Origin: Providencia vermicola
GTDB taxonomy: Bacteria; Pseudomonadota; Gammaproteobacteria; Enterobacterales; Enterobacteriaceae
Assembly: GCF_010748935.1 (NCBI RefSeq)
Contig: NZ_CP048796.1
Span: forward strand, 3,289,001 to 3,353,000
DNA: 64,000 bases
Direction: 5' to 3'
Shown: positions 1 through 64,000 of the stretch, piece after piece
Position numbering within the stretch: the stretch's first letter is position 1
Layout of the letters: each line of letters starts with the position of its first letter
Notes under the pieces: model-generated
Database searches by the model: none
Seen by the model: the letters and a program-made list of their open reading frames with translations, nothing else
What the model was told of the DNA's origin: nothing
Program-made: the position numbers and the translations under genes

Positions 1-149
1 TCTTTCTGAAATTGCTCAGAGATTTCATTCATCGCATTTGTCAAAGAAGCGGCAGCAAAAACGGTAATCTTCTCCGCAGCAACACTGTGGCTTGCCATTG
101 AAAGCGTTATCGTGGCACCCGCCAGTAACTTAATTAAGCTTTTTTTCAT
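1..149 (-). CDS. modA: ModA, molybdate ABC transporter periplasmic binding protein (partial, N-terminus only)
   Basis: Only the first 49 codons lie in the window; the rest is beyond the left edge. The start is the ATG whose complement is at 147-149. It encodes a signal peptide (two lysines after the Met, a hydrophobic stretch, then Ala-Ala at the cleavage site) followed by ITVFAAASLTNAMNE, the opening strand and loop that is typical of ModA and holds oxyanion-binding serine. The family binds molybdate in the periplasm and hands it to ModBC. The neighbours acrZ, modE and modF match the E. coli mod locus, which supports the call. A 24-bp palindrome just upstream is a plausible ModE operator. 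Confidence 0.9.
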   Translation of the reverse strand, partial: MKKSLIKLLAGATITLSMASHSVAAEKITVFAAASLTNAMNEISEQFQK

Positions 150-172
150 GTTAATCCATCCTAAAATTTAAC

Positions 173-196
173 TGTCCCGTTATATATAACAGGACA
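173..196. promoter_or_regulatory. Palindrome upstream of modA, candidate ModE operator
   Basis: The sequence is TGTCC, one base, GTTATATATAAC, one base, GGACA: a near-perfect 24-bp dyad 24 bp upstream of the modA start. Its GTTATA/TATAAC core resembles the CGTTATAT...ATAACG core of the E. coli modA operator, but the two halves are closer together here. ModE, the molybdate-responsive repressor, is encoded at 750. The assignment is inference. Confidence 0.55.
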
Positions 197-329
197 CAAC
201 GATAACTTAAAGTCATAGGATGCATAAAAGTGTGCTAGCGCAATGAATTGACCAAAAATTGGCGTCAATGGCACAAAATGCGGGGAGCCTACACTCAAAT
301 CGGATTAGTCAAAGAAAGGATGTTGAGTA

Positions 330-364
330 GCCTGTTTCTTCACATTATCCGTCAAGAAACAGGC
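330..364 (-). terminator. Hairpin downstream of acrZ
   Basis: A perfect 11-bp inverted repeat (330-340 with 354-364, 13-nt loop) lies 22 bp beyond the acrZ stop codon. There is no strong T-run on either side, so it may stabilise the 3' end rather than act as a classical intrinsic terminator. Confidence 0.4.
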
Positions 365-386
365 ACACTTAAATAAGGAGGGAGAA

Positions 387-536
387 TTATTTATTCTCGG
401 AATGATGATGCGGAACGTGAGCTTTAGATAACAGGTTAAAGAAAGCCCCAAGGCCATAAATTAGCCCCATAATCAAAAACATCACAACTGGAACCATCAA
501 CAGGGCAAAACCCATGCTTTTTAGAATATCTAACAT
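387..536 (-). CDS. acrZ: AcrZ, small membrane subunit of the AcrAB-TolC efflux pump
   Basis: This is a 49-residue protein with one membrane helix. It starts [19 protein letters not shown], which matches E. coli AcrZ closely (same length, MVPVVM and LIYGLG conserved). A longer frame begins at 572, but the ATG at 536 has GAAGAGGC as ribosome binding site and gives exactly the family length, so I use it. In E. coli AcrZ lies along AcrB in the inner membrane and widens export of some drugs. The C-terminus is histidine-rich (HVPHHH), unlike E. coli. The gene sits between modA and divergent modE as in E. coli, which suggests possible molybdate-linked control. Confidence 0.9.
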
Positions 537-623
537 TAAAGCCTCTTCAGTGATACTGTGCCCACCAGCCAACTGATGCGCTGACGAGGGAAAATAAAGC
601 TGAATTTAAATAATAACGTATAT

Positions 624-647
624 AATAGTGATAAAACAGCCACTATT
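624..647. repeat. Inverted repeat in the acrZ-modE divergent region
   Basis: AATAGTG (624-630) and CACTATT (641-647) form a dyad with a 10-bp spacer between the two divergent starts. It could be an operator for either gene. No known regulator is assigned. Confidence 0.3.
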
Positions 648-749
648 GTAGACAAATTACATTTCAAACGACACACTAAACGTGCTTTTTCGTCGCAGTT
701 TCGTTGTTCATGGCGTCGTTCTTAACAGGAAATAGGAAGGGAGATATTT

Positions 750-1541
750 ATGCAGGCAGAAATCTTACTCACGCTAAAACTACAAGGAAATTTATTTGCT
801 GACCCTCGCCGAATTTCACTGCTTAAACAAATCAAAGCCACAGGATCGATTAGCCAAGGCGCTAAATTAGCAGGGATCAGCTATAAGAGTGCTTGGGATG
901 CCATCAATGAAATGAATCAGTTGGCGGATGATATTTTAGTTGATAGAGCGACGGGCGGTAAAGGCGGCGGAGGAACAACGCTCACTCATTATGGTGAAAG
1001 GCTGTTACAACTTTACGATTTACTAGCACAAATCCAGCAAAAGGCATTCGATGTTCTCAAAGAGGACAATTTACCCCTTGATAGTCTTCTCGCTGCTATT
1101 TCTCGCTTCTCGCTACAAACCAGCGCACGTAACCAATTCTTTGGTACCTTAATTGCAAGAGACCATAGCCAAGTCCAACAACATGTCCAAGTGTTGTTAG
1201 CGGATAATAAAACCGTTATTAATGCCGCCTTAACAGAACAGAGTGCCAACCGCCTAGGCCTTGCCGAAGGTAAGGAAGTACTCGCTTTAATTAAAGCACC
1301 TTGGGTGAAATTGACTAAGCCGTCAGCAGCAACGGACGAATTTGATAATAAACTTGCAGGTAAAATCACAACACTTGAACGTGGTGACGAAAATAGCGAA
1401 GTTATCGTCACCTTATTAGGCGGTGAAACCCTGTGTTCAACACTCAGTAACCAAGAAGTCGATCAACAGCAGCTCCAGATCAATGACGATGTCACCGCCC
1501 AATTTAATGCCGATCAAGTGATCATCGCAACGCTTTGCTAA
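750..1541 (+). CDS. modE: ModE, molybdate-responsive transcriptional regulator
   Basis: The protein has 263 residues, close to E. coli ModE (262). The N-terminal ~110 residues form a LysR-like winged helix, with the recognition region around GSISQGAKLAGISYKSAWDA at residues 31-50. Two molybdate-binding (Mop/TOBE) repeats follow, one starting near SARNQFFGTLI (~125) and one near NKLAGKITTL (~198). The family dimer binds molybdate and represses modABC while activating some molybdoenzyme genes. A ribosome site AGGAAGGGAG precedes the ATG. Unlike the tight modE-modF pair of E. coli, a good terminator hairpin follows this gene, so modF is probably transcribed at least partly on its own. Confidence 0.96.
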   Translation: MQAEILLTLKLQGNLFADPRRISLLKQIKATGSISQGAKLAGISYKSAWDAINEMNQLADDILVDRATGGKGGGGTTLTHYGERLLQLYDLLAQIQQKAFDVLKEDNLPLDSLLAAISRFSLQTSARNQFFGTLIARDHSQVQQHVQVLLADNKTVINAALTEQSANRLGLAEGKEVLALIKAPWVKLTKPSAATDEFDNKLAGKITTLERGDENSEVIVTLLGGETLCSTLSNQEVDQQQLQINDDVTAQFNADQVIIATLC

Positions 1542-1547
1542 TCAAAC

Positions 1548-1603
1548 GCACTTATTTATTGCCACCATCATCCTCAATAAATAAGTGCCCTCATCTTTTT
1601 TTT
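1548..1603 (+). terminator. Intrinsic terminator after modE
   Basis: GCACTTATTTATT (1548-1560) pairs perfectly with 1576-1588 over 13 bp with a 15-nt loop. A run of eight T follows seven bases later (about 1596-1603). It starts 7 bp after the modE stop. Confidence 0.75.
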
Positions 1604-1838
1604 ATGCTTCATTTCTCAGTGAATTATTGACATTGTCTGCAATCATGATTATTTGTGGAGGAGACAGATAGGTAAATATAACATCGATACTCTAGCTAAT
1701 TCGAGTTGGCAGCCAAAAAGCAAGTTAATGCATCACTAGGCATAAAGACAACAACCTGACTAGTGAGCGGGCGCTTAGCCAATATTATTCATACCGTGCA
1801 GCCGCTTGAAGCAGAAGGGTATATAAGAAGGAAGTATT

Positions 1839-3323
1839 ATGGCTTCAATTACTCTGCGTCACAGTAGCTTTAGGCTCAATGACACGCAAACACTGGATAT
1901 ACCTGAATTAACAATTAATCAGCATGAAAACTGGGCATTTATTGGTGCTAATGGCAGTGGTAAATCCTCTCTTGCCAAGGCCTTATCAGGAGAACTGAAG
2001 CCGTTATCTGGTATCGTGGAAAATACGTTTAACACCCCCATTCGTCTCTCTTTTGAACAACTGCAAAAAATTATTAATGAAGAATGGCAACGTAATAACA
2101 CCGACTTACTCGGCGAAAATGAAGATGACACGGGCTATACCGCCGCTGAAATTATTCAACTCCACCATCGAGATAATGAATATTGTTTAGAATTAGCCGC
2201 AAAATTTGGTATCAGTGATTTACTCTCTAGGCGCTTTAAATATTTATCTACGGGGGAAACCCGTAAAGTATTACTCTGCCAAACCTTAATGGCACAACCT
2301 GATTTATTGGTGCTTGATGAACCTTTCGATGGACTAGACGTCTATTCAAGAAATAATCTTGGCGAGTTGCTATACAGCCTATCTGAAAAAGGGCTAACCA
2401 TTATATTAGTGCTTAATCGATTTGATGAAATTCCTGATTTCATTGATAACATGGGCGTTTTAGCTGATTGCAAGCTCAGCGTATCGGGAAATCGTGAGTC
2501 AGTACTTGCTAACACCCTAATCACTCAGCTGCAACACAGCGAAAACCTTAAACAACTCTCTATCCCTGAAATCGAAGACCCAACCGCACAAATTTCATTA
2601 GCAGACGATGTGCCACGCGTTATTTTGCGCAATGGCGTTGTCAGTTATAACGATAAACCTATTTTGCACGGTTTAAACTGGCAAGTTAACCCGAAAGAAC
2701 ATTGGCAAATTATTGGTGAAAACGGGGCGGGAAAATCCACATTATTGAGCTTAATTACAGGTGATCACCCGCAAGGCTACAGTAATGATTTAACTTTATT
2801 TGGTCGTCGCCGAGGAACGGGAGAAACCATCTGGGATATCAAACGCCATATTGGTTACGTCAGCAACAGTATTCACCAAGAGTATCGCGTCGCAACTAGC
2901 GTGATTAATGTCATTATTTCAGGTTTTCACGACTCTATTGGTTTATATCAAACACCTTCAGATCGCCAAGTACAATTAGCTTATGAATGGCTTGCTTTAC
3001 TAGGATTTTCCGCACAATCCGCACAACAACCTTTTCATAGCTTATCATGGGGTCAACAACGCCTTGTACTCATTGCACGCGCACTTGTTAAACACCCAAC
3101 AGTGTTAATTTTAGATGAACCCCTACAAGGGCTTGATGGCTTAAATCGTTTATTAGTACTCCGCTTTATCGATATCATGCTGAACCAAGGTTCGACACAA
3201 CTGCTGTTTGTCAGCCACCACCAAGAAGATGCGCCTAGCTGTATTACGCATCGACTAAAATTTATTCCCGATAACGGCAAATACCGTTATGACATAGAAG
3301 TGGTTGAGCATCATCCCGCTTAA
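1839..3323 (+). CDS. modF: ModF, tandem ABC ATPase of the molybdate locus
   Basis: The protein has 494 residues and two fused ABC nucleotide-binding domains with no membrane segments. Domain 1 has Walker A GANGSGKS (~36-43), signature STGETRK and Walker B LLVLDEPFDGLD. Domain 2 has GENGAGKST (~residue 294), signature SWGQQR and VLILDEPLQGLD. This is the ModF (PhrA) architecture, and the position after modE fits. The exact biochemical role of ModF is not settled; it is described as a molybdate-locus ATPase without its own permease. AGAAGGAAG precedes the ATG. The ~300-bp gap after modE contains a terminator and presumably a promoter; a TTGACA at 1627 is a weak candidate -35 element. Confidence 0.93.
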   Translation: MASITLRHSSFRLNDTQTLDIPELTINQHENWAFIGANGSGKSSLAKALSGELKPLSGIVENTFNTPIRLSFEQLQKIINEEWQRNNTDLLGENEDDTGYTAAEIIQLHHRDNEYCLELAAKFGISDLLSRRFKYLSTGETRKVLLCQTLMAQPDLLVLDEPFDGLDVYSRNNLGELLYSLSEKGLTIILVLNRFDEIPDFIDNMGVLADCKLSVSGNRESVLANTLITQLQHSENLKQLSIPEIEDPTAQISLADDVPRVILRNGVVSYNDKPILHGLNWQVNPKEHWQIIGENGAGKSTLLSLITGDHPQGYSNDLTLFGRRRGTGETIWDIKRHIGYVSNSIHQEYRVATSVINVIISGFHDSIGLYQTPSDRQVQLAYEWLALLGFSAQSAQQPFHSLSWGQQRLVLIARALVKHPTVLILDEPLQGLDGLNRLLVLRFIDIMLNQGSTQLLFVSHHQEDAPSCITHRLKFIPDNGKYRYDIEVVEHHPA

Positions 3324-3338
3324 TATCATGATAATCAG

Positions 3339-3370
3339 GGTCGATAATGTGATTTGATGATTTATCGACC
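3339..3370. terminator. Inverted repeat after modF
   Basis: GGTCGATAA (3339-3347) pairs with 3362-3370 across a 14-nt loop, 16 bp after the modF stop. The following sequence is AT-rich but lacks a clean T-run, so termination is only moderately supported. Confidence 0.4.
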
Positions 3371-3544
3371 TTAATTAATCTAATGATTGGCTTACCTATT
3401 CTAAAACAAAAATGTATAACTTCTTTATTTACGTTTACTTGTACAAATACTGTTTCCATATATTGGATTGATGCCTCGAAAAATGAGTCAAAATCATTAC
3501 ACTGTGCCGCTTTCAATAATTCTCAGTACGATTTAGGAGTATTT

Positions 3545-4375
3545 ATGGCCGGCTGGCTTGTCTTGGCTATTTCACTTGCAACACTGGCAACACATCGATT
3601 TATCGCCCTATTTTTATTTTTTATTGCGGTCATTATAGCCTTGTTCACTCATGTCCTTAGCTGGCAAGCTATCTTACTGCTTCTTGTCATAACTATGATT
3701 GGAATAATTCGCTGGCGTTTTCAATACCATTTAGTCGTCAAAATCGTCAGTGAAATCGCACTGCTCGCCATTGTAGTTGGTCTATTTCTTCATGTATTCC
3801 CAGGTTTTAACAACCTCAAATACCTTGATAAGGTTATTGTCGGTGAGCAAAGCGCCCCTTTTACCCTGTATTTAAATTTCGACAAGGCAATAGTGCCTGT
3901 TGCTTTATTATTTTGTCTGCCTAATCTATTTTCTACTCAACCACTTAAAACCGCTAAACCTTGGCAATGGTGGATTTTAATATCCGCCGTTCCTGCATTA
4001 CTGATTATTGCCGCGATCAGTGGAGGAATTGATGTTGAATGGCATTTCCCCACATGGCTGCCGATATTTATGATCAGTAATCTGTTGTTTGTCTCACTCG
4101 CTGAAGAGGCGCTCTTTCGCGGTTACTTACAACAACGATTCACCCAATGGCTAGGCTCCCCCTACCTAGCACTCATGCTCAGTGCCCTACTTTTCGGTGC
4201 AGCACACGCCGCTGGAGGCCCTTTATTGATCCTCTTTGCCACCCTTGCGGGGATTATCTATGGTTTAGCGTGGATGTGGAGTGGAAAATTATGGCTTGCT
4301 GTATCGTTTCACTTCGGGTTAAATCTATTACATCTATTGTTTTTTACTTACCCAGTCAAAATGGTCTCTGGATGA
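3545..4375 (+). CDS. CPBP-family intramembrane metalloprotease (CAAX protease-like)
   Basis: From the ATG at 3545 (preceded by TAGGAGT) this encodes 276 residues. The frame is open further upstream to 3383, but that extension is not hydrophobic and has no ribosome site. About eight membrane helices are visible. The C-terminal half has the three CPBP (Abi, PF02517-type) motifs: EEALFRG, then LLFGAAHAAGG supplying a histidine, then FHFGLN supplying another. Glutamates and histidines of these motifs bind the catalytic metal in the family, which includes Rce1-like peptidases and bacteriocin self-immunity proteins. The substrate is unknown. It occupies the place of the gal genes found after modF in E. 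coli. Confidence 0.85.
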   Translation: MAGWLVLAISLATLATHRFIALFLFFIAVIIALFTHVLSWQAILLLLVITMIGIIRWRFQYHLVVKIVSEIALLAIVVGLFLHVFPGFNNLKYLDKVIVGEQSAPFTLYLNFDKAIVPVALLFCLPNLFSTQPLKTAKPWQWWILISAVPALLIIAAISGGIDVEWHFPTWLPIFMISNLLFVSLAEEALFRGYLQQRFTQWLGSPYLALMLSALLFGAAHAAGGPLLILFATLAGIIYGLAWMWSGKLWLAVSFHFGLNLLHLLFFTYPVKMVSG

Positions 4376-4567
4376 AAAATAAGCATAGAAGAGGATATTT
4401 TGCGGCTTCATCAGCGAAATTTTTGTCTAGTTAACGCGCTTACCATCACTTTTTTGATTTGGTTTGGGTAAAACATCAGTTGTGACTAGCGTTCGGATTG
4501 ACTATCCCTATAATGTAGGTCAGCAATGATTCATTTTAATTTGAATGTACTGATAGGAGTTTAAGCT

Positions 4568-5320
4568 ATGGCTGTAACTAAACTGGTTTTGGTAAGACAC
4601 GGTGAGAGTGAGTGGAACAAAGAGAACCGTTTCACTGGCTGGACTGATGTTGAACTGTCAGACAAAGGCCGTGAAGAAGCAAAAATTGCAGGTCAACAGT
4701 TGAAAGAAGAAGGTTTTGTCTTTGATTTCGCATATACCTCAGTTCTGAAACGTGCTATCCATACTTTATGGAATATCCTTGATCAGGTTGATCAGCAATG
4801 GCTGCCTGTTGAAAAAAGCTGGAAACTGAACGAGCGTCACTATGGTGCACTACAAGGCCTAGATAAGTCTGAAACTGCGGCGAAATATGGTGATGAGCAA
4901 GTTAAATTATGGCGTCGTGGTTTCGCAATCACGCCTCCTGAGCTGACTAAAGATGATGAGCGTTACCCTGGTCATGACCCACGCTATGCAAAACTATCAA
5001 GCGATGAACTGCCAGTGACTGAAAGCTTAGCAACCACCATCGAGCGTGTTGTTCCTTACTGGGAGCAAGAGATCAAACCACGTGTTGCAGCAGGTGAAAA
5101 AGTGATTATTGCCGCTCACGGTAACTCACTACGCGCACTGGTAAAATACTTGGATAACATGGGTGAAGAAGAAATTCTCAACCTGAATATTCCAACCGCT
5201 GTCCCTTTGGTTTATGAGTTTGATGAAAACATGAAACCAATCAAGCATTACTATCTTGGTAACCAAGAAGAAATCGCGGCTAAACAAGCTGCGGTTGCCA
5301 ACCAAGGAAAAGCGAAATAA
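4568..5320 (+). CDS. gpmA: 2,3-bisphosphoglycerate-dependent phosphoglycerate mutase
   Basis: The 250-residue protein interconverts 3- and 2-phosphoglycerate in glycolysis and gluconeogenesis in the cytoplasm. The histidine phosphatase signature [10 protein letters not shown] gives the phospho-acceptor His11. [17 protein letters not shown] is the conserved substrate-binding stretch and [10 protein letters not shown] supplies the second catalytic histidine near residue 184. Length equals the enterobacterial family. A GATAGGAG ribosome site precedes the ATG. The gene stands alone, with its own strong terminator and opposite-strand genes beyond. Sequence and codon use look like a highly expressed housekeeping gene. 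Confidence 0.98.
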
Positions 5321-5351
5321 TTAACGCTTTATCCCACGTTGTCAACAACCT

Positions 5352-5380
5352 AAAGGGTTGGCAAATGCCAACCCTTTATA
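5352..5380. terminator. Intrinsic terminator between gpmA and the barrel protein
   Basis: AAAGGGTTGGCA (5352-5363) pairs perfectly with 5366-5377. The stem is GC-rich and flanked by A and T runs, so it could act in both directions between the convergent genes. Confidence 0.8.
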
Positions 5381-5416
5381 TACGACATATCCCAATGAAT
5401 AACAATGAGTTAATGT

Positions 5417-6103
5417 TTAAAACAGATATCTCACGCCCAGCACTAGCTCTTGTGATTTAAGATGCGCCTTCATTTGTTCATCCTGTAGGCCACGGGCATT
5501 AGCAAAATTGTTCATTCCACTTTCGATCTTACCTAAATCAATATAACGGTAGCCTAAATCAAAATTCAGTCTTTCAATAGGCTCATAGCTGACACCCGCC
5601 CCAAGAGAGTATGCTAAGTTAGTATCGGTGTTACTGCCATATTGGCGTGAAGGGTTGCCTTGCCACCCTGAAGATTTCACTTTTGCAATACCGATACCCG
5701 CTGTACCGTACACTGAAACCCCTTGATGGATTTCATAGTCACGATAAACATTCAACATTAAGCGCTGTGATTCCGTTTTATGATGGTTAAAGCTTGTCGA
5801 AAAAATTGATGAACCACTCGTGTATTCTGCCTTTTTATTAAAGGTATATTCAGCTTCTGTACGCCAGCCATTACCATACTGATAACCCGCTGCCAGTGAA
5901 GCATTATAAAAATCATCTTTATCATCGCCCGAAACAAACTGACCAATTCCTGGGCGAAGACTCGTATCCATGCTATCCGCTTTTTGCCACACTTTCGCGA
6001 GTCGTGCAGCTCCGTAATATCCCTCGTGACCTGTTGATGCAATAGCACTACCAATCGAACTAATCAAAGCAAAGGCTAAAGATACAATTTGTACTTTTTT
6101 CAT
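5417..6103 (-). CDS. Outer-membrane beta-barrel protein (opacity/OmpA-like eight-strand type)
   Basis: The 228-residue protein has a signal peptide (MKK, hydrophobic stretch, cleavage after SAIA near residue 22). The mature part alternates polar and hydrophobic residues in strand-like blocks (GYQYGNGWRTEAEYTF, QRLMLNVYRDYEI, YSLGAGVSYEP, LNFDLGYRYIDLG) and ends ELVLGVRYLF, the C-terminal phenylalanine typical of proteins inserted by BAM. This fits the small-barrel class (PF13505-like). The function is not evident; relatives include adhesin- and serum-resistance-type surface proteins. It is monocistronic, convergent with gpmA. Confidence 0.8.
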   Translation of the reverse strand: MKKVQIVSLAFALISSIGSAIASTGHEGYYGAARLAKVWQKADSMDTSLRPGIGQFVSGDDKDDFYNASLAAGYQYGNGWRTEAEYTFNKKAEYTSGSSIFSTSFNHHKTESQRLMLNVYRDYEIHQGVSVYGTAGIGIAKVKSSGWQGNPSRQYGSNTDTNLAYSLGAGVSYEPIERLNFDLGYRYIDLGKIESGMNNFANARGLQDEQMKAHLKSQELVLGVRYLF

Positions 6104-6468
6104 TAAATAATCCTATTTAGTTATAATTCCAGCTAGTGATTATTTAGCTTAAGTCAAATTAAAGATAGGGGACTTTTTTGAACGATTTGTTCATTTTTAT
6201 TGAAAAAACAAAATTAAAATCTTGGAAGAAGATAATGTAAAGAATATAAAAAACGAGTAATCTCAGAACATTGATGATTAGGAATGTTCTTAAATATTGA
6301 TTTTCTTGATTAACCCAAATAATGATAGAAAAAAACCCACCTAGTGGGTTGCGTTTTTTTCTGCCTACCATCAAAGAGTGCCAATAAATTTCGATTTATC
6401 GCGATAGCACTCGACACCCTACTTTTTTATGGCACAATTTATTTAATGATGAACTAATTGAGAATTTT
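6104..6468. other. Divergent intergenic region with an internal terminator
   Basis: This 365-bp stretch separates two divergent genes and is very AT-rich. It must hold their promoters. A 71-codon frame on the minus strand (6159-6374) runs through the terminator and is probably not a gene. The unexpected item is the two-way terminator at 6331-6360, reported separately. Confidence 0.5.
6331..6360. terminator. Bidirectional intrinsic terminator between divergent genes
   Basis: AACCCAC (6334-6340) pairs with GTGGGTT (6344-6350) over a 3-nt loop. Seven A precede it and GCG plus seven T follow it, so it has a T-run on both strands. Neither flanking gene ends here: the left gene reads away leftward and the right gene reads away rightward. 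It may close a short untranslated transcript or be a relic of a lost gene. Confidence 0.7.
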
Positions 6469-7218
6469 ATGAATAAATTCAATCTCTATGTTTGGGTTGG
6501 GCTGGCGCTTAATATTTCACTACTTGGCTCACTGCTGTATATGCTCCAAACAGGTGAACTGATTATTGATGGCTCTGACGGCGCCCAAAATGCACATTTA
6601 ATGAGAATATTAATGATCATTGCGTGCGTTAGCTTTCCAATCCAGCTGATCAGCATGATGATCATGAGCTACAAACCCAGAGTTGCGATTGGTGTCGCGC
6701 TAATAAGTAGCTTAGCACTCATGCCAATCACGATTGTTTTCCTTTGTGGCATGATCTTTTCAGCGATACGTTGGCGTTTCCATCAACTGGAAAGCGTTGA
6801 TCCAACCATCAAAGTTGATTTCGATACCAACCTTGTCTTTAACAATCGGCATAATACACTGCGGACCATCATCGTTGGCGTACTCGGCGCGATATTCGTG
6901 GTTTTGAGTCAAAGCTTAGGAATGTTCTTGATAGTCCTTGCGATTCTGCTATTTATTTTGGGAAAACGCATTCATGGCACACCTTACGTAGCAACCAAAG
7001 GTAGCTATTTTTATATCCGCCCCAGTTTATTTAGTCTCTATTACCGAATCCCATTAAAAGATGTTACTTACTTAAGACACGAAAAAAATACTGTTTTATT
7101 GCAAGCTCAAGCAGGACAAGGTAGCCAAAACATGATTCCTTTATCCATTTCACTGTCCCATTTAAGCGAAGAGGATAAAAACAAGTTGGGTGAAATATTA
7201 GAAAAAGTCGCTCATTAA
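6469..7218 (+). CDS. Uncharacterised inner-membrane protein
   Basis: I do not recognise this 249-residue protein. The first ~105 residues hold three or four membrane helices (around 5-27, 45-67, 72-98), then a short charged loop, then two close helices near 130-165. The last ~80 residues are soluble, with a YFYIRPSLFSLYYRIPLKDV stretch that looks like a bacterial PH-like or YcxB-type fold; that reading is a guess. The ATG is preceded by a weak GAGAA ribosome site. It is convergent with aroG and shares the terminator at 7241-7272. No operon partner is present. Confidence 0.7.
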   Translation: MNKFNLYVWVGLALNISLLGSLLYMLQTGELIIDGSDGAQNAHLMRILMIIACVSFPIQLISMMIMSYKPRVAIGVALISSLALMPITIVFLCGMIFSAIRWRFHQLESVDPTIKVDFDTNLVFNNRHNTLRTIIVGVLGAIFVVLSQSLGMFLIVLAILLFILGKRIHGTPYVATKGSYFYIRPSLFSLYYRIPLKDVTYLRHEKNTVLLQAQAGQGSQNMIPLSISLSHLSEEDKNKLGEILEKVAH

Positions 7219-7240
7219 CCGATAAACCCCCTACAAAGCA

Positions 7241-7272
7241 AAAAGCCCGTGTCGCAAAATACACGGGCTTTT
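7241..7272. terminator. Bidirectional terminator between the membrane protein and aroG
   Basis: AAAAGCCCGTGT (7241-7252) pairs perfectly with ACACGGGCTTTT (7261-7272) across an 8-nt loop. A- and T-runs flank it on both sides, serving two convergent genes. Confidence 0.88.
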
Positions 7273-7297
7273 CTTTCGTATTACCGCTATCAGCCAG

Positions 7298-8353
7298 TTA
7301 CTTCTGACGACGAGCAATCACAGCATCAGATAATTGACGTAGTACTTTTTCAGTATCATCCCACCCAATGCATGCATCTGTGACGCTTTTACCATAAACC
7401 AGTGGCTCACCAGAATCTAAGCTTTGGTTTCCTTCTACAAGATGACTTTCGATCATCACCCCTGTGATAGAACGATCGCCTTGGCGTAATTGTTCACTTA
7501 CATCATCAGCCACAATCATCTGCTTCTCAAACTTCTTACTACTGTTAGCATGGCTGAAATCAATCATAATGCTTGGCGTTAGCCCTGCGTTGGCTAGCCC
7601 TTCACGTACCGCTTTAACATGCTCTGCGCTATAGTTAGGCTCTTTACCACCACGCAAAATAATGTGGCAATCCTGATTACCACTCGTATTCACGATAGCT
7701 GAATGGCCCCATTTGGTGACAGATAAGAAACAATGCGGCGAACGTGCAGAGTTAATTGCATCAATAGCAATTTTAATTGTGCCATCGGTCCCGTTTTTAA
7801 AACCGACAGGACAAGAAAGACCCGATGCGAGTTCTCGGTGAACTTGGGACTCCGTCGTACGTGCACCAATTGCTCCCCAGCTCATTAAATCAGCAACATA
7901 TTGTGGGCTGATCATATCCAAAAACTCACCCGCCGTTGGTAGCCCCTGATCATTAATTTTGACCAATAGCTCACGAGCAATACGCAATCCTTCATTAATA
8001 TCAAAGCTATTATCCATATGAGGATCATTAATTAGCCCTTTCCAGCCCACAGTGGTGCGTGGTTTTTCAAAATACACGCGCATCACGATTTCAAGTGAAC
8101 CTTTAAGTTCTTCTCTTAATTTATTCAGGCGCTCAGCATATTCTAGAGCCGCTTTAGTATCATGAATAGAGCAAGGGCCAATCACAACAACAAGGCGATC
8201 ATCTTCGCCTGACAAGATATTATGGATGGCGAGACGTGCTTCATGAACGGTAAACGCCGCTTTATCTGTTGCAGGAAACTTCTCCAGCAATGCAATAGGT
8301 GGCAATAATTCTTTTATTTGTTTAATTCTGACGTCATCGTTCTGATAATTCAT
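7298..8353 (-). CDS. aroG: DAHP synthase, phenylalanine-sensitive type
   Basis: The enzyme joins phosphoenolpyruvate and erythrose 4-phosphate to make DAHP, the first step of the shikimate pathway. I use the ATG at 8353 (MNYQNDDVRIKQIKELLPP), which matches the E. coli AroG N-terminus and gives 351 residues against 350; a longer frame reaches 8434 without homology. Class I motifs are VVIGPCSIHD near residue 60, RVYFEKPRTTVGWKG, GARTTESQVHRELASG and IMIDFSHANSSKK. The N-terminal extension that forms the Phe-feedback site in AroG is present. I looked for TyrR boxes upstream and found none that fits the consensus. Confidence 0.96.
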   Translation of the reverse strand: MNYQNDDVRIKQIKELLPPIALLEKFPATDKAAFTVHEARLAIHNILSGEDDRLVVVIGPCSIHDTKAALEYAERLNKLREELKGSLEIVMRVYFEKPRTTVGWKGLINDPHMDNSFDINEGLRIARELLVKINDQGLPTAGEFLDMISPQYVADLMSWGAIGARTTESQVHRELASGLSCPVGFKNGTDGTIKIAIDAINSARSPHCFLSVTKWGHSAIVNTSGNQDCHIILRGGKEPNYSAEHVKAVREGLANAGLTPSIMIDFSHANSSKKFEKQMIVADDVSEQLRQGDRSITGVMIESHLVEGNQSLDSGEPLVYGKSVTDACIGWDDTEKVLRQLSDAVIARRQK

Positions 8354-8718
8354 ACCCGTTAATCCAATGTTTATTTTTTTATACTGATGATTTACATACC
8401 CTATGGATCCCAATAGCAGAGCGATGGTAAACACTTACTTTAAGCGAAAAGATAATAATAAAATCCTTTTACCACTAACAAAGCTGCGATTAGAAAGACG
8501 GCAGGTATCGAAATTTTAATCTAACCGTTCAGCCGCCTTCTGTAAACAGCTAAACATGGTATGAAATTATCACTTTTAGGCTTTAAGATTATAAAATGAG
8601 GCTAAAGTCAATTAAATGGCGTAATAGCCCCATTTTTAGGATGATTTTTAGAGGAAAAAGAAACAAAAACGGCAAAACATCGATAATGTTACTTTCACCG
8701 TTTTATGATTAAATTTTG
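8354..8718. other. Intergenic region between pnuC and aroG
   Basis: This 365-bp stretch holds the aroG promoter (not pinpointed) and the terminator of nadA-pnuC at 8666-8704. I see no open frame with homology and no RNA gene. Confidence 0.4.
8666..8704 (-). terminator. Probable terminator of nadA-pnuC
   Basis: AAAACGG (8666-8672) pairs with CCGTTTT (8698-8704). On the minus strand the stem is followed by a T-rich tract. It lies 14 bp after the pnuC stop. Confidence 0.6.
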
Positions 8719-9444
8719 TCATGATGAGCGAGAAAGTGGCGCTGAACCATTTTGCTTCGCTGATTTCACCCACAATCTTGAACCATTCAACGCAATGCCT
8801 AGTAAGATTAAGTACTCTAAAGACATCGCATATACGCCTTGCTTATAGAATACAACAATACTAATCACGTTAATGATTACCCATAAAAGCCAGTTTTCAA
8901 CATATTTGCGAGTCATTAGGACCATCGCTACCACAGATAAAACCGTCATAGTTGAATCCCAGAATGGAAACGCATCCGGTTCTAAGGCAGGTAACTGCAA
9001 GTTAGCGCCAAATAAATTTAATACGTCAACAGCCCATGTCGCCAATACCCCGAAAACCCTATCAATATTGTAAGTTAAGTAAGCGATTACTAACACAGAG
9101 ACTAATAACGTTATCATTGCTTTCGGTAAACTCAGCCAACGAATTTTTAACTCCGTTTGCTGCTGATTATCAACACGGCTCCATGCGTACCAGCCATAGA
9201 TATTCGCGATGAAGAAAAACACCTGTAACAGCAAGTTGGCGTAGAGTTGAATTTGAAAAAAGATCACCGCAAACAAGGTGACGTTGATTAACCCAAAAAA
9301 GTAATTGATGGTCTTTTCAAAACTGGCCAACAGAATGCATAATAACCCCGCAATCGTCCCTACCGCTTCGATATATGACAACTCATAAATACTACTCCAC
9401 AACGGAATAGTGACTAAAATATTACTTGTGCTAAAGAAATCCAT
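8719..9444 (-). CDS. pnuC: PnuC, nicotinamide riboside transporter
   Basis: The 241-residue protein has seven predicted membrane helices and matches E. coli PnuC nearly throughout (MDFFS-NILV, IEAVGTIAGLLCI, NYFFGLINVTLF, LLLQVFFFIANIYGWYAW, DAFPFWDS, TRKYVENWLLWVIINVIS). The family takes up nicotinamide riboside by facilitated diffusion, and import is driven by phosphorylation by NadR. It lies 83 bp after nadA on the same strand with no terminator between, so the two probably form one operon behind the NadR box at 10642. AAGGA precedes the ATG. Confidence 0.95.
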   Translation of the reverse strand: MDFFSTSNILVTIPLWSSIYELSYIEAVGTIAGLLCILLASFEKTINYFFGLINVTLFAVIFFQIQLYANLLLQVFFFIANIYGWYAWSRVDNQQQTELKIRWLSLPKAMITLLVSVLVIAYLTYNIDRVFGVLATWAVDVLNLFGANLQLPALEPDAFPFWDSTMTVLSVVAMVLMTRKYVENWLLWVIINVISIVVFYKQGVYAMSLEYLILLGIALNGSRLWVKSAKQNGSAPLSRSS

Positions 9445-9527
9445 CCCAAAATCCTTATATTCATCATGTGTGACACTATAAATAGATTGCTCATCATCAC
9501 GACACAGATAACAAAACGACTCCCTAC

Positions 9528-10568
9528 CTATTTTAGACTCTCTGCAAAATCTAGCATTCTATTTAAGGGAAGCATTGCCTTTTCACGCAAAATATCACTC
9601 ACATGAATTTGGTGCTGTTCACCATAGCTCTCTAACGCCTGTGTTATTGCCTTAAGTCCATTCATTGCCATCCAAGGGCAATGGGCGCATGTACGACAAG
9701 TCGCGCCTTCACCGGCGGTAGGTGCGATGTATAACGACTTATCTGGGCAAGCCTGCTGCATTTTATAAAAGATGCCTTTATCCGTCGCAACTATCATTGA
9801 AGGATTCGGTAACGTTTGTGCAGCTTTAATTAATTGACTGGTTGAACCAACGGCATCCGCAAGGTCAACCACGGCTTGAGGCGATTCAGGGTGAACTAAT
9901 ACAGCGGCTTCAGGATATAGCGCTTTCATTTTAGTTAAAGACTGAGTTTTAAACTCATCATGAACAATACAGGCCCCCTGCCAACATAAAATATCTGCTC
10001 CGGTTTGCTTTTGAACATAGCGACCAAGATGGCGGTCCGGCGCCCAAATAATTTTTTCGCCTAAACTATCAAGATGTTCGATCAATTCCACAGCAATACT
10101 GGATGTCACAACCCAGTCAGCTCGTGCTTTAACCGCTGCTGAAGTATTTGCATAGACTACGACCGTACGGTCTGGATGCTGATCACAAAAATGCGCAAAT
10201 TCATCTTCGGGGCATCCGAGATCGAGAGAACATTCTGCGTCAAGTGTCGGCATTAATACCGTTTTCTCTGGGCTTAAGATTTTAGCCGTTTCCCCCATAA
10301 AACGCACACCGGCCACCAATAATGTGGAGGCAGAATGGCGGGCACCAAAACGAGCCATTTCTAAGGAATCAGCAACATAACCCCCCGTTTCTTCCGCTAA
10401 TGCTTGAATATCGGGATCGGTATAGTAATGTGCAACAATAACCGCATTTTTTTCAATCAGTAAAGACTTGATGCGTTCACGATAAAACGCTTTCTCATCA
10501 GAGCTTAATCGTGTGGGTTTCGCTGGGAATGGGTAAACCGACTGATTAAAATCAATAAACTCGCTCAT
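9528..10568 (-). CDS. nadA: Quinolinate synthase A
   Basis: NadA condenses iminoaspartate with dihydroxyacetone phosphate to quinolinate in de novo NAD synthesis, using a [4Fe-4S] cluster. I start at the ATG at 10568 ([15 protein letters not shown]), with AGAGG seven bases upstream, giving 346 residues, close to E. coli NadA; nine more codons are open upstream. The cysteine-containing motifs are present: [24 protein letters not shown] and [17 protein letters not shown]. Substrate-contact motifs [21 protein letters not shown]-like [11 protein letters not shown] and VHPESPQAV are also intact. Confidence 0.96.
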
Positions 10569-10641
10569 CTTCCGCCTCTGTTTAGCATAACGCAATTTTA
10601 TTTCTAAAATTAGCGATAAAATAAGTAAAACAGCACCTTTT

Positions 10642-10659
10642 TGTTTTATATACTAAACA
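10642..10659. promoter_or_regulatory. NadR operator before nadA-pnuC
   Basis: TGTTTT, six bases, TAAACA: one mismatch from the enterobacterial NadR consensus TGTTTA-N6-TAAACA. It lies 73 bp upstream of the nadA start. NadR represses NAD synthesis and uptake genes when NAD is plentiful. The flanking site match is visible; repression here is inferred. Confidence 0.8.
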
Positions 10660-10820
10660 AGATACGCTAATTTATCGAGGAAGTCTCGTCGATTTTTCAG
10701 CCATTATTTTGTTAATTCAAACCAATAACTAAATAATAACATCTATAATTGTTATGTTTCTTAGCATTTCATTGACTTTACAGGTATCTTAACCGTTTTT
10801 ATAAATTCGATGGGTTAGTT

Positions 10821-11696
10821 ATGGAATCACCTGCATCTTTAATAAATAAAATTATTTCTGTTTCTTTAATCGATCCTAGAATTGAAGCGGTCATTTTAAC
10901 GGGCTCTAGAGGAAGGGAACAACATATTGATCGCTATTCAGATATCGATATTGAATTAATCGGTTTAGGCGTAACAGACCTTTTTCATAACCCTAAATGG
11001 ATTAATACGTTTGCTCAACCTTTGGTTGCATTGCATCTTATGAATGGCGGTGAAAATGAGCCTGAGTGGCCAACTTGTTTAGCGATTTATGAACAGGGCA
11101 GAAAGGTCGATTTTACATTTGCAGAACCCTCTCGACTGCAAAAAATGGCTCAACATGGGCTTGATAACACCTATGCACGCGGCTATACCGTATTACTCGA
11201 TAAAACGGGTATTACGGAAAAACTCCCTGAAAGTCAGCAAGCTCAACTTCCCCCCAAGCAACTTACCCAGAAGAAGTTTACATTTATCTGTAACGAGTTC
11301 TGGTATGAGGCACACCAAGTCGCTATCGCCCTGTCACGTGATGAACTCTGGAGTGCTTGGTCAAGAGATGTTGATATGAAAAAGGCCTTATTAACCATGG
11401 TTGAACTCCTCGCTTCTATCAAAAGTCATGGTCAGCAAGATGTGTGGTACCATGGAAAAGCTTATCAATCGTGGATGCCTGAACGGATACAACAGGCCAC
11501 TCAAACCCTTTTTGACTATCGAACCCCACAGCAAGCGGCTCAATCTTTGCACCTATTGATGTCATGCTTCGATGAAGTCACAACCGAGATTGCTCAACAC
11601 CTTAACTACCCTATCGATCATACATTGAGCCAACGGATGCAAACGCTAGTGATTGGTTTATTGCAGGATAATAGCCTACTCCCTGAAAATATTTGA
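10821..11696 (+). CDS. ANT(6)-like aminoglycoside 6-adenylyltransferase family protein
   Basis: The 291-residue cytoplasmic protein has the nucleotidyltransferase fold. The motif TGSRGREQHIDRYSDIDIEL at residues 27-46 gives the GS and the D-x-D metal ligands. Further blocks (RKVDFTFAEPSRL, YTVLLDKTG, EFWYEAHQVAIALSRDELW) match the PF04439 family to which AadK and ANT(6) streptomycin adenylyltransferases belong. Resistance activity cannot be assumed: chromosomal members often have unknown substrates. It is divergent from nadA by 252 bp and has no mobile-element signatures. Base composition matches the surroundings, which suggests a resident gene. Confidence 0.83.
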   Translation: MESPASLINKIISVSLIDPRIEAVILTGSRGREQHIDRYSDIDIELIGLGVTDLFHNPKWINTFAQPLVALHLMNGGENEPEWPTCLAIYEQGRKVDFTFAEPSRLQKMAQHGLDNTYARGYTVLLDKTGITEKLPESQQAQLPPKQLTQKKFTFICNEFWYEAHQVAIALSRDELWSAWSRDVDMKKALLTMVELLASIKSHGQQDVWYHGKAYQSWMPERIQQATQTLFDYRTPQQAAQSLHLLMSCFDEVTTEIAQHLNYPIDHTLSQRMQTLVIGLLQDNSLLPENI

Positions 11697-11744
11697 TTTA
11701 GACGCTTTCTATTAACCTCACCAACCACTTCACAATAAAAAACC

Positions 11745-11771
11745 GCCTTGCTACAGATAAATCAGCAAGGC
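11745..11771 (-). terminator. Terminator between the ANT(6)-like gene and phoN
   Basis: GCCTTGCT (11745-11752) pairs with AGCAAGGC (11764-11771). On the minus strand it is followed by GGTTTTTTATT, fitting termination of the phosphatase gene. It may also act on the plus strand (TTCTGTTTTAT follows). Confidence 0.8.
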
Positions 11772-11789
11772 AGTTCTGTTTTATCACAA

Positions 11790-12536
11790 CTATTTTTTCA
11801 ATTTAGCAAACTCATCTTTTGCTTTTTGTAGCTGTTTTTGAAACTCAGGATTAGAGTGCAGCGTTGCTACAGCCCCTGATGCAACAATACGTGCCGCATC
11901 AACATCACTTTGCCAATGGTAACCGCAAATCACACGGCTTTGACCAAGTTCATAACCGCGTTTTAAAATTTTGTCTTGGTTTTCAGGATTAATTTCTGAT
12001 AGCACTAATGCTGAAGCCCAGCCAATTGATGTATGCCCTGAAGGGTAAGAACCATTTTTAGATAATTTATCTTGGTCTTTCGTGTTACAGGTTTCAACGC
12101 CATAGAATGCAAACGGGCGGATCCGCATGTATTTTTCTTTTGCAGAACGAGTCGCTAAATCCCCCGCATCTTCAATCATATTGGTGAGTAATTTATGAAT
12201 TTCTGGCGAGTCTTTCTCAGTAATAGGGTAACCAAACGCCTCTGAGAATGCATTTGCCACCCCTCCAGCAGCGAGATCAGCATCTGCCGCAGCTTGTTTA
12301 CCTCGCTCTGTGTTACGCAATAAACGCCCTTTTTCATACATTGCCTGATCATTTAAAAACAGAATACTGCCAACTTCGGGTGGTGGTGGTAGCAATGCTA
12401 AGCTATCAATCGCTTGAGCATTTTTTAAATAGTAAAGATCCGGTTTAGTGGTTACATCATTTCCTGGCGGAATGGCCGCAAATACACTCGTTGAAACAAA
12501 TGCCCCTGCACAGAAAACCGCTAATAATTTTTTCAT
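11790..12536 (-). CDS. phoN: Class A non-specific acid phosphatase (PhoN/PhoC type)
   Basis: The 248-residue secreted protein has a 20-residue signal peptide ending SVFA. The mature part carries the PAP2-superfamily signature K-x6-RP (KEKYMRIRP), PSGH, and SR-x5-H-x2-D ([12 protein letters not shown]), which together form the vanadate/phosphate-binding active site. Such periplasmic enzymes hydrolyse many phosphomonoesters at acid pH and are characteristic of Morganella and Providencia as well as Salmonella. The gene lies downstream of the tRNA-Lys cluster, which is the place where enterobacteria carry variable DNA. It is monocistronic with its own terminator. Confidence 0.93.
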
Positions 12537-12659
12537 CCGTTAGTCCTTGCCTATGATTACTTAAAATAAATAACTTATATTTTACAATATGATCAATTAT
12601 TTATGCTTTATTTAGACTAGTCTAAATCTGTATTCAATACCTTGAGTGAGTTCTCAAAA

Positions 12660-12815
12660 AAGGAAGCGTCATACGTTCGAATCATCGGGTCGTTGCCACA
12701 AGCGCAACGCGGTCTCGCTTCGCTCGGCTCGAACCTGAACGCAGCGTCTCACCGGCACGTTTAGTGCAATCAGTAATTTCAACGTTTGCTGGATGACTTA
12801 GAGAAATAAGTGAGA
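12660..12815. other. GC-rich patch downstream of the tRNA-Lys cluster
   Basis: This ~155-bp stretch is visibly more GC-rich than its surroundings. It includes GTTCGAATC (12677-12685) and GGGTCGTT (about 12688-12695), which resemble the T-loop and the 5' end of the neighbouring tRNA-Lys. A CGTTGC/GCAACG hairpin also lies here. It may be processed trailer RNA or a remnant left by an element that once used the tRNA as attachment site. Confidence 0.35.
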
Positions 12816-12891
12816 TGGTGGGTCGTGCAGGATTCGAACCTGCGACCAATTGATTAAAAGTCAACTGCTCTACCGACTGAGCTAACGACCC
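12816..12891 (-). tRNA. tRNA-Lys(TTT), copy 3 in transcription order
   Basis: The 76-nt gene includes an encoded CCA. The acceptor stem pairs GGGTCGT with ACGACCC, the T-loop is GTTCGAATC and the anticodon loop CTTTTAA gives anticodon TTT. It is identical to the next two copies. Confidence 0.98.
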
Positions 12892-12921
12892 ATCTGATAT
12901 ATCTGGTTTTGAACTTTAAGA

Positions 12922-12997
12922 TGGTGGGTCGTGCAGGATTCGAACCTGCGACCAATTGATTAAAAGTCAACTGCTCTACCGACTGAGCTAACGACCC
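12922..12997 (-). tRNA. tRNA-Lys(TTT), copy 2
   Basis: This 76-nt gene is identical to its neighbours, 30 bp from copy 3. The spacer repeats the ATATCTGGTTTTGAA-type sequence seen before copy 1, showing that the unit arose by tandem duplication. Confidence 0.98.
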
Positions 12998-13028
12998 ATC
13001 TACTTATATCTGGTTTTGAATTTTAAAA

Positions 13029-13104
13029 TGGTGGGTCGTGCAGGATTCGAACCTGCGACCAATTGATTAAAAGTCAACTGCTCTACCGACTGAGCTAACG
13101 ACCC
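13029..13104 (-). tRNA. tRNA-Lys(TTT), copy 1 (promoter-proximal)
   Basis: This 76-nt gene has anticodon TTT and encoded CCA. It is first in the cluster behind the promoter at 13146-13183. E. coli has a larger Lys/Val cluster at the equivalent site between cpoB and nadA; only lysine genes are present here. Confidence 0.98.
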
Positions 13105-13145
13105 ATTTTAAAATACTTTTATCAACACAATTTATTCTTGTGTCA

Positions 13146-13183
13146 ACGGCGGCTTATATTACTGATTTCTGACGATGGTGCAA
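13146..13183 (-). promoter_or_regulatory. Promoter of the tRNA-Lys cluster
   Basis: Read on the minus strand: -35 TTGCAC (13183-13178), a 16-bp spacer, and -10 TAATAT (13161-13156). A GC-rich discriminator (AAGCCGCCG) follows, as in stringently controlled stable-RNA promoters. Confidence 0.7.
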
Positions 13184-13227
13184 TGATTTTTTTGAAAAAA
13201 ACGATTGAATGCACACTTATCATACGG

Positions 13228-13267
13228 TTAACCCCGAAATATTCGGTAACCACTTCTTCGGGGTTAA
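13228..13267 (-). terminator. Hairpin after cpoB
   Basis: TTAACCCCGAA (13228-13238) pairs perfectly with 13257-13267 across an 18-nt loop, 3 bp past the cpoB stop. No T-run follows, so it is a possible terminator or 3'-end stabiliser of the tol-pal transcript. Confidence 0.5.
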
Positions 13268-13270
13268 TCA

Positions 13271-14038
13271 TTATAACGAGCTGAGTTTCTTCTCCGCGAG
13301 CTTCGCTCCAGAGCTATTTGGATACTGCTTCAATACCTGCTGGTATACCGCTCGCGCTTTATCCTTTTGCCCTTTGTCTTGCATAATCAAACCGACTTTA
13401 TACAAGGCTTCACTGCTTTTTTGAGATTTAGGGTATTCTTTGACAACAGTGGCAAAATAGAATGCCGCGTCATCTTTGCTACCTTTATTGTAATTAAGTT
13501 GCCCTAACCAATAGTTAGCATTCGATTGATAGTTCGATTTAGGATAATTTTTCACAAAGCTTTGTAGTGCACCGATAGCTTCATCGATTTGCGCTTTAGA
13601 TTTGCTGTTCATCGCCAGTGTAACCGCAGCATTATAATCTTCTTTTTCACCGCCGCCCGATGCTGCTGGTGCAGGGGTGGTCGAAGAGGAAGAATTCGTT
13701 GCTGCTGAGTCTGGCGATGCTGCCGCTCCACCACTAACCTGATCTAGTTGCATATACAAATCTTTTTGACGCTCAACAATTTGATTCAGTTTATATTCAC
13801 TTTCCTGAATTTGCCCACGCAACATATCAATATCGCGTTGGTTGTCAGCAATCTGTTGCTGGATTTGATATAAGATCTGGCCTTGAGAGTTAACTGCTGT
13901 CTCAAGCTGAGTGAGGCGGTCACCGGATGATCCGGATCCGACATTAATGATTGGCGCTTGGGCAATAGCGGCCCAAGGGGCCGCTACACCAACCAATAAC
14001 GACAGACCTACAAATAAATGTCTGAAGTTACTGTTCAT
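13271..14038 (-). CDS. cpoB: CpoB (YbgF), Tol-Pal-associated cell-division coordinator
   Basis: The 255-residue periplasmic protein has a signal peptide ending near AIA-QA (residue ~26). An N-terminal coiled coil (RLTQLETAVNSQGQILYQIQ... to ~residue 100) drives trimerisation in the family. A Ser/Ala/Pro-rich linker follows, then three TPR repeats (from ~EKEDYNAAVTLAMNS to the end). CpoB links PBP1B/LpoB activity with Tol-mediated outer-membrane constriction. It is the last gene of the tol-pal operon, 21 bp after pal. Length is close to the E. coli protein (263). Confidence 0.95.
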   Translation of the reverse strand: MNSNFRHLFVGLSLLVGVAAPWAAIAQAPIINVGSGSSGDRLTQLETAVNSQGQILYQIQQQIADNQRDIDMLRGQIQESEYKLNQIVERQKDLYMQLDQVSGGAAASPDSAATNSSSSTTPAPAASGGGEKEDYNAAVTLAMNSKSKAQIDEAIGALQSFVKNYPKSNYQSNANYWLGQLNYNKGSKDDAAFYFATVVKEYPKSQKSSEALYKVGLIMQDKGQKDKARAVYQQVLKQYPNSSGAKLAEKKLSSL

Positions 14039-14059
14039 AAGAGATAATTCGCTTATTAA

Positions 14060-14557
14060 TTAGTATGCAATTACTGCACGACGGTTTTTAGCGTAATCAG
14101 CTTCTGTGTGACCTAACACTGCTGGTTTTTCTTTACCATAAGAAACCAGAGAAACTTGATCGCCTGCTACACCTTTGCTTTGCAGATACATTTTAACTGC
14201 ATTAGCACGACGCTCGCCCAGTGCGATGTTGTACTCAGGAGTACCGCGCTCATCCGCGTGACCTTCAACAACAACTTTAACAGATGGGTTGTTGCGCAGG
14301 AATGCAGCGTGAGCGTCTAACATATCAGCATATTCTGGAGATACGTTGTATTTATCGAAACCGAAGTAAACGATATTGTTATTTTGCAGCTCTTGCATTT
14401 GCTGACGTGCCAGCTCTTCCGCAGACAGACCTGAGTTAGTTTGGTTCATTGAAGAATCCGCACCATTTTGGTCATTGTTTTTGTTAGAGCTACAAGCTGC
14501 GACTGCCATGATTGGTAATGCGATCATCAGCCCTTTAAGCACTTTATTCAGTTGCAT
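14060..14557 (-). CDS. pal: Pal, peptidoglycan-associated outer-membrane lipoprotein
   Basis: From the ATG at 14557 (AAGGATC ribosome site) it encodes 165 residues; ten more codons are open upstream but lack a ribosome site. The lipobox MAVAAC gives the lipidated Cys22. The OmpA-like domain has [12 protein letters not shown] and [20 protein letters not shown], which binds diaminopimelate in peptidoglycan. Pal interacts with TolB and is concentrated at the septum by Tol. It follows tolB by 42 bp. Confidence 0.97.
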
Positions 14558-14599
14558 CGTTTTGATCCTTAATAGTTTGCCACACATTATTATTATGCA

Positions 14600-15892
14600 T
14601 CACAGATACGGCGACCAAGCAGGGAATTTAACCTGTCCATCGGTAGCCGGAAGACGCGCTTTGAAACGCCCGTCGGTCGAAACTAGCTGCAATATAGTCC
14701 CCAAGCCTTGAGAGGAGCTATAAATAACCATAGTGCCGTTAGGTGCGATACTCGGCGTTTCATCTAGAAACGTTTTCGTTAAATATTCAACGTTACCCGT
14801 TGCCAGATCCTGTTTGGCGATATGCTGCTGACCGCCACCGGAACTGACCATTACAATGAAAGATCCATCCGGGCTAACATCAGCGTCCTGATTTTGTGTA
14901 CCTTCCCAGGTCACACGTTCAGGGCTACCGCCATTAATATTAATTTTGTAAATTTGCGGGCGACCCGCTTGGTCTGAGGTATAGACCAACGTTTGACTAT
15001 CTGGCATCCAAGTAGGTTCAGTGTTGTTACTACGACCATCAGTCACTTGACGAATTTGGCCGCTCGCTAAATCCATCACATAAAGATTTAAGCTACCTGT
15101 TTTTGATAGTGCAAATGCCAGTTTAGTGCCATCTGGAGAAAATGCCGGCGCACCATTATGACGAGGGAATGATGCCACCTGACGAACAGCTCCAGTAGAC
15201 AGTGTCTGAATAACCAGAGCAGAACTGCCACTTTCAAATGTTACATACGCCAAACGCTCACCATCAGGTGACCATGCTGGCGACATTAACGGTTCTGGAG
15301 AACGATGAACTGTAAATTGGTTATAGCCATCATAATCAGAAACGCGTAATTCATATGGGTATTGACCGCCTTTATTTGTGACCACATAGGCGATACGAGT
15401 ACGGAATGCACCACGGATACCTGTTAGCTTCTCAAAAACTTCATCGCTTGCGGTATGGGCTGCATAACGTAACCACTCTTTGGTCACTTTATACTGATTC
15501 TGAGATAAAACAGTGCCTGGGCTACCCGCAACATCAACGAGCTGATAGCTAACCACATAACTACCATCTGCCGCAGGTTGAATCTGACCTACAACAACAG
15601 CATTGATTCCAAGTGTTGTCCAAGCCTCTGGCGTAACTTCAGAAGCGGTACCCGGTTGTTGTGGCATACGGCTAGGGTCAATAGGATTAAACTTGCCGCT
15701 ATTGCGCAAGTCAGCACCAATAATTTGTCCGATTTCTTGCGGAGGCGTACCTGAGCCAGACCATTTAAAAGGCACAACACCTATTGGCTGAGCACTGTTT
15801 ACACCTTCCGTGATCTCAATACGGATTTCAGCCTGAGCCACTGTTGCCCATAGCATTAAGAACCCGAGAACTACTTTAAAAGCCTGCTTCAT
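14600..15892 (-). CDS. tolB: TolB, periplasmic beta-propeller of the Tol-Pal system
   Basis: The ATG at 15892 (GGGAG upstream) gives 430 residues, the same as E. coli; eleven further codons upstream lack support. The signal peptide ends VAQA. After the N-terminal alpha/beta domain come TolB propeller repeats, each with an SPDG-type turn ([50 protein letters not shown]). TolB binds Pal through the propeller and TolA through its N-terminus. There is a 139-bp gap to tolA, large enough for an internal promoter. Confidence 0.97.
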
Positions 15893-16031
15893 CCTTATCT
15901 CCCTTACTGTGGAATTCACCGCCACAATAATTCGCTGAATTTTAACAAAGGTATACTAACAAAACTAGATATTGTAAGAACTATTTATGCTATAGCAGAC
16001 ATAAATTCAATACAGACAGCTCCGACTTATC

Positions 16032-17150
16032 TTATTTTGGACTAAATATAACTGTACTTCCTTGTTTTTTAAATGCTTCATACACATCTGGCGATGGACG
16101 CGGTAACGTGGCAAGTTTTGCTGCTCTGATTGCCGCATCACACAGCGCTGGGTCATTAGAAGCATTACTTTTAGGAGTAATGTTTACTAATAAACCATCC
16201 GATGCAATTTGTAACTTAAGTTCACACGTCCGTCCACGGTAAGTGTCTGAATCATAAAACTTACTCTGAATCGCTGCTTTTACTTTACCTGCATAACTAT
16301 CGACATCTGCATTTGATGCTCCTGAGCGTTTTCCACCACCTTGACCAGCGGAAGCAGCACCACCTTGCTTACTTGGACCTGAAGCAGTCAAATCGCCGAG
16401 TAAATCATCAACGGAAGCCGAATTTTTAGCGGCCTCTGCTTTCGCTTTAGCAGCTTTGGCTTTTGCTTCTTTTTCGGCTTTAGCTTTCGCTTCTTTTTCA
16501 GCTTTAGCTTTGGCTTCTTTATCTGCCTTAGCTTTCGCTTCCTTCTCTGCTTTTTCTTTGGCTTCTTTTTCTGCTTTCGCCTTAGCATCGGCAGCAGCCT
16601 TGGCTTTTACAGCTTCGGCCTCTTTTTTCGCCTCAGCTTCCGCTTTTTCCTTCGCGGCAGCCTGCTCTTTAATCAAACGTTCTTTTTCAGCTTTTGCTTT
16701 TGCAGCCGCTTCTTCAGCAATTTTTTGCTCTTCCTTCGCTTTTTTCGCTGCTTCTGCCGCTTGCTTTTGCTGCTGCTCAGCTTGTTTTTGTCGTTCTTGA
16801 GCTTCACGCTCGCTCTGAATACGTTCTTGTTCAAGCTGTTGCAGGCGCTTTTGTTCCTGCTCTTGCTTTTCCCTTAACTCAGCTTCTTGTTTCTGTTCTT
16901 TCTCTTTGCGCTCTTTAGCGGCCTGTTTGGCGCTGTTTTCTTGTTGCTGCATTTGATTATATTGTTGGACAACTGCGCCTGGGTCGACCATTACAGCATC
17001 GATAACAGTCCCCTCTTCTCCGCCACCGCCAAGTTTGACGACGGAGACTAAGGAACCAATTATAATTAGGCCAATCAGTAGCACGTGCAGTGCTACTGAT
17101 GTCAACAAAGAGCGCCTAAAATTATCTTTTTTCTCTTTTGTCTTTCCCAC
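16032..17150 (-). CDS. tolA: TolA, inner-membrane spanning rod protein
   Basis: The 372-residue protein has three domains. A single N-terminal membrane helix (~residues 14-34) contains the SLLTSVALHVLLIGLI helix that meets TolQR. A long charged Ala/Lys/Glu-rich helical rod follows (~60-245), with imperfect KAEKEAKAKAEKEAKAK-type repeats. The C-terminal globular domain TolAIII (~280-372) has the paired cysteines CELKL and ALCDAAI. TolA transmits proton-motive energy across the periplasm to Pal-TolB and is exploited by group A colicins and filamentous phages. Repeat number in the rod is likely to vary between strains. Confidence 0.96.
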   Translation of the reverse strand: MGKTKEKKDNFRRSLLTSVALHVLLIGLIIIGSLVSVVKLGGGGEEGTVIDAVMVDPGAVVQQYNQMQQQENSAKQAAKERKEKEQKQEAELREKQEQEQKRLQQLEQERIQSEREAQERQKQAEQQQKQAAEAAKKAKEEQKIAEEAAAKAKAEKERLIKEQAAAKEKAEAEAKKEAEAVKAKAAADAKAKAEKEAKEKAEKEAKAKADKEAKAKAEKEAKAKAEKEAKAKAAKAKAEAAKNSASVDDLLGDLTASGPSKQGGAASAGQGGGKRSGASNADVDSYAGKVKAAIQSKFYDSDTYRGRTCELKLQIASDGLLVNITPKSNASNDPALCDAAIRAAKLATLPRPSPDVYEAFKKQGSTVIFSPK

Positions 17151-17187
17151 AATTGGTATCCAAAAAAAGAATCGTTACTCACTCAAA

Positions 17188-17610
17188 CTACATGGGTTGA
17201 GTCATTAAGCCGACGGATTTGATGCCTGCCTGATGCAAAATATTTAATGCCTTAATCACTTCATCATAAGGAACTTCTTTTGCACCACCGATGAGGAAAA
17301 TCGCCTTTGGATTTTTCTCTAATTGAGCTTTCGCCTCTGCGGCAATCTGTTCTGGTGGCAGCAAATCTAATCGCTCACCATCAATTAACATATTGTATTG
17401 CCCAACGCCCGCCACCTCTAAAATAATCGGTGGATTATCACTTGATGATACAGTTTGGGTATCTGTGGCATCCGGCAGATCAACTTCCACACTTTGAGAG
17501 ATAATCGGTGCTGTCGCCATAAAAATTAGCAGTAACACCAACAATACATCCAATAATGGAACAATATTGATTTCGGATTTCAGCTCACGTCTGCGACTAT
17601 TGCGCGCCAT
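17188..17610 (-). CDS. tolR: TolR, proton-channel partner of TolQ
   Basis: The 140-residue protein has one N-terminal membrane helix, NIVPLLDVLLVLLLIFMATA, whose aspartate is the conserved proton-carrying residue in the ExbD/TolR family. The periplasmic domain includes VEVDLPDA and the C-terminal KSVGLMTQ segment. It lies 17 bp after tolQ and 37 bp before tolA. Length matches E. coli (142). Confidence 0.97.
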   Translation of the reverse strand: MARNSRRRELKSEINIVPLLDVLLVLLLIFMATAPIISQSVEVDLPDATDTQTVSSSDNPPIILEVAGVGQYNMLIDGERLDLLPPEQIAAEAKAQLEKNPKAIFLIGGAKEVPYDEVIKALNILHQAGIKSVGLMTQPM

Positions 17611-17627
17611 TCGCTTATCCCCTCGTA

Positions 17628-18311
17628 TTATTTCTTGTCAGCAGAGAATGCTTGGCGATGTAAGATAGCCAGAAACTCTTCCATAAAGTTATCGTAGCTC
17701 TGCTCTAGCTTGTTCACACGCAGGTTCAAACGGTTATACGCCATAACAGCAGGGATCGCGGCAAACAGACCAATTGCAGTAGCAATCAACGCTTCTGCAA
17801 TTCCCGGTGCCACCATCTGTAGCGTCGCTTGTTTCACCGCACCTAACGCGATAAAGGCATGCATAATTCCCCAAACAGTACCAAACAACCCAATATAAGG
17901 GCTGATAGAACCAACGGTACCCAAAAATGGAATATGCGCTTCAACAGATTCAAGTTCACGGTTCATCGAAATACGCATAGCACGAGACGCACCCGTAACC
18001 ACCGCATCGGGCGCGTGAATATTAGCTTGGTGTAAACGCACAAATTCCTTGAAGCCCGCATGGAAAATTTGCTCTGCCCCACTTAGCGAATCACGGCGTG
18101 CCTGACTTTCTTTATATAAACGCGATAACTCAATACCTGACCAAAATTTATCTTCAAACGCTTCAGCCTCTCGAGTGGCCGCATTTAAAATTTTTGTTCT
18201 CTGTATAATGATGGCCCAAGAAGCGATAGAAAAACCAATCAAAACGAACATAATGATCTGAACCAATAGGCTCGCTTTTAGGAATAAATCCAGGATATTC
18301 ATGTCAGTCAC
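17628..18311 (-). CDS. tolQ: TolQ, inner-membrane motor subunit
   Basis: The 227-residue protein has three membrane helices (~16-38, 135-158, 168-192) and is almost identical to E. coli TolQ ([67 protein letters not shown]). With TolR it forms the proton-driven motor. The start is GTG at 18311, with GGAG eight bases upstream, and the same MTDMN start as the E. coli protein; an internal ATG follows three codons later. The GTG overlaps the ybgC stop as GTGA, so translation is probably coupled. Confidence 0.97.
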
Positions 18312-18703
18312 TGTTTAAACTCCGCGACAATAGACTTAGGAAGCGCTGTCGGCTTCATTTTTGATATGTCCACACAAGCAATCAGGGCTGTCGCCCCACA
18401 AAGCAGGTTACCTTGTGAATCAATTAACCTTTGTTGAAAGGTTAAAGAGGCACGCTTCATTTCCACGATTTGTGTCTCAATTTCCAATAAATCATCCAGC
18501 CGAGCTGCTCTCACAAAATCAGTTGTCATACTCCGAACAACAAATCCAATGTTCTCGGCTAGTAAACTTTGTTGATTGATACCTTTATCCCGTAGCATCT
18601 CGGTTCTAGCTCGTTCAAAGAAAGCAAGATAACGTGCATGGTAAACCACACCGCCCGCATCTGTATCTTCATAATAGACGCGAACAGGCCAACGAAATAA
18701 CAT
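18308..18703 (-). CDS. ybgC: YbgC, acyl-CoA thioesterase of the tol-pal operon
   Basis: This hotdog-fold thioesterase has the family motif [26 protein letters not shown], whose aspartate is catalytic (split here: [10 protein letters not shown] then [10 protein letters not shown]). In E. coli YbgC acts on acyl-CoA and interacts with phospholipid synthesis enzymes. I use the ATG at 18703, nine bases after GGAG, giving 131 residues; a GTG at 18712 would add three. It is the first gene of ybgC-tolQRAB-pal-cpoB and overlaps tolQ by 4 nt. Confidence 0.95.
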
Positions 18704-18793
18704 AACAACCACTCCATCCTAGGTTAAATTAATTAACCGTGCCACTATACTCAAGACGGTGTCGCTTTGGAATGACCTAGGGGTAAAGTTATC

Positions 18794-18826
18794 AAAAAAA
18801 AATTATGGATCCGCAGACCCATAATT
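18794..18826 (-). terminator. Intrinsic terminator of the cyd operon
   Basis: AATTATGG (18801-18808) pairs with CCATAATT (18819-18826). On the minus strand it is followed by a long T-run (nine T). It lies 11 bp past the ybgE stop and separates cyd from tol transcription. Confidence 0.88.
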
Positions 18827-18836
18827 GACAATTAGA

Positions 18837-19124
18837 TTAGCTGAGGACTTTAACCAAGCCCCAGATAAGGATGATGATAGCAGGTAATGGATGGAAAACT
18901 GTTCGCCAAATCAATTTGTTAGGTCTAAAACCAACCCCAAAGATCATCGCGCTACACGTTGCCCAAATAAGTAATAACCCTTGCCAAATTAGGAATGAAC
19001 TGGTTTTTGCAGCGAATTGGGTCGGATCCCACATAACGCTTCCCGCAATCACCAAAGCTAATAAAAGGATAAGGAACCTTATCGGCCCCTTATCCAATAG
19101 CTGATAGCATTTATCCACCAGCAT
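18837..19124 (-). CDS. ybgE: YbgE, small membrane protein of the cyd operon
   Basis: The 95-residue protein has three hydrophobic helices. It resembles E. coli YbgE (97 residues) in MWDPTQFAAKTS, IWQGLLLIWA and GVGFRPNKL. Its role is unclear; it co-occurs with cytochrome bd genes but is not needed for oxidase activity in E. coli as far as I recall. It starts 6 bp after the cydX stop. Confidence 0.92.
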   Translation of the reverse strand: MLVDKCYQLLDKGPIRFLILLLALVIAGSVMWDPTQFAAKTSSFLIWQGLLLIWATCSAMIFGVGFRPNKLIWRTVFHPLPAIIILIWGLVKVLS

Positions 19125-19130
19125 TATTTA

Positions 19131-19244
19131 TTACTCGCCATCTTTAGCTGCGGCTTTGTCTTCCGCATGCTCTAACGCTAGAGCTGCAATCACTGCAAAA
19201 CTACAAGCTAACAGCGTGCCGAGGATCCAGGCAAAATACCACAT
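19131..19244 (-). CDS. cydX: CydX, small subunit of cytochrome bd-I oxidase
   Basis: This 37-residue single-helix protein starts MWYFAWILGTLLACSF, identical to E. coli CydX over that stretch, and ends with an acidic tail. CydX sits on CydA and stabilises the haem b595/d site. It lies 12 bp after cydB, with GGAG in AAGGAGCATAAC as ribosome site. It is too short for default gene callers and easily missed. Confidence 0.96.
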   Translation of the reverse strand: MWYFAWILGTLLACSFAVIAALALEHAEDKAAAKDGE

Positions 19245-19256
19245 ATGTTATGCTCC

Positions 19257-20396
19257 TTAATACAGTGAATGCTTGTTGCCTTCGATAAAGTTTTTGTCCA
19301 AACGGCCAAACATTTTGTAGTAACACCACGCTGTGTAAGCCAATACGATTGGAACAAAGATAATAGCAACAACTGTCATAACTTGCAGAGTAAACAGGCT
19401 AGATGTTGCATCCCACATAGTCAAACTTGCGTTTGGCATAATGCTTGAAGGCATAATGAATGGGAACATAGCAACACCGCAAGTTAAAATGATACATGCG
19501 ATAGTCAGTGATGAACTCACAAACGCAAGCGCATTTTTGTCTGCTTTACTAAACAGCATCGTTAACAGTGGTAAAACCACACCCAGCGCAGGCAGAGCCC
19601 ACAATACAGGGTAGTTGTTAAAATTAGTCAACCAAGCGCCAGATGCAACCTCAACTGTTTTATTCAGTGGGTTTGATACGCTTAATGTATCGATAGTTGA
19701 CGTCACCACATAACCATCAATGCTCATCACTAACCAAGCACCTGCACCCGCAAATGCGATTAGGGTCAGTAATGCAGTGACATAAGTTGCTTTACGAACG
19801 CGTAGGTGTAGTTCACCCGTTGTACGCATTTGCAAATAAGTTGCACCTTGAGTCACAATCATCATTAAGCTAACAACACCCGCTAACAAGCCATATGGGT
19901 TTAGCAGACCAAACAGGTTACCTGTATAAGTCAGGTACTGTTGGTTATCGATTTGGAATGGAACACCTAACAGTAGGTTACCAAACGCCACCCCGATAAC
20001 CAGTGGTGGAACGAAACCACCGATAAACAGACCCCAGTCCCACATGTTACGCCATTTTGGATTTTCCAGCTTAGAACGGTAGTCAAAACCGACTGGGCGG
20101 AAGAACAGCGCAGCTAGCACTAAAATCATAGCGACATAGAAACCAGAGAATGCAGCAGCATAAACTTGTGGCCATGCCGCGAACATCGCACCACCGGCAG
20201 TGATTAACCAAACTTGGTTACCATCCCAGTGCGGTGCAACCGCATTAATCATGATACGGCGATCAGTATCTGTTTTACCTAAAATTGGTAATAAGAAGCC
20301 GACGCCCATGTCAAAGCCATCCGTGACAGCGAAGCCAATCAGCAGAACGCCGATTAGAATCCACCACACAAATCGAAGAACTTCATAATCAAACAT
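19257..20396 (-). CDS. cydB: Cytochrome bd-I ubiquinol oxidase subunit II
   Basis: The 379-residue protein has about nine membrane helices and matches E. coli CydB (379) in length. Recognised blocks include RFVWWILIGVLLIGFAVTDG, PHWDGNQVWLITAGGA and NPYGLLAGV. CydB is the structural partner of CydA in the high-affinity quinol oxidase used when oxygen is low. It lies 14 bp after cydA. Confidence 0.97.
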   Translation of the reverse strand: MFDYEVLRFVWWILIGVLLIGFAVTDGFDMGVGFLLPILGKTDTDRRIMINAVAPHWDGNQVWLITAGGAMFAAWPQVYAAAFSGFYVAMILVLAALFFRPVGFDYRSKLENPKWRNMWDWGLFIGGFVPPLVIGVAFGNLLLGVPFQIDNQQYLTYTGNLFGLLNPYGLLAGVVSLMMIVTQGATYLQMRTTGELHLRVRKATYVTALLTLIAFAGAGAWLVMSIDGYVVTSTIDTLSVSNPLNKTVEVASGAWLTNFNNYPVLWALPALGVVLPLLTMLFSKADKNALAFVSSSLTIACIILTCGVAMFPFIMPSSIMPNASLTMWDATSSLFTLQVMTVVAIIFVPIVLAYTAWCYYKMFGRLDKNFIEGNKHSLY

Positions 20397-20410
20397 AAGT
20401 GGACTCCTGT

Positions 20411-21979
20411 TTACTGAACGTCTTGTGCAGAGCTGTTTTTCTGTTCAAAGTGATAGCGGCCAGTTTTCAGGCTGCTTGGCCCTTTACGAGCGAATTTGAA
20501 CATTAGGAACAATTCAGCAATTAAGAACAGTGTATACAGACCACAGATCAGAGCTAGAGAGAAAATCAGATCATGGGTTGTCAAGTTTGAGTGTGCAACG
20601 GATACAGGAAGAACCTCACCGATAGCCCAAGGCTGACGACCATATTCTGCAACAAACCAACCTGATTCAATCGCAATCCATGGTAATGGGATACCGAACA
20701 ATGCGGTACGCAGCAGCCATTTGTTTTGGCCGATACGGTTGCGAACAACAGAAAGGAAGGAGAGACCGATGATAATCAGTAGTAAGAAACCGACACCAAC
20801 CATGATACGGAATGCCCAGAACAATGGACCGACATTTGGAATACTATCTTTAACCGCTTTTTGGATCTGTGCTTCAGTTGCATCAACAATGTTTGGTGCA
20901 TATTGTTTCAGCAGAAGACCATAACCTAAATCTTTCTTATTTGCTTCAAAAGACTTACGTAATTCAGGATCTTTATTGCCCGCTAACAGCTCTTGCAGTT
21001 CACCGTATGCGATCATACCGTTACGGATACGAACTTCATGCTGCTTCATCAGATCTTTCAGACCTAAGACAGGCGTGTCGAGTGAGCGTGTTGTGATAAG
21101 CCCCATCACCCATGGAATTTCAATCGCAAATTTGTTTTCCATTTTTTCGGTGTCAGGCCAAGCAATTAGGTTAAACGCCGCAGGTGGTGCATGCGTTTCC
21201 CACTCAGCTTCTACCGCAGCCAGTTTGGTTTTCTGTACGTCACCCATTTCGTAACCTGATTCATCACCAAGAACGATAACAGACAACACAGCCGCAATAC
21301 CAAAGCTTGCAGCAATCGCAAATGAACGTTTAGCAAATGCAAGGTCACGACCTTTAAGCATGTAGTAAGAACTAATGCCCAATACAAACATCGCACCAGT
21401 ACAGTAACCAGCAGCAACGGTGTGAACGAATTTAACTTGTGCAACTGGGTTTAAGACTAGCTCAGAGAAGCTAACCATTTCCATACGCATAGTTTCAAAG
21501 TTAAAGTCTGCTGCTATTGGGTTTTGCATCCAGCCGTTCGCAACAAGAATCCACAGTGCAGAGAAGTTAGAACCTAAAGCGACTAACCAAGTAACTGCAA
21601 GGTGCTGGGTCTTGCTCAAACGATCCCAACCAAAGAAGAATAAACCAACAAAGGTCGATTCAAGGAAGAATGCCATCAAACCTTCGATTGCAAGAGGTGC
21701 ACCGAAGATATCTCCAACATAGTGGGCATAGTAAGACCAGTTAGTACCGAATTGGAACTCCATAGTCAAACCAGTGGCAACACCTAGAGCAAAGTTAATA
21801 CCAAATAACTTGCCCCAGAACTTAGTCATATCTTTATAAATTTGCTTACCAGACAGCACATATACCGTTTCCATAATCGCAAGCAAAAACGCCATACCGA
21901 GCGTTAATGGCACGAATAGGAAGTGATACATCGCAGTTAAGGCAAACTGTAATCTTGACAGTTCGACAATATCAAACAT
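20411..21979 (-). CDS. cydA: Cytochrome bd-I ubiquinol oxidase subunit I
   Basis: The 522-residue protein carries the three haems of the oxidase. His19 in the N-terminal [14 protein letters not shown] helix is a haem ligand in the family. The long Q-loop (about residues 250-380) indicates the L-type found in enterobacteria. [19 protein letters not shown] is the quinol/haem-proximal motif. It reduces oxygen to water with high affinity, generating proton-motive force. It heads the cydABX-ybgE operon, and FNR- and ArcA-like sites lie upstream. A GGAG ribosome site precedes the ATG. Confidence 0.98.
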
Positions 21980-22249
21980 CTTGACTCCTTGCTCCTAGCA
22001 GGAAGACACCGACTTGCGGCAACCCAGCTTCCAATAAAATTAAAGAAAGCCTCTTAACTACCAGCAAAAAATGCCTCAAAACAACAAATAATTAACAAAA
22101 TTCAAAACTCTAACGACACTATAATAATAGTACGCTTATCTTCACATACAATAAACTTCTTTTGCGTGATTCAGATTTGAATTCTGAATATATATCAATA
22201 ATTATACCCTATAATAGAAAAACGAGTATTTGATCGAGCACCAATTTAA

Positions 22250-22380
22250 GCAATTTAGAAAAATAATGCCAGCACTAATGAATTGATTTACGTCAATTTT
22301 TTAAGCATTGTTAATTGATTATCCTTATCATCAATTAATGGTTGGTTAAATGTTAATTGAGTGTTATTGAGAATAGTACA
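22250..22380. promoter_or_regulatory. FNR- and ArcA-like sites upstream of cydA
   Basis: TTGATTTACGTCAA at 22283-22296 matches the FNR dyad TTGAT-N4-ATCAA at nine of ten positions. Several TGTTAATT / GGTTAAAT stretches between 22305 and 22370 resemble repeated ArcA boxes, and AATTGAT...ATCAATT forms another dyad. cydAB is ArcA-activated and FNR-repressed in E. coli, so the sites fit. They lie about 300 bp upstream of the gene. Confidence 0.6.
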
Positions 22381-22449
22381 AATATTCTTATTTTTCTAAA
22401 AGACTACCTAAAAAAATTAACTTTTGATTTGAAACTTCATAAAAAGATA

Positions 22450-23400
22450 ATTTAATTTATAATTTTAGCCTATTTTGTTTTTATTATGACTTTTATTAAT
22501 TACTAAATAAATTCTGATGACTTGCTATTTCTGATTAATTAATTCTGACCGACACCGTTATTATTAACGAAACACAATTCATCAGCATTATATCTGTTGA
22601 TTGACAAAAAATAGCTTATTTAGCCTACCAAAATGACGAAATAACCAGCAGTTTATCCTTGATTGACTATCTATTTATTCAAGTAATCACAAGAATACTG
22701 CCATCAACGACGTGAGATACTCTTCAACGCCAAAGTATCCACAAGCGCATTCAGTCAGCATTGTAGCCTGTCAATTTACGCCCCCCTTGTTAGGACATTG
22801 CACGTAGCTTGCTTCGCTCCTAGCGCTATAGCAAGCATCAGCGGCTTCTTTTTAGCATACTGTTGATTCTGAATGATTGTTTGTGAAATAACTCGCTATT
22901 GAATAACGGTTTTATCATTTAAAGGAGAAACCTTCGATCGCCCAAATACCGCCAAACGTGCCACCGTACGGCAGAATACGGCTAGGCTTGCACTCCCTCC
23001 CCCACATCACCCAGTAAAACGGTTATCATGAGTGGTAGACATGCGTTCATCGTGTAGAAAGGGATACATACCGCCGTTGGCCGGCTTTACTCGCAAAACC
23101 CCTGATTTCACAATCAAAAAATATTCGAGTATTTAGGCGTTGCTCTCAATCATGACGCTTTTTTAAAGCCTATAGGCTAGAAATTTCTCTCGACCATACA
23201 AAGCGCGGATACACAAAAAATTGACCAATGGATGGATAACAGTCGCGCGTTTGATGCCAGGATGGATAGCGATAGATAGGTAAGTACGTACTCGAAGATG
23301 TTGTCAGCAACTCAACTTATGATTCAGCCACCTGATCTGAGTTCTGAGAATACACACTGACCACAGAGCCAATTGCGCTTGAACAGGAGTTGCAATTTCA
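22450..23400. other. Long non-coding stretch between cyd and suc with decayed coding remnants
   Basis: About 1 kb carries no intact gene. The left part is AT-rich; the part from ~22740 on is more GC-rich and patchy. It contains a 72-codon frame with one internal TGA (22896-23111, minus) and a 32-codon open stretch on the plus strand (23181-23279, encoding DTQKIDQWMDNSRAFDAR) without a proper start. E. coli has the mng genes here. The appearance is of deleted and eroded DNA. Confidence 0.5.
22896..23111 (-). pseudogene. Short decayed ORF with an in-frame stop
   Basis: Reading the minus strand from the GTG at 23111, 34 codons (KPANGGMYPFLHDERMSTTH...) run to a TGA, then the same frame continues for 36 codons (CGGGSASLAVFCRTVARLAV...) to a TAG at 22896. 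A single TGG-to-TGA change would join them. The peptide faintly recalls small ORFs of P4-like satellite islands (Ash/Icd-like), but that is from memory and unverified. No partner genes remain. Confidence 0.35.
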
Positions 23401-23414
23401 TCTTTTTAAATAAA

Positions 23415-23445
23415 AAGCCCGCGATTCGAATTTGAATGCGGGCTT
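23415..23445 (-). terminator. Intrinsic terminator after sucD
   Basis: AAGCCCGC (23415-23422) pairs with GCGGGCTT (23438-23445), with an inner ATTC/GAAT stem. A T-rich run follows on the minus strand. It closes the sdh-suc operon 35 bp past the sucD stop. In E. coli the small RNA SdhX comes from this 3' end; the fragment between stop and terminator here is only ~60 nt. Confidence 0.9.
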
Positions 23446-23479
23446 AATTGGGTTTAATCGTCAGTTCAAACGACTAAAC

Positions 23480-24352
23480 TTATTTTGCTAGCAGTGATTT
23501 TACTGCATCGCCGATATCCGCTAAGCTACGAACCGTTTTAACACCGGCCGCTTCTAATGCAGCGAATTTCTCATCAGCAGTACCTTTACCGCCCGCGATA
23601 ATTGCACCTGCGTGACCCATACGCTTGCCTTTAGGTGCAGTTACACCGGCAATATAACCAACAACAGGTTTGGTTACATGGTCTTTAATGTAAGCAGCCG
23701 CTTCTTCTTCAGCATTACCACCAATTTCACCGATCATCACGATCGCTTCAGTTTGTGGATCTTCTTGGAACATTTTCAGGATATCAATGAAGTTTGAACC
23801 CGGAATAGGGTCACCACCGATACCAACACATGTTGATTGACCAAGACCAGCATCTGTCGTCTGTTTAACCGCTTCATAAGTCAGTGTACCTGAACGAGAA
23901 ACGATACCCACTTTACCTGGCATATGAATGTGACCGGGTTGAATACCGATCTTACATTCACCCGGAGTGATAACACCTGGGCAGTTTGGACCGATCATAC
24001 GAACGCCAGCTTCATCTAATTTTACTTTAACAGTCAGCATGTCCAGAGTTGGAATACCTTCGGTAATCGTAATAATCAGTTTGATGCCCGCATCAATAGC
24101 TTCAAGGATCGAATCTTTACAGAAAGGAGCCGGAACATAGATCACAGAGGCGGTAGCACCTGTTGCTTCTACAGCTTCACGAACGGTGTTAAATACAGGC
24201 AGACCTAGGTGAGTTGTACCACCTTTACCTGGCGTTACACCGCCGACCATTTTTGTACCATAAGCAATAGCTTGCTCAGAGTGGAATGTACCTTGACCGC
24301 CAGTGAAACCTTGGCAAATTACTTTGGTGTTTTTATCAATTAAAATAGACAT
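23480..24352 (-). CDS. sucD: Succinyl-CoA synthetase alpha subunit
   Basis: The 290-residue subunit binds CoA through its N-terminal Rossmann-like domain ([15 protein letters not shown]) and carries the phospho-histidine in [18 protein letters not shown] near residue 246. [13 protein letters not shown] and [12 protein letters not shown] are further signatures. With SucC it makes ATP and succinate from succinyl-CoA. The ATG overlaps the sucC stop by one base (TAATG), so translation is coupled. It is the last gene of the sdhCDAB-sucABCD run. Confidence 0.98.
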
Positions 24353-25518
24353 TATTTAGCCTCCGCCGCTGCTACTGCTTTCTTAGCTGCATCTGTCAGG
24401 CTATTTGCTGCGATGATATTCAAGCCGCTATCTGCCAGTTTTTTCGCACCTAACTCTGCATTGTTACCTTCTAAACGAACCACTACTGGTACATTTACGC
24501 CAACTTCTTCTACTGCACCAATGATGCCGTCTGCAATCAGGTCACAGCGAACGATACCACCAAAAATGTTAACGAAAACAGCTTTCACGCTCTTATCTGA
24601 AAGGATAATTTTAAATGCTTCAGTTACGCGTTCTTTCGTTGCGCCGCCGCCAACGTCAAGGAAGTTAGCTGGTGCACCACCGTGCAGTTTAACGATGTCC
24701 ATCGTCCCCATAGCAAGACCTGCACCGTTAACCATACAACCGATGTTGCCATCTAGCGCAACGTAGTTCAGCTCCCACTGAGCTGCTTGTGCTTCACGCG
24801 CATCTTCTTGAGATGGGTCATGCATTTCGCGCATTTCTGCTTGACGATATAGCGCGTTGCTATCAACACCTAATTTACCATCTAAACAAACAAGGTCACC
24901 CTCGGTATTAATCACTAATGGGTTAACTTCGATGAGTGCAAGGTCACGTTCTAGGAACATCGTTGCTAGACCCATGAAAATTTTAGCGAATTGGCTAACT
25001 TGTTTACCCGTTAGGCCTAATTTGAACGCTAACTCACGGCCTTGGAAAGGCATAGGACCCGTTAATGGATCGATAACTGCTTTATGGATAAGCTCTGGCG
25101 TTTCTTCAGCAACTTTCTCAATCTCAACACCACCTTCCGTTGATGCCATAAACACAACACGACGTGTGCCACGGTCAACTACCGCACCTAGGTACAGTTC
25201 TTTAGCAATGTCAGTCGCGTTTTCAACCAAAATTTGGTTAACTGGCTGACCATTTGCATCTGTTTGGTAAGTGACAAGGTTTTTACCTAACCATTTATCA
25301 GCGAACTCTTTGATATCATTGATATCATTTGTCACTTTTACGCCACCAGCTTTACCACGTCCACCCGCGTGAACTTGGCATTTAACAACCCATGGGCCGT
25401 TTCCGATTTTTTTTGCTGCTTCTACAGCTTCAGTTGCTGATGTACAGGCATAACCCGTTGGTGCTGGCAAACCATAGCGTGTAAAAAGCTGTTTTGCCTG
25501 ATACTCGTGTAAATTCAT
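24352..25518 (-). CDS. sucC: Succinyl-CoA synthetase beta subunit (ADP-forming)
   Basis: The 388-residue subunit has an N-terminal ATP-grasp domain ([30 protein letters not shown]) that binds nucleotide and a C-terminal CoA-ligase domain ([23 protein letters not shown]). Length equals E. coli SucC. It starts 132 bp after sucB; that gap has three hairpins (reported separately), which may set the SucAB:SucCD ratio. Confidence 0.98.
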
Positions 25519-25545
25519 GATGTTCTATCCATAATTGAGTCTGAA

Positions 25546-25640
25546 GAGGCGTTTATTCGCCTCCTGCAATTGTTACTGATTTAGCAACCGGCGAACCGGT
25601 TGCATCGGTTACTTCAGACCGGGCAGGTCATACCCTGCCC
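25546..25640. repeat. Three consecutive hairpins in the sucB-sucC spacer
   Basis: Three perfect inverted repeats sit side by side: GAGGCG/CGCCTC (25546-25551, 25558-25563), GCAACCGG/CCGGTTGC with loop CGAA (25584-25591, 25596-25603), and GGGCAGG/CCTGCCC (25621-25627, 25634-25640). None has a T-run, so they look like processing or stability elements within the operon mRNA rather than terminators. Confidence 0.7.
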
Positions 25641-25650
25641 TGTTATGTTG

Positions 25651-26865
25651 CTATACGTCCAGCAGTAAACGAGTTGGATCTTCCAGCATATCTTTGATGG
25701 CGACTAAGAAGCCAACTGACTCGCTACCATCAATCAGACGGTGGTCATAAGATAGTGCAAGGTACATCATTGGAAGAATTTCAACCTTACCGTTAACCGC
25801 CATAGGGCGATCTTTAATAGCATGCATGCCTAAGATTGCACTTTGTGGTGGGTTAATGATAGGAGTAGACATTAGAGAACCGAATACGCCACCGTTGGTA
25901 ATTGTGAAATTACCACCCGTCAGATCATCAACAGTCAGCTTACCGTCACGACCTTTGACTGCCAGTTCTTTAATTTTCTTCTCAATATCAGCCATGCTCA
26001 TTGCATCAACATCACGCAATACTGGGGTGACCAGACCACGTGGCGTTGAAACAGCAATACTGATATCGAAATAGTTATGGTAAACAACGTCTGTACCATC
26101 AATAGAAGCATTCACTTCAGGATAACGTTTGAGTGCTTCAACCGCAGCTTTAACATAGAAAGACATAAAGCCTAAACGTACACCGTGACGTTTTTCGAAT
26201 GCTTCACCATATTGCTTACGCAGATCTTTAATTGGCTGCATGTTAACTTCGTTAAACGTCGTTAACATCGCGGTGTTATTTTTCGCTTCCAATAAACGCT
26301 CAGCAATACGCTTACGTAAACGCGTCATAGGAACACGTTTTTCGCTACGATGAGCCAGAGGTGCTTGTGGTGCAGCTGGCGCTTCAGCTTTAGCCGCCGG
26401 TGCTGATTTATTCGCTGCTAAGTGTTTCTCAACGTCTTCACGAGTCAAACGACCACCAACACCCGTGCCTTTAATGTCAGCAGGATTGAGATCATGCTCA
26501 GCCACTAAACGACGGATCGCTGGAGAAAGTGCATCATTGCTCTCTTCTTCCAAGCTCGCTGTTTGACGTTGTGCAGGTGCAGCTTCTTGAGTGGATTTCA
26601 CTTCAACAGGCATCCCCGTGCTGTCACCTAAGCGAATACGACCTAACAGCTGTTTAGACAGTACCGTTGCGCCTTCATCTTCAACGATAGCTTCTAATAC
26701 ACCCGCTTCACTTGCAGGAACTTCTAATACAACTTTATCCGTTTCGATTTCAACCAGCACTTCGTCACGTTCAACGCTATCACCTGGTTTTTTATGCCAT
26801 GTGGCAACCGTAGCATCGGCAACGGATTCAGGAAGATCTGGAACAAGAATTTCTACACTACTCAT
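25651..26865 (-). CDS. sucB: Dihydrolipoyl succinyltransferase, E2 of 2-oxoglutarate dehydrogenase
   Basis: The 404-residue protein has one N-terminal lipoyl domain (lipoyl lysine in [14 protein letters not shown], ~residue 44), a peripheral-subunit-binding domain ([20 protein letters not shown], ~112-131), an Ala/Pro linker and the catalytic acyltransferase domain ending with [10 protein letters not shown], whose His and Asp are catalytic. It forms the 24-meric core of the complex. It starts 14 bp after sucA with an AAAGGAT ribosome site. Confidence 0.98.
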
Positions 26866-26879
26866 TTTCTATCCTTTAA

Positions 26880-29687
26880 TTATTCAATGTTCAACGCGTC
26901 ATTAACCAGAGCTTGTTGCTGCTCTAAGTGAACGGACGTATAACCAACTGCTGGAGATGAAGAAGCAGCACGACCTGCATAACGTAAAGTAGCCCCTGCT
27001 GGGATAGCTTCACGGAAGTTGTGTTGGCTGCAATACCAAGCGCCTTGGTTCAATGGCTCTTCTTGACACCAAACAAAATCTTTAACGTGCGCATATTGCG
27101 CCAGCGCTTGTTGGATATCTTCGTGAGGGAACGGATACAGCTGTTCAATACGGATAATCGCAACATCTGTTTGTTCGTTCTTACGACGCTGTTCTAACAG
27201 ATCGTAATAAACTTTACCGGAACACAGAATGACGCGTTTCACGTTTTTCGGATTGATTTCATCTATTTCACCGATAACTGGCAAGAATTTACCATTCGCC
27301 AATTCCTCCATACTCGATACCGCTAATGGGTGACGTAGTAAGGATTTCGGTGACATTACAATCAGAGGACGGCGCATACCACGTAGAGCCTGACGGCGCA
27401 GCATGTGGTAAACTTGAGCAGGTGTTGATGGTACACACACTTGCATATTTTGGTCTGCACACAGTTGCAGATAACGTTCTAAACGTGCAGATGAGTGCTC
27501 AGGACCTTGACCTTCATAGCCATGTGGTAACAGCATAACTAGACCACACATACGACCCCATTTCTGCTCACCAGAGCTAATAAATTGGTCGATAACCACT
27601 TGAGCACAGTTTGCGAAGTCACCAAATTGCGCTTCCCAAATTGTCAGAGCACGTGGTTCTGTGGTTGCATAGCCATATTCAAATGCCAACACTGCGTTTT
27701 CAGTCAGAACAGAGTCCCAAACATTAAATACGCCTTGGCCATTATGGATATTTTGCAGTGGCACATAGACCGAACCGTTCGTTTGGTTATGTACAACAGC
27801 GTGACGGTGGAAGAATGTCCCACGGCCTGAGTCTTCACCAGACAGACGAACAGGGATACCTTCATCAACTAAGGTTGCATAAGCTAATGTTTCAGCAGCA
27901 CCCCAATCCAACAGTTTTTTACCTTGCGCCATTTCCGCGCGGTCTGCATAGATTTTTTCTACACGAGACTGGGTAACCACTTCAGCTGGAATAGTACTGG
28001 TTTTAACTGCAAGCTCTTGTAAACGTTTTAAATCAAATGTGGATTTATACTCTTCATTCCATTCATGGTTCAGGTACGGTTCCCATGTATAAGAGTGCAG
28101 ACCCATTTCACGCCATTCTTCAACGACACAATCACCTCTATCCAATGCATCGCGATATAAGTTAACCATTTCAGTCACTTCATCAGCAGTCACAACACCG
28201 CTTTCGATTAAGCGATCCGCATAGATTTTACGTGGTGTCGGATGTTTTTTGATTTTTTGATACATAATTGGCTGAGTTGCATTTGGCTCATCAGCTTCGT
28301 TATGACCATGACGACGATAACAAACGAGGTCAATCATCACATCACGTTTAAAGGTATTGCGGAAATCCAGAGCCAGACGAGTGACAAAAGCAACCGCTTC
28401 AGGGTCATCTGCATTGACATGGAAAATAGGTGCTTGAACCATCTTCACGATATCGGTGCAATACTCTGTTGAACGGGTATCTTTCGGGTTTGACGTGGTG
28501 AAACCAATTTGGTTATTGATTACGATACGCATTGTACCGCCAACTTCATAACCACGAGCCTGAGACATGTTCAGCGTTTCTTGAACAACACCTTGACCTG
28601 TTACCGCCGAGTCACCATGAATAGTGATTGGCAGAACCATATTACTACGCCCTTCATCAAGGCGGTCGCGACGAGCACGAACAGAACCAATAACAACTGG
28701 GCTAACAATCTCAAGGTGAGATGGGTTAAAGGCCAGCGCTAAGTGGACACGTGAGCCCGCGGTTTCAAAGTCAGAAGAAAAACCTTGGTGATATTTCACG
28801 TCACCAGCACTTGAATGGTCTTTATGTTTGCCAGCAAACTCATCAAATAGTTCTGCTGGTTTTTTACCTAAGATATTAATTAATACGTTAAGACGACCAC
28901 GGTGAGCCATACCTAATACGACTTCACGTGTATCTTGTTTACCCGCATGGTGAATCAAATCTTTCAGCATTGGGATCAGTGAATCACCACCTTCCAATGA
29001 GAAACGTTTTGCACCTGGGAATTTTGCGCCTAAATAGCGCTCTAGCCCTTCTGCTGCTGTTAGCTCAGCCAAGAAGCGACGTTTTTCTTCTTTAGAGAAT
29101 TGCTCAGCGACATTCACTGATTCAAGGCGTTGCTGAATCCAACGTTTTTCCTCAGTATTAGTGATATGCATATATTCCGCACCGATAGAACCGCAATAAA
29201 TGCGTTTCAGCGCGTCATACAAATCGCTCAGTTTCATGGTCTCTTTGCCAATTGCAAAAGAACCCACATTGAATGTTTCGTCAAAATCTTCTTTCGTTAG
29301 ATTATGGAATGCTGGATCTAAATCTGGAACAGATTCACGTTTCCATAGACCTAATGGATCAAGATTTGCGTTTTGATGTCCGCGGAAGCGGAATGCGTTA
29401 ATCAGCTGCAAAACTTTCACTTGTTTTGCATCGATTGCAGGATCGCTAACAGAGGTATGATAACGAGTCGAGTCTTTTGCTAAGCGACGGAAATAATCGC
29501 GTGCTTGTGAGTGGAATTGCTCAGCGTTGGTGCCTGCTCCAGGCAGTTGCTGGAAGATTTCTCTCCAGCCAGCATCAACAGAATTGGGGTCAGTTAGATA
29601 ATCTTCATAGAGCTGTTCTATGTAAGTCTGGTTCGCGCCTGCCAGAAAGCTCGAATCCAGCCAGTCCTTCATTACGCCGTTCTGCAT
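26880..29687 (-). CDS. sucA: 2-oxoglutarate dehydrogenase E1 component
   Basis: The 935-residue thiamine-diphosphate enzyme decarboxylates 2-oxoglutarate and transfers the succinyl group to SucB. It starts MQNGVMKDWLDSSFLAGANQ, like E. coli (933 residues). The E1 signatures are visible: EVVLGMAHRGRLNVL, IHGDSAVTGQGVVQET with INNQIGF as the TPP/metal motif, and ARLERYLQLCADQNMQV in the C-terminal transketolase-like domain. A GGGATCACA stretch precedes the ATG. The ~300-bp spacer to sdhB has hairpins but no clear terminator. Confidence 0.98.
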   Translation of the reverse strand: MQNGVMKDWLDSSFLAGANQTYIEQLYEDYLTDPNSVDAGWREIFQQLPGAGTNAEQFHSQARDYFRRLAKDSTRYHTSVSDPAIDAKQVKVLQLINAFRFRGHQNANLDPLGLWKRESVPDLDPAFHNLTKEDFDETFNVGSFAIGKETMKLSDLYDALKRIYCGSIGAEYMHITNTEEKRWIQQRLESVNVAEQFSKEEKRRFLAELTAAEGLERYLGAKFPGAKRFSLEGGDSLIPMLKDLIHHAGKQDTREVVLGMAHRGRLNVLINILGKKPAELFDEFAGKHKDHSSAGDVKYHQGFSSDFETAGSRVHLALAFNPSHLEIVSPVVIGSVRARRDRLDEGRSNMVLPITIHGDSAVTGQGVVQETLNMSQARGYEVGGTMRIVINNQIGFTTSNPKDTRSTEYCTDIVKMVQAPIFHVNADDPEAVAFVTRLALDFRNTFKRDVMIDLVCYRRHGHNEADEPNATQPIMYQKIKKHPTPRKIYADRLIESGVVTADEVTEMVNLYRDALDRGDCVVEEWREMGLHSYTWEPYLNHEWNEEYKSTFDLKRLQELAVKTSTIPAEVVTQSRVEKIYADRAEMAQGKKLLDWGAAETLAYATLVDEGIPVRLSGEDSGRGTFFHRHAVVHNQTNGSVYVPLQNIHNGQGVFNVWDSVLTENAVLAFEYGYATTEPRALTIWEAQFGDFANCAQVVIDQFISSGEQKWGRMCGLVMLLPHGYEGQGPEHSSARLERYLQLCADQNMQVCVPSTPAQVYHMLRRQALRGMRRPLIVMSPKSLLRHPLAVSSMEELANGKFLPVIGEIDEINPKNVKRVILCSGKVYYDLLEQRRKNEQTDVAIIRIEQLYPFPHEDIQQALAQYAHVKDFVWCQEEPLNQGAWYCSQHNFREAIPAGATLRYAGRAASSSPAVGYTSVHLEQQQALVNDALNIE

Positions 29688-29991
29688 TGTGATCCCTTAA
29701 GCTTTGATAGCTTTAGTTTTCGCCGTGGTTAACTAATTGCCGCGTTTAGGCGGCCTCGATAAAGGTTCTTCTGGACGTGCTTTATGCATGTTCTCACTTT
29801 GGGTTTCCCTTTATCACTCCGGGCTCCCCTTCTAAGGAACCTTTAAAAACTGTCTGCAGTTTTTAAAGGCCCCTCGAGTCAGCTCGCGTCTTCATCATTT
29901 GCAGTTTGGCTTATTACTTTCACTTTTTTGCTTTTACTTTGTTACTATTCAACAGCCTGCGGCACTTAGGTGCCGCAGGTAATCACCGGTT
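29688..29991. other. sdhB-sucA spacer with two strong hairpins
   Basis: This 304-bp spacer has no gene. CCTTTAAAAACTG (29840-29852) pairs perfectly with 29857-29869, and CCTGCGGCAC (29956-29965) with 29970-29979 right after the sdhB stop. Neither has a proper T-run in the operon direction. E. coli also has repeated structured elements here, together with a suc promoter. Confidence 0.6.
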
Positions 29992-30708
29992 TTATGCACT
30001 ATGTTTTAGTAACATAGATTTAATATGACCGATAGCTTTCGTTGGATTTAGTCCTTTAGGGCATACATTGACACAATTCATGATGCTATGACAGCGGAAA
30101 ACACTAAAAGCGTCGTTCAGATCATCTAATCGAGCATCTGTTTCAGTATCTCTACTATCAATTAAGAATCTGTATGCGGCTAAAAGACCTGCCGGACCAA
30201 TAAATTTGTCGGGATTCCACCAGAAAGATGGGCAAGACGTTGAGCAACATGCACACAGAATACACTCATATAACCCATCGAGTTTTTCACGTTGTGCCGG
30301 CGACTGTAAATTCTCACGCGCTGGTGGATTCTTATTATCATTAATCAGATAAGGACGAATTTTTTCGTATTGAGTATAGAACTGGCTCATGTCAATAATC
30401 AGGTCACGAATCACGGGTAGACCTGGTAATGGACGAATAACAATTTTCTTCCCACCACGAATTAAAGCAGACAGTGGTGTGATACAAGCCAAGCCATTTT
30501 TACCATTCATGTTCAGACCGTCAGAGCCACATACCCCCTCACGGCAAGAACGACGGAATGATAAAGTGGGATCTTTTTCTTTCAGTTGGATCAACGCATC
30601 TAGCAACATCATGTCACGCCCTTCAGGAACCTCGAGCGTGTAATCCTGCATACGTGGTGCGTTATCTACATCCGGATTATAGCGATAAATCGAAAATTCA
30701 AGTTTCAT
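29992..30708 (-). CDS. sdhB: Succinate dehydrogenase iron-sulfur subunit
   Basis: The 238-residue subunit carries three Fe-S clusters. [2Fe-2S] ligands are in SCREGVCGSDG and NGLACITP; [4Fe-4S] and [3Fe-4S] ligands are in CILCACCSTSCPSFWW and CHSIMNCVNVCPKGLNP. It passes electrons from SdhA FAD to the quinone site at SdhCD. Length equals E. coli SdhB. It lies 35 bp after sdhA. Confidence 0.98.
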   Translation of the reverse strand: MKLEFSIYRYNPDVDNAPRMQDYTLEVPEGRDMMLLDALIQLKEKDPTLSFRRSCREGVCGSDGLNMNGKNGLACITPLSALIRGGKKIVIRPLPGLPVIRDLIIDMSQFYTQYEKIRPYLINDNKNPPARENLQSPAQREKLDGLYECILCACCSTSCPSFWWNPDKFIGPAGLLAAYRFLIDSRDTETDARLDDLNDAFSVFRCHSIMNCVNVCPKGLNPTKAIGHIKSMLLKHSA

Positions 30709-30743
30709 AGTTCATTTCTCCGCAACTGGATTAACACCACGCA

Positions 30744-32510
30744 TTAATAGGTACGTACTTTCGGCGGGAAGGCTTCACGCAACTTAGGTTGCATGTTGAC
30801 TTCTCGGCGGGTCATCGTTTCAGATTGCGGTAAATACAATGAGTGACATAGCCAGTTAGCATCGTCACGATCTGGGTAGTCGAAACGGCTATGTGCACCG
30901 CGGCTTTCTGTACGGAAGTTCGCTGCCTGCGCTGTTGCATAAGCCGTTTCCATCAAGTTATCCAGCTCTAAACATTCAATACGCTGTGTATTAAACTCGG
31001 TAGAGGTGTCGTCAAGACGAGCATTTTGCAGACGTTCACGAATCACTTTCAGCTCTTCCAAACCTTTCGCCATTGCATCACCTTCACGGAATACCGAGAA
31101 GTTGTGTTGCATGCAGGTTTGCAGTGCTTTACGGATTTCAACAGGATCTTCACCTGTACGCGCATTTTCCCAACGGTTAAAGCGAGTCATGGCAGCATCA
31201 ATATCCGATTCAGATGCATCACGCATTGAACCTTGCTCCATCAGAGACTCTTTCAAGTGGAGACCCGCTGAACGACCAAATACCACTAAGTCAAGCAGTG
31301 AGTTACCACCGAGGCGGTTTGCACCATGTACAGATACACAAGCAATTTCACCCACAGCAAATAGACCTGGAATAACCTCGTCTTCGCCTTTTTCGTTATA
31401 ACGAATTGCTTGACCTGTTACTTTAGTTGGGATCCCCCCCATCATGTAGTGACATGTTGGAATAACTGGGATTGGCTCTTTAATTGGGTCAACGTGAGCA
31501 AAGGTACGAGATAATTCAAGGATACCCGGTAGACGTGATTCCAGAACTTCTTTACCTAAGTGATCTAATTTCAGCTTAGCATGCGGGCCCCATGGACCAT
31601 CACAACCACGGCCTTCACGGATCTCAATCATAATTGAACGAGCAACAACGTCACGACCAGCAAGGTCTTTCGCGTTAGGCGCATAACGTTCCATGAAACG
31701 TTCGCCATCTTTGTTCAATAGATATCCACCTTCACCACGGCAACCTTCCGTTACAAGTACACCTGCACCAGCAATACCTGTAGGGTGGAACTGCCACATT
31801 TCCATATCTTGCAATGGAACACCAGCACGGGCAGCCATACCAACACCATCACCTGTATTGATGTGCGCGTTAGTGGTTGATTGATAAATACGACCTGCTC
31901 CACCTGTCGCTAAAATAGTCGCTTTAGCTTTGAAGTAAACCAGTTCGCCTGTTTCCATACAAATTGCAGTACAACCAACGACATCACCATCCTGATTTTT
32001 AACTAAATCAAGGGCATACCATTCAGAGAAAATGGTTGTGTGATTTTTTAGGTTTTGTTGATACAAGGTATGTAACAGTGCGTGGCCAGTACGGTCAGCA
32101 GCGGCGGCAGTACGCGCTGCCTGTTCACCACCAAAGTTCTTCGATTGGCCACCAAATGGACGCTGATAGATTCGCCCGTCATCAAGACGAGAGAATGGCA
32201 GCCCCATATGTTCTAATTCGAGGATCGCCTCTGGACCCGTTTTACACATATACTCGATTGCGTCTTGGTCACCGATATAGTCAGACCCTTTAACAGTATC
32301 GTACATGTGCCACTCCCAGTTATCTGGATGAGTGTTACCTAGTGCAACTGTGATCCCACCTTGCGCTGACACCGTATGAGAACGGGTTGGGAAAACTTTT
32401 GACAACAAAGCACAAGATAGGCCAAGTTGTGAAATTTGTAGTGCAGCACGCATACCAGCGCCACCAGCACCAATAACAATAGCGTCAAATTCTCTTATTG
32501 GCAGATTCAT
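30744..32510 (-). CDS. sdhA: Succinate dehydrogenase flavoprotein subunit
   Basis: The 588-residue subunit oxidises succinate to fumarate with covalently bound FAD. The Rossmann motif [11 protein letters not shown] is at ~16-26 and [10 protein letters not shown] contains the flavinylated histidine (~45). [13 protein letters not shown] and [18 protein letters not shown] are active-site and FAD signatures. It follows sdhD with no intergenic base. Confidence 0.98.
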
Positions 32511-32855
32511 TTATGCACCCCACACCACAATTGTTCCGTAAATTAAGTAAGCCAGCAGAGCAACAACAATCACAAGTTGCAGCACTAAACGTAATGCTAG
32601 TGGCTTAACATAGTCAGTCAGTACTTGCCATAAACCAATCCAGGCATGTACTAAAATCGAGAACAATGTGAGGACTGTGAATACTTTTGTCACAGAAGAG
32701 GCAAAGAAACCACGCCATGTTTCATAGGTGATGTCATTAATGGCAATAAAGCCAACGAGATACAACACGTAGAGTACGATAACAATCGCAGAACCACGGA
32801 TTAACAGCCAGTCCTGAATACCAGTACGGCCTAAAGCTGAAGCATTACTTACCAT
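32511..32855 (-). CDS. sdhD: Succinate dehydrogenase membrane anchor SdhD
   Basis: The 114-residue protein has three membrane helices and resembles E. coli SdhD (115). Family residues near the quinone site are seen in [17 protein letters not shown], including the haem-ligand histidine. It overlaps sdhC by 7 nt. Confidence 0.96.
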
Positions 32856-33238
32856 ACTAATATCCCCGCCAGAATTGCCAGAATGACCGTAATAACAAAC
32901 GTAATTTTTGCAGATGAATTGCCTGCAACAAGCGTTTCATCAATACAGCCGAAATCCATTAACATGTGACGAATACCCCCACAAATGTGGTACGCCAATG
33001 CCGTTAGAATTCCCCAAAGAATGAACTTAGCAAAAAAGCCAGTCATTATTTCGGATGCATATTGAAAACCTTCTGGAGAGGAGAGAGATGTCCCTAACAA
33101 CCAAAGCAGAATACCTACTGCGATGAAAGTGATGACGCCAGAGACACGGTGCAAGATCGAAGAGATCGCAGTGATCGGGAAGTGTATCGTCTGCAGATCA
33201 AGGTTGACAGGTCTTTGTTTTTTCACAATTTTGCCCAC
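32849..33238 (-). CDS. sdhC: Succinate dehydrogenase cytochrome b556 subunit SdhC
   Basis: The 129-residue protein has three helices and aligns with E. coli SdhC throughout ([54 protein letters not shown]). The histidine in [10 protein letters not shown] ligates haem b. The reading frame starts at GTG 33238; a second GTG five codons downstream, before KKQRPV, is an alternative. It is the first gene of the sdh-suc operon. Confidence 0.95.
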
Positions 33239-33850
33239 ACAGCTCTTTATTATTTTCCTTCCTCCGGACCTGGGGCGGAAACTGACAGCGACAGGGGTAC
33301 AAAATGCAACTTAAGCTAAACGCTAATCCATCATGTTCAAATAGAGTTGCATACTGATTACGCTGGAACTCCTACATCAGGGTAATCCGGAGACCTGCCG
33401 TCAGTATAAAGTCTTCACATTGCTATTACAATTCCCACACAAAATGTTTGGTGACATTTAGCCCGAACAGTGAGAGGGATCACGATTTAAACATTTTATA
33501 TAAATGTGCTTATCTTATTTGACAATGATTCAACATTTATCTTACATATATGGCTGGTAGAATTATTTGAACGTCGCCAGTATCTCAACCGGCGTAAAAA
33601 AACAAAAGTTATGAAATTCGTTTCCCTTACTAAAAATAATGATATTGTAGGGAAAACAACAAAAAGAACATAACATCTACACACTCGTAAACAACCTAAA
33701 AAAACATTGTCGTCGGTCGTACGGTTTCAGAATTTAATGTGATAGCTAGCTGATTTCCACAACACACCGGTAGAACAATGCGCAAAGACACAGTATAACG
33801 CTGGGTTCTGGTTGTTGGGTGTTGATTATCAAGCGCTAAGGAGACCGTAA
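33239..33850. other. sdhC-gltA divergent control region
   Basis: This 612-bp stretch holds the promoters of two divergent TCA operons. I see a CRP-like dyad GTGA-N6-TCAC at 33470-33483 and a TGTGAT half-site near 33739. A 62-codon minus-strand frame here has no homology I recognise and is probably not a gene. In E. coli ArcA and CRP act in this region. Confidence 0.5.
33469..33484. promoter_or_regulatory. CRP-like site between sdhC and gltA
   Basis: AGTGAGAGGGATCACG matches TGTGA-N6-TCACA at eight of ten conserved positions and is symmetrical. It lies ~230 bp upstream of sdhC. CRP activates sdh in E. coli. Confidence 0.45.
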
Positions 33851-35137
33851 ATGGCTGATAACAAAGCTAAGCTAACGACTGAGAGTGCAAGTACAATTGA
33901 ACTAGACATTCTATCCCCAACTCTCGGTCAAGACGTTATCGATGTCCGAACTTTAGGTTCAAAAGGGTATTACACTTACGACCCTGGATTTACTTCTACT
34001 GCTTCATGTGAATCAAAAATCACGTATATCGACGGTGATAAAGGTATTCTGCTACACCGCGGTTTTCCAATTGACCAATTGGCAACCGAAGCCTCTTACC
34101 TTGAAGTCTGCTATATCCTGCTCTACGGCGAAGCACCTACTCAAGAACAATATGAAACATTCAAAAACACGGTCACTCGCCATACCATGATCCATGAGCA
34201 GATCACTCGCATGCTGACGGGTTTCCGTCGTGACTCACACCCTATGGCTGTTTTATGCGGCGTTACGGGTGCATTAGCCGCTTTCTACCATGATGCTCTG
34301 GATGTTAATAATCCGCGCCATCGTGAAATCACGGCTTATCGCCTGCTGTCTAAAATGCCTACCGTTGCGGCGATGTGCTACAAGTATTCAATCGGCCAAC
34401 CTTTTGTTTATCCACGTAATGACCTGTCGTATGCAGGTAATTTCTTGTACATGATGTTCTCAACACCTTGTGAAGATTATGTGGTTAACCCAGTGCTTGA
34501 GCGCGCGATGGATCGTATTTTAATCCTGCACGCTGATCACGAACAAAATGCCTCTACCTCAACGGTACGTACTGCGGGTTCTTCCGGCGCTAACCCATTC
34601 GCTTGTATCGCTGCGGGTATTGCCTCTCTATGGGGACCAGCTCATGGTGGTGCTAACGAAGCTTGCTTGCGTATGTTGGAAGAAATTCAAACTGTTGAGC
34701 ACATTCCTGCCTTTATCGAACGTGCGAAAGACAAAAATGATTCTTTCCGCTTGATGGGCTTTGGTCACCGTGTGTACAAAAACCACGACCCACGTGCAAC
34801 CGTGATGCGTGAGACCTGCCATGAAGTTCTTAATGAGCTAGGCCTCAATGACAGCTTGCTTGAAGTGGCCATGGAACTGGAACGTATCGCACTGAACGAC
34901 CCGTATTTCATTGAGAAAAAACTGTACCCAAATGTTGACTTCTATTCAGGTATCATCTTGAAAGCAATGGGTATTCCTTCATCTATGTTCACCGTTATCT
35001 TTGCAATTGCCCGTACTATCGGATGGATTGCCCATTGGAACGAAATGCATGATGACGGACTGAAAATCGCGCGCCCTCGTCAGCTATACACGGGTTATGG
35101 CAAACGTGATTTTAATTCGAACCTAAAGGCTAAATAA
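33851..35137 (+). CDS. gltA: Citrate synthase (type II)
   Basis: The 428-residue enzyme condenses oxaloacetate with acetyl-CoA. Active-site motifs are [25 protein letters not shown] and [15 protein letters not shown] with the catalytic histidines, and the catalytic aspartate in the [11 protein letters not shown] region. N-terminal strands ([21 protein letters not shown]) mark the hexameric, NADH-inhibited type of enterobacteria. A CTAAGGAGACC ribosome site precedes the ATG. It stands alone, divergent from sdhC, and ends at a shared terminator with the AraC gene. Confidence 0.98.
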
Positions 35138-35298
35138 TTCAAAGGGCAGCTAAGCGATCATTGCATGCGCAACGATACACAGGCACTAGCATGTGAATTC
35201 GTGTAAACAGATAAAATCGCCAATGCAGCCACTTGAAATATAAAGAATTAGTCAAAAATAATATTCTAACTAAATAACAAGATACAACCCTACATACC

Positions 35299-35320
35299 AA
35301 AGCCCCATTTTCGGGGCTTT
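35299..35320. terminator. Bidirectional terminator between gltA and the AraC regulator
   Basis: AAAGCCCC (35299-35306) pairs with GGGGCTTT (35313-35320) across a 6-nt loop, with T-rich sequence on the plus strand. It is only 2 bp from the AraC gene stop. Confidence 0.85.
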
Positions 35321-35321
35321 T

Positions 35322-36095
35322 CTATTTTTTATCCGCAAGGTGCTGATATTCTTTTGGGGTAACACCACTCATTTTTCGAAAGAAACTAATGAAAGCACTA
35401 TCACTACTCAATCCCAGCTCTTGAGTAATAAAAGAGTAAGTTTTCCCTTGCGCTAATAGCTCAACCGCCTTGATAAAACGCCATTGTTGCCTCCATGCCT
35501 GATAACTCATTCCTGTTTCGTGTAAAAATAGACGAGTAATGGTTTTTTCACTCGCGCCTATTGTTTTAGCCAGTTCCATCAAGGGCGGAGGAAGTTGTTC
35601 CATGTTTAAATTTTTCATACGACGATCTTGCGGTATCGCTAGTAGCATTGGCTCTTTGCTAGCATGTTGTAATTCATCAATAAACACGGGTAATAAATTA
35701 GCAAGCCTTCCCTGCTGCCAATTGCTATCAAATGGAGCCACTGCGATACGCTCAAGTAATTCCCTTAATAATGCGGTTACCGTTAAAATCATCACCTCAT
35801 CACCTACTTGATGAGCAATTTGTTGGTTCAAATACACTGAACGATAGCCAACCGAAGCCCTCATTTGTGCTCGATGGACAATATTTGCGGGGATCCACGC
35901 CACTCGTCCTGGCGGTAATAACGATAAACGATTTTCTAATGAAATAAGAATACAACCTTGCTGAGTGAACAGTAATTGCCCCATGTTGTGAGAATGAAAT
36001 CCCGAATCATGCCGACCCATTTCTGCTGCAATACCCAAGATAGGCGCCTGATACCAATGGGTTTCAAATTTATCATGCTGATTAAGCCAAGCCAT
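35322..36095 (-). CDS. AraC-family regulator with cupin sensor domain
   Basis: The 257-residue protein has an N-terminal cupin-like domain (HSHNMGQLLFTQQGC, LLPPGRVAWIPANIVHR) and a C-terminal double helix-turn-helix (ELAKTIGASEKTITRLF at ~177-193 and ITQELGLSSDSAFISFFRKMSGVTPKEY split at ~225-252). AGGA six bases before the ATG supports the start. The layout, with a divergent MFS exporter 102 bp away, recalls the NimR/NimT pair of E. coli, but identity is not shown. It most likely controls the neighbouring transporter in response to a small effector. Confidence 0.85.
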   Translation of the reverse strand: MAWLNQHDKFETHWYQAPILGIAAEMGRHDSGFHSHNMGQLLFTQQGCILISLENRLSLLPPGRVAWIPANIVHRAQMRASVGYRSVYLNQQIAHQVGDEVMILTVTALLRELLERIAVAPFDSNWQQGRLANLLPVFIDELQHASKEPMLLAIPQDRRMKNLNMEQLPPPLMELAKTIGASEKTITRLFLHETGMSYQAWRQQWRFIKAVELLAQGKTYSFITQELGLSSDSAFISFFRKMSGVTPKEYQHLADKK

Positions 36096-36197
36096 AACAT
36101 GTCCTGTTTTTGATATTTATTGTCTTTATTATTGTAATAAGACAGCGAAAATACAATTAAACTGCCCGCCATTAGTGACAACTATAGGATTATTAAC

Positions 36198-37325
36198 ATG
36201 AAACATCCTCTTTCATTATGGCTGGCTGTGGCCTTAATGATGTTTCCACAAATCGTAGAGACCATTTACAGCCCCGCATTGACCAGTATTGCCATTGCAT
36301 TTCAGGTTAATGCCGAACAAGCTTCACAAACGCTTTCATTCTATTTCTTTGCGTTTGCATTAGGCGTGATATTTTGGGGAAGAATGTGTGACACATTAGG
36401 TCGCCGTCCAACAATACTTGCGGGACTTTTGTTATATGGCATAGCTTCCATATGTGCTTTATTTATATCACATTTTTATTTATTACTCTTTTTACGTATG
36501 GTCTCTGCTTTTGGTGCGGCAGTAGGCTCAATTGGTACACAAACGGCCATGCGCGACAGCTACCAAGGCCATGAATTAGCAAAAGTCTTTTCAATTATGG
36601 GGATCGCACTTGCTATCAGTCCTGCGCTTGGCATGTTAGCTGGCGCTATTTTGGTCAGTGGCGGTGGCTACCAAGCCGTTTTTATGGGTTTAGCCGTTTT
36701 AGCAATAGGGTTATTGTTATGGTCTTGTTATCGCCTACCAGAGACGCGACCTGAAAATGTGATACGCCACCCATTTTTAAGCACGTTATTGGCCATGATT
36801 CAGGATAAAGAAATTATCAGAAATGTGATATTAATAGCATTTTTCAACATTAATTTATTCAGTTATTATCAGTTAGCGCCATTCCATTTTGAACAATTGG
36901 CGCTATCGCAACAACAATTTGGTCTAACTGGCATTTTATTAGCGCTAGGCGTAGGCATAGGTTCCATCGTAAATCGTCATTTACTGGCTAAAAATTGGAC
37001 AGCAGAAAAGTTAGTGAAGCTATCAAGCTTTATTTCACTGCTTAGCAGCTGCTTAGTTTTTATACTTATGCATTCAGTTTGGTTTGTTTTGCCCGTTATT
37101 GGGGTCGTAATTGGTTATGGTATTGCCATCCCAAACATTCTTGCTCATGCACTTAATCGTTATTCGAGCAATAAAGGGACTGCTGGCGCAATATTAGGGC
37201 TGTTTTACTATGTTGGACTTGCGATAGGTTTACTGATTGCGGGTTGGAGTCAACATTTAGGCGCTACTTTAATCATTTCTAGCATCATACTTGGCGTATC
37301 ATCATTACGTTATCGAACCCATTAA
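36198..37325 (+). CDS. MFS transporter, Bcr/CflA-like drug-efflux type
   Basis: The 375-residue protein has about twelve membrane helices. Motif A is GRMCDTLGRRP between helices 2 and 3, and the RMVSAFGAAVGSIGTQTAMRD block at helix 4 with a motif-C-like stretch (ALAISPALGMLAGAIL) places it among proton-coupled drug exporters of the Bcr/CflA group. The substrate is unknown. An AGGAT ribosome site precedes the ATG. It is divergent from the AraC regulator, which probably controls it. Confidence 0.85.
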   Translation: MKHPLSLWLAVALMMFPQIVETIYSPALTSIAIAFQVNAEQASQTLSFYFFAFALGVIFWGRMCDTLGRRPTILAGLLLYGIASICALFISHFYLLLFLRMVSAFGAAVGSIGTQTAMRDSYQGHELAKVFSIMGIALAISPALGMLAGAILVSGGGYQAVFMGLAVLAIGLLLWSCYRLPETRPENVIRHPFLSTLLAMIQDKEIIRNVILIAFFNINLFSYYQLAPFHFEQLALSQQQFGLTGILLALGVGIGSIVNRHLLAKNWTAEKLVKLSSFISLLSSCLVFILMHSVWFVLPVIGVVIGYGIAIPNILAHALNRYSSNKGTAGAILGLFYYVGLAIGLLIAGWSQHLGATLIISSIILGVSSLRYRTH

Positions 37326-37334
37326 TCCAATCAT

Positions 37335-37378
37335 GTGCAGCACATACTGTCTTGTGCTGCACTACTTTTATTTTTTAT
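37335..37378 (+). terminator. Intrinsic terminator after the MFS gene
   Basis: GTGCAGCACA (37335-37344) pairs perfectly with TGTGCTGCAC (37353-37362), followed by a T-rich tail. It lies between convergent genes. Confidence 0.88.
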
Positions 37379-37390
37379 TCTAAAAACTGT

Positions 37391-38134
37391 TTAAGCTGGA
37401 TTATCGATATCCACAAACACGGCATCTAACCCATGATTATCGACCAACCATTGGGTGAGTGCTTTAATTCCGTAACGTTCCGTGGCATGGTGCCCTGCCG
37501 AATAAAAATGGATCCCCATCTCTCTTGCAATATGAATCGTTTGTTCAGAAACTTCCCCTGTCACAAACGCATCAACACCAAATTCAGCCGCCTGAAGAAT
37601 AAAACCTTGCCCGCCACCAGTACACCAAGCAATTTGACGGATCTCTTGTTTACCTGTTTCTCCACAATGGAGTGTTTTACGATTAAGACGAGTTTCCAAT
37701 CGTTCATTGAGCTCAGCAGGCGTAATAGGTTGATCAAAATAGCCAAAAGGCATTAGCGGGTCGATGTGCCCATCAATTTTTACCCCCATGAGGTGCGCTA
37801 GCTGAGTGTTATTACCAAGGTGGGGATGTGCATCTAAAGGTAAGTGATACCCGTATAAATTAATATCATTTTCAAGCAAAGTTTTTAAACGCTTCCTCTT
37901 CATGCCCTTGATAACCACAGGTTCATTTTTCCAAAAATAACCATGGTGAACAATGACCGCATCGGCATTCATCTCAACCGCTTTATCAAGTAGAGCTTGG
38001 CAAGCTGTCACCCCTGTCACTATCTTTTGTACATGTGAACGGCCTTCAACTTGTAAACCGTTAGGTGCATAGTCATGAAACTCGCTAACCTTCAGCTCAT
38101 TATTGATAAGTTCTTCCAACGCTAAATTACGCAT
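37391..38134 (-). CDS. ybgI: YbgI/Nif3-family protein (GTP cyclohydrolase 1 type 2 homologue)
   Basis: The 247-residue protein matches the dinuclear-metal NIF3/DUF34 family. Metal ligands are seen in VHHGYFWKNE, the YHLPLDAH segment and SAGHHATERYG. The E. coli relative forms a hexameric ring; the function is unsettled, with proposals in metal handling and nucleotide metabolism. AAGGA precedes the ATG. In E. coli it follows phr, which is absent here. Confidence 0.94.
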   Translation of the reverse strand: MRNLALEELINNELKVSEFHDYAPNGLQVEGRSHVQKIVTGVTACQALLDKAVEMNADAVIVHHGYFWKNEPVVIKGMKRKRLKTLLENDINLYGYHLPLDAHPHLGNNTQLAHLMGVKIDGHIDPLMPFGYFDQPITPAELNERLETRLNRKTLHCGETGKQEIRQIAWCTGGGQGFILQAAEFGVDAFVTGEVSEQTIHIAREMGIHFYSAGHHATERYGIKALTQWLVDNHGLDAVFVDIDNPA

Positions 38135-39000
38135 AATCGAGTCCTTTTACAGCATCATTTTGTCTTTACTGGATAAAAATGATTTATTCATTGGCAAAAT
38201 TCAATACTGCCTAGCTTATAAGCCTATGCCATAAAAGGAAACGGCTATTTTAAACAATTCGTAGAGAGCTGATCTCTACAGAAACTAAAGATGAATCCGT
38301 CGTTTATCCTATGCTGCAATCACAAAGCGCTTGTCAATATGTTATCTAGCGCTTTTAAACACAGATAGCCTACCTCAAACACTTGCTCCCATATGACGCG
38401 AGCTTATTTCAATAAGAGGAATATTTTATGCAAACACTTTTAACGTCAATAACATTAAGTTTGCCCTGCAACCTCTAAGCAAAAGTAATGTTATTATCTT
38501 TAGGCATACCCCTCTTAAATAAGCGTAAAATCAGACTGGGTATTTTACGTCGTTTTTCCTCTAAAGATTATCTACTTTAAATTAATCATTAAAATAAAAC
38601 CCTTATTACGAGTATATAAATCAACTTATCATAGATTAATCATTTTTTATTTTTAAACAAACGAACATATTAAAAACAGGCAACCTAAACACTAAAATAA
38701 AAACAACAAAAATGTGTTAAACCCATTTTCAATGATAACCCTCTGTTATACAAAACTATTAATAAACACACCAATATAAAATATAAATCAATCTTTTGAA
38801 TTTATTACCTTCATTATGATAAACAACATAAAAAAACACAAATTATTTGTGTTTCCCCCGCATATATGTCAGCACCTTTTTATTTTATATTTATAGGGAA
38901 ATTAAACGAAATTTAAATAATGTGTTATTTTTCGTTGCCATCAAAAACAATCTAAAATATTACTAATAATCCCATTCAGTCTTAATAGGTACTAATAATA
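38135..39000. other. AT-rich non-coding stretch
   Basis: This 866-bp stretch has no recognisable gene and is extremely AT-rich, especially from 38580 on. One small frame, 38428-38478 (16 codons), has a good AAGAGGA ribosome site, and a 10-bp inverted repeat (38449-38458 with 38486-38495) overlaps its end. That could be a leader peptide or chance. Confidence 0.4.
38428..38478 (+). CDS. Possible 16-codon peptide
   Basis: ATG to TAA encodes MQTLLTSITLSLPCNL. AAGAGGA lies seven bases upstream of the ATG. No homology is known to me, and no structural gene follows for 500 bp. It may be chance. Confidence 0.2.
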   Translation: MQTLLTSITLSLPCNL

Positions 39001-39810
39001 ATGATTAAATTACCCTTATTGGTGGTATTGTCTTTTTCTTTGGCGGGTTGTTCCTCAAGTGAGAAAATTAAAATTGGTTATCCTATTTTAATAACAGAAA
39101 GCACCAAACAAAAAATCAATGATATCATTAATAATGACGTCATACCGAACCAGACGTTGAGTTATGATGAAAAGATCAATCGTATCTCAGCTACATTTTT
39201 AGGCACGCCGTATGTTGCGAATACATTAATAGGTGGTCCAGAACAACAAGAAACCCTCGTCGCGAACTTTGAGGGTGTCGATTGTTTTACATATCTGGAT
39301 TATGTCGTTGCACTTAGCCTTTCTAATAATGAAAAATCCTTTTTAAATTCATTGGTTAATACCCGTTATAAGGATTCCAAAGTCACTTATTATAAACGTA
39401 AGCATTTCTTCACAGATTGGTATGCCGTAGCACCTAAAAATGCCATTGATGTTACTGCAACAATTAGCCCAAATAGCATCACGGTAGAAAAAAATTTAAA
39501 TATAAAATCAGATGGCAGTGAATACATAAAAGGATTAGGCGCTATTCCTAGAACAATCACTTATATTCCGGGTAATATGATCAACCAATCGGTGATTGAT
39601 AACATAAAAACAGGTGACTATATTGGCGTATATTCACCAATAAGTGGTTTAGATGTCTCTCATACTGGCTTTGCGATTAAGAAGGATGGTCAATTATGGT
39701 ATCGAAATGCCTCGTCTTTATCTAAAAATAATAAAGTCGTTGATACGCCCTTTCTTGAATATATGAGCACAAGGCCCGGTATTTTAGTTTTACGCTCGAT
39801 ATCTAAATAA
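39001..39810 (+). CDS. DUF1460-family lipoprotein (NlpC/P60-like amidase fold)
   Basis: The 269-residue protein has a lipoprotein signal (LSFSLAGC, lipidated Cys17). The body has LGTPYVANTL, then VDCFTYLDYV with the candidate catalytic Cys95, and DVSHTGFAI with His221, followed by LWYRNASS. This is the PF07313 (DUF1460) pattern, a papain-like family predicted to cleave amide bonds in cell-wall peptides. The exact substrate is unknown. The gene is AT-rich compared with the core genes, stands in an AT-rich patch and is followed 134 bp later by a small secreted protein, which suggests acquired DNA. The ribosome site is weak. Confidence 0.85.
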   Translation: MIKLPLLVVLSFSLAGCSSSEKIKIGYPILITESTKQKINDIINNDVIPNQTLSYDEKINRISATFLGTPYVANTLIGGPEQQETLVANFEGVDCFTYLDYVVALSLSNNEKSFLNSLVNTRYKDSKVTYYKRKHFFTDWYAVAPKNAIDVTATISPNSITVEKNLNIKSDGSEYIKGLGAIPRTITYIPGNMINQSVIDNIKTGDYIGVYSPISGLDVSHTGFAIKKDGQLWYRNASSLSKNNKVVDTPFLEYMSTRPGILVLRSISK

Positions 39811-39944
39811 ATGCATATGAAAGTAAAGAGCCCCTTCACTTTTCACAAGTAATTTAAAACTGATAAAAACACTAAGCGCATTTTATTTTTCAACACCATC
39901 ATTTCATATATTAAACGCTTTAATTAATACTGTTTGGAGGAATA

Positions 39945-40136
39945 ATGAAATATACAATGTTACTTATATCGACATTTTACCTACTCCCTCTAACGGCAAA
40001 AGCAATTACCGTTGAAGGCAATGATGTTAAACCCATCAAAAAGATTGAATATTGTTTTGTCGATTGGGTTAATAACCCACTAAAATTACTCTCTTGTAGC
40101 TTAATTGGAGAAGTTCCACCTGATAGTGATAAATAA
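39945..40136 (+). CDS. Small secreted protein of unknown function
   Basis: The 63-residue product starts with a clear signal peptide (MKYTMLLISTFYLLPLTAKA, cleavage after residue 20). The mature part is ~43 residues with two cysteines (EYCFVDW and LLSCSLIGE), which could form a disulfide. GGAGGAATA precedes the ATG, a strong ribosome site that argues for a real gene. I recognise no family. It follows the DUF1460 lipoprotein on the same strand and could be its partner. Confidence 0.6.
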   Translation: MKYTMLLISTFYLLPLTAKAITVEGNDVKPIKKIEYCFVDWVNNPLKLLSCSLIGEVPPDSDK

Positions 40137-40282
40137 ACCTATTCATCACTCGTCACGATACTCATTCTCTCTTATGTTTGACTTATCAAAGAACATAAAA
40201 ATTTATTATGAAAAATCGTCAGAAAAAGGCGTGATAGAAAGAGGGAGATAACGAGTTAAAGTCATCGTTTGATTTAATCCCC

Positions 40283-40320
40283 TTTCCCCACAATATTTTG
40301 TCGTTATTGCGGGGAACAGG
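40283..40320 (-). terminator. Possible terminator hairpin after ybfA
   Basis: TTCCCCACAAT pairs with ATTGCGGGGAA with one mismatch, about 25 bp past the ybfA stop. The T-run is weak. Confidence 0.4.
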
Positions 40321-40342
40321 GTCGCACTAATACGTATCGTTA

Positions 40343-40549
40343 TTAACGATGCGTCTCCATTGTCATTTCAGAACGATCAAGCCAAACAGGCTTATCGCTT
40401 GTTTTTGCCCAAACTTTATGGAGATAACTATAAAACTTAGCGCGTTGTGGATAAAAAGCCATAACCGGAAATGCAAGTATGCCAGCGGTTAACGCTGCTG
40501 TGCGGCGTAAAAGCACCTGATTACGGGAATATTCGTGATATGTGGACAT
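40343..40549 (-). CDS. ybfA: YbfA-like small membrane protein
   Basis: The ATG at 40549 (GGAGGATATCG ahead) gives 68 residues, the exact length of E. coli YbfA; the frame is open 22 codons further but without support. RRTAALTAGILAFPVMAF is a membrane helix, and FYSYLHKVWAKTSDKPVW is nearly identical to E. coli YbfA. The function is unknown. As in E. coli it is divergent from the kdp operon. Confidence 0.93.
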   Translation of the reverse strand: MSTYHEYSRNQVLLRRTAALTAGILAFPVMAFYPQRAKFYSYLHKVWAKTSDKPVWLDRSEMTMETHR

Positions 40550-40961
40550 CGATATCCTCCTGTCAGTAGCCACATTATTTGCCGATTTTAACTTCTCTCT
40601 TTCACAACACATCATCTCATTGGAGAGTGACTAAAATCGGACAGATAGTATGAAAGGTAAATTAACTACCTTAATAATACTCTTCATTTGGTAATTTTAC
40701 TACTGATCTGACCACTTAAATAAGAAAAAAATCACTAATTCACCCGTAAAAATGTAAGTTTATTACAGATCTTAACAAAATAACGAACAAAAGAAACAAA
40801 ATAACCACAGAAAATTAACAATGTATTGTTAACAAATCAGGCCATGACTGCTTTTGATTGCGATTTTTATACTTTTTTTACACCGCTCTCTGGTTTTTTT
40901 TCAGCTTATTTACAACGCAATTCTTATGCTGTCTCCATGGGAATAATAAGGAGAAACTACA
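40550..40961. other. ybfA-kdpF divergent control region
   Basis: This 412-bp AT-rich stretch has no gene. The KdpE-like box at 40864-40883 and the kdp promoter lie in its right half. Confidence 0.6.
40864..40883 (+). promoter_or_regulatory. KdpE-like binding site upstream of kdpF
   Basis: TTTTTATACTTTTTTTACAC resembles closely the T-rich KdpE-protected site upstream of E. coli kdpFABC as I recall it. It lies ~80 bp before the kdpF start. Confidence 0.65.
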
Positions 40962-41051
40962 GTGTCATTACTTTCCATCCTCGGGACAGTCTTCGTTGCT
41001 TTACTGTTGGTCTATCTAATTTATGTTCTGCTTAATGCGGAGGAATTTTAA
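40962..41051 (+). CDS. kdpF: KdpF, small stabilising subunit of the Kdp ATPase
   Basis: A GTG start (AAGGAGAAACTACA upstream) encodes a 29-residue single-helix protein ending [10 protein letters not shown]. coli KdpF is 29 residues and ends YALINAEAF. It stabilises the KdpABC complex. The stop is one base before the kdpA ATG. The gene is missed by size cut-offs. Confidence 0.94.
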
Positions 41052-41052
41052 G

Positions 41053-42756
41053 ATGGCCGTAACTGCGCTTCTACTCATCGCCAGCTTTTTGCTGGTGCTT
41101 ATTGTATTAGCAAAACCATTAGGTTTGTTTATTGCTCGTTTAATTGAAGGTGACATGCCACGTTTTGTTATGAAAACTGAAGCCGTGGTATGGCGTTGCA
41201 GTGGACTAAAACAACCAGGTCGAGAAATGACCGAAATGAATTGGTCACGTTACGCTCTGGCGATACTTCTATTTAACCTTTTAGGTTTTATCCTGCTGTT
41301 CACTCTATTGATATTTCAAGGGCATCTTCCACTTAATCCACAACAGCTGCCAGGAATGAATTGGGATCTCGCGTTCAATACTGCGGTGAGCTTCGTGACG
41401 AATACTAACTGGCAATCGTACAGCGGCGAAAACAGCTTAAGTTACCTTAGTCAAATGGCAGGCTTAACAGTGCAAAATTTTTTATCTGCCGCGACAGGAA
41501 TTGCAGTCGTCTTTGCATTAATCCGTGCTTTTGTACGCCACAATAGCAAAACGTTAGGTAATGCTTGGGTAGATATCACCCGCATTACCCTCTATTTACT
41601 CTTACCTTTAGCCATTATTTTTGCGCTATTCTTTGTAAGCCAAGGCGTCATTCAAAGTTTTTCCCCATACGCTTTAAGTGATAACTTAAATAGCTCCGCA
41701 CAATTCATTCCAATGGGGCCAGTTGCATCCCAAGAAGCCATCAAACTATTGGGAACAAATGGTGGCGGTTTCTTCGGTGCTAACTCATCCCACCCTTTTG
41801 AAAACCCAACAGCACTGAGTAATTTTGTGCAAATGCTCGCGATATTCTTGATCCCAACAGCATTGTGCTTTGCTTTTGGTCGTACTGTTGGCGATAACAA
41901 GCAAGGCAACGCCCTGCTTTGGGTGATGGCCATTATCTTTGTTATTGCCGCAATGCTGGTGATCAATGCCGAATATGTTGGTAACCCTTTCTTAAGTGAG
42001 TTTTCCGCGAGCAGTACCGCCAATATGGAAGGTAAAGAAAGTCGATTCGGTATTCTTGGCTCTGCATTGTATGCCGTTGTCACTACCGCTGCGTCATGCG
42101 GCGCAGTAAATGGAATGCATGATTCGTTCACCGCTTTAGGTGGCATGATCCCAATGTGGTTAATGCAGATCGGTGAAGTGGTGTTTGGTGGTGTGGGTTC
42201 AGGCCTATATGGCATGCTGTTATTTGTTTTACTTGCCGTATTTATTGCTGGCTTAATGATCGGACGTACACCTGAATATTTAGGTAAAAAAATTGAAGTC
42301 CGTGAAATGAAATTGGTCGCTATTGCCATTTTAGTCACGCCCACTTTAGTACTTTGTGGTACGACTCTGGCGTTAATGACCGAAACAGGACGTGCTGCCA
42401 TTTTAAATCCAGGTGCTCATGGGTTTAGTGAAGTGCTGTATGCCTTCTCTTCAGCAGCAAATAATAACGGTAGTGCTTTTGCTGGACTCAGTACTAATAC
42501 CCCGTTTTATAACACAATATTGGCGATTGTTATGCTACTAGGACGTTTTGGTGTCATCTTACCCGTCTTGGCCATTGCAGGTTCTCTGACCATGAAAAAA
42601 CCACAAATAGCCAATACGGCAAACTTACCGACTCATGGCCCTGTATTTGTCGGCCTATTGATCTTAACCGTTTTACTCATCGGTGCGCTAACTTTCGTTC
42701 CCGCTCTCGCATTGGGACCGATAGCAGAACATTTGCAAATTAAGTTAGCAGCATAA
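41053..42756 (+). CDS. kdpA: KdpA, potassium-binding channel subunit
   Basis: The 567-residue protein has ten membrane helices and four pore loops like those of potassium channels: [44 protein letters not shown] and [15 protein letters not shown]. KdpA selects K+ and passes it to KdpB by a half-channel. I start at the ATG at 41053 right after kdpF (AGGAATTTTAAG ahead); ten codons upstream overlap kdpF. Length is close to E. coli (557). Confidence 0.97.
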
Positions 42757-42770
42757 TGAGGGTCATTAAA

Positions 42771-44834
42771 ATGAACAGTAAAAAAACTCAATTATTCGAT
42801 AGTGCGTTAGTTCGTCAATCAATTATTGATGCAGTTAAGAAATGTGCTCCACAGGCGCAATGGCGCAACCCTGTTATGTTTGTGGTGTATATTGGCAGCA
42901 TTATCACTACCTTGCTATGGCTAGCAATGTTAGCGAATTACGCAGAAGGTAATGCTTGGTTTAGTGGCATGATTACGCTATGGCTATGCTTTACCGTTTT
43001 ATTTGCTAATTTTGCTGAAGCACTTGCAGAAGGACGCAGTAAAGCTCAGGCGGCGAGTTTAAAAGGCGTTAAAAAACGCAGTAGCGCTATCCGCCTTGCT
43101 GAGGCCAATTTAGATTCAGCACAAGAAACGGTAAATTCAGATCAACTTCGCAAAGGTGACATTGTTTTGATCCGTGCGGGTGACATCATTCCTTGTGATG
43201 GTGAAGTTCTGGAGGGGGGAGCTTCCGTCGATGAAAGTGCGATCACGGGTGAATCAGCCCCTGTGATCCGTGAGTCAGGGGGGGATTTCTCTTCTGTCAC
43301 CGGCGGTACTCGTGTCTTATCCGACTGGCTGATCGTGGAATGTACCGTTAACCCCGGTGAAACCTTCCTTGATCGAATGATTTCCATGGTTGAAGGCGCA
43401 CAACGCCGTAAAACACCGAATGAGATAGCACTCACCATTCTATTAACTGCTCTTACTATTATCTTTTTATTGGCCTGTGCAACCCTCTACCCATATACCC
43501 TGTTTTCAGCGGAATATGCTGGGGCAGGTAACGCCATTTCCGTTCTCGTGCTTATTGCGCTATTAATCTGCCTCATTCCTACAACCATTGGAGGGTTACT
43601 TTCCTCGATTGGTGTTGCTGGCATGAGCCGTATGTTAAGTGCCAATGTCATTGCCACCAGCGGACGTGCTGTTGAAGCTGCTGGTGATGTTGATGTGTTG
43701 CTGCTCGATAAAACAGGAACTATCACGTTAGGAAATCGACAAGCGTCGGCATTTTTACCGTTAACAGGCGTAACCGAACAACAATTAGCGGATGCAGCAC
43801 AACTGTCCTCTTTAGCGGATGAAACCCCTGAAGGACGCAGCATTGTCGTCCTTGCAAAACAAAAATTTAATTTGCGTGAAAGAGACATTCATTCATTAAA
43901 TGCTACTTTTGTTCCCTTTTCAGCAATGACACGAATGAGTGGAGTTAATGTGGGTGACAGAATGATACGCAAAGGCTCTGCCGATGCGATACGCCGTTAT
44001 GTTGAAGCCAATCACAGTAAGTTTCCACTTGAGGCGGATCAACTGGTAGAAAAAGTTGCTCACCAAGGAGGCACCCCATTAGTTGTTGTCGATAACCAAA
44101 CCGTCCTAGGTATTGTCGCTTTAAAAGATATTGTTAAAGGGGGGATCAAAGAACGTTTTGCTCAGATGCGTAGCATGGGGATCAAAACCGTGATGATTAC
44201 CGGCGATAACCATCTAACGGCTGCCGCTATCGCTGCTGAAGCAGGTGTTGATGATTTCTTAGCGGAAGCGACCCCAGAAACGAAATTAGCCTTGATCCGC
44301 CAATATCAAGCAGAAGGTCGGTTGGTTGCCATGACGGGTGATGGTACTAACGATGCTCCAGCTCTGGCTCAAGCCGATGTCGCTGTTGCCATGAACTCAG
44401 GAACTCAAGCGGCAAAAGAAGCGGGTAACATGGTGGACTTAGACTCTAACCCGACTAAATTAATTGAAGTCGTACACATTGGTAAACAAATGCTCATGAC
44501 GCGAGGTTCGTTAACCACATTTAGTATCGCCAATGATATCGCCAAATATTTTGCCATTATTCCTGCTGCTTTTGCCGTGACTTGGCCACAGTTGAACGTA
44601 TTGAATATTATGAACTTGCATTCACCTGCTTCGGCACTGTTATCGGCAGTCATTTTTAATGCGTTGATCATTGTCTTTTTGATCCCCTTAGCCTTAAAAG
44701 GGATCAACTACCGCCCTATGAGTTCGCAATCACTACTACAACGAAATCTCAGTATTTATGGTCTTAGCGGCTTACTCGTTCCCTTTATCGGTATCAAGCT
44801 TATCGACATGATTATTAGCTTATTTGGTTTTTAA
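42771..44834 (+). CDS. kdpB: KdpB, P-type ATPase subunit
   Basis: The 687-residue ATPase has all P-type signatures: phosphorylation motif [15 protein letters not shown] (Asp near 306), the TGES loop [12 protein letters not shown], nucleotide-domain [10 protein letters not shown] with KGS, and the hinge [13 protein letters not shown]. It energises uptake of K+ through KdpA. The ATG at 42771 (GAGGG upstream) matches the usual N-terminus; an ATG at 42756 overlaps the kdpA stop and would add five residues. Confidence 0.97.
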
Positions 44835-44844
44835 GGAATAGATT

Positions 44845-45438
44845 ATGAACACGATTCGTTCATCAATTGTAGTATTAATTTTATTAGCGATAATAACTGG
44901 TGTGGCTTATCCTTTACTTGTTACAGGACTCGCGAATGTACTGTTTCCTTGGCAGGCGCAAGGGTCGCTCATAGAACAAAATGGGCGAGTGGTTGGATCA
45001 GCATTAATTGGTCAACACTACCAGTCCGACCGCTACTTTTTCGGCCGCCCTTCAGCAACGGCGGAGTTCCCATATAACTCATTAGCCTCTGGAGGCAGTA
45101 ATCTTGCGGTAAGTAATCCAGTATTATATGAGTCATTTGAACAACGTCGTGAACAACTGAGAAAACAAAATCCAGATGCTGGACAAGCCGTTCCCGTCGA
45201 TCTACTAACCGCTTCTGCAAGTGGCTTAGATCCCAATATTTCGGTTGCGGCTGCACTTTATCAAGCGCCTCGTATTGCGAAAAAAAGAGAGATTGCGCTG
45301 AGGGAGGTTGAATCTCTCATTGCAGCACAAACTGAAAGCCCCCTCCTTGCCTTTATGGGAGAACCCGTTGTGAATGTATTGCAATTGAACATCGCATTGG
45401 ATGAGCTTAAACCACAAACGCATCAGCCCACTCACTGA
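44845..45438 (+). CDS. kdpC: KdpC, accessory subunit of the Kdp ATPase
   Basis: The 197-residue protein has one N-terminal helix (~8-30) and a periplasmic domain with the family blocks RYFFGRPSAT, LASGGSNLAVSNP and VPVDLLTASASGLDPNISVAAALYQ (split here at SGLD). KdpC links KdpA and KdpB and raises ATP affinity. It starts 10 bp after kdpB. Confidence 0.96.
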   Translation: MNTIRSSIVVLILLAIITGVAYPLLVTGLANVLFPWQAQGSLIEQNGRVVGSALIGQHYQSDRYFFGRPSATAEFPYNSLASGGSNLAVSNPVLYESFEQRREQLRKQNPDAGQAVPVDLLTASASGLDPNISVAAALYQAPRIAKKREIALREVESLIAAQTESPLLAFMGEPVVNVLQLNIALDELKPQTHQPTH

Positions 45439-45446
45439 GGTTAATT

Positions 45447-48161
45447 ATGGATAATCAAGACCCAGTACGCCCAAATCCAGATGAGTTGCTCGTAAAAGCA
45501 AATGAAACTGGCCGAGGCAAGCTTAAGATATTTTTCGGCGCCTGTGCAGGCGTCGGAAAAACGTATGCGATGTTACAAGAGGCTCAACGCTTACGCACTC
45601 AAGGGTTAGATGTTGTGATTGGCGTTGTCGAAACACATGAACGGGAAGAAACGGCGGCATTACTGGATGGGCTATCTCAGCTGCCGCCTCGTCGGTTAAA
45701 CCATCGTGGGCGCCGCATGAGCGCCTTTGATATTGATGCTGCAATTGCAAGGCATCCAGCCATTATTTTAATGGATGAATTGGCATTTAGTAATCCAGCC
45801 GGTAGTCGCCATCCTAAACGATGGCAAGATGTGGAAGAACTTCTTGATGCCGGCATTGATGTTTTAACGACAATTAATGTACAGCATATTGAAAGTTTAA
45901 ATGATGTGGTCGGTAGCATCACGGGGATCCGTGTGCGAGAAACCGTGCCCGATCATATTTTCGATGCAGCCGATGAAATTGTCTTAGTCGATCTACCTCC
46001 CGATGATCTCCGTCAGCGTCTTAACGAAGGCAAGGTCTATATCCCAGCACAGGCAGAACGCGCTATTGAGCATTTTTTTCGTAAAGGGAATTTAATAGCC
46101 CTAAGGGAATTAGCGCTACGTCGCACCGCGGATCGCGTTGACGACCAAATGCGAGAGTTTCGCGATGGTAAAGGACAAGCCCCTGTCTGGCATACGCGCG
46201 ATGGCCTGTTATTATGCATAGGGCATAATCGTGGCAATGAAAAGCTCGTTCGTGCCGCAGCACGGCTCGCTGCAAAATTTGGGTCTGTCTGGCACGCCGT
46301 GTATGTTGAAACGCCAAAACTGCATCGGCTTCCAGAGGGGCACCGTAGAGCGATTCTTAAAGCATTACGTTTAGCTCAAGACTTAGGCGCTGAAACAGCA
46401 ACGTTATCTGACCCTTCTGAAGAAAAAGCGATTTTACGTTACGCACGTGAACATAATCTTGGCAAAATTCTGGTTGGACGGCGCATTAAACGCCGTGGAT
46501 GGTTAGGCTCACGCACTAGCTTTGCGGATCGATTAGGTGCATTAGGGCCAGATTTGGATTTAATCATCGTTGCACTCGAAGAAAAGAGTGATTGGGTGAA
46601 AGAACCTGAACGGAAACCATTTTCTGAAAAATGGCGTACTGACATTAACGGTTTTTTAGTTGTGATCGCGATATGTGCGCTTATCACTGTATTTTCGCGT
46701 ACTTTTTTACTGGCGCTCGATAAAGCCAACCTAGTTACCCTGTATTTACTCGGTGTGGTTCTTGTGGCGCTCTTTTATGGACGCAGACCATCCATTTTTG
46801 CAGCGCTTATCAATGTCATTAGTTTTGACCTCTTTTTTGTACAGCCCCACTTTTCTCTGGCCATTATGGACATGCAATACTTGGTGACCTTTACCGTAAT
46901 GCTTATTGTCGGTGTGGTGGTTGGTAATCTCACGGCAGGTATGCGATATCAGGCAAGAATTGCCCGTTATCGAGAGCAACGGACTCGCCACCTGTATGAA
47001 ATGACGAAAGAATTAAGCCAAGCGCTCACCGAGCAAGATATCGGTAAAGCAGGCTACCATTTTATTAACAATGCCTTTCAGGCGAAAACCTGCTTACTCT
47101 TGCCAGATGAAAACAATCAATTAATGCCATTGTTATGTGAAGGCCATAGCGCGATGCAAATTGATCAAGCTATCGCTAAATGGAGTTTTGACAAGCGTCA
47201 ACCCGCGGGTGCTGGTACCGATACACTACCAAGTGTACCTTATCAACTACAACCCATTACCACGGTCGATCAAACGCTAGCCGTGCTCGCTATCGAACCC
47301 AATAATTTGCGCCAACTATTGATCCCTGAACAACAGCGCATGCTACAAACATTTACAGGGTTGATTGCTAGCGCGCTAGCGCGTTTACAATTAGCAAAAC
47401 AAGCGGAAATCGCAAAACTCAACATTGAGCGCGAGCAGTTGCGAAACTCTTTGTTAGCAGCACTATCCCATGACCTAAAAACACCGTTAACGGTACTGTT
47501 TGGCCAAGCAGAAATTTTGACCTTGAACCTTAGCGCAGAAAACTCCCCTTATACGGAGCAAGTTAACCAAATGCGCCAGCAAATACTCAGTACTTCCCGT
47601 TTAGTGAATAACTTGTTGGATATGGCAAGACTGCAATCAGGGGGGATACAACCGAATTTTGAGTGGCAATCACTGCAAGAGATCACAGGCAGTGCGATAA
47701 GAACCCTTGATTACACATTGCATAGTCATCCTTTATCCATTGAAATCCCAGCTAATTTGCTGCTCTACTGTGATGGTAACTTAATTGAACGAGTATTAAT
47801 TAACTTATTAGAGAACGCCATCAAATACAGCGAAAAAGATACACCAATGGGGATTTGTGCCAATATAGAGGATAACCAAGTACACATTGAAGTTTGGGAT
47901 GCCAGTAATGCGATTCCCAATGGGCAAGAAAAAACAATTTTTGATAAGTTTTCTCGAGCACAAAAAGAGTCCGCAATCCCTGGTGTTGGCCTTGGATTAG
48001 CGATCTGTCGCGCCATTATTCAATTACATGATGGCACCATTTGGGCTGAAAATAACAAAAAAGGTGGAGCCAGCTTCCATTTTGTTTTACCTTTTAAACA
48101 ACTTCCTGATATTGAAGAGATAGCTGACTATTGTGAACCCCCATCAAATATTGATCATTGA
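45447..48161 (+). CDS. kdpD: KdpD, potassium/turgor sensor histidine kinase
   Basis: The 904-residue kinase has an N-terminal KdpD domain with Walker A FFGACAGVGKTYA (~30-42), a USP-like domain, four membrane helices (~400-500), a GAF-like region and a C-terminal kinase with H-box LSHDLKTPLTVL, N-box LLENAIKYS and G-box GVGLGLAIC. It phosphorylates KdpE under K+ limitation. It starts 8 bp after kdpC with GAGG, and overlaps kdpE by 29 nt. Confidence 0.97.
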   Translation: MDNQDPVRPNPDELLVKANETGRGKLKIFFGACAGVGKTYAMLQEAQRLRTQGLDVVIGVVETHEREETAALLDGLSQLPPRRLNHRGRRMSAFDIDAAIARHPAIILMDELAFSNPAGSRHPKRWQDVEELLDAGIDVLTTINVQHIESLNDVVGSITGIRVRETVPDHIFDAADEIVLVDLPPDDLRQRLNEGKVYIPAQAERAIEHFFRKGNLIALRELALRRTADRVDDQMREFRDGKGQAPVWHTRDGLLLCIGHNRGNEKLVRAAARLAAKFGSVWHAVYVETPKLHRLPEGHRRAILKALRLAQDLGAETATLSDPSEEKAILRYAREHNLGKILVGRRIKRRGWLGSRTSFADRLGALGPDLDLIIVALEEKSDWVKEPERKPFSEKWRTDINGFLVVIAICALITVFSRTFLLALDKANLVTLYLLGVVLVALFYGRRPSIFAALINVISFDLFFVQPHFSLAIMDMQYLVTFTVMLIVGVVVGNLTAGMRYQARIARYREQRTRHLYEMTKELSQALTEQDIGKAGYHFINNAFQAKTCLLLPDENNQLMPLLCEGHSAMQIDQAIAKWSFDKRQPAGAGTDTLPSVPYQLQPITTVDQTLAVLAIEPNNLRQLLIPEQQRMLQTFTGLIASALARLQLAKQAEIAKLNIEREQLRNSLLAALSHDLKTPLTVLFGQAEILTLNLSAENSPYTEQVNQMRQQILSTSRLVNNLLDMARLQSGGIQPNFEWQSLQEITGSAIRTLDYTLHSHPLSIEIPANLLLYCDGNLIERVLINLLENAIKYSEKDTPMGICANIEDNQVHIEVWDASNAIPNGQEKTIFDKFSRAQKESAIPGVGLGLAICRAIIQLHDGTIWAENNKKGGASFHFVLPFKQLPDIEEIADYCEPPSNIDH

Positions 48162-48813
48162 AGATGAAAAAGAGATTCGTCGCTTTGTCCGATTAGCTTT
48201 GGAGGGGGAAGGCTGGAAAGTTTTTGAAGCGGAAAATGGCCATCGTGGGTTAATTGAAGCCGGAACTCGCCAACCAGATTTGCTTATACTGGATCTTGGT
48301 TTGCCTGATGGTGATGGCCTAAACCTCATTCGTGACCTACGCCAATGGAGCAGCATCCCAATTATCGTACTATCGGCTCGCGAAGAAGAATCACAAAAAG
48401 TCGCCGCATTAGATGCTGGCGCAGATGATTACCTCACTAAACCCTTTGGCATTAGTGAGCTGCTCGCAAGAGTAAGAGTCGCGTTACGCCGCTTCAGCAA
48501 AAATCAAGAAAGTTCACTATTTCAATTCGGTGATATCTGTATTGATTTTATTAATCGCATCGTCACTAAACAAAATGAAGAATTGCACCTCACCCCCATT
48601 GAGTTTCGCTTACTCAGTGAGCTAGTCGCCAATAGCGGTAAGGTTCTAACCCAACGCCATCTGTTATTGCAGGTTTGGGGGCCAAATTATGTTGAACACA
48701 ACCACTACTTACGCATTTATATGGGTCACTTACGGCAAAAACTGGAAAATGATCCAGCCCGCCCGATTCATTTGCTCACCGAAACGGGGATTGGCTATCG
48801 CTTTATGCCATAG
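48133..48813 (+). CDS. kdpE: KdpE, response regulator of kdpFABC
   Basis: The 226-residue OmpR-type regulator has a receiver domain (acidic IIEDEKEIR, phospho-acceptor aspartate in LLILDLGLPDGDG, Lys in YLTKPFG) and a winged helix (LTPIEFRLLSELVAN, HYLRIYMGHLRQKLE). It starts with GTG inside the end of kdpD, so translation is coupled. Target site is most likely the box before kdpF. Confidence 0.97.
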   Translation: MNPHQILIIEDEKEIRRFVRLALEGEGWKVFEAENGHRGLIEAGTRQPDLLILDLGLPDGDGLNLIRDLRQWSSIPIIVLSAREEESQKVAALDAGADDYLTKPFGISELLARVRVALRRFSKNQESSLFQFGDICIDFINRIVTKQNEELHLTPIEFRLLSELVANSGKVLTQRHLLLQVWGPNYVEHNHYLRIYMGHLRQKLENDPARPIHLLTETGIGYRFMP

Positions 48814-48869
48814 CGATTGCATATCAAACGACGGGTTCTGCCGCATTAATACAGTGGAGCGACAGAACG

Positions 48870-49736
48870 TTAATTAGCTTCTAAGACTAACACCCCAGAC
48901 GCCGACGATTCGCCAGAAGATAATGCAACACCGGTTAAACTGGCGGTGACATTAATATTGATTGTTTTTAGGGCATTTAATGCAATACCTGAGCCATTCG
49001 CGCTAACATTAATATCATTAAGCGCTATTTTAGCTGCGACACCATTTCCAAAACTTAAATTTCCATTTGTATCTACCTTTGAAGAGATTAATTTCAAGGT
49101 ATAGTCTCTTGCATTACCGCTAGTACAATTTATGGCTAAGTTTCTATTTTGCTTAGCGCTATTTACATCCAATGCGTTCGATAAAAAGTTAAAGTTTAAT
49201 AATTGATCATTTAGCGTACAGATACTTTTTTGATTTGGCGGATTAATAATCTCAATTTCCCCGTTACGACTATTTCTACCTAGACCTGCTGAAGCTCTAT
49301 TTATTGCATCATAACAAGCATAAATAAACTCTACATTAATATTTTCCATAAGTTCTAAATTTAGCGGATCACCAAATGATATCGCTGGAATATTTATTCT
49401 ATTGTTCATGAGATTTGTTATTGTATTTATTGCTGCTGCCCGAGAGCCCAACCGACCATTACACTCATTAGTTGACAGCCTTTCATAATAGGCCGTGTAA
49501 TTGCCTCTATTTGGAATATAACCAAAAGCTTCCAAACCAACCCTTACCGATGTAGGAAGACCCGTTCCCGGTCTGTTATAAGTTATAAATGTAATCTGTC
49601 CTGTACCACCATTACTGACAACCGCGTTCCTATAAGGCCTAGGACCAAAGTCTACACGTGAATCAGCGAAAGCATCAAAACTGAGGATTAGTGGGAATAT
49701 TAAACATAGATTGATCTTGATTTTATGCATTGCCAT
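48870..49736 (-). CDS. Orphan fimbrial-adhesin-like secreted protein
   Basis: The 288-residue protein has a signal peptide (hydrophobic NLCLIFPLILSFDAFADS, cleavage ~24; start at residue 1 or 3). The last ~110 residues have the spacing of a pilin domain: a cysteine (KSICTLNDQLLNFNFLSNAL), a second cysteine ~40 residues later (NLAINCTSG) and alternating beta-strand sequence with a VLVLEAN end. The N-terminal ~170 residues, with two cysteines, may be a receptor-binding domain. No chaperone, usher or pilin gene is nearby. The surrounding DNA is AT-rich and the coding sequence is asparagine-rich, suggesting transfer. Family assignment is tentative. Confidence 0.6.
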   Translation of the reverse strand: MAMHKIKINLCLIFPLILSFDAFADSRVDFGPRPYRNAVVSNGGTGQITFITYNRPGTGLPTSVRVGLEAFGYIPNRGNYTAYYERLSTNECNGRLGSRAAAINTITNLMNNRINIPAISFGDPLNLELMENINVEFIYACYDAINRASAGLGRNSRNGEIEIINPPNQKSICTLNDQLLNFNFLSNALDVNSAKQNRNLAINCTSGNARDYTLKLISSKVDTNGNLSFGNGVAAKIALNDINVSANGSGIALNALKTININVTASLTGVALSSGESSASGVLVLEAN

Positions 49737-49994
49737 ATATCACTTTTCATGAAGTTATAGAATATTGTGTTGCTGATTTATTACCATTAACTTAAACTAT
49801 ATTAAAAATTCACCTTTAATCTTTTTTTTGATTGATGAAAATAAATATCCTCGCGCATCGCTATCAATATTCTCACCGAGAATAAAATCACCTTAAATAA
49901 AGAAAATAACTCACATAATTACTAACACAATCTTAATAATAAATGACAGCCAAGCTAGCGTGTATACCCCTCTATTGTTTTCACTATATAATGC

Positions 49995-50026
49995 GTTATT
50001 TATGAATTGCACGGTTATTTATGAAT
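49995..50026. repeat. Direct repeat GTTATTTATGAAT
   Basis: Two identical 13-mers at 49995-50007 and 50014-50026, 19 bp apart start to start, about two helical turns. Position upstream of the adhesin-like gene (about 260 bp) would fit a regulator site. Confidence 0.45.
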
Positions 50027-50269
50027 ATATTTTAACTTTTTGAGATTTTTTAAAATTAACTTTACGTAATACGTTTTCTTTTTTATATCATGAATAGTTA
50101 ATCGTTATAATAAATTAAATAATTATTAATAATATAAAATAGATGACTATCCCTCAATAAATGATAAAAAACACTGTAAAAATTATCAGGCATCACCATC
50201 AGAAAATCAACACCACCATTTATACCTATGAAAAAAAACACCGAACAAGGGTTTCTTTTTATATCTTAA

Positions 50270-50300
50270 ATTAATATATAACAATGAGTTATATATTAAT
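50270..50300. repeat. Perfect 13-bp inverted repeat
   Basis: ATTAATATATAAC and its exact complement GTTATATATTAAT flank a 5-nt spacer. It is AT-only apart from the single C/G, so it may form a cruciform or be an operator; there is no T-run. Confidence 0.6.
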
Positions 50301-51154
50301 CGCCATTTGTCGTCTTAATAAGATGGTGATAAACGCTATTTGCTATAAAAAAAACAAAAAAGAACAATATATTAATCCAAAAATAATTATTATTAATAAC
50401 TCCTCACCTTTTGACACATTTTACTCAACTCTAGCGTATTAACAAGCTATCACAACACATCTTAGCGCTTGGTTATTCTTTTGACACAACAAGGGCAACG
50501 TATTGTTATTCCGGTGATAGCCAACTATTCCTGCTGAGAACAAACCGCCCTTGATAAAACATTGCCATCCATTCAATCGCCAATAATAGAATTTGTACAG
50601 TAGGAAAAATTTTAAATTCCAATATGGTTCGTACCCGCCTTTTAATATTTCGACAGCCTTACCCCGCGGCTATGGCCTAAATAAATCATCCCGCGGTGCA
50701 GCGTTAAGTCAGCAACCTAGATATCCCTTCTTCCAGAAAATCTAAGCTCAAAGAATTCGCTAAATAGCACCGGACACATAGTGCAATGATATCGGTTGGA
50801 TCTTGGAGCCGTGTGAAGGCTTTTGGGTAAGTAAGATATGATATTTCCGTTCAATGGTGGCCCGCTTACCGTTATTGCGTCTTTCTTAGGCCGTCACCTT
50901 TAGCCACAATGGTTCTGAATACCGCACTGCCGATGCGGGATCACATCTACGCTTAAAACTGAGCAGAATACAAAAACGTTTGAAAATCCCTAAACAGTTT
51001 ATCGATAATATTGCCTCAAAATCATCGTTCACTAGGTGAAGAGTATCAAGTTATCGGTGAAAAAAGTCAGGTGACCTTAGGCAACAATGACCTTCATGAT
51101 TGCTGAAATGAAAAGATGCCGCCCACAGCGCCTTAATGTATTTTATCGCCATAA

Positions 51155-51190
51155 AAAAATCTCAGGCTCCATTAAGAGTCTGAGATTTTT
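51155..51190. terminator. Bidirectional terminator after glnS
   Basis: AAAAATCTCAG (51155-51165) pairs perfectly with 51180-51190 over 11 bp, with A- and T-runs on both sides. It lies ~90 bp past the glnS stop. Confidence 0.85.
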
Positions 51191-51280
51191 ATTTGTGGCC
51201 TTGACATAGCAGACCATCATCGCATTTCCTTTCGATCATTCGTACCACAGCTAAGTGGTCAGCGAAGTCTGAGGAGGAAA

Positions 51281-52948
51281 TTATTGAGCTTCGATCTTAG
51301 CCCAAGTATCGCGCAATCCTACTGTACGGTTAAACACCAACTTATCAGCACTGCTTAAACGATTATCGGCACAGAAATAACCTTCACGTTCAAATTGATA
51401 TGGCTTATCTGTTGCTGCATCACGTAGACTTGGCTCAACAAAGCCTTGTCGAATCACTAATGACTCTGGATTAATCACCGATAAGAAATCATCTTCAGCA
51501 GCAGGATTTGGTACAGTAAACAAGCGGTCATAAAGACGAATTTCAGCCGGTAGTGCATGCACTGCACTTACCCAATGGATAACGCCTTTCACCTTACGGC
51601 CATCTGCTGGGTCTTTATTTAGCGTTTGTGGATCGTAAGTGCAGTAAATCGTTGTAATGTTACCTTCTGCATCTTTTTCAACACGTTCCGCTTTAATGAT
51701 ATAGGCATTACGCAAGCGTACTTCTTTACCTAATACTAAACGCTTATATTGGCGGTTAGCTTCTTCACGGAAATCCGCACGATCGATATACAACTCACGG
51801 CTAAATGGCACTTCACGAGTTCCCATCTCCGGTTTATTCGGATGGTTAGGCGCGGTTAAGATCTCTTCACCTTCAGGCATATTTTCAATGACTAAACGAA
51901 CGGGATCAATTACCGCCATCGCACGTGGTGCATTCTCATTAAGATCATCACGAATACAAGATTCTAGCGCTGCCATTTCAACGTTATTATCTTGTTTAGT
52001 TACCCCAATACGCTGACAAAATTCACGGATTGATGCCGCTGTGTATCCTCGGCGACGTAAACCGGAAATAGTCGGCATACGTGGGTCATCCCAACCATCA
52101 ACTAATTTATCAGTCACCAGCTGGTTCAGCTTACGCTTAGACATTACCGTATATTCAAGGTTTAACCGCGAGAACTCATATTGACGAGGGTGGCAATCAA
52201 TGGTGATGTTATCAAGCACCCAGTCATACAAGCGACGGTTGTCTTGGAATTCCAATGTACATAACGAGTGTGTAATTCCTTCCAGCGCATCAGAAATACA
52301 ATGCGTAAAGTCATACATTGGATAAATACACCATTTGTTACCTGACTGGTGGTGCTCCGCAAACTTGATTCGATACAAAACAGGATCGCGCATAACGATA
52401 AAAGGTGATGCCATATCGATTTTGGCGCGTAAACATGCTTTACCTTCTTCAAAGCCACCAGCACGCATTTTTTCAAACAGCGCTAAGTTCTCTTCAACAC
52501 TACGATCGCGGTAAGGGCTATTTTTACCTGGCTCTTTTAATGTGCCACGATATTCTCGAATTTGTTCTGGGCTCAGTTCATCAACATAAGCCAAACCTTT
52601 GTTGATCAGCTCAATCGCATATTGATATAGAGTATCGAAATAATCAGAAGAATAGTGAACTTTACCGCTCCATTGGAACCCAAGCCACTTAACATCTTCT
52701 TGAATTGAATTCACATATTCAACATCTTCTTTGACTGGGTTGGTGTCGTCAAAACGTAAGTTGCACTGACCCTGATAGTCCTGTGCGATACCAAAATTCA
52801 GGCAAATTGATTTTGCATGACCAATGTGTAAATAGCCATTCGGTTCAGGTGGGAAACGTGTATGTATCGATGTATGTTTCCCGCTCGCCAGATCTTCATC
52901 TATGATCTGACGGATAAAATTGGTTGGGCGAGTCTCTGCCTCATTCAT
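51281..52948 (-). CDS. glnS: Glutaminyl-tRNA synthetase
   Basis: The class I synthetase of 555 residues attaches glutamine to tRNA-Gln; four tRNA-Gln genes' worth of substrate is partly supplied by the cluster at 60482-61006 (three copies). HIGH motif is [15 protein letters not shown] and the KMSKS loop is [10 protein letters not shown]. The start is the ATG at 52948, nine bases after GAGGA; two other ATGs lie too near the ribosome site. Length is close to E. coli (554). Confidence 0.98.
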
Positions 52949-53105
52949 TGTCATCATTCCTCAATGCCAAAAGCGCGTAATAGCAAAATATATTCTACCA
53001 TAATCTGTCAAGAAACAACCGTTTGATCAAATATGTATAATTAAAGATATATTAGCGGATATTTCTCGTACTCATGATGACTTAACCCAATTAATATTCA
53101 AATAA

Positions 53106-53939
53106 TTAAGTTAACAACATGACAGCCAATACTATCAGTAATAGCAGTGGATAGCTTTGCGCATGGCGTTTATCACTCAAATATGGCATGAGTAAATTCG
53201 CGAAGCGGATCCCTAACCAAGAGCTGACAATTAAGATTAAAGCCCCTTTGACATAAATCATTCCAAGAAACCCATCACCTAGCTCAATATGCTGAGTAAA
53301 AGCAAAATAGAGATAAGTGAATGTTCCAGTCACTGCCATCGGTAATGTTAGCGGGTTAGCGAAAGCAGCTGCTTGGATCATACTCGCCCCACGACGGCGC
53401 ATGAGTGGAACGGTCATCACGCTGCCACCTACCCCTAAAAATGCGGCGACAGCGCCAATCAATAAACCAATAGGTGTATCTGCAACATGGTGCCTATGTG
53501 AAGGTGTGATGCCCTCGCGCGATGTCTGCATAAACCCAGGCCTCAAGAAGCAATCTAAAATAGTGATAATAAGATAAATAATAAATAACCAACGGATCCA
53601 TTCACTATTGACAGAAAGAGCAATAAAGGCACCTAAAACGCCCCCTAAAGAAATGGGGATAATAAATGGACGAATAATGTTCCAGTTTAAATGACCTTTA
53701 CGATAATGTGCACTCGTCGAAAGTGAAGCCGAAAAAATCATTACACAAGTTGAGGTCGCCACAGCAATTTGCATTGCCACATCATTCGCCTCATTTTGAG
53801 GCCCCCATACCAAGGTAATAAGTGCATAAAGTAGCGGAACGGTAATAAAGCCACCACCAAAACCAAACAAAGCGGTAGTGATCCCTGATATAAAGCCAAA
53901 AAGACACAATAATAAAACCACAACTAAATCTCCACACAT
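53106..53939 (-). CDS. TSUP (TauE/SafE)-family membrane permease
   Basis: The 277-residue protein has about eight helices in two repeats, each opening with a G-rich helix: SGITTALFGFGGGFITVPLL (~18-37) and AAFLGVGGSVMTVPLM (~165-180). This is the TSUP pattern; members move sulfite, sulfoacetate or other anions, and the substrate here is unknown. The ATG at 53939 lacks a ribosome site, whereas a GTG six codons in (53921) has GGAG eight bases before it, so the true protein may be 271 residues. It stands alone between glnS and nagE. Confidence 0.85.
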   Translation of the reverse strand: MCGDLVVVLLLCLFGFISGITTALFGFGGGFITVPLLYALITLVWGPQNEANDVAMQIAVATSTCVMIFSASLSTSAHYRKGHLNWNIIRPFIIPISLGGVLGAFIALSVNSEWIRWLFIIYLIITILDCFLRPGFMQTSREGITPSHRHHVADTPIGLLIGAVAAFLGVGGSVMTVPLMRRRGASMIQAAAFANPLTLPMAVTGTFTYLYFAFTQHIELGDGFLGMIYVKGALILIVSSWLGIRFANLLMPYLSDKRHAQSYPLLLLIVLAVMLLT

Positions 53940-54035
53940 GATTGTTTTATTATCATATCTAGAAGAATTAAAGCCGACTTACGCAAATCAGACAAACTGC
54001 ATTGAGATTCCGCCAAATTAACATTGGCCTGTCGA

Positions 54036-54064
54036 TCAAAAAAGGGAGGCGATTGCCTCCCTTT
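54036..54064 (-). terminator. Intrinsic terminator of nagE
   Basis: AAAGGGAGGC (54041-54050) pairs perfectly with GCCTCCCTTT (54055-54064) over a GATT loop, followed by a T-run on the minus strand. Confidence 0.92.
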
Positions 54065-54092
54065 GCTCTGTCAATTATATCTTTGCAAACTC

Positions 54093-56120
54093 TTATTTTA
54101 GTACGTTGTAAATAACGGTTTCGCCTGCCGTTACATTACCACTAGCTAAAATTTCAACACCGGCAAAATCATCAATATTACTGATAATTACTGGGCTAAT
54201 CATGGATTTTGCATTCGCTTCTAAGAAGGCGATATCCAGCTTCAGAATCGGTGTTCCTGCTTGAACTTCACTACCTTCTTCCACTAAACGAGCACAGCCT
54301 TCACCTTTTAGAGCAACGGTATCGATGCCCATGTGAACAATTAACTCAACGCCATTATCTGTTTCAATACAGAATGCATGGTTCGTTTCGAAAATTTTGA
54401 CAACGGTGCCCGCTACTGGTGCTAACACTTCATCACTAGTCGGTTTGATCGCAATACCATCCCCGACGATACGGCTAGAGAATGCTTCATCAGGCACATC
54501 ATCAAGAGAATAAACTTCACCACTCACTGGCGCAACCAGTGACAGAATAGTTTCACCTTTCGCCTTTGTTGGCTCAGTTACTTTTGTCGTTTGTGCCGCT
54601 GCGGCTGGCGCCGAACCTGCAATGGCCCCTTTCGCCATCACTTCTTTCATGGCAGATGCAACCAACTCAGCACGGGTACCAACAATAACTTGAACGCTTT
54701 GTTTGTTCAGACGAATAACCCCTGACGCACCAAGACGTTTTGCCATCGCATCATTAACAACACTAGAATCTTTCACACTTAAACGAAGACGAGTGATACA
54801 TGCATCAATACCTGTAATGTTGTCACTTCCCCCCACTGCCGCAACATATTGGCGCGCTTCTTTTTGAATGTCGCTTTCTGAGCTATCGGCTGGGCTTAGA
54901 TTCTCATCATAGCCATCGATAGTTTCATCACCAGCACTCTCTTCACGGCCCGGCGTCATCAGGTTGAACTTACGGATCATGAAGCGGAAGATAACATAAT
55001 AGATGCAGAAGAAGACAAGCCCTTGAACAATCAGCATCCACCATTGTAATGCAAGAGGGTTACGTGATTGCAGCAGCATATCGACTAAGCCCGCACTGAA
55101 GCCAAATCCTGATAACCACTGCATTGATGCAGAAATAAAGACCGAAATACCGGTTAAGAATGCATGGATAACATACAATACTGGTGCCACAAACATGAAT
55201 GAGAATTCAAGTGGCTCAGTGATACCCGTAAAGAATGCGGCAAAAGCACCGGCCAGCATGATACCAGCGACTTTCGCTTTATTTTCAGGACGTGCACAAT
55301 GATAGATAGCTAATGCCGCCCCTGGTAAACCGAACATCATGATCGGGAAGAAACCAGCCTGATAACGCCCCGTAATACCTGGAATTGCCAGACCCTCTTC
55401 AATTGACTTAGCACCGCCAAGGAAGTTAGGAATATCGTTAATTCCTGCAACATCAAACCAGAACACTGAGTTCAAGGCATGGTGTAGACCGACTGGAATC
55501 AGTAAACGGTTAAAGAAGGCATAAACACCAGCACCCACTGAACCTAAATCTTTGATACTCTCACCAAATGAGACTAGGCCATTATAAACTACCGGCCAAA
55601 CATACATCAGCACAAAAGCAAGGATGATCATTAGGAACGATGTCAAAATCGGGACAAGACGGCGTCCACTAAAGAATGACAATGCTTTTGGTAACTCTAC
55701 CCCGCTATAACGGTTATATAACTCAGCAGAGAGCACACCAACAAGAATACCGACAAATTGGTTGTTAATCTTATTGAAAGCCGCTGGCACATTTTCAAGC
55801 GGAACATTCATAATCATGGAGTAAGACGCCGGTGAACATAATGTTGTTACCACTAAGAAACCGACAAACCCCGTCAGTGCAGCTGCACCATCTTTATCTT
55901 TTGACATACCATAAGCGATACCGATAGCAAACAGCACAGACATATTATCAATAATAGCTGCACCTGATTTTATCAGTAACGCTGCGATTGCACTATTGGC
56001 ACCCCACCCATCTGGGTCAATCCAATAGCCAATACCCATCAGGATCGCGGCGGCAGGTAATACTGCCACAGGCACCATCAATGCCCTACCAATCCGCTGT
56101 AAGTAGCTAAGAATATTCAC
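54093..56120 (-). CDS. nagE: N-acetylglucosamine-specific PTS transporter EIICBA
   Basis: The 675-residue protein imports and phosphorylates N-acetylglucosamine. EIIC occupies ~1-390 (RIGRALMVPVAVLPAAAI, FFPIMMFGLPGAALA, GITEPLEFSFMF), EIIB ~415-490 with the phospho-cysteine in GIDACITRLRLSV, and EIIA ~525-675 with the histidine in LIVHMGIDTVALKG. I start at GTG 56120 (NILSYLQRIGRAL), where GGGGGAG sits just upstream and the E. coli protein also begins; the frame runs on to 56153. Divergent from nagBAC across a control region with two NagC-like operators. Confidence 0.96.
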   Translation of the reverse strand: MNILSYLQRIGRALMVPVAVLPAAAILMGIGYWIDPDGWGANSAIAALLIKSGAAIIDNMSVLFAIGIAYGMSKDKDGAAALTGFVGFLVVTTLCSPASYSMIMNVPLENVPAAFNKINNQFVGILVGVLSAELYNRYSGVELPKALSFFSGRRLVPILTSFLMIILAFVLMYVWPVVYNGLVSFGESIKDLGSVGAGVYAFFNRLLIPVGLHHALNSVFWFDVAGINDIPNFLGGAKSIEEGLAIPGITGRYQAGFFPIMMFGLPGAALAIYHCARPENKAKVAGIMLAGAFAAFFTGITEPLEFSFMFVAPVLYVIHAFLTGISVFISASMQWLSGFGFSAGLVDMLLQSRNPLALQWWMLIVQGLVFFCIYYVIFRFMIRKFNLMTPGREESAGDETIDGYDENLSPADSSESDIQKEARQYVAAVGGSDNITGIDACITRLRLSVKDSSVVNDAMAKRLGASGVIRLNKQSVQVIVGTRAELVASAMKEVMAKGAIAGSAPAAAAQTTKVTEPTKAKGETILSLVAPVSGEVYSLDDVPDEAFSSRIVGDGIAIKPTSDEVLAPVAGTVVKIFETNHAFCIETDNGVELIVHMGIDTVALKGEGCARLVEEGSEVQAGTPILKLDIAFLEANAKSMISPVIISNIDDFAGVEILASGNVTAGETVIYNVLK

Positions 56121-56229
56121 AAACTCCCCCTTTATAGCCCAGTATTGCCCCATTTACGGGATCTTATTGTTCATACACCTTGATAATAGTTTAGGTGATT
56201 GAGCGTAGCAATTTCATAGTCTAGTTGAA

Positions 56230-56250
56230 TTCTTTCGCGATACAAAATAA
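56230..56250. promoter_or_regulatory. NagC-like operator, nagE side
   Basis: TTCTTTC, seven bases (GCGATAC), AAAATAA: the right half is perfect and the left half has five of seven bases of the TTATTTT/AAAATAA dyad. It is centred 94 bp from the second operator, a whole number of DNA turns (about nine). Confidence 0.6.
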
Positions 56251-56323
56251 ATAGGTGTGATTTGTGATAAATGTCAATGATAAATTTCATTATCCGCCTA
56301 AATTAGTGGCTATTATTGAAAAC

Positions 56324-56344
56324 TTATTTTATGATTAAAAATAA
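56324..56344. promoter_or_regulatory. NagC-like operator, central
   Basis: TTATTTT, seven bases (ATGATTA), AAAATAA: a perfect 7-7-7 dyad matching the NagC/Mlc-type consensus. NagC represses nagE and nagBAC until GlcNAc-6-phosphate binds it. Confidence 0.75.
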
Positions 56345-56575
56345 CTTATCCACTGGATTTAGCTTTATAGCTAATAGAGAATCTGTACTCCCTGAAACAT
56401 CCTATAGTTAATTAATAAAACTCAGGGACATAGCAACTGGAGAGTAGCGAAAGTGCATATCGGCAACGGAAAACAATCACGGAATTGCAACCTATGCCAT
56501 GTCGATTAAGCTACGCCAGATAAAAAATATTCAAGATTTCATAGAATTAACAGACTGTTACTAGAGGTAAGTATC

Positions 56576-57379
56576 ATGAGGCTTCTGCCACTAAAAACGG
56601 CTCACGCCGTTGGGATTTGGTCTGCACAATATATCGTAGACAAAATCAATGCATTTAACCCAACTGCCGAGCGTCCTTTTGTGCTAGGTTTGCCAACCGG
56701 TGGAACCCCGCTTGCAACCTACAAAGCGCTTATTGCTCTATATCAAGCTGGCAAAGTGAGCTTTAAGCATGTTGTCACCTTCAATATGGATGAATATGTC
56801 GGTATCCCAGAAAATCATCCACAAAGTTATCATACCTTTATGTATGAAAACTTTTTCAATCACATTGATATTCAAAAAGAAAACATCAATTTACTCAATG
56901 GTAATGCACCTGATGTTGATGCGGAATGTCAACGTTATGAAGACAAGATCAAATCCTACGGCAAAATTAACCTCTTTATGGGTGGTGTTGGTAACGATGG
57001 GCACATCGCATTTAACGAACCCGGTTCATCATTAAGCTCTCGTACGCGCATCAAGACGTTAACACCAGAGACTCGTATCGCTAACTCACGCTTCTTTGAT
57101 AACGATGTGAACCAAGTTCCTAAGTATGCATTAACCGTTGGCGTCGCAACGTTAATGGATGCCGAAGAATTGATGGTATTAGCGACTGGTGCGAATAAAG
57201 CAAACGCTGTACAAGCCGCGGTTGAAGGTTCAGTCAACCATTTATGGACCGTCAGTTGCGTACAGATGCACCAAAAAGCACTGATCGTCTGTGATGAGCC
57301 AGCGACACTTGAGCTAAAAGTAAAAACGCTAAAATATTTCAGTCAATTAGAATCAGACATTATCGAAGCATTTAATTAA
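56576..57379 (+). CDS. nagB: Glucosamine-6-phosphate deaminase
   Basis: The 267-residue enzyme converts glucosamine 6-phosphate to fructose 6-phosphate and ammonia. Motifs include [15 protein letters not shown] (phosphate loop), FNMDEYVG with catalytic Asp72, and [17 protein letters not shown]. Length is the family's (266-267), and the allosteric GlcNAc-6-P lobe is conserved by position. AGAGGTAAG precedes the ATG. First gene of nagBAC. Confidence 0.98.
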
Positions 57380-57394
57380 TAATCATTCGAACAC

Positions 57395-57416
57395 CCGACT
57401 TGTGAAAGCAAGTCGG
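57395..57416 (+). repeat. Intercistronic hairpin between nagB and nagA
   Basis: CCGACTTG (57395-57402) pairs perfectly with CAAGTCGG (57409-57416) across a 6-nt loop, with no T-run. It may protect the nagB message and set NagB above NagA, NagC levels. Confidence 0.6.
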
Positions 57417-57458
57417 TGACCCGAAGTTTATCTCTCCAGAAGTCAGGAGCCAAAGACT

Positions 57459-58622
57459 ATGTATGCACTAACTCATTGTATTATATATACCGGTCATGAA
57501 AGACTAGATAATCACGCCGTCATCATTGATGGTGCTCTTATTAAAGATATCTGCCCATTAAACCAACTCCCAGCAGGTATCGAGCAACATGATTTACAAG
57601 GTGCGATTCTTTCTCCCGGTTTTATTGATCTACAAGTCAATGGCTGCGGTGGTGTCCAATTCAATGACAACAAAGAAAATGTGACACTGAAGCATCTGGA
57701 GATAATGCAAAAAGCCAATGAACGTACCGGATGCACAAGCTACCTACCAACGTTAATTACTTGTTCTGATGACCTCATGAAACATGCCATTGAGGTGATG
57801 ACTGAATATCTAAAAACTCATCATCATCAAGCTCTTGGATTACATCTAGAAGGCCCTTACATCAACGTGATTAAAAAAGGTACTCACAATCCTGAGTTTA
57901 TTCGTAAACCTTCAGCAGAAATGATAGCGCATTTAGTGGCGCATGCTGATGTGATTACCAAAGTCACTTTAGCGCCTGAAATAGTGGATGAGTCCTATAT
58001 CCGACAACTCACTGACGCTGGTATTGTGGTTTCAGCGGGCCATTCAAACTCAACCTATGAAGAAGCTCGTCTTGGTTTTAAAGCAGGTATTGGTTTCTCG
58101 ACCCATTTATTTAATGCAATGCCATATATCTCAGGGAGAGGCCCAGGCTTAGTTGGGGCAATTTATGATACTCCTGAAGTGTATGCTGGCATTATTGCAG
58201 ATGGTCTTCATGTTCAATGGGCAAATATTCGTAACAGTAAGCGCTTGAAAGGTGATAAATTAGTTTTAGTTACGGACGCTACAGCGCCTGCTGGTATTGA
58301 TCCACAAACTGGTGAAATGGATCATTTTATCTTCGCAGGCAAAACCATATACTACCGTGATGGATTGTGTGTTGATGAGAACGGAACCCTCAGCGGATCA
58401 TCACTAACAATGATTGAAGCAGTTAAAAATACGGTAGAACATGTCGGTATCGCATTAGATGAAACATTAAGGATGGCAACACTTTATCCCGCAAGAGCCA
58501 TTGGTGTCGAATCTAGCTTAGGCTCGATTGCACCGGGTAAGGTTGCAAACTTAACTGCGTTTAACCACGACTTCCAAATCCTATCAACTTATGTCAATGG
58601 AGAGGAAGTCTACAAAAAATGA
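57459..58622 (+). CDS. nagA: N-acetylglucosamine-6-phosphate deacetylase
   Basis: The 387-residue amidohydrolase removes acetate from GlcNAc-6-P, making the substrate of NagB. Motifs are [23 protein letters not shown] with the metal-binding glutamate, [12 protein letters not shown] and THLFNAMPY with metal histidines, and [10 protein letters not shown] with the catalytic aspartate. It follows nagB by 79 bp. Confidence 0.97.
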
Positions 58623-58633
58623 GTATATAGCTG

Positions 58634-59857
58634 ATGAACCATAGTCACTCGCTAAAGCAAATTGGTAATATTGATCTGGTAAAACAACTCAACGGTGCCG
58701 TGGTATATAGCCTAATTGACCAACAGGGTCCTATATCTCGCATCCAAATCGCAGAACAGAGCCAACTTGCGCCTGCAAGTGTCACCAAAATCACTCGTCA
58801 GCTACTCGAACGCGGCTTAATTAAAGAAGTCGACCAACAGGCCTCAACCGGAGGCCGACGTGCCATATCTATCGTATCTGAGTATAAAAACTTTCATACG
58901 ATAGGTGTGCGCTTGGGTCGTTATGATGCTACCGTCGCACTGTATGATTTAAGCGGCAAACTGCTCAATGATGCCCATTACCCTATCTCAGCACCATCCC
59001 AACAAGCCTTAGAGCAAAAACTGACTGAAGCGATTGAAGACTTTATTGCTCTCAATCAGCGACGCATTAAAGAGCTTATTGCAATATCCGTGATCTTACC
59101 GGGCCTTGTGAACCCCCATAACGGTATCGTTCACTATATGCCGCATATCAAAGTAGATAATTGGCATCTCATTGATAATTTACAAGCGCATTTTAAAATT
59201 ACCTGCTATGTGGGTCATGATATTCGCAGTCTCGCGTTAGCTGAAAGCTACTTTGGCGCCACCAAGGATTGTGAAGACTCACTACTGGTGAGAATACATC
59301 GGGGTACAGGTGCTGGGTTGGTTATCAACAATGAAATTCTGCTAAATCATCGGGGGAATCTCGGTGAAATTGGGCATATTCAAGTGGACCCTTTAGGTGA
59401 GCTGTGTCATTGCGGCAACTTTGGCTGTCTTGAAACAATCGCTTCCAATCAAGCTATTGAAAATCGGGTAAAACAACGCTTAGAACAAGGCTTTGTCAGC
59501 TCACTCTCACTGGAGCAATGCACCATTCAACAAATTTGCCAAGCCGCAAATAAAAATGATCCACTCGCAACGGAAGTCATTCAGCATGTGGGCCGCCAAA
59601 TCGGTAAAGCTATCGCCATTTCAATAAACTTATTTAACCCTGAAAAAGTAGTGATTGCGGGTGATATCACCGAAGCTGAGCAGGTATTGCTACCTGCGAT
59701 TCAAAGCTGTATTGATACACAAGCTTTGAAGGGATTTCGCGAAAATTTACCCGTTGTGACTTCGCAATTGGTTCATAACTCGGCAATTGGCGCATTCGCC
59801 CTGACTAAACGTGCCATGCTCAATGGTGAATTACTCCAAAAACTCCTCGATAACTAG
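58634..59857 (+). CDS. nagC: NagC, ROK-family repressor of the nag regulon
   Basis: The 407-residue protein has an N-terminal winged helix almost identical to E. coli NagC (GPISRIQIAEQSQLAPASVT) and a ROK sugar-binding domain with zinc motif CHCGNFGCLE and GHDIRSLALAE. It binds GlcNAc-6-P and represses nag genes. It follows nagA by 11 bp; the ribosome site is weak, so it may depend on coupling. No nagD follows, unlike E. coli. Confidence 0.97.
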   Translation: MNHSHSLKQIGNIDLVKQLNGAVVYSLIDQQGPISRIQIAEQSQLAPASVTKITRQLLERGLIKEVDQQASTGGRRAISIVSEYKNFHTIGVRLGRYDATVALYDLSGKLLNDAHYPISAPSQQALEQKLTEAIEDFIALNQRRIKELIAISVILPGLVNPHNGIVHYMPHIKVDNWHLIDNLQAHFKITCYVGHDIRSLALAESYFGATKDCEDSLLVRIHRGTGAGLVINNEILLNHRGNLGEIGHIQVDPLGELCHCGNFGCLETIASNQAIENRVKQRLEQGFVSSLSLEQCTIQQICQAANKNDPLATEVIQHVGRQIGKAIAISINLFNPEKVVIAGDITEAEQVLLPAIQSCIDTQALKGFRENLPVVTSQLVHNSAIGAFALTKRAMLNGELLQKLLDN

Positions 59858-59875
59858 TCCTTTTTATCATTGTTC

Positions 59876-59914
59876 AAAAAAACCAGAATTTGCCCGTTGC
59901 ACTTCTGGTTTTTT
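59876..59914 (+). terminator. Intrinsic terminator of nagBAC
   Basis: AACCAGAA (59881-59888) pairs with TTCTGGTT (59903-59910), with a run of A before and of T after. It lies ~20 bp past the nagC stop. Confidence 0.88.
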
Positions 59915-60219
59915 GTGCATTAAATTAGACAAAAAATAAAGACTCAGACGTTTATATCGTGCCATGTTCATGCTAATAAACGTAAAAACTAAGCCTTAAT
60001 TCGCACAATACCGTTGAGAATTTTGACGGAGACTGTTTGTTTTCTAACTTCATTATTTACATCATAATTTATTACGATATATCGCAGCAGAGATAATCGC
60101 CTTCATGTGACACACTTCCGTTATTTTGATGCAAGTCTTGTTTTTTGCTGTCTTTATCGACAAAATGATTATTCATCAAACAAACGGACGCATTTTCACA
60201 AAAATAGTGAAAAAAGCAG
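59915..60219. other. Spacer between nagC terminator and tRNA promoter
   Basis: About 300 bp of AT-rich DNA without a gene or RNA that I can recognise. E. coli has asnB near this point; no trace of it is visible. Confidence 0.4.
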
Positions 60220-60257
60220 TTGACTGTCTCAGCTGTAATTAGCATAATGCGCCCCGC
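60220..60257 (+). promoter_or_regulatory. Promoter of the Met-Leu-Gln tRNA cluster
   Basis: TTGACT (60220-60225), 17-bp spacer, CATAAT (60243-60248), then the GC-rich discriminator GCGCCCCGC. This is a textbook stringent-control stable-RNA promoter, ~29 bp before the first tRNA. Confidence 0.88.
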
Positions 60258-60285
60258 AACGCCGATGAAGGTAATGCAAAAAGAT

Positions 60286-60362
60286 GGCTATGTAGCTCAG
60301 CTGGTTAGAGCACAACACTCATAATGTTGGGGTCACAGGTTCGAATCCCGTCATAGCCACCA
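60286..60362 (+). tRNA. tRNA-Met(CAT), elongator, copy 1
   Basis: The 77-nt gene includes CCA. GGCTATG pairs with CATAGCC, the anticodon loop CTCATAA gives CAT, and the T-loop is GTTCGAATC. The non-C1-A72-mismatch acceptor marks an elongator, like metT/metU. Confidence 0.98.
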
Positions 60363-60367
60363 TGTTT

Positions 60368-60452
60368 GCGGGAGTGGCGAAATTGGTAGACGCACCAGAT
60401 TTAGGTTCTGGCGCCGCAAGGTGTGCGAGTTCAAGTCTCGCCTCCCGCACCA
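60368..60452 (+). tRNA. tRNA-Leu(TAG), copy 1
   Basis: The 85-nt gene has a long variable arm (class II), acceptor GCGGGAG/CTCCCGC, anticodon loop TTTAGGT giving TAG, and encoded CCA. It corresponds to leuW of E. coli. Confidence 0.98.
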
Positions 60453-60481
60453 TTTTCCTTCTCGGTAATAGAATTTAAGAT

Positions 60482-60556
60482 TGGGGTATCGCCAAGCGGT
60501 AAGGCACCAGGTTTTGATCCTGGCATTCCCAGGTTCGAATCCTGGTACCCCAGCCA
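60482..60556 (+). tRNA. tRNA-Gln(TTG), copy 1
   Basis: The 75-nt gene has acceptor TGGGGTA/TACCCCA, anticodon loop TTTTGAT giving TTG, and encoded CCA. Confidence 0.98.
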
Positions 60557-60589
60557 TCTTAAATCAACAAATTTGAAGACATCCTCGGA

Positions 60590-60664
60590 TGGGGTATCGC
60601 CAAGCGGTAAGGCACCAGGTTTTGATCCTGGCATTCCCAGGTTCGAATCCTGGTACCCCAGCCA
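60590..60664 (+). tRNA. tRNA-Gln(TTG), copy 2
   Basis: This 75-nt gene is identical to copy 1. No CTG-anticodon glutamine tRNA occurs in this cluster, unlike E. coli, which has both types. Confidence 0.98.
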
Positions 60665-60735
60665 TCTCTCCTCTCCAAGGAATGTCTTAAAAATCCCATA
60701 CAGTAACTTTATAAAGATAGATTAACTGTATAGAT

Positions 60736-60812
60736 GGCTATGTAGCTCAGCTGGTTAGAGCACAACACTCATAATGTTGGGGTCACAGGTTCGAATCCCG
60801 TCATAGCCACCA
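60736..60812 (+). tRNA. tRNA-Met(CAT), elongator, copy 2
   Basis: This 77-nt gene is identical to copy 1 and starts exactly 450 bp after it, opening the duplicated Met-Leu-Gln block. Confidence 0.98.
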
Positions 60813-60818
60813 TGTTTT

Positions 60819-60903
60819 GCGGGAGTGGCGAAATTGGTAGACGCACCAGATTTAGGTTCTGGCGCCGCAAGGTGTGCGAGTTCAAGTCTCGCCTCCCGCA
60901 CCA
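60819..60903 (+). tRNA. tRNA-Leu(TAG), copy 2
   Basis: This 85-nt gene is identical to copy 1. The Met-Leu spacer differs by one extra T, which shows the two blocks have started to diverge outside the tRNAs. Confidence 0.98.
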
Positions 60904-60931
60904 TTCCCTTCTAGGGAATAAAATTAAGTAT

Positions 60932-61006
60932 TGGGGTATCGCCAAGCGGTAAGGCACCAGGTTTTGATCCTGGCATTCCCAGGTTCGAATCCTGGTACCC
61001 CAGCCA
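60932..61006 (+). tRNA. tRNA-Gln(TTG), copy 3
   Basis: This 75-nt gene is identical to copies 1 and 2 and ends the cluster. A terminator follows 34 bp later. Confidence 0.98.
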
Positions 61007-61040
61007 TATTTATATAGCCGGTCTTAGTACGGGTTATAAG

Positions 61041-61072
61041 AAACCATCCTTTATTAAGGGTGGTTTTTTTTT
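61041..61072 (+). terminator. Intrinsic terminator of the tRNA cluster
   Basis: AAACCATCCTT (61041-61051) pairs with AAGGGTGGTTT (61056-61066; one G-T pair), followed by a long T-run. Confidence 0.9.
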
Positions 61073-61519
61073 GCTTATTATTATTCGCCTTCCAATAGAA
61101 ACACCTAACCCTGACTTTTATTTATTTCACTTCAATTATTAAGTTTTACTCACATTTTCACCAATTAACTTTCAGACTTTTCCCTATTTAAGGTAACTAG
61201 CCCCCTCCTTTTAATAACCATAATGCTGGGGTTTACCTGTTCTTATTACCTATAAGCATCATAAAATAACAATTAGAACATTTTTTTTACTTTTAATTAT
61301 CTCTGATATCAATTATGTGATTTTAGTCATTTTTTCATAACGACTAATAGTGGTAATCTCCAGTCAGATTTTGGTTAGTACCGATTAATGGCTTTCGGGA
61401 TCCCTCTACCTTCCGCCATGACTCATGCATTATCCAACTCATGACCCCAAATAAATAAAAAGTTCTCACAACCTAATAATTATAAATTGCAGCAATGCAA
61501 TACTTTACAGAGAAAATTT
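61073..61519. other. dctA upstream region
   Basis: About 450 bp without a gene. TGTGA-TTTTAG-TCATT at 61316-61331 has a perfect left half and a partial right half of a CRP site. dctA is CRP-activated in E. coli, so the site is plausible. Confidence 0.4.
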
Positions 61520-62872
61520 ATGCAAAACATGATGAAACAACCACTCTATAAAATCCTATATGTACAGGTCATTGTCGCCATCGTGCTAGGTATCGCACTT
61601 GGTCATTTTTTTCCTGATATCGGAGAATCCTTAAAACCACTTGGTGATGCCTTCATCAAGATCGTTAAAATGATTATTGCACCAGTCATCTTCTTAACCG
61701 TCGTGACTGGCATTTCAGGCATGAGCAACATGAAGGCCGTCGGGAGTGTTGCTGGAAAAGCCATGCTCTACTTTATTACCTTCTCAACCATTGCACTTAT
61801 CATTGGTTTGATCGTGGCTAACATTATTCGCCCTGGCTCAGGTCTGAATATTGACCCTGCAACTCTTGATAGTAGCAAAGTCGCAGGTTATGTAGAGAAA
61901 GCTCACGAATCATCGATTGTCAGTTTCTTGATGAATATCATTCCTGATACTGTCATTAGCCCACTTGTGAACGGGAATATCCTTCAAGTGTTATTTATTG
62001 CGGTGATTTTTGGTTTAGCACTTGCTGCTACCGGTAAGCACGGTGAGCCAATTGTGAAATTACTGCAAAACTTTTCTGAACCTGTGTTCAAAATGGTTGC
62101 CATGCTAATGAAACTGGCTCCTATCGGTGCATTTGGTGCGATGGCATTCACGATAGGTAAATATGGTATCTCTTCTATCGGCAACTTAATGATGCTGATC
62201 ATGACGTTCTATATTACGTCATTATTGTTTGTGCTTATCGTATTAGGTGCGGTTGCTAAATATAATGGCTTCTCCATTATTGAACTCATCAAATATATTA
62301 AAGATGAGCTTTGGCTAGTCTTAGGCACGTCATCCTCTGAAGCAGCCTTACCGAGCTTGATGAGGAAGATGGAGCATGCAGGGTGTGAAAAATCTGTCGT
62401 TGGCTTAGTGATTCCAACAGGATATTCATTTAACCTTGATGGCACCAATATTTATATGACCATGGCAGCGTTGTTTATTGCCCAAGCAACAAATATTGAC
62501 CTAACAATTTGGGAGCAAGTTTCACTGTTACTTGTGGCAATGATCAGCTCAAAAGGTGCCGCAGGCGTTACTGGAGCCGGTTTTATTACTCTAGCGGCAA
62601 CACTAATGGTCGTTCCAAGTATTCCCGTAGCAGGTATGGCGTTAATCTTAGGTATCGACCGCTTTATGTCCGAATGTCGTGCACTCACTAACTTGGTGGG
62701 GAATGCTTGTGCCTGTATCGTCGTTGCACGTTGGGAAAAAGAATTAGATACCGACAAACTGGCTAGGGCATTTGCAGCAAAAGGGGAAAGTATCGATTCA
62801 ATTATTACTGAAGAAAACGTTGAAATCCCTTCCCATCATGCTCAGCCATTTGATGTTGCGAAAGATAAATAA
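61520..62872 (+). CDS. dctA: C4-dicarboxylate:cation symporter (DctA family)
   Basis: The 450-residue protein is a DAACS/SLC1-type transporter taking up succinate, fumarate, malate or related acids. Family blocks are [34 protein letters not shown], the serine-rich [14 protein letters not shown] hairpin, and [21 protein letters not shown] use the ATG at 61520 (ACAGAGAAAA ahead); a TTG at 61487 would add eleven residues with no support. E. coli has no dctA here, so its place between the tRNA cluster and ubiF is unusual. An alternative is a closely related glutamate/aspartate carrier, but the motifs fit DctA better. Confidence 0.88.
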
Positions 62873-62896
62873 TTAGCGCCTCGCGATAACCTCATC

Positions 62897-62926
62897 GGGG
62901 AAGCCTCATTGTGATGAGACTTCCCC
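62897..62926 (+). terminator. Terminator hairpin after dctA
   Basis: GGGGAAG-C-CTCAT (62897-62909) pairs with ATGAG-A-CTTCCCC (62914-62926), with one mismatch. Downstream sequence is only moderately T-rich. It lies between convergent dctA and ubiF. Confidence 0.65.
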
Positions 62927-62953
62927 TTATAGTTTATTAATTTGAAATGACGC

Positions 62954-64000
62954 TCAAAGCCCTAAAGCATACTTCAGTGCTAACTTCTTCGCTTCTCCAG
63001 CACGTTGCGCTGCCATCAAACCAAGATTTCTCAGTACTTTCAAACCTGGCAAGTTCTCACTAAACGCCATGTAAAATACATCCATGCCCGCTTGCATGAC
63101 TAAATTATCAGGTAAACGACGACGCTGATAACGCTTTAGCACTTCAAGAGACGACCAAGGCTCTAGGTATTCTTTCGCTTGCGTCACCACGTTAAGTAAC
63201 ACATCGACATCGCGATAGCCTAAATTCACACCCTGTCCAGCCAATGGATTGATGGTATGGGCAGCATCACCAACCAATGCAAGCCCTTCGATAACATAGC
63301 GATTCGCATGGTGACGGGTGAGTGGAAACGCCCCAGAAGCAACCGCGACGACATTCCCCACACGTTCAGGGAAAGCTTCATAAATGGCCCCCGTCAGTTG
63401 TTCCATCGACATTGACTGCAAACGGCGAATTTTGGCAGGGCTATCATACCAAACCAATGACGCCCAGTTATCATAAAGCGGTAGAAATGCTCTAGGCCCC
63501 GATGGGAAAAATTGCTGCCATGTTTTATCTTGCTGTGGCTCAGACGTTTTCACCGTAATCAACATGCAAGATTGGCGATACTGCCAACCACGGCTGCCAA
63601 TCCCCACCAATTTGCGCACTTGAGAATTGGCACCGTCAGCACCAATAACCAGCTTCGCTTGCAAATCACGCCCATCATCCAAAGATATCACCCAATCTTT
63701 TTGACCATGAGGTTGATAAAGATGTGTTAACTGTGCCGGACAAATTCGCTCGAGGTTGGTGTATTTTTCGCATTCTCGCCATAACGCTAATTGTAAAACG
63801 CGATTCTCTACCATAAAACCCAGTTCAGGTAGCCCCAAGTCATGGGCATCAAAAACAACGTTACTCCCCTGCTCTTCCCACGTTTCTAATTGCCGATAAG
63901 GCGCACTACGCATCGCTTCAACATGCTGCCAAGCGCCAAGTTGCTTGAGTAAATCGACAGATGAACGACTAATCGCAGAAATACGAACATCAGGTGAGCT
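62954..64000 (-). CDS. ubiF: UbiF, 3-demethoxyubiquinol hydroxylase (partial, N-terminus beyond the window)
   Basis: The frame is open to the right edge, showing 348 residues; E. coli UbiF has 391, so roughly the first 43, including the FAD Rossmann motif, are missing. Visible features are PDVRISAISRSS at the edge, VIGADGANSQVRKL, and GDAAHTINPLAGQGVNLG with YRDVD, the UbiH/COQ6-family flavin motif, and the C-terminus ALKYALGL, identical to E. coli. The enzyme adds the C-5/6 hydroxyl in aerobic ubiquinone synthesis. An ATG at 63913 is internal, not the start. Confidence 0.95.
   Translation of the reverse strand, partial: SSPDVRISAISRSSVDLLKQLGAWQHVEAMRSAPYRQLETWEEQGSNVVFDAHDLGLPELGFMVENRVLQLALWRECEKYTNLERICPAQLTHLYQPHGQKDWVISLDDGRDLQAKLVIGADGANSQVRKLVGIGSRGWQYRQSCMLITVKTSEPQQDKTWQQFFPSGPRAFLPLYDNWASLVWYDSPAKIRRLQSMSMEQLTGAIYEAFPERVGNVVAVASGAFPLTRHHANRYVIEGLALVGDAAHTINPLAGQGVNLGYRDVDVLLNVVTQAKEYLEPWSSLEVLKRYQRRRLPDNLVMQAGMDVFYMAFSENLPGLKVLRNLGLMAAQRAGEAKKLALKYALGL

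Follow-up and report, generated by a model that had tools for sequence, protein, structure and literature searches.

The closest described system to the locus studied here is the divergent nagE/nagB pair of Escherichia coli K-12. In PMC5401889, looping of NagC between two sites is stated as needed in E. coli, and according to PMC2946308 altered phasing between the NagC operators derepresses both operons; GlcNAc-6-P is given as the inducer in PMC2946308 and PMC10634360. The chb, glmU and fimB systems of E. coli resemble nag in having two sites, with cooperative binding via looping stated as needed in PMC5401889 as well, but they involve other genes. The nan/siaPT region of Haemophilus influenzae also consists of divergent amino-sugar operons with a repressor (SiaR) and CRP between them, and phase matters there too. 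However, SiaR acts with CRP, and a half-turn insertion uncouples the two without derepression (PMC2946308).

The usual demonstration of loop phasing is base insertion in a single strain. A natural series across an order shows which distances occur, and separates the part of the interval held by CRP geometry from the part that belongs to the repressor pair. Our literature search found no published survey of the spacing of these nagE-nagB NagC operators, and the 94-bp interval is conserved to a degree for which no description was found in the literature searched. The window, that is, the whole 64-kb stretch of Providencia vermicola DNA that was analysed, has the same arrangement as E. coli K-12: divergent nagE and nagB, two NagC operators 94 bp (nine turns) apart, a CRP-type site 30.5 and 63.5 bp from them, and nagC in the nagB gene cluster. 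The E. coli parallel drawn in the sequence-only reading is borne out by MG1655, whose operators are also 94 bp apart (centres 3216 and 3310 of L002). The two loci differ in the letters of the operators and in the distances to the genes, the nagB operator centre being separated from the nagB start by 242 bp in the window versus 104 bp in MG1655, with a nagE start distance of 120 versus 135 bp.

The operator pair and its spacing in the family

The gene nagE, encoding the GlcNAc PTS permease, lies on the minus strand at 54093..56120 (NCBIfam TIGR01998 above cut-off). Its start is probably the GTG at 56120 rather than the ATG at 56153 of the mechanical open reading frame, because homology to MG1655 NagE begins there (match placed at 54942-56120). 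On the plus strand are nagB (glucosamine-6-phosphate deaminase, 56576..57379; TIGR00502 above cut-off, 73% to MG1655 NagB), then nagA (GlcNAc-6-P deacetylase, 57459..58622; NF008371 above cut-off) and, in the same operon, nagC (58634..59857), encoding a ROK-family repressor that matches NF047937 (TransRegNagC) at 666 bits for a cut-off of 650. All 24 Providencia genomes surveyed have nagB, and the NagB of the window shares 94% identity with the P. burhodogranariea protein. NagC matches a fragment of E. coli NagC without the C-terminus at 70%, with residues 32-57 and 59-81 identical. By this alignment an orthologue with a nearly identical DNA recognition region is present, and we presume that it is the ligand of both operators.

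The two NagC-type operators, both unstranded, sit between nagE (-) and nagB (+) and were identified by their match to a matrix built from the ten E. coli NagC sites of Table 1 in PMC3098098. The nagE-side operator (56229..56251, ATTCTTTCGCGATACAAAATAAA) is centred at 56240 and scores 14.2 bits, and the nagB-side operator (56323..56345, CTTATTTTATGATTAAAAATAAC) is centred at 56334 and scores 16.6 bits, giving a centre-to-centre interval of 94 bp. They are the top two matches in the entire 64-kb window, and the claim of two NagC-like dyads centred 94 bp apart between nagE and nagB is real; the limits given for the pair, 56230-56344, were off by one base at the ends. Removing E. coli's own nagB and nagE sites from the matrix leaves the operators first and fourth in the window (14.4 and 12.3 bits). 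When the 455-bp intergenic region was dinucleotide-shuffled 2000 times, no shuffle contained two sites matching the score of the weaker operator, and five contained one site equalling the better one.

The nagB-side operator, whose E. coli counterpart is the nagB site in Table 1 of PMC3098098, has C at -11 and +11. In the nagE-side operator, T at -6/-5 and A at +5/+6 are invariant in the 144 regions that were aligned ungapped at 94 bp. The unstranded 71-bp spacer between the two (56252..56322) keeps its length but, outside the CRP site and certain columns, accepts substitutions freely. The 96 genus representatives spaced at 94 bp have a median pairwise identity of 0.38 in spacer columns +42..+65, as compared with 0.75 for the CRP site and 0.87 for either operator.

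The spacing survey took the two best non-overlapping sites of each nagE-nagB intergenic region, with no prior on spacing. It drew on 138 genomes from family and genus searches, one or a few per genus rather than every genome with nagB, and used 49 of the 80 named loci. From 189 upstream regions we removed 12 without a divergent nagE by tblastn (3 in the family, 9 outside) and 6 identical duplicates, leaving 171 distinct regions. The blind scan placed 144 of them at 94 bp, 22 at 93, and one each at 92, 95, 99, 128 and 375. The counts at 94 and 93 were unchanged when the matrix was used without nag sites, and in shuffled regions exactly 94 bp was obtained in 0.35% of 855. Visual inspection after the blind scan led us to re-register three regions, namely L080 (in which a third site had outscored), L208 (a two-base shift) and L040 (an operator decayed but still at 94 bp), which brought the 171 regions to 146 at 94 bp, 23 at 93, one at 92 and one at 375.

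Measured in this way across many genera, the spacing that had been claimed as conserved is 92-94 bp in all 135 distinct regions (88 genus codes) of the window's own family, including the three re-registered by eye: 115 are at 94 bp, 19 at 93 and one at 92. Providencia has 94 bp in 24/24 regions (L080 as re-registered), and the same value occurs in Proteus, Xenorhabdus, Photorhabdus, Yersinia, Serratia, Salmonella and Edwardsiella, and also in Photobacterium, Grimontia, Aeromonas and Psychromonas. Among the 135 regions of the own family none departs from 92-94 bp by whole turns, which indicates that the absolute length is kept, and not phase alone. In L040, from a 2-Mb genome (G301), the two operators, at 8.5 and 4.0 bits, look decayed and are still 94 bp apart; such decay would fit a reduced genome in which NagC control is being lost.

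The distances flanking the interval served as an internal control. The 171 regions contain 46 distinct distances from the nagE start to its operator and 63 from the other operator to nagB. Parsimony on a single quick NagE tree of 171 rows and at most 180 residues counted 14 changes of the interval, 111 of the nagE start-to-operator distance and 119 of the operator-to-nagB distance. The 308 within-genus pairs, 276 of them from Providencia, include 1 with a differing interval, 140 that differ on the nagE side and 270 that differ on the nagB side; for the 32 pairs outside Providencia the numbers are 1, 18 and 21. These data show the interval to be under strong constraint, the spacing by itself not establishing loop phase as the cause, so that the sequence-only interpretation is partly supported.

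The CRP-type site and spacing in other lineages

The consensus for CRP binding is TGTGA-N6-TCACA. The window has an unstranded CRP-type site, TGTGA-TAAATG-TCAAT (TGTGATAAATGTCAAT), at 56263..56278 (centre 56270.5), which agrees with this consensus in 8 of 10 positions. Its distance to the nagE-side operator is 30.5 bp, and to the nagB-side operator 63.5 bp. A match of at least 8/10 is found at the same offset in 145 of the 146 regions spaced at 94 bp (among them L119, with an equal match elsewhere too), the exception being L219 (6/10), and at the expected place in 164 of all 171 regions. Of these 164, 156 have the CRP match 30.5 bp and 8 have it 29.5 bp from the nagE operator; its distance to the nagB operator is 63.5 bp in 153 and 62.5 bp in 11.

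Four lineages keep the interval with no CRP match at the usual place: L161, L197 and L208 at 93 bp, and L216 at 92 bp, a small sample of four genus codes with one genome each and similar spacers, in which L208 was re-registered by eye. Two others keep it with a degraded site, L219 at 94 bp (6/10 left) and L222 at 93 bp (7/10 left). Genus searches around G297 and G395 for further CRP-less species gave only those two genomes. The four regions with no central CRP site have in common a TTGAATC...TATTCT-like stretch nearer nagB, which is perhaps a CRP-independent promoter.

Family f21 was taken as Vibrionaceae, and its set consists of the best 30 NagE matches to that of the window out of 99 genomes with a match. 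Within these best 30, the nagB-adjacent loci have 94 or 93 bp in 17 of 17, and where nagA stands opposite nagE instead of nagB, the 94-bp pair is present in 10 of 13 loci. Other f21 loci (L321, L322, L323) have one good site or none. The nagB-adjacent L318 (G239) has no 94-bp pair; its sites are at 59, 102 and 219, that is, 117 and 160 bp from the nagB operator.

Of the outer families of the order, f25 and f11 have 94 bp in 7/7 and 2/2 loci, and f27 has 93 or 94 bp in 8/8. In f10, where nagE was found in 10 of 12 genomes, g65 has 93 bp with a CRP match present, and g25 and g60 have no CRP match at the usual place. Seven nagB-adjacent loci of g25 and g60 (L331-L336, L340) are spaced at 114 or 115 bp. 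L337 (G009) and L338 (G124) have three NagC-type operators, at 118/139/233 and 118/139/232 respectively, with the outer one 21 bp (two turns) from the middle one, that is, a pair at 94 or 93 bp plus an extra site. In five of these seven f10 loci (L331, L332, L333, L335 and L340) a low-scoring match (1.8 to 4.0 bits), at a distance of 93 or 94 bp to the nagB operator, seems to be a surviving relic of the middle site; none was found in L334 and L336. It looks like the operator moved outward by two turns in f10.

In f2 (L341-L351) the operators are 126 bp apart in 11/11 genomes, and the CRP match is 63.5 bp from the nagB operator in all 11; apparently only the nagE operator has shifted, by 32 bp (three turns). 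In f12, a 93/94 pair whose sites reach at least 9 bits is missing from 20 of 24 nagB-adjacent loci, with spacings of 123, 154, 174 and 186-200 bp, some of them with weak sites, and with one site or none in some loci; in 14 of the 20, CRP is 62.5-64.5 bp from the nagB operator. None of the four Motilimonas-type loci (L112, L313-L315) has a 93/94 pair, the two best sites being 375 bp apart in L112 and 314, 383 and 445 bp in the other three. The nagE upstream regions of six f9 genomes gave no good operator pair.

Proposed looping and its alternatives

We consider it very likely that the window carries the Providencia copy of the E. coli-type NagC repression loop, with its interval under selection for both the loop and CRP. 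NagC would bind at 56240 and 56334, which face the same side of the helix at a distance of nine helical turns, and would contact itself to form a loop. This loop would enclose the divergent promoters and the CRP site, silencing nagE and nagBAC until GlcNAc-6-P frees NagC, and after release CRP at 56270.5 would activate. Purifying selection on the interval would have two joint reasons, the distance and phase needed by the loop and the distance from CRP to the promoter at the nagB operator. The sites, the interval and how well it is conserved, the CRP-type site and the NagC gene are directly observed, and we infer NagC binding, looping, CRP activation and the response to the inducer in Providencia. 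Looping is the best explanation, being supported but unproven by spacing, and we regard it as likely because of the phasing result reported for E. coli.

It must be taken into account, however, that 94 bp could be a by-product of promoter architecture: each operator would sit on its own promoter, with a shared CRP site at a fixed, phased distance from both, and no loop would be needed. Both halves of the interval are indeed tight separately (30.5/29.5 and 63.5/62.5 bp in the 164 regions). Moreover, the distance from CRP to the nagB operator, which is about two thirds of the 94 bp, is held at 62.5-64.5 bp in 25 loci of f2 and f12 without a nagE operator at -94. Since this distance is fixed where the nagE operator has moved or was not found, promoter and CRP geometry confounds the evidence for a loop, and looping as the sole constraint was rejected. 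Something besides the loop keeps that distance, activation of the nagB promoter being the simplest candidate, and the share left to the loop is where the nagE operator sits. By-product spacing alone is nevertheless unlikely in our view, though it is the strongest of the competing accounts. The CRP-less L161, L197, L208 and L216 are still at 92-93 bp, the CRP-less g25 and g60 of f10 are at 93 or 94 bp plus an extra site or at 114/115 bp, and in E. coli a change of phase between the NagC operators derepresses both operons (PMC2946308). The CRP-less lineages at 92-94 bp, the nagA loci of Vibrionaceae and the f10 loci with an extra operator at 21 bp or a spacing of 114-115 bp are the evidence that supports the loop specifically.

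That the two operators act independently, one per promoter, at a distance kept by shared ancestry and not by selection, is very improbable. The arrangement is widespread in the order and galP is a single-site NagC target (PMC5401889), both of which would fit independent operators, but in the same regions the flanks changed 111 and 119 times and the interval 14 times, and the spacer has diverged to a median identity of 0.38. The identity of the repressor has also to be considered. Mlc and NagC are ROK repressors with related sites, and this relatedness could mean that the paralogue Mlc, or Mlc together with NagC, binds here rather than NagC alone. We find this improbable, as the E. coli nagE site, a listed NagC site, likewise has no G/C at the position in question, and nagC lies in the same operon.

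Returning to the NagC loop, the sequence-only reading had taken conserved phase as an argument that looping is under selection. The sites, the E. coli parallel and the constraint on the interval stand; spacing alone does not establish phase as the cause, given the conserved absolute length within the family, the CRP confounder, the drift in outer families and the V-test. For E. coli, the half-turn check proposed in that reading has a reported outcome, the derepression of both operons on altered phasing (PMC2946308). The V-test used 11 non-94 spacings of f10, f2 and f12, counting each distinct spacing once and 114/115 as one; the Motilimonas-type spacings, those of L318 and the second gap (316 bp) of L358 were left out. 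The 11 spacings did not cluster significantly toward the phase of 94 (p from 0.07 at 10.3 bp per turn to 0.22 at 10.6). With the three spacings up to 126 bp alone p was 0.04-0.07, which we do not count as proof. A tentative reading, somewhat less probable than its contrary, is that the order records loop evolution by whole turns: in f10 an ancestral 94-bp loop would have been lengthened via a second nagE-side operator 21 bp outward, giving a three-operator stage that two genomes would still show, after which the old one decayed to leave 114-115 bp, and in f2 the operator would have moved out by 32 bp with CRP and the nagB operator unmoved. If this is true, loop phase is under selection as a character, and genomes make it legible. 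The CRP-less, three-operator, 115-bp and 126-bp lineages allow direct tests of helical phase.

The nagB leader and the region downstream of nagC

The nagB leader of the window occupies 56346-56575, the nagB start being 242 bp from the operator centre. In Providencia this leader is full of indels within the genus, and the distance from operator to nagB ranges from 139 to 272 bp across 24 regions. A structured RNA in the longer Providencia leader was considered and rejected on account of these many indels, of an Rfam search of 55900-56700 with no match up to E = 1, and of a search for a terminator-like site in 56080-56620 that found none. The leader of L080, from another Providencia genome (G535), has an extra NagC-type site of 15.4 bits, located 128 bp beyond the nagB operator and absent from the leader of the window. 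Downstream of nagC, the 100-aa open reading frame at 60423-60725 is probably no gene; it overlaps an array of seven tRNAs (Met, Leu, Gln, Gln, Met, Leu, Gln) at 60286-61006.
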